In this document: positions 1 to 34,206 of the stretch, piece by piece
Layout of the letters: the number at the start of each line of letters is the position of its first letter
Position numbering within the stretch: the first letter of the stretch is position 1
NCBI GenBank assembly: GCA_900320285.1
Contig: ONRQ01000031.1
Coordinates: forward strand, 1 to 34,206
Length of the DNA stretch: 34,206 bases
Direction of reading: 5' to 3'
Origin: an uncultured Eubacteriales bacterium
GTDB lineage: Bacteria > Bacillota > Clostridia > Peptostreptococcales > Anaerovoracaceae
Translations under genes and position numbers: made by a program
Notes under the pieces: model-generated
The model's input: the letters and a program-made list of their open reading frames with translations, nothing else
The model's database searches: none
What the model was told of the DNA's origin: nothing

Positions 1-99
1 GCTCCGGCTTCATGCGAAAGGGTGCGGCAGATTCGAAATTTTTTTCGTCAATAGAAAAGCCTCGACCTTTCGATCGAGACTTTGTCTACAGTCTGAGAG
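1..99 (+). repeat. 99-bp inverted repeat, left copy (matches 34108-34206)
   Basis: Bases 1-99 are identical to the reverse complement of 34108-34206. Identity breaks at base 100 (A here, C in the other copy). The repeat holds a short inverted repeat CTCGA/TCGAG (61-65 and 74-78); read outward it is followed by GCTTTTCT, so it can act as a weak terminator for the outward-running symporter gene. Read inward it runs into a different, stronger hairpin. Because both copies extend exactly to the window edges, the true repeat is probably longer and dispersed in the genome. I do not recognise it as a known insertion sequence end. Confidence 0.95.
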
Positions 100-127
100 A
101 CTCGTTTGAAACGAGTCTCTTTTGCTT
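96..127 (+). terminator. intrinsic terminator at inner edge of left repeat
   Basis: A near-perfect hairpin (AGAGACTCG at 96-104, CGAGTCTCT at 112-120) is followed on the plus strand by TTTGCTTT. The T-tract lies on the inward-reading side, so it would stop transcription entering from the repeat. It could also reduce read-through from the symporter gene in the other direction. The first four stem bases belong to the shared repeat; the rest is specific to this copy. Confidence 0.65.
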
Positions 128-145
128 TATTGATTGGTTTACGGA

Positions 146-1573
146 TTACTTCCAGCAGTCTACCTTGTCGTCGCTGAGGCCGATGTTTGCAGCCTTGAAG
201 TGAGGTGCCTTGCCTTCCTTCTTCTGCTTTGTGTAATCGTCAAGAGCCTTGACAGCAACTCCGCCGAGGATAGCGATGGTAGGAATGTTGCATACTACCA
301 TGAGGCCCTGGAACATGTCAGCTGTATCCCATACAAGTCCTGCACTGGAGATAGATCCGAGGAATACGAGAGCGATAGCAATTATTCTGAAGATCATTAC
401 CTCGGTCTTTGACATGTCTCTCTTGAGGATGAATGCGAAGCAGCCTTCGCAGTATGAATAGTTACCGATCAGTGTGGTAAACGCAAACAGTGTCATCGAA
501 ACAGCAATGAAGATAGGTCCGAAACCGCCGAGTGCTGTGTGGAGGCATGTCTGTACATAACCTGCAGCATTGGCTCCGCCGTCTTCGAGAACGAAGTCAG
601 CAGGCTTAACGGACATTGTGGACAGGCACATGAATGCTGTTGCGGAGCAGATCAGCAGTGTGTCGATGAATACGGACAGTGTCTGAACGAGACCCTGCTT
701 TACCGGGTGAACTACGTCAGCCTTAGCAGCGGCGTTCGGAGCAGAACCCATACCAGCTTCGTTGGAGTAAAGACCTCTCTTGAGACCCCACATGATTACT
801 GATCCGGTGAATCCTCCGAATATTGCCTGGAAGTCGAATGCTGTGCTGAAGATCAGTCCGAACATTGCTCCGAAGTTCCTTGCGTTGAGTACGAGAACTA
901 CGAGGGAAATACCTACGTAGATGACTCCCATTACAGGAACGAGGAATCCGGTTACGTCTGTCAGCTTCTTTGCACCGCCAAGGATGGTAGCTGCAAAGAA
1001 TACAGCGAGGATAACGCCGATTACCATCGGAGTCGATTTTTCGTTATAGAAGCTGAAAGTAGCAAATGTCGACTGCAGGTTGTATGCAGCGAGCATGTTG
1101 TATCCAACGGCATATGTGAAGATGATCAGTACTGAGAAAACAACACCGAGCCATCTCTGACCAAGGGCGTTTTGCATGTAGTACGAAGGTCCGCCGTAAT
1201 ATGTGCCGTCATCAGCCTTTTTCTTATAGATCTGAGCAAGTGTGGACTCGATGAATGCGTTGGCACCACCGAAGATAGCTGTTATCCACATCCAGAAGAT
1301 TGCTCCCGGACCACCGAGGATGATAGCTGTACATACACCGATGATGTTTCCTGTACCTACACGGGAAGCTGTCGAAACCATCAGAGCTCCGAATGACGAG
1401 ATGCCCTTTTCATCAGCAGGTTTCTCGCTGACAACTTTGAACATCTCCTTGAACATACGGATCTGTACGCCTTTAGTTCTGATTGTGAAGTAGATACCTA
1501 CCGCAATCAGGAACAGAGGAACGATATAAGGCTTATACAGAATGTTGTTCATAAAACCTACAAAAGCACTCAT
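146..1573 (-). CDS. AGCS-family Na+/amino acid (alanine/glycine) symporter
   Basis: A 475-residue integral membrane protein of the alanine-or-glycine:cation symporter family (AlsT/DagA type), expected to import a small neutral amino acid with Na+ across the cytoplasmic membrane. The family signatures are visible: RVGTGNIIGV near residue 90, the loop GLYSNEAGMGSAP near residue 270, and about ten or more hydrophobic segments spread over the full length. The length is normal for the family. The start is supported by AAGGAG just upstream of ATG. It has its own candidate promoter (1671-1700), a leader hairpin and two palindromic operator-like sites upstream, so it is probably regulated separately from the operon that ends at 1744. 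Substrate (alanine, glycine or another residue) cannot be told from sequence. Confidence 0.93.
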   Translation of the reverse strand: MSAFVGFMNNILYKPYIVPLFLIAVGIYFTIRTKGVQIRMFKEMFKVVSEKPADEKGISSFGALMVSTASRVGTGNIIGVCTAIILGGPGAIFWMWITAIFGGANAFIESTLAQIYKKKADDGTYYGGPSYYMQNALGQRWLGVVFSVLIIFTYAVGYNMLAAYNLQSTFATFSFYNEKSTPMVIGVILAVFFAATILGGAKKLTDVTGFLVPVMGVIYVGISLVVLVLNARNFGAMFGLIFSTAFDFQAIFGGFTGSVIMWGLKRGLYSNEAGMGSAPNAAAKADVVHPVKQGLVQTLSVFIDTLLICSATAFMCLSTMSVKPADFVLEDGGANAAGYVQTCLHTALGGFGPIFIAVSMTLFAFTTLIGNYSYCEGCFAFILKRDMSKTEVMIFRIIAIALVFLGSISSAGLVWDTADMFQGLMVVCNIPTIAILGGVAVKALDDYTKQKKEGKAPHFKAANIGLSDDKVDCWK

Positions 1574-1633
1574 ATAAATTCTCCTTTTTTTGATTTACCC
1601 TTTAACTTTTGATAACAAGTTGAAAAAACGTAT

Positions 1634-1657
1634 AGCCGGCAGCGTATGATACCGGCT
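1634..1657 (-). terminator. leader hairpin upstream of symporter gene
   Basis: AGCCGG and CCGGCT pair across a 12-base loop. On the minus strand the stem is followed by ATACG and then a run of six T. It sits after the selenoprotein-like gene and downstream of the symporter promoter, so it may end the upstream operon, act as an attenuator in the symporter leader, or both. The five bases between stem and T-run weaken the call. Confidence 0.4.
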
Positions 1658-1670
1658 TTCATTTAGGTGT

Positions 1671-1700
1671 ATTTTATCAAAATAATCTGATGTTTGTCTA
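1671..1700 (-). promoter_or_regulatory. candidate promoter of the symporter gene
   Basis: On the minus strand TAGACA (1700-1695) and TAAAAT (1676-1671) are separated by 18 bases, close to a sigma-70/SigA promoter. It lies about 100 bp upstream of the symporter start codon. Confidence 0.45.
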
Positions 1701-1702
1701 TA

Positions 1703-1749
1703 TTGTGAACAAATTGTGATGAAAGATGTATAATTGTATACAATTATAC
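1703..1749. promoter_or_regulatory. paired palindromic operator-like sites (TTGTNNACAA)
   Basis: TTGTGAACAA at 1703-1712 and TTGTATACAA at 1734-1743 share the TTGTNNACAA pattern, and their centres are 31 bp apart, about three helical turns. The second site is the core of a perfect 22-bp palindrome (1728-1749) that overlaps the stop codon of the preceding minus-strand gene. The pattern resembles operators bound by GntR/FCD-type regulators, but this is inference. The sites lie just upstream of the symporter -35 hexamer. Confidence 0.5.
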
Positions 1750-2070
1750 CTGAAATGGCACTATGCAGCAGACAGGTGCCGGCTTTATGCCGTCGAGTTC
1801 AAACTTTTCGATCCATGGGTATTTCTCATATCTTATGACTGCATTCTCTTCCAGCAACACTCCGTGAACAGGCACATAAACAGTCCCTATCTGCGACTCT
1901 TCGCGAAAATAATCTTCGGCATACTCCGAACCATCCCCATCGGTAAAACTTACCGATACCTCCGCCTTGGAGGGGTCACATCACGTGCGGGCGTCATCTG
2001 TCAGCAGCACAATGTCTTTGTATCCGAGCATCGTCATATATGCAATTGCGTTATCGTTAAGTCTTATCAT
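1744..2070 (-). CDS. candidate small selenoprotein with in-frame UGA (Sec30)
   Basis: The minus-strand frame from ATG at 2070 to TAA at 1746-1744 gives a 108-residue protein if one in-frame TGA (1983-1981, codon 30) is read as selenocysteine. The first 29 residues end in LLTDDART. Then comes U-C-D-P, and reading continues coherently to residues such as VPVHGVLLEENA and a C-terminal IKPAPVCCIV. The start overlaps the stop of the preceding deacylase gene as ATGA, implying coupled translation. Immediately after the TGA are two nested hairpins, including an 8-bp stem with a GUU loop 31 bases downstream, in the range usually given for bacterial SECIS elements. The U-C pair and length recall the small CC/Se-motif (seleno)proteins of Firmicutes, tentatively. 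The alternative is a pseudogene with a nonsense mutation. No selA, selB or selC lies in the window to settle it. Confidence 0.65.
1939..1973 (-). promoter_or_regulatory. SECIS-like hairpins downstream of the in-frame UGA
   Basis: On the minus strand the TGA is followed by CCTCC/GGAGG (1973-1969 with 1963-1959, 5-base loop), then by ATCGGTAA/TTACCGAT (1957-1950 with 1946-1939) closing a three-base loop GTT. The loop starts 31 bases after the TGA and its first base is G, matching the recalled minimum for bacterial SECIS elements. Outer CCCC/GGGG (1975-1972 and 1938-1935) could extend the structure in an alternative fold. Confidence 0.55.
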
Positions 2071-2555
2071 AATTTTACGAAATGCAGTTCATTGCCGTGC
2101 TTCTTGATGAGCTTAACAACATCGCGCGTGTTGATGAATACGGTTGCCGTGTTATCACAAGGATGTATCCCCATCAGTTTGTTCTCGAAATCCTTGTCCA
2201 TATACACAACGACATCTTTGTCATCATTGGCGAGTACGCCGAAAGGTGTGACCGCACCGCGGATGAGTCCCATCTTGTCCATGAGGTCTTCCTCAGAAGC
2301 AAATGTAAGAGGACGGGTGTCCTGCGCCTTGCGGAACTCCTTGAGATTCACCTTCTTGTCTTCGAGGCATGTGATGAGGTAGTATTTGCGCTTTTTGTCA
2401 TCGCGCACGAAGAGGTTTTTTGCGATCTGCTCAGGATGAGGCAGGTTGCATTCCAGCATCTCATCAATCGTGTAGACGGGTTTGTGTTCGACTATCTCAA
2501 ACTTGATTTTGCTGTCATCAAGCAGCTTTACGATATCTTCTTTTGTAAGTGTCAT
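2067..2555 (-). CDS. YbaK/ProX-type aminoacyl-tRNA (prolyl) deacylase
   Basis: A 162-residue single-domain protein of the YbaK/ProRS-associated editing family (ProX, PrdX), expected to hydrolyse mischarged tRNA such as Ala-tRNA(Pro) in the cytoplasm. Family marks are the lysine-containing KNLFVRDDKKRKYYL near residue 46, the GAVTPFGVL segment near residue 100 and GIHPCDNTATVF near residue 129. The length matches stand-alone ProX proteins. The start is supported by GGGAG about eight bases upstream. It is the second gene of an operon: 17 bp after the HerA-like ATPase gene and overlapping the next gene by ATGA. In amino-acid-fermenting clostridia a homologue (PrdX) lies in the proline reductase operon; no proline reductase genes are seen here. 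Confidence 0.85.
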   Translation of the reverse strand: MTLTKEDIVKLLDDSKIKFEIVEHKPVYTIDEMLECNLPHPEQIAKNLFVRDDKKRKYYLITCLEDKKVNLKEFRKAQDTRPLTFASEEDLMDKMGLIRGAVTPFGVLANDDKDVVVYMDKDFENKLMGIHPCDNTATVFINTRDVVKLIKKHGNELHFVKL

Positions 2556-2572
2556 AGTCCGATCTCCCTTTT

Positions 2573-4279
2573 TTATTTTTTACCCGTTAGTGTTCCGAGA
2601 AGGTTGCGTCCGATCGCCGAGCCTATATTGCCTCCGATTGTGCGGCCTTTTTTGCCGAGTACCGCCTCACCTATCGTTTTGCCGATCTCTCTTCCGATAG
2701 TGCTTCCGGTAGATCTGATGACCTGACGGGTTCCGGACTTGCCCAGATAGCTGTCAGCAAGATCGCCTATCCTTGAGCCGCTTTCTTCTTCTGCCTTTGC
2801 CGCAGGCTGTACCTTTGGCTGCTTCACAGGCTGCTGAGGCTCCTCGTAGTCTATGGTAATGCCTTCATCGGCCGCGGTCTGTGCCGCAGGCTCAGCGGCA
2901 GGTATGCCTGAGGTATTGCCGTATACCTGCCCGTCAGGCGCGGTAATGGACCCGGCGCCTGACGCCGCGGCCGCACCCGGTAAACGTCCCGTGATCACCT
3001 CGTATGCCGAAACATTATCCACCATCGTGAGATATTTATTGTTGAGCGGCGAGTAATCCACCGCATTCCTTCTCTCCTCTTCCGTAATAGCCCCCATACG
3101 GCTTTCCGGAGGAAGTATGAAAGCGTACTCCGCAACTGAAGGCGCGCCCTTCTCATCGAGCATCGAAACTACGGCCTCGCCCGTACCGAGGCTCTGCATG
3201 AGTTCCTTTGTATTGAATTCAGGATTTTCCCGGAAGGCATCAGCTGCGGCATCCAGAGACCTCCTCTCGGCCGGTGTATAGGCATGCAGTCCATGTTCGA
3301 TCTTATTTCCGAGCTGTGACATTACCGATCCCGGAATATCACCCGGGCTCTGCGTTACGAAGAAAATCGATACTCCCTTCGATCTGATCAGCTTCACTAC
3401 CTGCTCGATCTTCTCAAGAAGGCTCTTAGATGCATTCTTGAACAGCAGATGTGCTTCATCGAAGAAGAATACCATCTTAGGTTTCTCCGGGTCACCTACT
3501 TCCGGCAGTACCTCAAACAGCTCCGAAAGCAGATACAGCATGAATGCCGAATACAGCCTCGGCTTGTTGATCAGCGTCTCCGCGTCAAGGATATTGACGA
3601 TACCCCTCCCATCAGGTGCAGTCAGGAAAAGATCCCTGATATCTATTGCAGGCTCGCCGAAGAAAATATCTGCTCCCTCGGATTCGAGCGCAACTATAGC
3701 TCTGATTATCGCAGAGGCAGACTGCTGAGGAATCAGACCGTAATCCATCTTGAACTCACTGGAATGATCTGCGCAGTACTGCAGTGTAGCCTTCATGTCT
3801 TTTGTATCTGTTAGTATCAGTCCGAGATCGTCAGCGATCTTGAAGATGACCTGCATCAGTTCTGTCTGAGTGTCGTTGAGATCGAGCACCTGGCTGAAGA
3901 GCAGCGGCCCCATCTCAGAAACAGTCGTGCGCAAAGGCGTACCGTTCTGTGCATAAATGTCAAATATGGACACCGGGAATCCGCGATAACTGAAAGTGTC
4001 CCTTATTTCGAAACGGTCCAGCCTCTTCTGCATGCTTTCGCTGTCTGTTCCCGGAACAGCTATACCTGCCATGTCCCCCTTTACATCGGACATGAATACA
4101 GGCACTCCGATCTGTGAAAAACTCTCGGCAAGCACCTTGAGCGTGACCGATTTTCCCGTACCTGTAGCACCGCAGATAAATCCATGCCTGTTGGCTTTAT
4201 CCGGCCTCATGCAGATCTTGTCGCTGAGCGTTTCGCCATCGCCCTTTCTGGCGAAATAAATCAAACCGTTGTCTACCAT
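2573..4279 (-). CDS. HerA-like ATPase, DUF853/YjgR family
   Basis: A 568-residue P-loop ATPase of the DUF853 (YjgR) branch of the HerA/FtsK superfamily. Walker A is GATGTGKS (residues 37-44) and Walker B is FFFDEAHLLF (residues 271-280), followed by a sensor-like FFVTQSPGDIP segment. After about residue 430 the protein becomes alanine/proline-rich and low in complexity, ending in a glycine-rich tail with repeated IG motifs (about residues 520-565), as in YjgR. The molecular role of the family is not established; nucleic-acid translocation is inferred from HerA. The start is supported by AAGGAG upstream. It is the first gene of the operon with the deacylase and the selenoprotein candidate, and is read from an extended -10 promoter at about 4413-4421. 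Confidence 0.85.
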   Translation of the reverse strand: MVDNGLIYFARKGDGETLSDKICMRPDKANRHGFICGATGTGKSVTLKVLAESFSQIGVPVFMSDVKGDMAGIAVPGTDSESMQKRLDRFEIRDTFSYRGFPVSIFDIYAQNGTPLRTTVSEMGPLLFSQVLDLNDTQTELMQVIFKIADDLGLILTDTKDMKATLQYCADHSSEFKMDYGLIPQQSASAIIRAIVALESEGADIFFGEPAIDIRDLFLTAPDGRGIVNILDAETLINKPRLYSAFMLYLLSELFEVLPEVGDPEKPKMVFFFDEAHLLFKNASKSLLEKIEQVVKLIRSKGVSIFFVTQSPGDIPGSVMSQLGNKIEHGLHAYTPAERRSLDAAADAFRENPEFNTKELMQSLGTGEAVVSMLDEKGAPSVAEYAFILPPESRMGAITEEERRNAVDYSPLNNKYLTMVDNVSAYEVITGRLPGAAAASGAGSITAPDGQVYGNTSGIPAAEPAAQTAADEGITIDYEEPQQPVKQPKVQPAAKAEEESGSRIGDLADSYLGKSGTRQVIRSTGSTIGREIGKTIGEAVLGKKGRTIGGNIGSAIGRNLLGTLTGKK

Positions 4280-4366
4280 TTTTGTCTCCTTTGAATGAGG
4301 ATCTTATCTCTAGCCGTTTAATTCTAATGAAATAGTTTTATCGGAGGAGCACAGCCTCCGGAGATC

Positions 4367-4415
4367 AATAGTTTCATCCTTATGACACAAAGCTGTTATT
4401 ATCGATGAAACTATT
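4367..4415. promoter_or_regulatory. 12-bp inverted repeat overlapping the HerA-like operon promoter
   Basis: AATAGTTTCATC (4367-4378) and GATGAAACTATT (4404-4415) form a perfect inverted repeat with centres 37 bp apart. The right arm overlaps the extended -10 element, so it fits an operator better than an RNA hairpin. A weaker related sequence, AATGAAATAGTT, occurs at 4326-4337, and a separate GGAGG/CCTCC hairpin lies at about 4342-4359 in the leader. Confidence 0.45.
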
Positions 4416-4421
4416 ATAGCA
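4413..4421 (-). promoter_or_regulatory. extended -10 promoter of the HerA-like operon
   Basis: The minus strand reads TGCTATAAT at 4421-4413, a perfect extended -10 element, about 135 bp upstream of the HerA-like start codon. No good -35 hexamer is visible, as is common for extended -10 promoters. Confidence 0.5.
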
Positions 4422-4436
4422 TGCCATGCACTTTAT

Positions 4437-4502
4437 TTGCTCCTGAGATTGGTATATCATAATAGAGTATTTTCAGTACTGACGGAGACTTGTAATCGTC
4501 AG
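4437..4502 (+). promoter_or_regulatory. weak promoter and leader hairpin of the M16 peptidase gene
   Basis: TTGCTC (4437-4442) and TAATAG (4460-4465) are 17 bases apart on the plus strand, a poor but possible promoter. A small leader hairpin CTGACG/CGTCAG (4479-4484 and 4497-4502) follows, before the CGGAG ribosome binding site at about 4515. Confidence 0.3.
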
Positions 4503-4527
4503 AATCTATACTACCGGAGAATAACTA

Positions 4528-7428
4528 ATGAATGTAAATGACAGGCTTCACGGATTCACCGTGACCAGTATACGCGAAATAAAAGAGATTGGCGGCAGAC
4601 TTATCGAGATGAAGCACGACGTTACCGGAGCCAGACTCGTATGGGCTGATAACGGCGACGAAAACAAGCTTTTTTCAGTCGGATTCAGGACTCTTCCGGA
4701 GAACAGCACCGGAGTGTTTCACATACTCGAGCACTCAGTTCTTTGTGGCTCGGATAAGTATCCGGTCAAGGAGCCGTTTGTTGAGCTCCTTAAAACTTCG
4801 ATGAACACTTTTCTCAACGCGATGACGTTCCCTGATAAAACTGTATATCCGGTTTCGAGCAGGATAAGCCAGGATTATCTCAATCTGATGGACGTTTATC
4901 TCGACTGTGTCTTTAAGCCTAATGTAATCAAGGATCCTAACATCTTCTACCAGGAAGGATGGCATATAGATACTGCAGGCGATGAGCCTGCCTACAAGGG
5001 AGTTGTATTCAATGAAATGAAGGGCGCAATGTCCGAAGTCGATTCGGTTGCCGATGAAGCTATGACCGCGCTCCTCTTTCCTGACAGCTGCTACGGTTTC
5101 AACTCAGGCGGAGATCCTGAAGTCATTCCGGATCTCACATATGAGTCTTTTGTTGAGCAGTATAAAAGGTATTATCACCCTTCAAATTCATATTTTTATC
5201 TCGACGGTGACATCCCTCTTGAAGAAACTCTTACCAAGATTGAGGAATATCTCGCGGATTTTGACAGGCTCGACGATATACCTAAGCTCGCTTTACAGGC
5301 ACCGGTCAGGGCTGACAAAACCATCAGTTATGCCGCGGGCAGTGAAGACGACAAGCCTCTCATATGCTTCGGAAAAATCATAAGCAGCTGGGAAGACAGA
5401 GATAAGATGCTGGCGCTGAGCATCATTCTGGAGCAGATAGCAGATTCCAACGAATCGCCTCTCAAGCGTGCCGTGCTTTCTTCGGGACTCGCCGAGGATA
5501 TGGAGATCTACATTTCTGACGGTATTGCACAGCCATATCTCATGATGCTGTTCCGCGGAATAAGCTCCGGGGAAAATGAAAAGCCTGACGCCGCTGCACT
5601 GGAAGGCATAGCGAAACGCCTGATCACTATCGTTGAAGAAACGGTAAACAAGATAACTGAGGATGGCTTCTCAAAGAGGGATCTCGAAGCCTCGGTGAAT
5701 CAGACAGACTTCAGATTCAGGCAGTATCCTGAGCCACAGGCCCTTTACAGAATGATCTCCGCATACTCATCATGGCTCTACGGCGGAGATCCGGCAATGT
5801 ATCTCACAACGGATTCCTCAATCGCCAGAGTACGTTCAATGATCGATAAGGGTGAGATGGAGAAACTGACCAGAGAGCTACTGGCAGATACATCAATGCT
5901 TTCGACACTCATCCTGATTCCTGACAGCGGTTATGCCGAAAAGAAGGCTGCTGAAGAAGCAGCACGTGTAAAGGCGGCAGTCGAATCACTTGACGGACCG
6001 GGCAGAGAGAAACTTGAAGAACTCAACAGCAAACTGCTTGAGTGGCAGCAGACCGACGACAGCGAAGAGGCACTTGCAACCATACCTCAGCTCGATATCG
6101 CGGATATCGATCCTATGCCTAAGCTCATTCCTACTGAAGAAATCAACGTTTGCGGTGCAAAGGTCCTTTACCATCAGCTGCCATCCAACGGGATAGTTCA
6201 TATCAACGCTTACTTCCCTGTGACACAGCTGTCACTGTCGGAACTTCCTGCAGCTGCGCTCATAACGGAATTTTTCAAGGATCTTCCGACAGAAAAATTC
6301 GAAGTACTCACACTTCAGAACGAGATCCGCATGTATATCGGCGGCATCTCATTCGGGCTTGACATACTTGCAAAGGATAATGATTACGAAGAATGTACAC
6401 CTTGTATAAGGGTCAGGGCATCCGTACTTGCGGATAAACTGCCTGATGCCGAAGCTCTTATCGCTGAGATCCTTACAGGCACAAAGTTCGGCGACAGAAC
6501 TATGATGCGCGAGCTTATCACTCAGATTGATGAGGATTCCAAGCGTACAGCCATGGCCAACGGCCACCGTCTCGGACTGTTTGAAGCCAGATCGCACTGG
6601 TCAGCCAGAGATGCGGCTGCTGAAGCAGTAAATGGATATAGCTTCTTGCAGTATATGCACGGTCTGACCTCTGCCTCGGATGATGAACTCGACGCATTCA
6701 CATCATTTGCGGAGGAAGTAATCAGCAAAAGCATCTGCAGACAGAACGCCATCATCGGTGTAACAGCTGACAGTCTTCCGGACCTTTCAGGATTCCTCAA
6801 CATGCTCCCTGACGGAAACTCACTGCCTGAGAAAGTCCATTATGAGTCAGCACTGCCGCGCCGCATGGGTATCGAAATACCAGCTGCAGTCTCATTCGCC
6901 GTCACATCGTATGATATGAAGCGTGACGGACATAGAATGAGCGGAAACTACCAGGTGGCAGCAAACATCATTTCTCTATCCCACCTCTGGAACAGCATCA
7001 GAGTGCAAGGCGGTGCATATGGGGCTTCGATGTCCGCAGGCAGAACGGGCAGCATCTTCTGTCACACATACAGAGATCCGAGCCCGGGACGCTCACTAGG
7101 TATTTTCAAAACTATTTCAGACTTCCTCACCGGTTTCGCAGCGGATGATAGTCTGGATATAGATGGATTCATCATATCTACCATCGCTTCAACAGAGCCT
7201 CTTCTCTCACCGGCAGCAAAAGGCAGATCAGCAGATGACTTCTATCTGTCAGGCTTTACAGATGAAGACAGAATAAAGATCCGCAGGGAGATCCTCAATA
7301 CAAAAGCCGGCGATCTTGCCGGTCTGAGCAATGTTCTTAAAGACATGGCTGAAAAAGGTACTGTTTGTGTCGTAGGTCCTAAGGCGGCTCTTGAAGCCTG
7401 TGAGGATCTGGAAGTATTTACATTATAG
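4528..7428 (+). CDS. M16 family zinc metallopeptidase, presequence-protease (PreP) type
   Basis: A 966-residue protein of the M16C/PreP (insulinase superfamily) group, which degrades peptides inside a closed clamshell. The inverted zinc motif is HILEH (His65, Glu68, His69), with the third ligand probably Glu163 in VVFNEMKGAMSE. Two homologous halves are expected; the C-terminal half keeps the substrate-closing region with GGAYGASMS near residue 832. There is no signal peptide, so it should act in the cytoplasm as an oligopeptidase. The length agrees with PreP proteins (about 950-1000 residues). The start is supported by CGGAG eight bases upstream. It is a single-gene plus-strand unit between a divergent operon and a strong terminator. 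Confidence 0.92.
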   Translation: MNVNDRLHGFTVTSIREIKEIGGRLIEMKHDVTGARLVWADNGDENKLFSVGFRTLPENSTGVFHILEHSVLCGSDKYPVKEPFVELLKTSMNTFLNAMTFPDKTVYPVSSRISQDYLNLMDVYLDCVFKPNVIKDPNIFYQEGWHIDTAGDEPAYKGVVFNEMKGAMSEVDSVADEAMTALLFPDSCYGFNSGGDPEVIPDLTYESFVEQYKRYYHPSNSYFYLDGDIPLEETLTKIEEYLADFDRLDDIPKLALQAPVRADKTISYAAGSEDDKPLICFGKIISSWEDRDKMLALSIILEQIADSNESPLKRAVLSSGLAEDMEIYISDGIAQPYLMMLFRGISSGENEKPDAAALEGIAKRLITIVEETVNKITEDGFSKRDLEASVNQTDFRFRQYPEPQALYRMISAYSSWLYGGDPAMYLTTDSSIARVRSMIDKGEMEKLTRELLADTSMLSTLILIPDSGYAEKKAAEEAARVKAAVESLDGPGREKLEELNSKLLEWQQTDDSEEALATIPQLDIADIDPMPKLIPTEEINVCGAKVLYHQLPSNGIVHINAYFPVTQLSLSELPAAALITEFFKDLPTEKFEVLTLQNEIRMYIGGISFGLDILAKDNDYEECTPCIRVRASVLADKLPDAEALIAEILTGTKFGDRTMMRELITQIDEDSKRTAMANGHRLGLFEARSHWSARDAAAEAVNGYSFLQYMHGLTSASDDELDAFTSFAEEVISKSICRQNAIIGVTADSLPDLSGFLNMLPDGNSLPEKVHYESALPRRMGIEIPAAVSFAVTSYDMKRDGHRMSGNYQVAANIISLSHLWNSIRVQGGAYGASMSAGRTGSIFCHTYRDPSPGRSLGIFKTISDFLTGFAADDSLDIDGFIISTIASTEPLLSPAAKGRSADDFYLSGFTDEDRIKIRREILNTKAGDLAGLSNVLKDMAEKGTVCVVGPKAALEACEDLEVFTL

Positions 7429-7435
7429 TCAGTTT

Positions 7436-7465
7436 AAAGGGGGCTGCTATTGACAGCCCCCTTTT
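7436..7465. terminator. bidirectional intrinsic terminator
   Basis: A hairpin of GGGGGCTG with CAGCCCCC is flanked by AAA on the left and TTTT on the right. It lies just after the peptidase stop codon and downstream of the converging transglutaminase-like gene, so it can serve both strands. Confidence 0.9.
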
Positions 7466-7506
7466 GTAATAAATAATTTTCAGATGTGTTTCCTGCCCGG
7501 AAGTTT

Positions 7507-9147
7507 CTAGCAGCCACAGTCGAGTGGATTTTCCTCATCGAATGAATATTCGTATTTGAAATTTTTGCTATCCTGGCACGGAATATACTGGTTTCCATAT
7601 TCTCCGTATGGGAACATAAAGAGATTGATAGTCGATACACCATCCTCAGCCGGGTTAAGCACTTCAAGATACTCACTGGTAACTATACTCTGCGGAGGAT
7701 CCAGTACTATATCACGTCCCATATTGACGCAGATCCAGTTTTCTTCTGCATTGCCCCAGTATTTATCCTTGATTTTTTCCCATGTCGCATCATGGTCAAG
7801 CTTAGCAGGACCGTCTAATCCACGCCCCTGCTTGATAGCCAGTGCAGGATCTGCCGGTACCCATCCGTAACCAGGAAGATAGAACTCCGCCCTGCAATTC
7901 GGACCGAGTGTAGTGAACCTGAAACCATATTTGGTCCTGGCAGGAATGCCTTCAGCGCGGCACAATGCTACAAACACGGAGTTCATGTCCATGCATGAGC
8001 CTGCATTCCTTCCACCGGCTTCGCCTCTATATCCTTTCAGAATGCTTTCGACATCGCCGAAAATAACAGTCTTGTCATTAGTACGCACCAAATTGTTACA
8101 CATCCAGTCATATATAGCAAAAGCCTTCCGATAGACTGTATGTGCACCTGCAGCGTTTACTATCTCATCGGCAGTCTCTTTGACAATTCCTGAAGTCACA
8201 GACCCGCTCCAATAGTTTTCGCCAAGATACTTCGCTGCTTCACGATCCACCGAACCTTTTTCCATTGCTTCGATGTTTTTATCGCGGATCACAGCCTTTC
8301 TGTATAAATGATATGACAGAGTTGCCTTGCGGTCCTCCGGATTGGCATCTGCACTCCATTCGATATACATTTGCTTCCCGCCGGCAGAATCCTGTGTAAG
8401 TTTTGCTCCCGGAGCATCGCATTTCACAGAGGTGATACTCTGCTGATCATCACTCTGCGGAACAGGCAGCCACACCCTTACAGACTCTCCTGCAGGATAT
8501 CGCGCCTCGTCTGAAAGGTCTACTTTAAGCGTAAGAGTACCGGCCTTAGTAGCAACTACAGTTATATCTACGGAAGCTTTTACACTTTTGTCATTCTTGT
8601 ATGTCGCTGTGATGGTTGCCGTCCCCGGACTGATGCCTGTCACGAGGCCTGTATAATATACATCCGCAACAGACGTATCACTTGATGAGAATATCACGTC
8701 ATCCATCGAAACAGACGATCCGCTCTCCACAGTCGTAACTGAACAAGTTTCACCGATACCAATGATTCCGCTGCTGCTGACGATCCTAATTGTTTTTTTC
8801 GGTGCGGCTTTTGGTTTTGCTTTTACAGTTATCTTGATCTTTTTGACCTTTTTACCCGCCTTGGCTTTAACATAAACCGTTCCCGGTTTAAGGCCTTTGA
8901 CAGTGACTGATTTTTTCTTTTTCTTAGTCAGCTTTGCTATTTTCTTTTTTGAAACTGACCATTTCACATTCCTGTTAGCTTTAAGCTTTACTGTCTTTCC
9001 AACATAAATTGTTCTTTTTGCCGCAGTAACTTTCAGTTTAGTGGCTGCGCTGGCAATCTCAGTACCTGACAGCATCGACACAAACACAAAAACCACAACT
9101 ATTGCAAAGGATATCAGGCGCGTGGATTTTGACTTACTATGCATCAT
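7507..9147 (-). CDS. secreted Ig-like (Big_2-type) and transglutaminase-like protein
   Basis: A 546-residue exported protein. Residues 1-34 form a signal peptide (positive start, hydrophobic core, cleavage near IASA). Residues about 37-110 are a lysine-rich bacterial Ig-like repeat and about 118-197 a second, more ordinary one (DTSVADVYYTGLVTGISPGT). A beta-rich linker leads to a transglutaminase-core domain at about 330-440 with the nucleophile region NAGSCMDMNS (Cys385) and YLPGYGWVPADP (Asp433). The usual catalytic His before C-x-A-E-F is Asn417, so activity is doubtful. The C-terminus ends in Cys-Gly-Cys. The start is supported by AAGGAG. It is probably a cell-surface protein binding wall or protein substrate; no sortase motif is visible. 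It lies downstream of the rhodanese gene but beyond that gene's terminator. Confidence 0.85.
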   Translation of the reverse strand: MMHSKSKSTRLISFAIVVVFVFVSMLSGTEIASAATKLKVTAAKRTIYVGKTVKLKANRNVKWSVSKKKIAKLTKKKKKSVTVKGLKPGTVYVKAKAGKKVKKIKITVKAKPKAAPKKTIRIVSSSGIIGIGETCSVTTVESGSSVSMDDVIFSSSDTSVADVYYTGLVTGISPGTATITATYKNDKSVKASVDITVVATKAGTLTLKVDLSDEARYPAGESVRVWLPVPQSDDQQSITSVKCDAPGAKLTQDSAGGKQMYIEWSADANPEDRKATLSYHLYRKAVIRDKNIEAMEKGSVDREAAKYLGENYWSGSVTSGIVKETADEIVNAAGAHTVYRKAFAIYDWMCNNLVRTNDKTVIFGDVESILKGYRGEAGGRNAGSCMDMNSVFVALCRAEGIPARTKYGFRFTTLGPNCRAEFYLPGYGWVPADPALAIKQGRGLDGPAKLDHDATWEKIKDKYWGNAEENWICVNMGRDIVLDPPQSIVTSEYLEVLNPAEDGVSTINLFMFPYGEYGNQYIPCQDSKNFKYEYSFDEENPLDCGC

Positions 9148-9191
9148 ACTCTACTCCTTAATCATTCCGGCTATATCCATACCGGTATTAA

Positions 9192-9231
9192 AAGGCGATG
9201 ATCACAAAAGCTTGTCTGCGATCATCGCCTT
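9192..9231 (-). terminator. terminator after the rhodanese-like gene
   Basis: AAGGCGATGATC (9192-9203) pairs perfectly with GATCATCGCCTT (9220-9231). On the minus strand the stem is followed by TTTTAA. It lies about 45 bp downstream of the rhodanese stop and about 45 bp upstream of the transglutaminase-like start. Confidence 0.8.
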
Positions 9232-9276
9232 CATTCGTCCAGAATAATACGGTCCTTCTAGGAGAACTGTATTTAT

Positions 9277-10005
9277 TTATTGAACATCCGTACCCTCGAT
9301 TGGGTAATTTGCATCAACCCAAGCGGAGATGCCGCCGGCATAACGATATACGTTCTTAAGTCCCAGACTGGTCAGGTACATAGCTCCCTGATGCGAGCGC
9401 TGACATTTTGTGAATCCGCAGTAAACTACGATCATTACATTTTTGTCTTTGAACTCTGTAGCCTTATAGGACTTTTTGCCGTAGTGCTTATCTTTCTTTT
9501 TTGAGCACTTCTTGTAGTACTTTTTAGCAGGCTTCTTTGTTACCCATTTCTTTTTCTTGGAGTTCCAATAATATTTGACCTTCTTGGTACCTATTTTAGC
9601 CTTAAGCGTATTGTAAAGAGCAGTCTTTTCTCCAGGAAGGATCACAAACTGAGGGCCGTTATTAGCACCTACGATTGAGCAGATAGCTCCTGGAATGTGA
9701 CGCTTTGACCACCAACCTTCAGGCATAGTATCAATGATGATCATTTTCTGGTTGGCATCCATCTTTGCCTTAAGTGTTTTGGTATCAATGAGTTTATACT
9801 TGCCCTGTACGGTCTGATCATGTAAGTCTTTAGCGACTCCTTCTGCATCTACTTCGTTCTTAATGACCTGTGTGCACTGCACCTTAGCCTCTTTAATGTC
9901 CTGTCTGGTAGCTTCTGTAGGTGGAGCAGCAGCAAATACTGAAAGTGAACCAAAGCTCAGAGCGAATATAAGCACCAGAGCCAATATTGTAGCTTTTCTC
10001 TTCAT
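9277..10005 (-). CDS. secreted rhodanese-like domain protein with lysine-rich insert
   Basis: A 242-residue protein with an N-terminal signal peptide (residues 1-26, cleavage near VFA-AAP), so it acts outside the membrane. The rhodanese domain is recognisable by IIIDTMPEGWWSKRHIPGA (about 89-107), the active-site loop VVYCGFTKCQRSHQGA (Cys196, with Cys201 close by) and the closing YAGGISAWV (222-230). Sulfur transfer or redox use of the cysteine is inferred from the family. Between the two halves, about residues 141-182 are extremely rich in Lys and Tyr, unlike ordinary rhodaneses; this may bind wall polymers or nucleic acid. The start is supported by AGGAGG. It has its own promoter and is closed by a strong terminator, so it is probably monocistronic. 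Confidence 0.85.
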   Translation of the reverse strand: MKRKATILALVLIFALSFGSLSVFAAAPPTEATRQDIKEAKVQCTQVIKNEVDAEGVAKDLHDQTVQGKYKLIDTKTLKAKMDANQKMIIIDTMPEGWWSKRHIPGAICSIVGANNGPQFVILPGEKTALYNTLKAKIGTKKVKYYWNSKKKKWVTKKPAKKYYKKCSKKKDKHYGKKSYKATEFKDKNVMIVVYCGFTKCQRSHQGAMYLTSLGLKNVYRYAGGISAWVDANYPIEGTDVQ

Positions 10006-10026
10006 ACAACCCTCCTTTTAAAAAAA

Positions 10027-10051
10027 GAACTAACGTTATTACCGTTAGTTC
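10027..10051 (-). terminator. hairpin plus T-run directly upstream of the rhodanese-like gene
   Basis: GAACTAACG (10027-10035) pairs with CGTTAGTTC (10043-10051) and on the minus strand is followed by seven T, just before AAAAGGAGG of the rhodanese gene. It can end the PAP2/MscS transcript. Because the rhodanese promoter seems to start transcription right at this hairpin, it would also form the 5' end of that mRNA. Confidence 0.75.
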
Positions 10052-10052
10052 G

Positions 10053-10081
10053 ATTTTAGCAATTATGTAATTGTCCTTCAA
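10053..10081 (-). promoter_or_regulatory. promoter of the rhodanese-like gene
   Basis: On the minus strand TTGAAG (10081-10076) and TAAAAT (10058-10053) are separated by exactly 17 bases. The predicted start site falls at the beginning of the hairpin at 10051. Confidence 0.55.
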
Positions 10082-10187
10082 TTGTATAAGGCTAACCACA
10101 GTATCGTTACTTTCAATAGATACCGGCCGCTGTATTGATTTCAGCTATCGATATATGCTTATCCTTACAGCAGCCTCACTCTGTTAT

Positions 10188-10931
10188 TCAATGTTTAGGC
10201 TTGTAGCCTCTCGTCGATTCCGGAGAATCACTTTTGCGCTTCGATGCCTGCTTATTGTCATAAGTAAACTCCAGAGCAGGATCGACTTTCTTTTTACCTT
10301 CGCCCGATACAGCCGCGGCAAACAGGAACAGCAGTGTAGCGCTGAGAAGTATGCCTCCGATTATATCGGTGAACCAGTGTACTCCGCACCACAGTCTTCC
10401 ACCGACAGTAACCACTGTTGCAATGAAGCAAAGAACTCTTATGAATGCGCCGAAAAGGTTGCCGAAATACTTGTCGGAAACTATCATCACAGCTATCATG
10501 ACCGTCATGATCAGCATGGTGTGTGATGAAGGGAACGATGCTTCAGGTGCTGTCTCTCCCGGCATGATTATTGGTCTGTAGTTGACTATATATTTTTCGA
10601 AGAATACATAGCATCCTATTACGGCTATAAACAGTCCGCCGAGTGCCCAGATCTCCCTGTCGACTTTCAGCAGACTCCTGCGCTTTATCATCTGAACGAT
10701 TCCGGCAACAGCGAACATTCCGCAGATCGCTATGGCTATGTATCCTATGAAATCCGTTATATCATACCAGATCATGTTGACACCGGTAAGGTTATGTACA
10801 AACTGATTGATGTGTGAAAAGCCGACCTCAGTACCGGCAGGACCAATCGCTGCAACGTCATATATTCCGAGCAGTACAATCAGTACTGCAAACAAAGCTC
10901 CCGAAATGACAGCTCCAATGATTCTTTTCAT
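10188..10931 (-). CDS. PAP2 family membrane phosphatase
   Basis: A 247-residue polytopic membrane protein of the type 2 phosphatidic acid phosphatase superfamily, which removes phosphate from lipid phosphates or pyrophosphates such as undecaprenyl-PP. The three motifs are present: KYIVNYRP (Lys113, Arg119), FPSSHT (Ser136, His137) and GRLWCGVHWFTD (Arg179, His185, Asp189). The Lys-to-Arg spacing in the first motif is one residue shorter than the textbook form. About six hydrophobic segments are visible. The C-terminal tail (from about residue 213) is polar and cytosolic. The start has AAGGAATAAGG upstream. It follows the MscS gene after 24 bp, so the two are probably co-transcribed, a plausible pairing of envelope functions. 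The exact lipid substrate is unknown. Confidence 0.88.
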   Translation of the reverse strand: MKRIIGAVISGALFAVLIVLLGIYDVAAIGPAGTEVGFSHINQFVHNLTGVNMIWYDITDFIGYIAIAICGMFAVAGIVQMIKRRSLLKVDREIWALGGLFIAVIGCYVFFEKYIVNYRPIIMPGETAPEASFPSSHTMLIMTVMIAVMIVSDKYFGNLFGAFIRVLCFIATVVTVGGRLWCGVHWFTDIIGGILLSATLLFLFAAAVSGEGKKKVDPALEFTYDNKQASKRKSDSPESTRGYKPKH

Positions 10932-10955
10932 CTGAACCTTATTCCTTTCTGTGGT

Positions 10956-11780
10956 TTATTTGCTTACGCTTATTGGTGTTGATGGTCTTGCTATACCTGC
11001 CTTGTTAAGCGCAGCCGGTATTTCCTTCATCAGGGCACCAAACTCATTCCAGTAATCAGAGGTCTTAACCCAGACTCTGACAGTGTAAGTCAGTCCGCCC
11101 GGTACTCCGGCTGTTATCAGAACCTGCGGAGCAGGCTGACCAAGAAGCCACTTTGTTTTATCGATAACATCAAACAGTATTTTCTCAACCTTATCTGCAT
11201 CTTCCGATCCGGCGATGTCGAAGTTAAGATCGACTCTCCTGATTTGCTCTGCGGTTGCATTGCAGACAGTCGAGTTCATCAGGGTGCCGTTCGGAATGGA
11301 GATCCTGCGGTTGTCGATAGAAGTAAGCACGGTATAAACGAGTGATATGTTTTTTACGGTTCCTTCTTCACCTCCGGCAACGATATAGTCACCTACATTG
11401 AACGGGCGGAATATGAGGAGCATGATACCGCCGGCAATATTGCCGAGTGCCCCCTGCATTGCCATACCTATGGCAACGCCTATAGAAGCGATCGCTGCAA
11501 TAACCGATGACATCGGTACACCCAGCAGTGCGATTATCGACACAACGAGTACAACATAAAGAGCAGCTTTTACAAAAGTCTGAATGTAGCCTGCAGCTGT
11601 CGGATCGATGGACTTCAGGGACTTCAACCTTCCCATGCCCTTTATGATCCTCTTGATAATAAAGCTTCCAATCAGATAGACAACTAACGCCACAACCAGC
11701 TTTAACCCGATGTCGATCGCGCCGTCACTGATTCTGTCAATAATCTTTTCTACATTATTGATACTTGCCTCCATAATCAT
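10956..11780 (-). CDS. mscS: MscS-type mechanosensitive channel
   Basis: A 274-residue small-conductance mechanosensitive channel with three transmembrane segments, which opens under membrane tension to release solutes. The pore-lining TM3 region with alternating Gly/Ala (GVAIGMAMQGALGNIAGGI) and the following FRPFNVGDYI are the family signature. The beta domain contains IDNRRISIPNG. The length fits minimal MscS proteins (E. coli MscS is 286 residues). AGGAG lies six bases before the ATG at 11780; a second in-frame ATG two codons later is possible. It is the first gene of a pair with the PAP2 phosphatase. Confidence 0.93.
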   Translation of the reverse strand: MIMEASINNVEKIIDRISDGAIDIGLKLVVALVVYLIGSFIIKRIIKGMGRLKSLKSIDPTAAGYIQTFVKAALYVVLVVSIIALLGVPMSSVIAAIASIGVAIGMAMQGALGNIAGGIMLLIFRPFNVGDYIVAGGEEGTVKNISLVYTVLTSIDNRRISIPNGTLMNSTVCNATAEQIRRVDLNFDIAGSEDADKVEKILFDVIDKTKWLLGQPAPQVLITAGVPGGLTYTVRVWVKTSDYWNEFGALMKEIPAALNKAGIARPSTPISVSK

Positions 11781-11884
11781 TCCTTTCTCCTGATATACTT
11801 TTCTCTTAACCAGTTAATAATATCACTCTGCGCATGATGTGTCCATTGAGACAGGCCGGACCGGGCCCGCAGGGTGCCCACGAA

Positions 11885-11914
11885 TTGCCATACACCCGTC
11901 TTCAATGATACAAT
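11885..11914 (+). promoter_or_regulatory. candidate promoter of the tagD-like locus
   Basis: TTGCCA (11885-11890) and TACAAT (11909-11914) are 18 bases apart, followed by GGAG and the ATG at 11958. The broken gene therefore still has intact expression signals. Confidence 0.45.
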
Positions 11915-11957
11915 ACAGTCACAGAACAGAAATACCGCCATCGAATGGAGTAAATAA

Positions 11958-12345
11958 ATGAAAAGAGTAATCACATACGGCACATACGACCTGCTGCATT
12001 ATGGTCACATCAACCTGCTCAAAAGAGCCAAGGCTCTCGGTGACTACCTTATTGTCGCTATCTCAACAGATGAGTTCAACTGGAATTCAAAGCAGAAGAA
12101 ATGCTACTTTTCTTATGAGCAGAGAAAAGCTCTTGTTGAAGTATCACATCGACACCTTCGTGATCGGAGATGACTGGAAAGGAAAATTCGACTTCCTCAG
12201 AGAAGAAGGTGTTGAAGTCGTCTACCTGCCTCGTACACCTGAGATAAGCAGCAGTCAGATAAAGAAAGACCTTTACGATGCCAACGCCGTGGACGGCGCG
12301 TCAAAGACATCGCACGATGAGATAGACACAAACCCTGAAAAATAA
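11958..12345 (+). pseudogene. tagD: glycerol-3-phosphate cytidylyltransferase (TagD-like), frameshifted by internal deletion
   Basis: The locus encodes both ends of a TagD-type nucleotidyltransferase, which makes CDP-glycerol for teichoic acid synthesis, but in two different frames. The first frame (11958-12173) starts [20 protein letters not shown] with the HxGH catalytic motif and is good up to [10 protein letters not shown]. The rest ([19 protein letters not shown], then RTPEISSSQIKKDL) lies in the next frame and ends at 12345. Compared with the family as I recall it (B. subtilis TagD, 129 residues), about 22 residues around the IRYVD...W segment are missing at about 12138-12145, roughly 68 bases, which explains the frame change. 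The tail after KKDL is about 20 residues longer than usual. The promoter, GGAG site and terminator look intact, so the deletion is recent or an assembly error. Confidence 0.8.
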
Positions 12346-12354
12346 GCAAATTAA

Positions 12355-12387
12355 GTCCGCCGGCCATAAGCCGGCGGATCTTTTTTT
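12355..12387 (+). terminator. intrinsic terminator after the tagD-like locus
   Basis: TCCGCCGGC (12356-12364) pairs with GCCGGCGGA (12370-12378) and is followed by a run of seven T after one C. It lies nine bases after the stop codon on the plus strand. Confidence 0.88.
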
Positions 12388-12394
12388 CTCTGTT

Positions 12395-13174
12395 TCAGAA
12401 CGAGATGATCTCCTCGTTGAGGTCATCCACTGTGATGTTTACGTTGTGATAGCGCTCTCTCTTCTCAGTTACTTTTCCGAAGTTTATAGCCTCCTGAGGG
12501 CAATACTGCACGCAAGCGCAGCACGATATGCACTTGTCACTGAACACTACAGCCTTGCCAACGTATCTGATATTGCCCATAGGGCAGACCCTGGCGCAGG
12601 TACCGCACTGTACGCAATTGTCATTGGCTTTGAGTGTCAGGCCTTTCTTGCGTGCGATCTGCGGCCAGAGCGCATGCTCTGCACTGTTTACATATGCCTT
12701 AGGCACTCCTCTTTTCGATTCAACACAATTCCTGATGTCATTCGCGAATTTATCCGCAAAATGCTCCGATCTTGCCTGAGCCTCTACCGCTCCCATCTTC
12801 GGGATCATGAGGTCGTGCGGGAAGAGCCAGATGCAGGTGCACTGATGTGTTACCGCAGCCCAGTAGTCAAGAGGAATGATCTCGTTCAGCTTTCTGAGGC
12901 CTTCGCCCTTGTAGGATGCGCTCTGATTGATCGCAAACGTATATGCATCAGGGCTGACTTTGATGTCATGGAGATATCTCTCAACATGTCCCGGGAGTCC
13001 GCCGCCGTAGCAAGGGAAAATGAATCCTACTCTTTTTGCCTCTCTTACATCTGTGACAGCCGGATATTTACGCATCATGATGATGTCTGTGTCGCCGAGG
13101 TTCCTGGCGATGTTCTTTGCCATATCGAGGCAGTTGCCCGTGCCCGAATAGCAAAAAATGACGTTTTCTTTCAT
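12395..13174 (-). CDS. EFR1-type flavodoxin-ferredoxin fusion protein
   Basis: A 259-residue cytoplasmic electron carrier. The N-terminal half is flavodoxin-like, with the phosphate-binding loop CYSGTGNCLDMA (residues 8-19) and PCYGGGLPGH at 54-63. The C-terminal part has two [4Fe-4S] motifs: Cys187/190/193/197 and Cys215/218/221/225. This order is that of the EFR1-family ferrodoxins of anaerobes. The start is set at 13174, where AAGGAG precedes ATG by seven bases; the open frame runs further upstream to 13333, but that part is compositionally odd and has no ribosome site. It lies downstream of the glycyl radical activase gene on the same strand, separated by a 162-bp gap with a hairpin. It may supply the low-potential electron for activase radical-SAM chemistry; that link is inference. 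Confidence 0.88.
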   Translation of the reverse strand: MKENVIFCYSGTGNCLDMAKNIARNLGDTDIIMMRKYPAVTDVREAKRVGFIFPCYGGGLPGHVERYLHDIKVSPDAYTFAINQSASYKGEGLRKLNEIIPLDYWAAVTHQCTCIWLFPHDLMIPKMGAVEAQARSEHFADKFANDIRNCVESKRGVPKAYVNSAEHALWPQIARKKGLTLKANDNCVQCGTCARVCPMGNIRYVGKAVVFSDKCISCCACVQYCPQEAINFGKVTEKRERYHNVNITVDDLNEEIISF

Positions 13175-13304
13175 CTTTGGTCTCCTTTTTCGCGGCACAC
13201 GGCCGCCGCGCCAATACCAATTATCTACATTGCAATTATACATCATATTTATGCAGTAAAAAAGGTTTTTGGAAACCAGTATCCGCTCATCAGTTTTCAA
13301 ATAT

Positions 13305-13334
13305 AATGCCGGCTGCATCAACTGCGCCGGCATT
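13305..13334 (-). terminator. hairpin at the end of the BCAA/glycyl radical block
   Basis: AATGCCGGC (13305-13313) pairs perfectly with GCCGGCATT (13326-13334), starting two bases after the activase stop codon. The T-run on the minus strand is poor (ATATTTG), so this is a weak terminator or a 3' stabilising hairpin. A TATAAT sequence further downstream, at about 13239-13234 on the minus strand, may start the EFR1 transcript. Nothing else is visible in this 162-bp gap. Confidence 0.5.
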
Positions 13335-13336
13335 TA

Positions 13337-14260
13337 TTATCTGTAATCGGTGATCTCTATTCCCTGAGCTGCCGCGATACCGCGCAGCTTTTTCATTTCT
13401 TCCTTATCCGGAGTGTAAAAGTCTTCCTGCCCGAAAGGCATACCGATCGCCTCGTATTTGATCATGCCCAGCGAGTGATACGGAAGGAGTTCCATCTTTG
13501 CATCAGGCAGCACGTCATGTACATATGCCGCTGATGCAGCTATATTTTCTTCACTGTTGTTTACCCCGCCTATCACCGGTATCCTGATGACTGTTTCAGG
13601 ATCCTGCTTAAGGGATCCCAGGCGGGCGATGTTTTCAAGTATTCGCTCATTGCTTACACCCGTATATTGCCTGTGCAGCTCCGGATCCATGTGCTTAAGA
13701 TCCATGAATATCAGATCCATACGCTCAAGAGCCGGTCTTACACTTTCAAAGTCAAAGTAACCGCAGCTTTCGAGGTCGATGCTGAGCCCTGAATCGTACA
13801 GTTCTTTTGATACATAATCCAGAAATTCCGGCTGTGAGGTCGCCTCTCCTCCCGAGAATGTCACTCCGCCTCCGCTGTATGAGTAGAACAGCCGGTGCTT
13901 CATTACCTCCCTGATCACGTCATCGGCATCCATAAGCGTTACCATGCCTGCTCTCGCCTCCTCCGGGCAGGCTCTCACGCACGCTCCGCAGGATATGCAT
14001 CTGTCGTGCCCTGTCACTTCACCATTCGTCAGGGCATCCATGTCTATTCCTATCCCCTGCGGGCACACGGCAGCACATGCGCCGCATCCGATGCACTTTC
14101 TTTTGTGCCACCCTATGAGTTCCTTCTGTTCGAAGCCCTCGGGATTCGAGCACCATCTGCAGCGGAGCGGACAGCCTGCCATGAATATATTCGTCCGTAT
14201 ACCCTCTCCGTCATTGACCGAGAACGGCTGGATCTGCATTATATAGCCCTTGATACTCAT
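13337..14260 (-). CDS. glycyl radical enzyme activase (radical SAM, PflA family)
   Basis: A 307-residue radical-SAM protein that would install the glycyl radical on the partner enzyme encoded just upstream. The SAM-cluster motif is GCPLRCRWC (Cys30, Cys34, Cys37). A ferredoxin-like insert carries two further four-cysteine motifs (Cys56/59/62/66 and Cys88/91/94/98), as in activases of dehydratase/decarboxylase-type enzymes rather than PFL itself. SGGGVTFSGGEAT (about 129-141) is the SAM-binding region. The start at 14260 keeps the conserved IKGYIMQIQ opening, but no good ribosome site precedes it; a strong hairpin (14269-14292) occupies that position. An alternative start at Met8 has AAGGG seven bases upstream. 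The gene follows the glycyl radical enzyme after 45 bp. Confidence 0.92.
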   Translation of the reverse strand: MSIKGYIMQIQPFSVNDGEGIRTNIFMAGCPLRCRWCSNPEGFEQKELIGWHKRKCIGCGACAAVCPQGIGIDMDALTNGEVTGHDRCISCGACVRACPEEARAGMVTLMDADDVIREVMKHRLFYSYSGGGVTFSGGEATSQPEFLDYVSKELYDSGLSIDLESCGYFDFESVRPALERMDLIFMDLKHMDPELHRQYTGVSNERILENIARLGSLKQDPETVIRIPVIGGVNNSEENIAASAAYVHDVLPDAKMELLPYHSLGMIKYEAIGMPFGQEDFYTPDKEEMKKLRGIAAAQGIEITDYR

Positions 14261-14268
14261 ACTTACAA

Positions 14269-14292
14269 TTATGCCCGGCCTTAAAGGCCGGG
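14269..14292 (-). other. strong intercistronic hairpin between enzyme and activase genes
   Basis: GCCCGGCC and GGCCGGGC form an 8-bp GC stem around CTTAAAG-type bases, just before the activase start. There is no T-run after it on the minus strand, so it is more likely to stabilise or process the mRNA, or to lower activase translation, than to terminate. Confidence 0.6.
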
Positions 14293-14305
14293 CTTGTTTC
14301 TGTGA

Positions 14306-16678
14306 TCAGAATGCCTCGTGCGCATTCCTTGCCATTATCGAATCCTGCATCTCTTTTGAGAGATTGGTGAACTGTGCGCTGTATCCTGCCACTCTTACCA
14401 GCAGACTGCGGTATTTGTCAGGATTTGCCTGCGCGTCAGCAAGCACTTCGTTTGAGACCGTATTGAACTGAACGTGGAAGCCTCCCAGTGCAAAGTAACT
14501 TTGCAGCATGGCTCCCAGGTTTGCTCTTCCCCTTTTGGTCGCGACGAGGTCGTGATTGAGACGGAGGTTGAGCAATGTGCCACCGCTGTGTATGTCGTGC
14601 TTCATCTTAGCGGCACTCCTCAGTGCTGCCAGACATGTCGACTTGTCACTGCCGGTGTATGGCGAAACACCCTCATTTATAGGATCCTTCGCATGCCTTC
14701 CTTCAGGAGTTGCTCCGAGCACCTTTCCTGTAGGCAGATAATTCGATATGCCCATAAAGGCCGTCACAAAGTGGTTTCCGTAAAGGTCATCATTTTTTGT
14801 GACCTCGTCATAGAAGAAGTCCGCAAGATCGCGCGCTATCGAATCAACATAATCGTCATCATTGCCGTACTTAGGGCAGGCCAGCGCGAGCTCTCTGAGC
14901 TGCTCATATCCTTCCCAGTTATTGTCAAGAGCATCGATAAGCTCCGCCATCGTTGTAACGCCCTCTTCGAAGACGAGTTTTCTGATTACGGCAAGAGAAT
15001 TTGCTGTTACTGACAGTCCCACACCTGTGAATACAGGGCCGATGTTGTACTTGGCTCCTCCGTCCACAAGATCTCGTCCGTTCTTCATGCAATACTCATT
15101 GCAGGACGACATGAACGGTCTGTGCCCGATCTCTTTATGTATCTCCTGCGCGGTCACGAGGCTTATAACGCCATGGCGCACAAGATATCTGAACTGCTTT
15201 TTCCACGCCTCGAGTATCTCATCCATCGAAGCGAATGTCTTTGGATCCTTCTCCTCAAGAGATACCTGTTCTCCTGACAGACGGCTCTTTCCCTGATTCA
15301 GCGCAAATTCAAGGGCGGCTGCAAAACTTATACTGGCAGCTGATGTCCACTCGAAAGTCTTACGCGAATGAGGCACTACGCAGCCGCAGTTGTTCCAGTC
15401 CCTCGCGTCCTCAGGCCTGTATCCCAGATTCGAGAGCATCTGATAACCCGTTCTGTCGCCGTGGATAGCCGGGAATCCGCATCCGGTGGATACGAGTTCA
15501 GTGACAGCTTCCATGAATTCCGGCGGGCAGTCAGGATGTATCCTGCAGCTCAGCGTCGGCTGATGTGTCATACATTCTCTTGTAGCCTGTATGGCCATGT
15601 ATGAGATAGTGTTGGTGGCATCGGTCCCGTCGACCTTTGTACCGCCTATTGTGAGGTTCTCAAAGTTTGTATATCCCGCGAAAAAGCTCGTCGTGTTTTT
15701 GGATATCGTCCATGCCCATTCGCTGTATTTAAGCCAGAGGCATTCGACAAGTTCAAGCGCGGTATCGTAATCAATGATACCGGCCTCTTCATCTGCCTTA
15801 TAATACGGATACATGTACTGGTCAAATCTGCCCGGGTTCCATGCCAGAGGGTTCTCGGCAATGATTCCGCCCAGCTGTACAAACCACACGAACTGCACAG
15901 CTTCCCTGAAAGTCTTCGGAGGCTGCTCAGGTATGCGCGAACATACATCAGAGATCTCTTCAAGTTCCTTCTTTCTGACCGGGTCAGACTCGGCCTCAGC
16001 CATTTCTGCAGCCTTTTTGCTGTAGCGTCTGCCAAGAGTGATCATGCCATCCGCTATAAGTACCATGGACCTATAGAAATCGATCTTTGCCTTCTGCTCC
16101 GGGATTGCCTCATCAAGTTCTGCCAGATATGCTTCTGCTTCCGCGCGTATGCCGCCATAGCCTTTCGGCAGCAGCACATCAACATAGTCAGCAGATATCT
16201 CGCCAATACCGTTACGCCATTTGGAATCGGTATCCAGGAATCCGGTGTCCACACCGATCTTTTTCGTAGCCTCTGATGTCCTGGCAAGGAAAGCTTCCTC
16301 AACAGACTTTCCTTCCCAGTAAGGGAAGATGTTTTTCCTTATGAACTCGGTCTGTTCCGGAGTTACATCGTAAGGGTCCTGCCCTCTCTCAGGGAAGGTG
16401 TCGATCTCGTCGTTGATCCACAGCCATCCGAATTCAGGCGTAAGTATAGCGCTCTTTCTGAACTCACCGCTGGTACCAACAACAAGCTCGCCCTCCCAGA
16501 TGTTTACGGAAAGCTCACAGCATGTATCGTAAAATGCCTGTGCCGTACGTATCAGGTGAGGCTGCCCTTCAGTTCGCTGAAAAGACTTCGTCCAGCTCCA
16601 CGCGCGTTCATATGATATATGAGGCTTTGTATTAACGTAATTATCTCTTATCTTTTCTACTCTTTTTGTGATTGCCAT
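14306..16678 (-). CDS. glycyl radical enzyme of unknown substrate (Cys-Val-Val-Pro type)
   Basis: A 790-residue member of the pyruvate formate-lyase/glycyl radical superfamily. The thiyl cysteine is Cys433 in WNNCGCVVPHSRK, and the radical glycine is Gly765 in VRVAGYSAQF near the C-terminus. The length and the position of both residues match glycerol dehydratase-type enzymes. However, the Glu two residues after the cysteine (Cys-Val-Glu in dehydratases, choline lyase and hydroxyphenylacetate decarboxylase) is Val435 here. It also lacks the adjacent Cys-Cys of true PFL; the nearest second cysteine is Cys431. So substrate and reaction are unknown. The gene begins 29 bp after ilvE and looks like the tail of the BCAA operon; its ribosome site is weak. 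The dedicated activase lies immediately downstream. Confidence 0.93.
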   Translation of the reverse strand: MAITKRVEKIRDNYVNTKPHISYERAWSWTKSFQRTEGQPHLIRTAQAFYDTCCELSVNIWEGELVVGTSGEFRKSAILTPEFGWLWINDEIDTFPERGQDPYDVTPEQTEFIRKNIFPYWEGKSVEEAFLARTSEATKKIGVDTGFLDTDSKWRNGIGEISADYVDVLLPKGYGGIRAEAEAYLAELDEAIPEQKAKIDFYRSMVLIADGMITLGRRYSKKAAEMAEAESDPVRKKELEEISDVCSRIPEQPPKTFREAVQFVWFVQLGGIIAENPLAWNPGRFDQYMYPYYKADEEAGIIDYDTALELVECLWLKYSEWAWTISKNTTSFFAGYTNFENLTIGGTKVDGTDATNTISYMAIQATRECMTHQPTLSCRIHPDCPPEFMEAVTELVSTGCGFPAIHGDRTGYQMLSNLGYRPEDARDWNNCGCVVPHSRKTFEWTSAASISFAAALEFALNQGKSRLSGEQVSLEEKDPKTFASMDEILEAWKKQFRYLVRHGVISLVTAQEIHKEIGHRPFMSSCNEYCMKNGRDLVDGGAKYNIGPVFTGVGLSVTANSLAVIRKLVFEEGVTTMAELIDALDNNWEGYEQLRELALACPKYGNDDDYVDSIARDLADFFYDEVTKNDDLYGNHFVTAFMGISNYLPTGKVLGATPEGRHAKDPINEGVSPYTGSDKSTCLAALRSAAKMKHDIHSGGTLLNLRLNHDLVATKRGRANLGAMLQSYFALGGFHVQFNTVSNEVLADAQANPDKYRSLLVRVAGYSAQFTNLSKEMQDSIMARNAHEAF

Positions 16679-16707
16679 CTTCCGGTCCCTGTCTGTTCAG
16701 ATAATGC

Positions 16708-17787
16708 TTACAGAGTAACTACCCAGTCTCCCATCACGTCAGGAGCGGTTCCTGTCTGCATGCCGTAAAGCGTGTCATAAAGCTTCTGGCTGAGCTCGCC
16801 GACTTTTTCTCCGTTGATCGGATAGTTCTCTCCTCTGTATCTGAGAAGGCCGATCGGTGATACTACGCAGGCTGTACCTGTAGCCCATGCTTCTGTAAGG
16901 GAGCCGTCAGCCGCTGCTGCGAGCAGATCATCGATTTCAAGGCGCTTTTCCACAACCTCTTCGCCCCACTTTTTCATGAGTCTTATTGCGCTGTCACGGG
17001 TAACACCCGGAAGAATGGAGCCTGTCAGTGAAGATGTGTAAACCTTACCGTTGATCTTGAAGAATGCGTTGGATGTTCCGACTTCCTCAACGTATTTATG
17101 TTCTTTTGCATCGAGCCAGAGGACTTCCTCGCATCCCTGCTTCTTTGCTTCAGTCGCAGCGATCATTCCGCAGGAGTAGTTGCCTCCGCACTTAGCGAAA
17201 CCCGTACCTCCGACTGCTGCGCGGATGTACTCTTCCTCTACCCAGATACGGCTTCCGTGGAGTTCCTTGTCGTTTCCTTCATAGTAAGCTGCTACAGGGC
17301 TCAGGATGATGATGAACCAGTATTTTGAAGCCGGATGTACTGCCATGGAAGGCTCCGGTGAGATTATGAACGGTCTGATGTAAAGCGATGTGCCCTGAGC
17401 ATCAGGTACCCAGTCTCTGTCTGCATCCACAATGGCCTTGACAGCCTCAATGTAGAGATCCTCATCGATCCTTGGTATGCAAAGACGGTCGTTACTGTTC
17501 TGCAGACGCTTTGCGTTCATGTCAGGGCGGAACAGGTTTATGCCGCCTTCCGGATTCTTGTATGCCTTCATGCCTTCAAATGTCATCTGGGCATAGTGCA
17601 GTGTGCATGCAGCAGGATCGATTGACAGCGGTCCGTAAGGAACAATACGTCCGTCATGCCAGCCCTGTCCCTCATCATAGTCCATGAGGAACATGTGGTC
17701 AGTGTAATATTTTCCGAAGCCGAGAGCAGTCTGATCAGGCTTCTCTTTCGGTGCTGTTGTTCTGGTTACTTTGAAATCGTATCCCAT
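16708..17787 (-). CDS. ilvE: branched-chain amino acid aminotransferase
   Basis: A 359-residue PLP enzyme of fold type IV that transfers the amino group between glutamate and the 2-oxo acids of valine, leucine and isoleucine. The PLP lysine is Lys199 in TGFAKCGGNY. FEGMKAYKN (about 70-78), TSLYIRPF and the later EEVGTSNAFF and TGTACVVSPIG segments are typical of the eukaryote-like, about 355-residue BCAT form. The start is supported by AGGAGG. It is placed between ilvA and the glycyl radical enzyme in the large minus-strand operon and supplies the last step of all three pathways. Confidence 0.95.
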   Translation of the reverse strand: MGYDFKVTRTTAPKEKPDQTALGFGKYYTDHMFLMDYDEGQGWHDGRIVPYGPLSIDPAACTLHYAQMTFEGMKAYKNPEGGINLFRPDMNAKRLQNSNDRLCIPRIDEDLYIEAVKAIVDADRDWVPDAQGTSLYIRPFIISPEPSMAVHPASKYWFIIILSPVAAYYEGNDKELHGSRIWVEEEYIRAAVGGTGFAKCGGNYSCGMIAATEAKKQGCEEVLWLDAKEHKYVEEVGTSNAFFKINGKVYTSSLTGSILPGVTRDSAIRLMKKWGEEVVEKRLEIDDLLAAAADGSLTEAWATGTACVVSPIGLLRYRGENYPINGEKVGELSQKLYDTLYGMQTGTAPDVMGDWVVTL

Positions 17788-17816
17788 CTCTATATCCTCC
17801 TATATGATCAATATTT

Positions 17817-19025
17817 TTATATCAGATTAAAGCCCTTGTCCTTGAGCGTCTGACGGACTTCAGCAAGCTGCTCGAAGTCCCTTGTCTCTATCTCGAGTGT
17901 AAGCACGCAGCTCGTAACAGCCGTGTCCGGATCGGAATGTCCGTAATGGACTCCCGTGACGTTTGCCCCGCATCCCGCTATTATAGTAGCGACATCGACA
18001 AGCTGTCCCGGCTTGTCCTCAAGCGCGATCTGCAGCGTTGCATTGCGGCCGCTTGTAACCAGACCTCTGGTAATTACTCTCGAGAGAATGTTTACATCTA
18101 TGTTGCCTCCCGACACAAGGCAAACCACCTTTTTGCCTTCTACCGGGATCTTTCCGAACATCATCGCAGCCACGGATACGGCTCCAGCGCCTTCAGCGAT
18201 GAGTTTCTGTTTTTCGATCAGTGACAGTATCGCTGCCGCGATTTCGTCTTCTGTAACGGTGACAACTTCATCAACATACTTTTTAATGAGTGAGAACGTC
18301 AGATCACCCGGATGCTTTACCGCTATGCCGTCAGCAAAGGTGCTTACGGTACTGAGCGTGACCTGCTCGTCGTATTTCAGGCTGTCTGCCATGCTTGCGG
18401 CTTCTTTGGCCTGGACACCGTATATCTTTACATTCGGTTTCAGCTTTTTTACGGCATAAGCGACACCTGAAATGAGTCCGCCGCCGCCGACAGGCACTAC
18501 GATAGCATCGACATCAGGAAGCTGGTCAAGGATCTCAAGTCCGATGGTTCCCTGGCCTGCGATGACATCCGGGTCATCAAACGGATGTATGAATGTTGCG
18601 CCCGTCTCATCGCGAAGCTTGCATGCATAAGTATATGCATCGTCATAAGTGCCCTTTACCAGACGTACTTCAGCGCCAAGAGCCTTTGTTGCTTCAACCT
18701 TGCTTATAGGAGCTCCGTCAGGCATGCAGATGATGCTCTTTGCTCCTCTGTGTGTGGATGCCAGCGCTACGCCCTGTGCGTGATTGCCGGCGCTGCAGGC
18801 GATGATGCCTGCTGCCTTCTCCTCTTCGTTGAGCTTGCTTATTTTGAAATACGCACCTCTAAGCTTGAAACTTCCCGTGACCTGAAGATTCTCTGTCTTC
18901 AGATATACCTCGTTACCATTGCTGAAATGAGGTGAATATATAAGGTCTGTCTTTCTGGCTACATCCTTGAGTGCGAATGAAGCCTGATATACTTTGTCAA
19001 GTGATAACCCGTTTTTTGATCCCAT
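17817..19025 (-). CDS. ilvA: threonine ammonia-lyase with C-terminal ACT domain
   Basis: A PLP enzyme of about 402 residues that deaminates threonine to 2-oxobutyrate, the first committed step to isoleucine. The PLP lysine is in VTGSFKLRGAYFK (Lys54 with this start), SAGNHAQG follows, and the glycine loop is PVGGGGLISG. The last 75 residues form an ACT regulatory domain (ALEDKPGQLVDVATIIAG). The size is that of the short one-ACT form. I place the start at the ATG at 19025, where GGAG lies nine bases upstream; the frame allows an ATG five codons earlier (19040) without a clear ribosome site. It sits between the DUF815 ATPase gene and ilvE. Feedback by a branched-chain residue through the ACT domain is likely but not proven. 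Confidence 0.93.
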   Translation of the reverse strand: MGSKNGLSLDKVYQASFALKDVARKTDLIYSPHFSNGNEVYLKTENLQVTGSFKLRGAYFKISKLNEEEKAAGIIACSAGNHAQGVALASTHRGAKSIICMPDGAPISKVEATKALGAEVRLVKGTYDDAYTYACKLRDETGATFIHPFDDPDVIAGQGTIGLEILDQLPDVDAIVVPVGGGGLISGVAYAVKKLKPNVKIYGVQAKEAASMADSLKYDEQVTLSTVSTFADGIAVKHPGDLTFSLIKKYVDEVVTVTEDEIAAAILSLIEKQKLIAEGAGAVSVAAMMFGKIPVEGKKVVCLVSGGNIDVNILSRVITRGLVTSGRNATLQIALEDKPGQLVDVATIIAGCGANVTGVHYGHSDPDTAVTSCVLTLEIETRDFEQLAEVRQTLKDKGFNLI

Positions 19026-19052
19026 ATTACATTTCTCCATTAACCTGTTAGT

Positions 19053-20291
19053 TTATTCTTCTGTGCCGCCCAGCCATGTAATAAGCTGACTGGCAGTTCT
19101 GCCCGACATTCCGCCGTGGCGAAGTTCCCATTTACGGGCGGCATCTTCGAGATCCTGTCCGCTGAGTTCTATCCCCTTTCTCTCGGCCAGTGACCTCACT
19201 ATCTCCAGATACTCTTTCGGTCCCGGTTTCGGGTAGTAGATCGTTACGCCGAACCTGCCTGCCAGCGAAAGCTTCTCCTCCATGGTATCCGATCTGTGTA
19301 CATCCTCGTTGTACTCCATGTCGCTCCGGTCACCCCATGTTTCGCGTATAAGATGACGGCGGTTCGAGGTGGCGTAAATAAGTACCTTGTCGGAACGCGT
19401 CTCGAGAGCTCCCTCGAGCATGGCCTTGAGCTCCTTGTAATCACTTTCGTCTTCTTCAAACGAAAGATCATCAAGGAACAGGATGAACCTGTAATTGCGT
19501 TTTTTGATCTCTGAAAGTATCTGCGGAATTCTGCCGCGGTCAGTCTTTGAAACTTCAATAAGTCTGAGCCCGCGGTCCGAATATTCATGCATCAGCGCAT
19601 GTACGCTCGTTGATTTACCTGTTCCGCTGTCACCGTAAAGCAGCACATTATTGGCATAGTGTCCGCTCACGAAAGCCTCAGTATTGTCTCTGAGCGTTTT
19701 CTTCTGTGATTCATATCCGATCAGATCATCAAACCGCACATCCGCGCTGTCTGAAACAGGAATCAGTTTCAGTTCTGCCGCGCCGCCTGATGAAGGATCC
19801 ACTCTGAAAGCCTTATAGAGACCAAACATGCCGGATCCGTATTTTTCATAGTGCTCCGTAAGTGTGCGGGCAAATTCCTTTACATCCTCAGCCTCAGCAA
19901 GACTGCTGCTGAGCTCCTGTATGCGGCGGCCGGCCTCTGTTATGCATTCGCCTTCATATGGCCCCTTGTAGTCAAGCATCAGAGGAAGCAATCCCTCGTC
20001 CTCATCAAAATCCGACTCTTCTGTTCTGAAGAGTTCCATAAAGATACTCAGATCGCGCTCCGCAAGTTTCATCAGTGTAGAATCAGTCAGTATGTTACGG
20101 CGCTCGCACGCCAGCGTGAACGCGTTGTCATGCGTCATGAGGATATATGTGAGCCACTGCTGCCAAACATTGCCTGAAAGGCCGAACTCCGTCGCAAAAG
20201 CGGCAAGAGTGCCTGCCAGCGCCGGAGCGGATTCCGTCACTCTGTCATCCCAGTCAGTATAAAAGAGGAAATTGTTCTTCTTGGCTTTCAT
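19053..20291 (-). CDS. DUF815-family AAA-type ATPase inside the BCAA operon
   Basis: A 412-residue cytoplasmic ATPase of the DUF815 family. The N-terminal 185 residues are helical without a recognised motif. The AAA-like core then shows Walker A YGDSGTGKST (about 219-228), Walker B FILFLDDLSF (about 269-278) and a sensor region LIYATSNRRHLIRETW. The C-terminal lid is rich in charged helices (PKEYLEIVRSLAERKG). The biochemical role of the family is unknown. The gene starts only three bases after the leuB stop and ends 27 bp before ilvA, so it is clearly co-transcribed. Its GGAAGG ribosome site overlaps the end of leuB. It could act on an operon product such as an Fe-S dehydratase, but nothing in the sequence shows this. 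Confidence 0.85.
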   Translation of the reverse strand: MKAKKNNFLFYTDWDDRVTESAPALAGTLAAFATEFGLSGNVWQQWLTYILMTHDNAFTLACERRNILTDSTLMKLAERDLSIFMELFRTEESDFDEDEGLLPLMLDYKGPYEGECITEAGRRIQELSSSLAEAEDVKEFARTLTEHYEKYGSGMFGLYKAFRVDPSSGGAAELKLIPVSDSADVRFDDLIGYESQKKTLRDNTEAFVSGHYANNVLLYGDSGTGKSTSVHALMHEYSDRGLRLIEVSKTDRGRIPQILSEIKKRNYRFILFLDDLSFEEDESDYKELKAMLEGALETRSDKVLIYATSNRRHLIRETWGDRSDMEYNEDVHRSDTMEEKLSLAGRFGVTIYYPKPGPKEYLEIVRSLAERKGIELSGQDLEDAARKWELRHGGMSGRTASQLITWLGGTEE

Positions 20292-20294
20292 TTA

Positions 20295-21371
20295 CTACCT
20301 TCCGAGTTTTTCCAGTATGGCCGCTTTCATTTCGCTGCCTTTGATCCAGTCTTCCTGTCCCGGAGCCTTTATGTCGGCAGTCCTGAGCCCGTCGGAAAGC
20401 ACGTCGGCAACCGCTTTTTCGATTGCGTCCGCCTCTTTACCCAGATCAAAGGAATATCTGAGCATCATTGCTGCAGATAGGATCGCAGCAATAGGATTCG
20501 CGAGGTCTTTTCCTGCTATATCAGGAGCTGAACCATGGATAGGCTCATACAGGCCTCTTGATGAATCACCAAGCGACGAAGACGCCAGCAGGCCGATCGA
20601 GCCGGTCACCTGGGATGCCTCATCAGACAGAATGTCTCCGAACATGTTTGATGTCACAAGTACATCGAAGAACGACGGATCGCGTATTATCTGCATCGCA
20701 GCGTTGTCTACGTACATGTCGTCAAGCCTTACGTCAGGGTACTCAGTTTCTCCGAGTCTGTGTACGGTTTCACGCCATAGCCTCGATGTCTCAAGCACAT
20801 TTGCCTTGTCAACACTGGTCACATGGCCTCTGCGCTTTCTGGCTGTCTCAAAAGCACGTCTTGCGACACGCTCTATTTCCATAACACTGTATGCTTCAGT
20901 GTCGTAGGCAGCATCACCGGCCTCATTTCTGCCGCGTTCTCCGAAGTATATACCTCCCGTAAGCTCACGCACTATCATGAGGTCAAAACCTTTTGCCGCG
21001 ATATCCGGTCTCAGCACGCAGGCTTCCGCCAGTGCCGGCTGTATCGAAGCCGGTCTGAGATTCGTATACAGGCCCAGCTCCTTGCGGAGTCCCAGCAGGG
21101 CTTTCTCCGGACGCATATGATTAGGGACATCGTCCCACTTCGGTCCTCCTACCGCGCCAAGAAGCACGCTATCAGAGGCCAGGCATCCGTCTATGGTCTC
21201 CTGCGGCAGAGGTACTCCAAATTTATCAAGAGCGCATCCGCCTGCCAGATATTCATTGAATTCAAAACTGCAGCCGAACTTTTCCGAAACTGCTTTCAGG
21301 ACTTCAACCGCAGCACCCGTGATCTCCGGGCCAATGCCGTCGCCCGGTACTAAAGCAATTTTATAAGTCAT
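20295..21371 (-). CDS. leuB: 3-isopropylmalate dehydrogenase
   Basis: A 358-residue NAD+-dependent beta-decarboxylating dehydrogenase converting 3-isopropylmalate to 2-oxoisocaproate in leucine synthesis. GDGIGPEI at the N-terminus, LLGAVGGPKW, MIVRELTGGIYFGERG (about 134-149) and the metal/substrate region VLVTSNMFGDILSDEAS (about 238) are all as in LeuB. GSAPDIAGKDLANPIA (about 280) is the NAD-binding stretch. The length is normal. AAGG precedes the start. It follows leuD after 11 bp and precedes the ATPase gene after three. Confidence 0.96.
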   Translation of the reverse strand: MTYKIALVPGDGIGPEITGAAVEVLKAVSEKFGCSFEFNEYLAGGCALDKFGVPLPQETIDGCLASDSVLLGAVGGPKWDDVPNHMRPEKALLGLRKELGLYTNLRPASIQPALAEACVLRPDIAAKGFDLMIVRELTGGIYFGERGRNEAGDAAYDTEAYSVMEIERVARRAFETARKRRGHVTSVDKANVLETSRLWRETVHRLGETEYPDVRLDDMYVDNAAMQIIRDPSFFDVLVTSNMFGDILSDEASQVTGSIGLLASSSLGDSSRGLYEPIHGSAPDIAGKDLANPIAAILSAAMMLRYSFDLGKEADAIEKAVADVLSDGLRTADIKAPGQEDWIKGSEMKAAILEKLGR

Positions 21372-21382
21372 ATCCGATTACC

Positions 21383-21862
21383 TTATTTATCTTTTAAGTA
21401 AGCCAGCAGGCCGCCTTTTTCAATAATGTTCTCGATGAATTCCGGGAACGGCTTTGCCTGGAAGCTCTCGCCTGTAGTCTCATCTGTGATGACTCCGGTC
21501 TTTGTATCAACATTCACGATGTCACCCGCGTTGATTGCCGCACTTGCTTCCGGACATTCCAGTATAGGGAATCCTATATTAATGGAATTGCGGTAGAAAA
21601 TGCGCGCGAAGCTTGCTGCTATGACGCACGATACACCGCTCGCCTGTATGGCGATCGGTGCGTGTTCTCTTGATGATCCGCATCCGAAGTTCCAGCCGCC
21701 TACCATGATGTCGCCTTCCTGTACACCGCCTGCAAAGCCCTCATCTATGTCTACCATGCAGTGGCTCGCAAGAGCAGCCGGGTCAGGATCGTTAAGATAT
21801 CTTGCAGGGATTATGACATCAGTATCGATGTGATCTCCGTATTTCCATACTTTTCCTCTCAT
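21383..21862 (-). CDS. leuD: 3-isopropylmalate dehydratase small subunit
   Basis: A 159-residue swivel-domain subunit that pairs with LeuC to isomerise 2- to 3-isopropylmalate. The conserved loop [18 protein letters not shown] (about 55-72) and the [17 protein letters not shown] segment (about 84-100) identify it. The short length is that of the clostridial/archaeal type rather than the about 200-residue E. coli form. AAGGAGG lies upstream of the ATG. It begins 12 bp after leuC ends. Confidence 0.95.
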
Positions 21863-21874
21863 GATGTCCCCTCC

Positions 21875-23143
21875 TTATGCTTCGTTCAGAGCGCGCGGAT
21901 CTGCTATGCATCCGGCAAGCGCTGATGCTGCTGCTACCGCAGGGCTCGCGAGAATTACTTCACTCTGGGTGTGTCCCATGCGCCCTACGAAGTTGCGGTT
22001 TGTCGTAGCTACTGCTCTTTCGCCTGCTGCCATTACACCCATGTGTCCGCCAAGGCAAGGTCCGCACGTAGGCGCCGATACAGCACATCCTGCTTCAACA
22101 AAGATCTTCAGCAGACCTTCTTCCATGCATTTCAGATATATTTTCTGGGTTGCCGGTATGATTATGCAGCGTACTCCGTCAGCAATCTTTTTCCCTTTGA
22201 GTATCGAAGCGGCAACGCGCATGTCTGACATGCGGCCGTTTGTGCATGACCCAATCACGACCTGATCAATGTGAAGTCCCGCTGCCTCTTTTACAGTCTT
22301 TGTGTTTGAAGGCAGATGCGGCATTGATACAGTCGGTTCGAGTGCTGAAAGATCTATCTTTACGACTCTTTCATATTCGGCGTCAGGGTCTGCCTCAAAT
22401 ACTGCAGGCTCTCTTTTGAATCTGTCTTTGATATATTCGAGAGTCTTCTCATCCACAGGGAATATTCCGTTTTTGCCTCCGGCTTCGATTGCCATGTTTG
22501 AGATGGTAAATCTGTCATCCATCGACAGTTCGGCCACTCCTTCACCCGTGAACTCTATCGATCTGTAGAGAGCTCCGTCAACGCCAATCTCGCCTATCAG
22601 GTGAAGGATCACATCCTTACCAGATACACACGGTCCCGGCTTTCCTGTAAGTTCCACCTTGATTGCTGCCGGTACTTTGAACCAGTTGAGTCCCGATGCC
22701 ATGCCCGCAGCCATGTCTGTTGAACCTACTCCTGTTGAAAACGCTCCGAGTGCTCCGTATGTGCAGGTATGCGAATCCGCTCCTATCACGCAGTCTCCGG
22801 GGCCGACTATCCCCTGCTCAGGCAGAAGAGCGTGCTCAATTCCGACAGTACCGACATCATAGAAATGCTTTATGCTGTGCTTTTTTGCAAAATCGCGGGA
22901 TATTACACAAAGCTCCGCCGATTTAATATCCTTGCATGGTGTGTAGTGATCGAGCGCAATGACGATTTTTTCGTTGTCAAAGACCTCTGTAAAACCGGCC
23001 TTCTCAAAAACGCCTATGGCTACAGGCGTGGTGACGTCATTGCCGAGTACTATGTCGAGTTTTGCCTCGATCAGATCACCTGCGTGGACTTCAGGAAGTC
23101 CTGCGTGAGCCGCAAGGATCTTCTGTGTCATTGTCATGCCCAT
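21875..23143 (-). CDS. leuC: 3-isopropylmalate dehydratase large subunit
   Basis: A 422-residue aconitase-family subunit carrying the labile [4Fe-4S] cluster. Ligand cysteines are expected in [12 protein letters not shown] (about 298-309) and the C-terminal [10 protein letters not shown] (about 359-368). [18 protein letters not shown] (about 122-139) is the substrate region. The length matches the short, anaerobe-type LeuC. Several ATG codons lie close together at the start (residues 1, 3 and 5); AGGAGG and GGAG are both upstream, so the exact start may shift by a few codons. It lies between leuA and leuD in the operon. Confidence 0.95.
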
Positions 23144-23162
23144 GATCTCCGGTCCCTCCTTT

Positions 23163-24728
23163 TTATACTTCCGTTGCCTTGATAGGTGCTGATTCGTTGC
23201 TGTGCTTGCGTTCGTATGCGGCCATACGATTCAGGGCTTTCAGGTAAGCATTTATGCTCGCTTCCATGATATCTGTTGAAAGTCCTCTGCCGGTGAAAGT
23301 CCTGTCATATGCGTTCACCTTGACTGTGACATCTCCAAGAGTATCTTTACCTTCGGATATCGAGTGGATGTTGAATATGTCAAAACTGTGAGGAGAAGGC
23401 TGTATAATCGCATCGATAGCATTGTATGCCGCGTCGATAGGTCCGTCTCCGAGAGCTACGTCCTCTTTCTTTACACCATCCTTCTCAAGGCTTACTGTGC
23501 AAGTCGCAGTTGTAAAGTTGCTTGTAGACATCTGGAACCAGTCGAGCTTGTAGCCCTCAGCTTCGTCTTCGTAAACGATGTTTGTATTATGAGTCACGAT
23601 AGCTTCGAGATCGGCATCCGTGATGTTCTTTTTCTTGTCGCAGACAACCTTAAACTCGTCAAAGCATCTGTCGAGTTCTTCCTTGCTGAGTACAAATCCG
23701 AGTTCTTCGAGTCTCTGCCCTACCGCATGGCGGCCGGAATGCTTTCCGAGCACCAGATTGTTCACATGGATACCGACTGACTCCGGAGTCATTATCTCGT
23801 AAGTCTTCTTGTTGGCAAGCACGCCGTGCTGGTGTATTCCCGACTCGTGAGCGAAAGCATTTTTGCCTACGATCGGCTTGTTGAGAGGAGCCGTCTGTCC
23901 TATTATGTTATATACCGTCTGGCTCGCACGGTGGATCTGCGTGGTGTCTATGCCGGTCGTAAGTCCGGTGACATCCTGTCTTGTACGTATAGCCATTACG
24001 ATCTCCTCAAGAGATGTGTTGCCGGCTCTTTCACCCAGACCGTTGATGGTGCACTCCACCTGTCTTGCGCCTCCGAGCACTCCCGCCAGAGCGTTTGCAG
24101 TGGCCATGCCCAGGTCGTTATGGCAGTGAACTGAGAATATTACATTCTCCGCCCCCTTAACGTTGTATTTTACATCCTCTATCAGCTCGCGCATCTCGCC
24201 CGGTGTAGTGTAGCCTACTGTATCAGGAAGGTTGATGGTAGTAGCGCCGTTAGCTATTGCTACTTCAACTACTTTCTTGAGGAATTCAGGCTCACTTCTT
24301 GTAGCATCCTCAGCTGAGAACTCTATGTTTGAGCAGTATTTCTTTGCATACGCTACCATTTCGCCTGCCCTCTCGAGCACCTTTTCAGGAGTCATGCGAA
24401 GCTTATACTCCATATGGAGAGGAGATGTAGCGATGAACACATGAATGCGCGGATCAGCAGCACCCTTTACAGCTTCCCATGCCGTGTCGATATCCTTCGG
24501 GGTAGAACGTGCCAGTGAAGCAATGGTGCAGCCTCTGATGGTTTCAGATATGGTCTTGACAGACTCGAAATCTCCCGGCGATGCGATCGCAAAGCCCGCT
24601 TCGATTATGTCTACATGCATCTTCTCGAGGCATCTGGCAACTTCTATCTTTTCTCTCAGATTCATGCTGCAGCCCGGCGACTGCTCGCCGTCACGCAGCG
24701 TAGTATCGAAAATCTTTACCTGTTCCAT
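23163..24728 (-). CDS. leuA: 2-isopropylmalate synthase
   Basis: A 521-residue enzyme condensing acetyl-CoA with 2-oxoisovalerate, the first leucine-specific step. The TIM-barrel opens with [16 protein letters not shown] (about 7-22). The metal-binding His-x-His is in [15 protein letters not shown] (about 200-214), and [11 protein letters not shown] (about 232-242) follows. Residues from about 390 form the C-terminal allosteric LeuA dimer domain expected to bind leucine ([18 protein letters not shown]). The size is that of the long LeuA, which argues against homocitrate or citramalate synthase, though paralogues are hard to separate by eye. GGAG precedes the start. It lies 18 bp after ilvD. 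Confidence 0.94.
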
Positions 24729-24746
24729 TATTACTCCAGTCTCTTA

Positions 24747-26408
24747 TTATTCCAGGATAGCACCTTTGTCTGCGGAGCTGACGAGCTTCGCATAGCGCGC
24801 GAGATATCCGGTTTTCACCTTAGGCTCCGGGCATACCCAGGCCTTGCGGCGCTCTTCGAGTTCCTCATCCGAGACCTTCAGCTCAATTGTCTTGTTAGTA
24901 ATGTCTATGGAGATGATATCTCCCTCATTTACCAGACCGATGTTGCCTCCGGATGCCGCTTCAGGGCTGACGTGTCCTATAGATGCTCCGCGGGTCGCGC
25001 CCGAGAATCTTCCATCTGTTATAAGAGCTACAGATGCATCGAGTCCCATGCCGGCAATCGCTGATGTAGGATTGAGCATTTCTCTCATTCCAGGGCCGCC
25101 TTTCGGACCTTCGTAGCGGATCACGACTACATCGCCCGCTTTGATGCCGCCGTCATAGATCACGCGGATGGCATCCTCCTCAGAATCAAACACTCTTGCA
25201 GGTCCCTCATGCTGCATCATCTCAGGCAGAACAGCTGACTGTTTTACAACGCAGCCGTCAGGTGCGATGTTGCCCTTGAGAACAGCGATACCACCGGTCT
25301 TCATGAACGGGTCATCGAAAGGTCTGATGATATCCGTATTCAGATTGTCCGCGTTTGCGATATTCTCACCAACGGTTTTTCCGCTGACCGTCATGACCGA
25401 CGTATCGAGCAGGTTGCCTTTTGTGAGCTCCTTCATTACCGCATATACTCCGCCTGCAGCTTCGAGATCTTCCATGAACGTGTCTCCCGCAGGTGCCAGG
25501 TGGCAGAGGTTAGGAGTTTTACCGCTGATCTCGTTCGCCATATCGAAGCTGATATCAACTCCGGCTTCGTGAGCGATGGCAGGAAGATGCAGCATTGTAT
25601 TTGTGGAGCATCCGAGCGCCATGTCAACAGTCTCAGCATTGTGGAACGCTGCCTCGGTCATAATGTCACGAGGTCTGATATCCTGCTCTACAAGCTTCAT
25701 GATCTGCATGCCTGTTTCCTTAGCAAGGCGTATCCTTGCCGAATACGGAGCGGGTATTGTGCCGTTGCCGCGGAGTGCCATTCCTATGGCCTCTGTAAGG
25801 CAGTTCATGGAATTTGCCGTGTACATGCCGGAGCAGGAGCCGCATGAAGGGCAGGCATGCTCTACATATGACTGCACGCCGTCTTCATCGAGCTTTCCGG
25901 CATGGTATGCGCCGACTGCCTCGAACATGTGTGAGAGGCAGGTGCGTCTGCCGTCAGGCAGACGGCCGGCCAGCATTGGCCCGCCGGCGCAGAATATTGT
26001 AGGTACATTGATGCGTGCCGCAGCCATCAGCAGGCCCGGAACATTCTTGTCGCAGTTCGGTACCATAACAAGTCCGTCAAACTGATGGGCGATAGCCATA
26101 GCCTCAGTTGAATCGGCGATCAGGTCTCTCGTAACAAGAGAGTATTTCATGCCGATATGTCCCATTGCGATGCCGTCACAGACTGCTATTGCAGGGAAAA
26201 GGATCGGCGTACCGCCTGCAGCGCGCACTCCTGCCTTTACCGCCTCGGCTATCTTATCGAGGTGCATATGGCCAGGCACTATTTCGTTATATGAGCTGAC
26301 TACGCCAATCAGAGGGCGCTTGATTTCCTCTTCCGTCAATCCAAGCGCATACATGAGGCTCTTGTTAGGCGCGCGGTCAACTCCAATCTTTACATTGTCA
26401 GATTTCAT
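24747..26408 (-). CDS. ilvD: dihydroxy-acid dehydratase
   Basis: A 553-residue Fe-S dehydratase giving the 2-oxo acids of valine and isoleucine. The cluster cysteines are in [10 protein letters not shown] (about 118) and [18 protein letters not shown] (about 186-203). The C-terminal part shows [19 protein letters not shown] (about 470-488). The length is typical (about 555). AAGGA precedes the ATG. The 92 bp between it and ilvC hold GC-rich, partly repetitive sequence (several GAGCG units) without a clear T-run terminator, so transcription probably continues. Confidence 0.96.
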
Positions 26409-26500
26409 AATTCATCCTTATTATTATCATTATGGCCGCGCGCCGGAGAGTATCCTGAGCGGAATGAGCGATGCGGAGCGCAGCCACTTATTGTACATAC

Positions 26501-28061
<1,561 letters not shown>

Positions 28062-28073
28062 ACTCTGCACCCC

Positions 28074-29780
28074 CTATAGTTTCATGAAGTCGGTGATGTG
28101 GCTGCCGCCTCCCACCATAGGTCTTACCATCTCGTCTATATCGAGCATGCAGTCGATAACATAACCTTCTCCGCACGCCATTGCTTCCTCTATCGCATCA
28201 GCAAGGTCCTTCTGATTATTGACCCTGCGTCCGTGGAGTCCGTATGCTTCAGCCAGCTTTACAAAGTCCGGGCCTCTGTCCATGTCGGTCTCAGAGAAAT
28301 TCTTCTTATATATAAGGTTCTGCCACTGTCTTACCATTCCCAGCGTCTGGTTGTCGAACACGAAGGTTATTACAGGCAGTCCGTAATGCTGCACCGTTGT
28401 CAGCTCGTTGCAGTTCATGCGGAAGCTTCCGTCGCCTGCAATGTGGATCACCATTTTGTCAGGATTTCCTACCTTTGCTCCGATGGCAGCTCCGAGTCCG
28501 AAGCCCATAGTTCCGAAGCCTCCGGAAGTTATCAGCTGACCCGGATAGTCGAAGTGAAAATGCTGTATCGCCCACATCTGATGCTGGCCTACATCCGTGG
28601 CAACAATGGTATCCATTGGCATCATCCTGGCAATCGTATCGCATACCTGTTTAGGGTTCAGCGTGTCGCCGCCCTCATCGTACTTGGTCTCCGTAGGGAA
28701 CGAGAATACGTACTCCTTCCACTTGCTGTGATCCTGCTGGGTAAGTCTCTCATTGAGCATTCTGAGCACTTCCGTTGCATCACCGACTATGTGATGGTCA
28801 GTCTGCACGTTCTTGTTTATCTCAGACCTGTCAATATCAATATGGACTATCTTTGCCTGGCTTGCGAATGAATCCGGATCGAGAGCAACTCTGTCGGAGA
28901 ATCTGCAGCCGACTGCTATCAGCAGATCGCAGTCGTTGACCCCGATATTCGATGCCTGGGAACCGTGCATTCCGATCATACCCGTTGCGAGAGGGTTACG
29001 GCCTTCCATGCCTCCTCCGCCCATGACCGTGATTGCTGTAGGCGCATCCATAAGATTCACGAATTCATTGAATTCCTTGTGAGCTCTTCCTCTTACGACG
29101 CCTCCGCCGCAGATCAGCATAGGCTTTTCAGATTCGCCTATCATGCTGATGAGCTTGTCTATATCCTCTTCATCGATGGACGGTTTGTGCAGGTCAGCCA
29201 TGTTGCGGTCGTAAAGAGCATCGAGCATTCCCGATTTCTTGTGCTCTTTCCTTGGGACAAATTCATACTCAGCATACTCAGCTGTGACATTCTTGAGTAT
29301 GTCGATGAAAACCGGTCCCGGTCTTCCGCTTCTGGCGATCGCAAATGCCCTTCTGACAGTGTCAGCAAGCTTGTTTACATCGCTGACCTGGAATGTGCAC
29401 TTTGTAATAGGAAGCATGACGCCCGTGCTGTCGACCTCCTGGAATGAGTCCTTTCCTATCAGGCTCTCAGCAACATTGCACGAAATAAATACCACCGGGG
29501 ATGAATCCATGTACGCGGTAGCGACTCCGGTAGTAAGGTTTGTCGCACCCGGCCCCGAGGTAGAAAACGCCACCCCTACTTTTCCCGTGCTGCGGGCATA
29601 TCCGTCAGCTGCGTGCGACGCGCCCTGCTCATGTGCTGTCAGGTAATGATGTACCCTGTCGCGGTATTTTACCAGAGCGTCGTATACGTAGAGTATGGTG
29701 CCTCCAGGGTAGCCGAATACGGTATCGACTTCCTGCTCAAGCAGGCATTCCATTAATATTTCTGCGCCGGTCAATTTCAA
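28074..29780 (-). CDS. ilvB: acetolactate synthase large (catalytic) subunit, second copy
   Basis: A 568-residue ThDP- and FAD-dependent synthase making acetolactate or acetohydroxybutyrate. The catalytic Glu is in TAHEQGASHAADGYAR (about residue 50). TSGPGATNLTTGVATAYMD follows, and the ThDP motif starts at AGDGSFRMNCNELTT (about 440) and ends FVFDNQTLGMVRQWQ. The start codon appears to be TTG (29780), with AAAGGA upstream; a second TTG two codons later is possible. It lies 65 bp after the first small-subunit gene. With its own small subunit it forms a second complete acetohydroxyacid synthase in the same operon. Confidence 0.95.
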   Translation of the reverse strand: MKLTGAEILMECLLEQEVDTVFGYPGGTILYVYDALVKYRDRVHHYLTAHEQGASHAADGYARSTGKVGVAFSTSGPGATNLTTGVATAYMDSSPVVFISCNVAESLIGKDSFQEVDSTGVMLPITKCTFQVSDVNKLADTVRRAFAIARSGRPGPVFIDILKNVTAEYAEYEFVPRKEHKKSGMLDALYDRNMADLHKPSIDEEDIDKLISMIGESEKPMLICGGGVVRGRAHKEFNEFVNLMDAPTAITVMGGGGMEGRNPLATGMIGMHGSQASNIGVNDCDLLIAVGCRFSDRVALDPDSFASQAKIVHIDIDRSEINKNVQTDHHIVGDATEVLRMLNERLTQQDHSKWKEYVFSFPTETKYDEGGDTLNPKQVCDTIARMMPMDTIVATDVGQHQMWAIQHFHFDYPGQLITSGGFGTMGFGLGAAIGAKVGNPDKMVIHIAGDGSFRMNCNELTTVQHYGLPVITFVFDNQTLGMVRQWQNLIYKKNFSETDMDRGPDFVKLAEAYGLHGRRVNNQKDLADAIEEAMACGEGYVIDCMLDIDEMVRPMVGGGSHITDFMKL

Positions 29781-29845
29781 TTTCTTAGTATGTCCTTTCT
29801 ATATTATTTTATCGGAGGGTATCAGGCCCACCGAACAATTTACTA

Positions 29846-30316
29846 TTACTTTTCCATTGCTATGGTGCCGGTCCTCTGTATCTCGATGATACCGTAGCCC
29901 TTCATCGCCTTGATGAAGTCTTCTACATTTTCAGGCTCGTCGTGATACTCGATCAGCAGGTATTTAGGAGCTACTTTCATTACCTTGGCTCCCATCACCT
30001 GGCAAAATTCTATGAGCGGCGTACGGTTCGACAGGTTGTACGCCACTTTGATAAGCATCATCTCGAGGCATACGCTCTTTGCGTCGCTCAGGCGTCTTAC
30101 CTTTATGACATCGACATTCTTGTTGAGCTGCTTCTCGATCTGGTCGATAGTCCTCTGATCGCCGGTGGAGGTGATAGTCATGCTCGATATCTCGTGGTTA
30201 TCGGTCTCACCTACGGCAAGAGTATCGATGTTGAAGCCGCGCCTTGCAAACAATCCTGAAACAGCAGACAGGACTCCGTCTCTGTTCTCTACAAGTACTG
30301 AAAAGATCCCTTTCAT
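29846..30316 (-). CDS. ilvN: acetolactate synthase small (regulatory) subunit, first copy
   Basis: A 156-residue regulatory subunit (IlvH/IlvN type). The N-terminal ACT domain reads FSVLVENRDGVLSAVSGLF and RRGFNIDTLAVGETD. The C-terminal half (MMLIKVAYNLSNR, YGIIEIQRTGTIAM) is the activating domain. GGGAGG lies nine bases before the ATG. It follows the first ilvB by 15 bp. It differs substantially from the second copy, so the pair is not a recent duplication. Confidence 0.94.
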   Translation of the reverse strand: MKGIFSVLVENRDGVLSAVSGLFARRGFNIDTLAVGETDNHEISSMTITSTGDQRTIDQIEKQLNKNVDVIKVRRLSDAKSVCLEMMLIKVAYNLSNRTPLIEFCQVMGAKVMKVAPKYLLIEYHDEPENVEDFIKAMKGYGIIEIQRTGTIAMEK

Positions 30317-30331
30317 CGAATCCGCCTCCCG

Positions 30332-31948
30332 TCACTTAACATTGTTTTCGCTGTCAACATCGCACACCAGAATGCGGGCACCTTCGCCCTCAAGGAACCA
30401 GTCAAGCTTTTCATCAAGCTCGTCATTCGATTCGCACTCATTGTATGTAAGCCCGTAGGCTTCGGCTATCTTTCCGTAATCCGGCCAATCGCTGAGTTTT
30501 ACGCCTTCGTAATGTGAATCGTAGTTTTTATGCTGATACTCCCTTACCAGTCCGAGGTATCTGTTCCTTACCAGAAGTATTCTCAAATCAACATTGTTAT
30601 TACGCATGGTGGAGAGTTCGTTCATCGCCATCTGGAAAGCTCCGTCACCAATTACTGCGACTGTCTGCTTCTCAGGTGAAACGAGCTTAGCCCCTATTGC
30701 CGCAGGAATGGAATAGCCCATGGTCCCCATTCCTCCGGTCGTCATGAAGCGGCCTTCCTTCATTATATAATTGTCGGCACTCCAGAGCTGGTTCTGTCCG
30801 ACGTCAGCCACATACACAGCATCGTCATCGAGCTTTTCGGAGAGCTTCTGCACCATCAGATTCGGGTCCACCAGTCTGTCGCTGAATACGCGTGTATCGA
30901 CAGTGCTTGTCTTGATTTCCTCGAGCTCTTCTATCCAGCTGTCTTCCTTCCGGCTTATGTCGCCGTCCAGCATCATGGCAAATATCTCACTGAGATCTCC
31001 GACGAGCGGAATGGTAGGCCCTACATTTTTGCCGATCTCAGCCGTATCTATATCTATATGTATGATCGCACGCCTCGTGAGCTTCTCAGGTTTCGGAATG
31101 GCTCTGTCAGCGATGCGCGCACCAACGACCAGCAGCAGATCTGCCCTGCCCACAGCCTTGTTGGCATACGGCTTGCCGTTGTTTCCCAGCATGCCGAAAT
31201 TCAGCGGATGCTTCTTTGGCAGAACACCCATGCCCATCATGGTATGTACCAGAGGGATATTGAATTTTTCACAGAATTCACGAATGACTTGCTCGCCGTT
31301 TCCGAGAATGACTCCTCCGCCCGCGCAGATGAGAGGCTTTTCCGCCTGATCGAGCAGATTTATTACTCTTTTAAGCTGTATCGGGTTGATCTTTATCTCA
31401 GGCTTGTACCCGCGAATGATCACACCTTCAGGATAATGGAATTGCTTTCTCAGCTCGGCCTGCTGAACATCCATCGGAATGTCTATCAGGACCGGCCCCT
31501 TACGGCCTGTGGATGCGATATAGAAGGCCTCCTTAAAGACTCTCGGTATATCATCCGGGTCCTTGACCAGGTAACTGTGTTTGACGAATGATCTGGTAGC
31601 GCCACGCATGTCCGCTTCCTGGAACACATCCCTGCCGAGAAGTTTGCTCGACACCTGACCCGATATGGCAATGAGCGGAATGCTGTCAGCATAGGCCGTC
31701 GCAAGTGCAGTTATGAGGTTCGTAGCTCCCGGTCCGGATGTAACTACGCACACTGCCGGTTTGCGTGACATTCTGGCATAACCGCTCGCAGCGTGTCCGG
31801 CATTCTGCTCCTGACGTACCAGAACATGCTCGATACCCGAGTTATACAGCCCTTCATAAAAAGGCGCTATCGCCACGCCGGGATAGCCGAATACCAGGTT
31901 TATTCCCTCTGCCTCAAGGCATTTCACCATCGCTTCTGCACCGGTCAC
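30332..31948 (-). CDS. ilvB: acetolactate synthase large (catalytic) subunit, first copy
   Basis: A 538-residue large subunit and the first gene of the BCAA operon. The catalytic Glu is in VRQEQNAGHAASGYAR. TSGPGATNLITALATAYAD follows, and the ThDP motif is IGDGAFQMAMNELST ending in LLVRNRYLGLVREYQ. I set the start at the GTG at 31948 because AAGGAGG lies nine bases upstream. The open frame continues ten codons further to an ATG at 31978, but that would place the ribosome site inside the gene, and the family normally begins at TGAEAMVKCLE. The two large subunits of this operon are clearly divergent paralogues. Confidence 0.93.
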   Translation of the reverse strand: MTGAEAMVKCLEAEGINLVFGYPGVAIAPFYEGLYNSGIEHVLVRQEQNAGHAASGYARMSRKPAVCVVTSGPGATNLITALATAYADSIPLIAISGQVSSKLLGRDVFQEADMRGATRSFVKHSYLVKDPDDIPRVFKEAFYIASTGRKGPVLIDIPMDVQQAELRKQFHYPEGVIIRGYKPEIKINPIQLKRVINLLDQAEKPLICAGGGVILGNGEQVIREFCEKFNIPLVHTMMGMGVLPKKHPLNFGMLGNNGKPYANKAVGRADLLLVVGARIADRAIPKPEKLTRRAIIHIDIDTAEIGKNVGPTIPLVGDLSEIFAMMLDGDISRKEDSWIEELEEIKTSTVDTRVFSDRLVDPNLMVQKLSEKLDDDAVYVADVGQNQLWSADNYIMKEGRFMTTGGMGTMGYSIPAAIGAKLVSPEKQTVAVIGDGAFQMAMNELSTMRNNNVDLRILLVRNRYLGLVREYQHKNYDSHYEGVKLSDWPDYGKIAEAYGLTYNECESNDELDEKLDWFLEGEGARILVCDVDSENNVK

Positions 31949-31987
31949 GATAATGTCCCTCCTTACATTTTGTTTCATCTTGTATGC

Positions 31988-32027
31988 GTAACAATTACTT
32001 TATCACGATTGATGAAATGTAACAATT
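31988..32027. repeat. direct repeats GTAACAATT, 31 bp apart, in the BCAA leader
   Basis: GTAACAATT occurs at 31988-31996 and again at 32019-32027 in the same orientation, about three helical turns apart, between the BCAA promoter and the first ilvB. Such phasing suits a dimeric or tetrameric regulator; none is encoded nearby. Confidence 0.4.
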
Positions 32028-32062
32028 CCTTTCTGTATTTTTTGAGATAATATACAATTTAC

Positions 32063-32099
32063 AAGTGGTTTTTTGTTGACACAAACAATAAAGTGGTTT
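32063..32099. repeat. direct repeats AAGTGGTTT in the divergent promoter region
   Basis: AAGTGGTTT lies at 32063-32071 and 32091-32099. The two copies bracket the plus-strand -35 hexamer, with the second copy ending in the -10. They are candidate regulator half-sites controlling the two divergent units. Confidence 0.4.
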
Positions 32100-32104
32100 A
32101 CTTT
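32076..32104 (+). promoter_or_regulatory. promoter of the leucine dehydrogenase-like gene
   Basis: A perfect TTGACA (32076-32081) is followed after 17 bases by a weak -10, TACTTT (32099-32104), about 50 bp before the start codon. The weak -10 suggests that activation is needed. Confidence 0.55.
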
Positions 32105-32116
32105 TTTATATGTCAA
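32087..32116 (-). promoter_or_regulatory. promoter of the BCAA operon
   Basis: On the minus strand a perfect TTGACA (32116-32111) is followed after 18 bases by TTTATT (32092-32087). It overlaps the plus-strand promoter, so polymerase can hardly occupy both. The resulting leader to the GTG at 31948 is about 130 bases. It has no T-box sequence and no terminator hairpin that I can see. Confidence 0.5.
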
Positions 32117-32153
32117 ATAAAAAAGTACTCAACTAATAAGAAAGGAAATCCAT

Positions 32154-33197
32154 ATGACTAACATTGAGATGATCCGTGCCTATGGGCATGAGCAGGTTGC
32201 ATATTTCAACAACGAAAAAGCCGGCCTAAAGGCTATCATTGCTCTTCACAATACAAACCTCGGTCCGGCTGTAGGCGGATGCAGGCTCTGGCCTTATGAG
32301 AGTGAAGAAGCTGCACTCTTCGACGTGCTCAGACTCTCCCGCGGCATGAGCCACAAGAACGCTGCTGCAGGAATGCCTCTCGGAGGAGCCAAGGGCGTTA
32401 TCATTGCACACCCATCCCAGAAGACTGAGGCAATGTTCGAAGCATTCGGCGAAGCAGTAAACACTTTTATGGGCAAGTACTACACCGCTGAGGATGTAAA
32501 TACTGACACTAAAGATGCTGACTACATGCTGCGCACTACAGATTATGTAGTAGGCCGTGCAGACGTATCCGGAGACCCTTCTCCATTCACATCCATCGGC
32601 GTATTTGACGGTATCCGCGCTGTTGCACAATTCATGAACGGTTCCGACAGCCTTGACGGAATGAAGATCGCTGTACAGGGACTCGGCAAGGTAGGCATGG
32701 GCCTGGCAGAGCTTCTGCACGAAGCAGGCGCAAAGCTGATCGTATGCAACAACTCGAACCGCGAAGCAATGAAGTATGCTGTTGAGCAGCTCGGAGCAAC
32801 CGAGGTTCCGAAAGACGAGATCTACGGTGTTGAATGCGACATCTTCGCACCTTGCGCTCTCGGTGCTGTCGTAAACAGCAAGACCATTCCGCAGTTCAAG
32901 TGCAGAGCAATTGCCGGAGCTGCCAACAACGTTATTTATGATGACGCTGCAGGCGAAGCACTCAAGGCACGCGGCATCCTGTACGCTCCTGACTTCATCA
33001 TCAACGGAGGCGGAGTCATCAACGCAGGCCAGGAAGCATTCACTACATACGACAAAGAGAACGTGCTCAAGCAGGTACACAACATCTACAACACAGTATA
33101 CAGAATGCTCGAAGAGTCCAAAGAGACAGGAAAGCCTGAAGGCGTGATCGCTACAGAATTCGCTGAGAACCGCATCAGAAACGGTCTTGACGCGTAA
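32154..33197 (+). CDS. leucine dehydrogenase-like (Glu/Leu/Phe/Val family) dehydrogenase
   Basis: A 347-residue NAD-dependent amino acid dehydrogenase, reversibly deaminating leucine, valine or isoleucine to the 2-oxo acid and ammonia. Family marks are GPAVGGCRLWPY, Lys68 in GMSHKNAAAG and the catalytic Lys80 in MPLGGAKGVI, matching the lysine positions known for Bacillus leucine dehydrogenase. The dinucleotide loop is VQGLGKVGMGLAE (about 179-191). It is slightly shorter than the usual about 364 residues; phenylalanine dehydrogenase cannot be fully excluded. AAAGGA lies before the ATG. It is read divergently from the BCAA operon with overlapping promoters, which supports a branched-chain substrate and a role in nitrogen assimilation or oxidation of surplus product. 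A strong terminator follows. Confidence 0.92.
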   Translation: MTNIEMIRAYGHEQVAYFNNEKAGLKAIIALHNTNLGPAVGGCRLWPYESEEAALFDVLRLSRGMSHKNAAAGMPLGGAKGVIIAHPSQKTEAMFEAFGEAVNTFMGKYYTAEDVNTDTKDADYMLRTTDYVVGRADVSGDPSPFTSIGVFDGIRAVAQFMNGSDSLDGMKIAVQGLGKVGMGLAELLHEAGAKLIVCNNSNREAMKYAVEQLGATEVPKDEIYGVECDIFAPCALGAVVNSKTIPQFKCRAIAGAANNVIYDDAAGEALKARGILYAPDFIINGGGVINAGQEAFTTYDKENVLKQVHNIYNTVYRMLEESKETGKPEGVIATEFAENRIRNGLDA

Positions 33198-33225
33198 GCG
33201 CAAATCAACCGGTACAAATCAAAAG

Positions 33226-33257
33226 GCATATCCGCGATCAAGCGGATATGCTTTTTT
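33226..33257 (+). terminator. intrinsic terminator of the leucine dehydrogenase-like gene
   Basis: GCATATCCGC (33226-33235) pairs perfectly with GCGGATATGC (33242-33251), and six T follow. It lies 28 bp after the stop codon. Confidence 0.92.
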
Positions 33258-33328
33258 GATACTTTAAATGCTTCTGCGGTCGCCCCGGCCTGTTTTCCGG
33301 ATGATCACAGGACAGGCAGGCGCGGCAG

Positions 33329-33357
33329 TTTACAAGCGGAAGTATTCCGATTATACT
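33329..33357 (+). promoter_or_regulatory. promoter of the YcxB-like gene
   Basis: TTTACA (33329-33334) and TATACT (33352-33357) are 17 bases apart, a good SigA-type promoter about 45 bp before the ATG. Confidence 0.6.
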
Positions 33358-33403
33358 TTGTCTGTAATCTGCTTTAAATAACAGTAATTTGGAGACCGCA
33401 TCA

Positions 33404-34081
33404 ATGGCTAAGAACAAAACCAGAAGCAACAAGACTTCCTCCCAGGCAAAACCTAAGACCGAGGCTCAAAAAACCTCTAAGGTTTCTGACAAGAAAAAGG
33501 AAGTGCTTTATCAGATCAGGACCAAACGCGATTCAGGTGTTTTAAAGGCATATATCACTTTTACATACCGCGTGTTCCATCCTAAAGTTACGGCGAGGAT
33601 GGTGCTCTACGGGCTCCTGATAATTGCACCGGGCTTCGTCGTTAAAACCCAGGCGCTGAAGATCATTCTCTGGGTATTAGGAGGACTGGTAGTTCTTCTC
33701 GGACTCTTCCGTCAGTATATTTCGCTTGCCCTTACAAAAAGATCGGATGAGGATTACCGCAATGGTACTGAATTCGTATACGAATTCACGCAGAATGACG
33801 CCTCATTTTTCCGTGATGGAGAGCTGTCCGTATACAGCAACAGATACAAGGACATAGATGCTGTATTCTACGACGAGGATTATTATTATCTCAGTCTCAC
33901 AAGCAGGGAATTCTTTGTTATCCCTATGGACAGATTTACTATTGGAGATCCGTCTACCTTCGGTGATTTCATGTATAAGAGATGTAAAAAAGTATGTCGC
34001 TGGATCCCTGCAAAGTTCGGAAACAAACTCAAAAAATACCGGTCAGGCCGTGCCATCGCAAGAGACCAGAAGTACCGTTAA
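33404..34081 (+). CDS. YcxB-like membrane protein
   Basis: A 225-residue membrane protein of uncertain function. The first 35 residues are lysine-, serine- and threonine-rich and probably cytosolic. Two adjacent hydrophobic segments follow at about 69-84 and 87-105 (with the start used here). The C-terminal part has the YcxB-like pattern: FVYEFTQNDASFFRDGE, then YKDIDAVFYDEDYYYL and EFFVIPMDRF, then a basic tail. The role of YcxB-like domains is not known. The start at 33404 is supported by GGAG nine bases upstream; a TTG five codons earlier is less likely. Its stop codon overlaps the A/T-tract of the hairpin that begins the right end repeat. Confidence 0.75.
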   Translation: MAKNKTRSNKTSSQAKPKTEAQKTSKVSDKKKEVLYQIRTKRDSGVLKAYITFTYRVFHPKVTARMVLYGLLIIAPGFVVKTQALKIILWVLGGLVVLLGLFRQYISLALTKRSDEDYRNGTEFVYEFTQNDASFFRDGELSVYSNRYKDIDAVFYDEDYYYLSLTSREFFVIPMDRFTIGDPSTFGDFMYKRCKKVCRWIPAKFGNKLKKYRSGRAIARDQKYR

Positions 34082-34111
34082 AAAAAGAGCTGAACTTATG
34101 AGTTCAGCTCT
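34080..34111 (-). terminator. intrinsic terminator at inner edge of right repeat
   Basis: AGAGCTGAACT and AGTTCAGCTCT (34086-34096 and 34101-34111) form an 11-bp stem. On the minus strand it is followed by seven T that overlap the stop codon of the YcxB-like gene. It stops transcription coming inward from the repeat. Apart from the outer four base pairs its stem differs from that of the left copy. Confidence 0.7.
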
Positions 34112-34206
34112 CAGACTGTAGACAAAGTCTCGATCGAAAGGTCGAGGCTTTTCTATTGACGAAAAAAATTTCGAATCTGCCGCACCCTTTCGCATGAAGC
34201 CGGAGC
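34108..34206 (-). repeat. 99-bp inverted repeat, right copy (matches 1-99)
   Basis: This is the exact reverse complement of bases 1-99, running to the last base of the window. Read outward (plus strand), CTCGATCGAAAGGTCGAG followed by GCTTTTCT (34129-34153) can terminate the YcxB-like gene. See the left copy for structure. Confidence 0.95.

Follow-up and report, generated by a model that had tools for sequence, protein, structure and literature searches.

Gene organization and the in-frame TGA

The window, by which we mean the whole 34,206-nucleotide stretch analysed here, carries near its left end a small gene interrupted by a single TGA, which lies between a ProX-type editing protein and a sodium:alanine symporter, all three on the minus strand. 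The features of the locus are as follows.

2573..4279, minus strand: HerA-like ATPase, upstream (PF05872, E 2e-186; context only)
2067..2555, minus strand: YbaK/ProX-type aminoacyl-tRNA editing protein (PF04073, E 5.6e-28; ATGA overlap with the selenoprotein gene)
1744..2070, minus strand: very probable selenoprotein gene, 108 codons plus a TAA stop (from translation, homologues and selection)
1983-1981, minus strand: in-frame TGA codon, residue 30, very probably selenocysteine (from TGA-crossing homologues and selenocysteine machinery)
1978..1980, minus strand: Cys31 codon, directly after the TGA (invariant in the 23-row alignment A3)
1973-1959, minus strand: first predicted hairpin after the TGA (CCUCC/GGAGG, a stem of 5 pairs whose loop lies 12 nt downstream of the TGA)
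1957-1939, minus strand: putative bSECIS hairpin (stem of 8 pairs; GUU loop at 1949-1947, 31 nt downstream of the TGA)
1765..1770, minus strand: Cys101-Cys102 codons, C-terminal pair (tail found in L001-L008, L031-L039 and L041)
146..1573, minus strand: sodium:alanine symporter, downstream (PF01235, E 5.1e-148; context only)

Translation of 2070-1744 with the TGA read as selenocysteine (Sec) gives 108 residues, with a single TGA and the sequence U30-C31-D32-P33 preceded by D-A-R-T at residues 26-29. A preliminary description made from the DNA letters had proposed this reading, and both the translation and the comparisons below bear it out. The description had also pointed to an ATGA overlap with the upstream gene, and the deacylase reading frame does stop at 2067, within the start at 2070. 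Its expectation that gene callers would overlook the gene or report a 29-residue fragment agrees with the standard ORF list, which splits the gene into pieces of 29 and 43 amino acids.

Homologues and selection across the TGA

With the window protein as query (E <= 1e-3), homologues were found in 31 of the 296 genomes of the same family. They align across the TGA, so that the finding which the preliminary description would have taken as the mark of a pseudogene did not emerge. The codon is either kept or exchanged with Cys: 30 of the 31 genomes have a TGA within the match, and the remaining one (G212, 99% complete, locus L028) reads Gly-Cys-Cys-Ser and gives no selB match. The match in G186 contains a TAA besides the TGA, where it extends beyond the gene end. 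On contig C259 of that genome, two distant relatives lie next to each other (9868-10158 and 10240-10527; L029 and L062), each with an in-frame TGA. Among named records all 11 loci carry the TGA; all are metagenome-assembled Mogibacterium or uncultured Clostridiales, and the titles of five of the 11 name sheep or goat gut samples.

Of 41 loci read, 35 have the TGA followed by Cys and then by x-Pro (U-C-[DAET]-P); four contigs occur twice, leaving 31 distinct U-C loci. The first residue of the pair is coded by TGA in all 35, and no Cys version of the site occurs among them. The other six loci read U-A-G (L024), U-S-G (L026 and L027), U-G-G (L029) and U-T-G (L030), with L028 having no U. Invariant in alignment A3 are Sec30, Cys31, Pro33, Val40, Phe42, Tyr81, Pro85, Trp86 and Gly94. 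When this alignment served as the query, matches were obtained in 34 of 393 genomes from the order and in one of 398 genomes sampled across the phylum, that one being the window's own, and the U-C group therefore looks narrow in distribution. No relative was found in the viral contigs searched.

Substitution rates were compared among 11 genes of the form with the Cys-Cys tail. The dN/dS ratio is 0.05 for codons 1-29, 0.12 for codons 31-45 and 0.05 for codons 46-99, and synonymous divergence is 0.70 before, 0.25 in and 0.70 after the hairpin part (the same three codon ranges). These estimates thus indicate that purifying selection on the protein is equally strong on both sides of the TGA and that synonymous sites in the hairpin part are also under constraint. 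Even with a divergence of ~0.70 at synonymous sites outside the hairpin part, the TGA, the reading frame and the hairpin have been retained. On this comparative evidence the TGA at 1983-1981 is very probably read as selenocysteine, and the gene is very probably a real small selenoprotein gene.

Selenocysteine machinery

The components for selenocysteine insertion, for which the preliminary description had suggested a search, are present in the same genome. Contig C65 carries selB and a tRNA-Sec, both over cut-off and the latter also called by ARAGORN, so that the other outcome named as pointing to a pseudogene, a genome lacking selB and selC, did not occur either. An ORF between the two is SelA-like, as recognised by eye, and selD scores over cut-off on contig C51. 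The selD gene itself codes for Sec, having a TGA in the sequence GGUGAK (L068:1441-1620), which fits the UxxK site given in part of a review table (PMC13188914). Across the family, selB is found in 28 of the 30 TGA-bearing genomes compared with 82 of the 296 overall (Fisher p 1.4e-15); the two TGA-bearing genomes with no selB match are G290 (82% complete) and G186 (89% complete).

Hairpins downstream of the TGA

Two hairpins had been described after the TGA, one with its loop 31 bases downstream and a G first in the loop, and both are reproduced in the predicted fold. The bSECIS model, as excerpted from the same review (PMC13188914), places the loop 16-37 nt after the UGA with a G in the first two loop bases, and has a stem of 4-16 bp, a loop of 3-9 nt and an energy of <= -7.5 kcal/mol. 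The second hairpin fits this geometry (31 nt, G first, 8 pairs, loop of 3), and as an isolated 19-nt element it folds with -7.2 kcal/mol, just short of the energy quoted in that excerpt. The loop of the first hairpin, at 12 nt, is closer to the TGA than the published 16-37 nt, and its register differs between subgroups by one base. For the 59-nt stretch as a whole the folding energy is ordinary (z -0.48; 57 of 200 shuffles fold at least as well); a single sequence would therefore not prove the hairpin, and the case for it rests on comparison.

That comparison used 31 distinct sequences. Set aside were L024, L029 and L030, whose hairpin is weak or differently spaced, L026, which nearly duplicates L027, the TGA-free L028, and five loci with a 48-nt stretch identical to that of another. 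In the 8-pair stem, 99.2% of cells are paired and six of the eight pairs show two-sided changes; none of 500 shuffles reached any of five stem measures, and slid controls paired in 14-52% of cells. The loop starts with G in 30 of 30 rows, and the stem base, A-U in the window, is G-C in 21 of the 31 rows. The distant L030 has no such hairpin in its predicted fold. Pairs at third codon positions were also set against random synonymous codons (89 of 90 paired versus 28.5 +/- 4.1, with L027, one codon shorter, excluded); moving the trio of pairs upstream gave 86 of 90 at 3 nt, 58 at 6 nt and 26 at 9 nt, and 16 at 3 nt downstream. We do not rely on this test because the trio shifted 3 nt upstream still gives 86 of 90. 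Support for the hairpin leans instead on the two-sided changes in the aligned stems and on the difference between the slid controls (14-52%) and the true register. An Rfam search of the window at the gathering threshold gave no match.

Family placement and predicted fold

The window protein has no NCBIfam match even at E 10 and no Pfam match at E 1. The preliminary description had been reminded of CC/Se-motif proteins by the small size and the U-C pair; kinship with these is upheld and membership among them is not. The corresponding model, NF041239 (cut-off 40 bits), does not match the window protein at E values up to 10, its cut-off is passed in none of the 296 family genomes, and its CxxU motif is absent from the window protein, where residues 26-29 read D-A-R-T. 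Below cut-off, NF041239 matches L024, L027 and L029. An hhalign comparison set the 23-row profile against four relatives that the NF041239 search listed and the window-protein search did not, all four themselves below the NF041239 cut-off; it gave a probability of 97 and an E of 8e-11 over 90 columns, with Cys-Cys meeting Cys-Cys. We considered that the two groups might share a single Sec column, and this was not borne out: Sec is second of the pair (C-U) in the four relatives, stands in CxxU in L024 and L029, and is first (U-C) in the window group. Either the Sec has apparently shifted by one residue between the C-U and U-C groups, or a residue has been gained or lost beside it.

A predicted model of the window protein has a mean pLDDT of 88, falling to 74-76 in residues 21-40, where Sec30 lies. 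The fold of this model is IscA-like: the six best structure matches in the PDB (Foldseek) are all IscA or SufA chains, with query-normalised TM scores of 0.56-0.65. The best of them, 1r94 (E 8.3e-4, probability 1.00, TM 0.57-0.59), is the sole one at E <= 0.001. Sequence searches of the PDB with A3, A8 and L028 gave neither IscA nor any other significant match; PF01521 does not match the window protein and matches, below cut-off, one of the 28 members of A1 (L028); and hhalign to HesB-like relatives gave a non-significant alignment (probability 4.8%) over 40 columns in the C-terminal half. Because these comparisons find no match, the predicted IscA-like fold rests on structure prediction, without a sequence match to IscA. 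The model for HesB-like selenoproteins, TIGR01911, has no match in the window's genome, and its UxGP motif differs from U-C-D-P. Elsewhere in the family's genomes, proteins that match TIGR01911 below cut-off occur (L100-L111), most with an in-frame TGA, and the three that were read have GUGGP. We regard the window protein, with its predicted IscA-like fold, as belonging to a sister subfamily of the CC/Se proteins and to neither NF041239 nor TIGR01911.

C-terminal forms

The U-C proteins differ at their C-termini. The window form ends in Cys-Cys plus a few residues (L001-L008, L031-L039 and L041), a tail that is absent from all other forms, and three proteins (L016, L018 and L025) consist of the domain with little or nothing added. 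An extended form (L009-L015, L023 and L040), which comes from members of the window's genus or from a Mogibacterium record, has roughly 115-165 extra C-terminal residues of no assigned family, with few Pfam matches, all below cut-off (DUF7674 and DUF6918). In a quick tree, with 14 of its 27 inner branches open, the Cys-Cys-tail form is nested within the extended form, so the C-terminal extension was probably lost in the Cys-Cys-tail clade.

A winged-helix form is found in five genomes of the family (L017, L019, L020, L021 and L022; e.g. L019:1501-2025), with Pfam helix-turn-helix and Sso10a matches below cut-off in the added part. The model of L019 (mean pLDDT 92, pTM 0.60) has the order helix-helix-helix-strand-strand. 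In a PDB structure search its first part matches IscA (E 8.4e-4) and its second part matches PefR/MarR regulators (best E 2.6e-3). The five fusions are thus candidate selenocysteine-containing DNA-binding proteins.

Gene neighbourhood

ProX adjoins 13 of the 14 distinct Cys-Cys-tail loci, the exception being L008, and overlaps the start of the selenoprotein gene in seven of these 13 (six ATGA, one GTGA). HerA and the symporter are each beside 12 of the 14, and at L007 ProX is kept, and neither HerA nor the symporter turned up in the stretch examined. ProX was not found around any other form (mostly 1.5 kb on each side). The coupling to a ProX-type deacylase that had been suggested therefore stands as adjacency within the Cys-Cys-tail clade and does not extend to the other forms; in the loci sampled, the link is clade-specific. 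A histidine phosphatase, a flavodoxin and a nucleoside diphosphate kinase are among eight neighbours searched against Pfam, two of which adjoin the Cys-Cys-tail loci L007 and L008. The differing C-termini and changing neighbours point to no single pathway.

At three loci the stop of the selenoprotein gene shares bases with a possible start of the ORF that follows, in a GTGA (L007:1459 and L016:1821) or an ATGA (L018:1803); these starts are simply the first start codons of the ORFs, which correspond to three different genes (SDH_alpha, pyrroline-5-carboxylate reductase and NUDIX). Further along the window, at 13337-16678, ORFs resemble by eye a glycyl-radical enzyme and its activating enzyme.

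Interpretation and alternatives

Comparison supports a functional selenoprotein gene in which TGA30 is read as Sec. We consider it likely that the product is a single IscA/SufA-like domain whose Sec-Cys site binds a thiophilic ligand or is redox-active, most likely for sensing. SelB and tRNA-Sec, together with the bSECIS hairpin at 1957-1939, would decode TGA30 as Sec, giving a predicted IscA/SufA-like domain with the invariant Sec30-Cys31-x-Pro33 in a loop between strands 19-25 and 37-43. By topology this loop presumably lies about where IscA has its first cluster-ligand cysteine, and we take the Cys101-Cys102 tail of the Cys-Cys-tail clade to lie about where IscA has its C-terminal cysteine pair. 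Sec30 and Cys31, joined here by the tail cysteines, could form a soft-metal, Fe-S or redox site, which would either bind a thiophilic ligand or be reversibly oxidised to a Se-S bond. According to a portion of the 2026 review (PMC13188914), Sec may act as a metal ligand in the SaoB, SaoC and UXX-star selenoproteins. A sensing role seems the most likely one for the domain, since sister proteins carry it together with a predicted MarR-like winged helix; such fusions would relay the signal to DNA, and the window's short form would work on its own as a carrier or sensor. More tentatively, as a possibility that falls somewhat short of being probable, the U-C-x-P domain may be a genetically encoded sensor that works through selenium and is built on an IscA-like scaffold, the winged-helix fusions (L017 and L019-L022) transcription factors that sense a soft metal, a metalloid or an oxidant via Sec, and the window protein its stand-alone form.

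A thiol-disulphide or peroxide redox enzyme that uses no metal or cluster, with Sec30-Cys31 catalytic and Cys101-Cys102 as the resolving dithiol, is a less probable reading. The adjacent U-C and the C-terminal C-C are what such an enzyme would have, and most uncharacterised selenoproteins are probably redox proteins according to the review excerpt (PMC13188914), but no thioredoxin-like protein is among the best 50 PDB matches, in which IscA/SufA chains are at the top, and the other forms are without the Cys-Cys tail. It is somewhat less probable again that the protein is simply a divergent member of the CC/Se-motif family NF041239. The profile link (probability 97, E 8e-11, 90 columns) argues for this, as do the matches to L024, L027 and L029 below cut-off and the searches in G031 (L030) and G107, where NF041239 and the window protein find the same place; yet the relatives compared are themselves below cut-off, the model fails to match the window protein at E 10 and passes its cut-off in none of the 296 genomes, and the listed motif, CxxU in the table as excerpted (PMC13188914), and the C-U or CxxU of the relatives differ from a U-C-D-P that follows D-A-R-T.

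A role in tRNA quality control, as partner to the ProX-type deacylase, would account for the ATGA overlap, for the presence of ProX at 13 of 14 Cys-Cys-tail loci and for its retention at L007; we regard this as improbable, since ProX is not beside the other forms and their identified neighbours differ. As for an ordinary stop codon, leaving a pseudogene or a 29-residue peptide, the unexceptional fold energy of the window stretch and the two of 30 TGA genomes with no selB match might be cited in its favour, but the comparison speaks strongly against it: dN/dS is 0.05 after the TGA, the frame is kept and the hairpin covaries. Selection after the TGA and hairpin covariation in effect rule this reading out, and we give it a vanishingly small chance.

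Significance and relation to known systems

The U-C proteins, which none of the searched Pfam and NCBIfam models matches, would form a new selenoprotein subfamily in anaerobic relatives of Mogibacterium. Literature on selenoproteins together with Mogibacterium, winged-helix or helix-turn-helix contained nothing on the window protein by title or abstract start. Annotation built on Cys homologues would tend to miss this subfamily, the only TGA-free relative found being the distant L028; in part of their paper, the deep-Sep authors state that selenoproteins lacking Cys homologues may be filtered out by their method, and that such homologues now seem to exist for every known selenoprotein (PMC12013277). 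The winged-helix relatives suggest that bacteria may use selenium in a sensor, and they would make selenocysteine-based gene regulation testable. To judge by the names in the 2026 table of 119 selenoprotein families (PMC13188914, in excerpt), none is a helix-turn-helix protein, the nearest being a putative FmdB-family regulatory protein. MarR-family regulators such as PefR (7dvr) resemble the C-terminal part of L019 in its predicted fold; the window protein lacks that part.

Another U-C pair occurs in the CopZ-family (2Fe-2S)-binding selenoprotein form 1 (cd10141), with the motif GxUC in the excerpted table (PMC13188914), but this is by name a different domain, and the window protein has no match in either Pfam or NCBIfam. 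The HesB-like relatives of TIGR01911 are IscA homologues by sequence, with a Sec (GUGGP) aligned to a cysteine of the IscA family; their motif, UxGP in the same excerpt (PMC13188914), is not that of the window protein, and the profile comparison with them is not significant. NF041239 (Moor_selen_rel) describes proteins of similar length that are homologous to the window group by profile comparison with its low-scoring relatives, Cys-Cys falling on Cys-Cys. Its motif is CxxU in the 2026 table (PMC13188914, in excerpt) and its TGA-bearing relatives have C-U or CxxU, whereas the window group has U-C-[DAET]-P, and among the loci read C-terminal fusions are seen only in U-C rows. The window protein is like the IscA/SufA A-type carriers (PF01521) in its predicted fold, in having a reactive residue in a comparable loop and in its C-terminal cysteine pair; it differs from them in lacking a PF01521 match, in having Cys-Cys rather than Cys-x-Cys, in its Sec and in the existence of fused forms. 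A-type carriers bind Fe-S by three cysteines including a CxC, in the place of which the window protein has CC.
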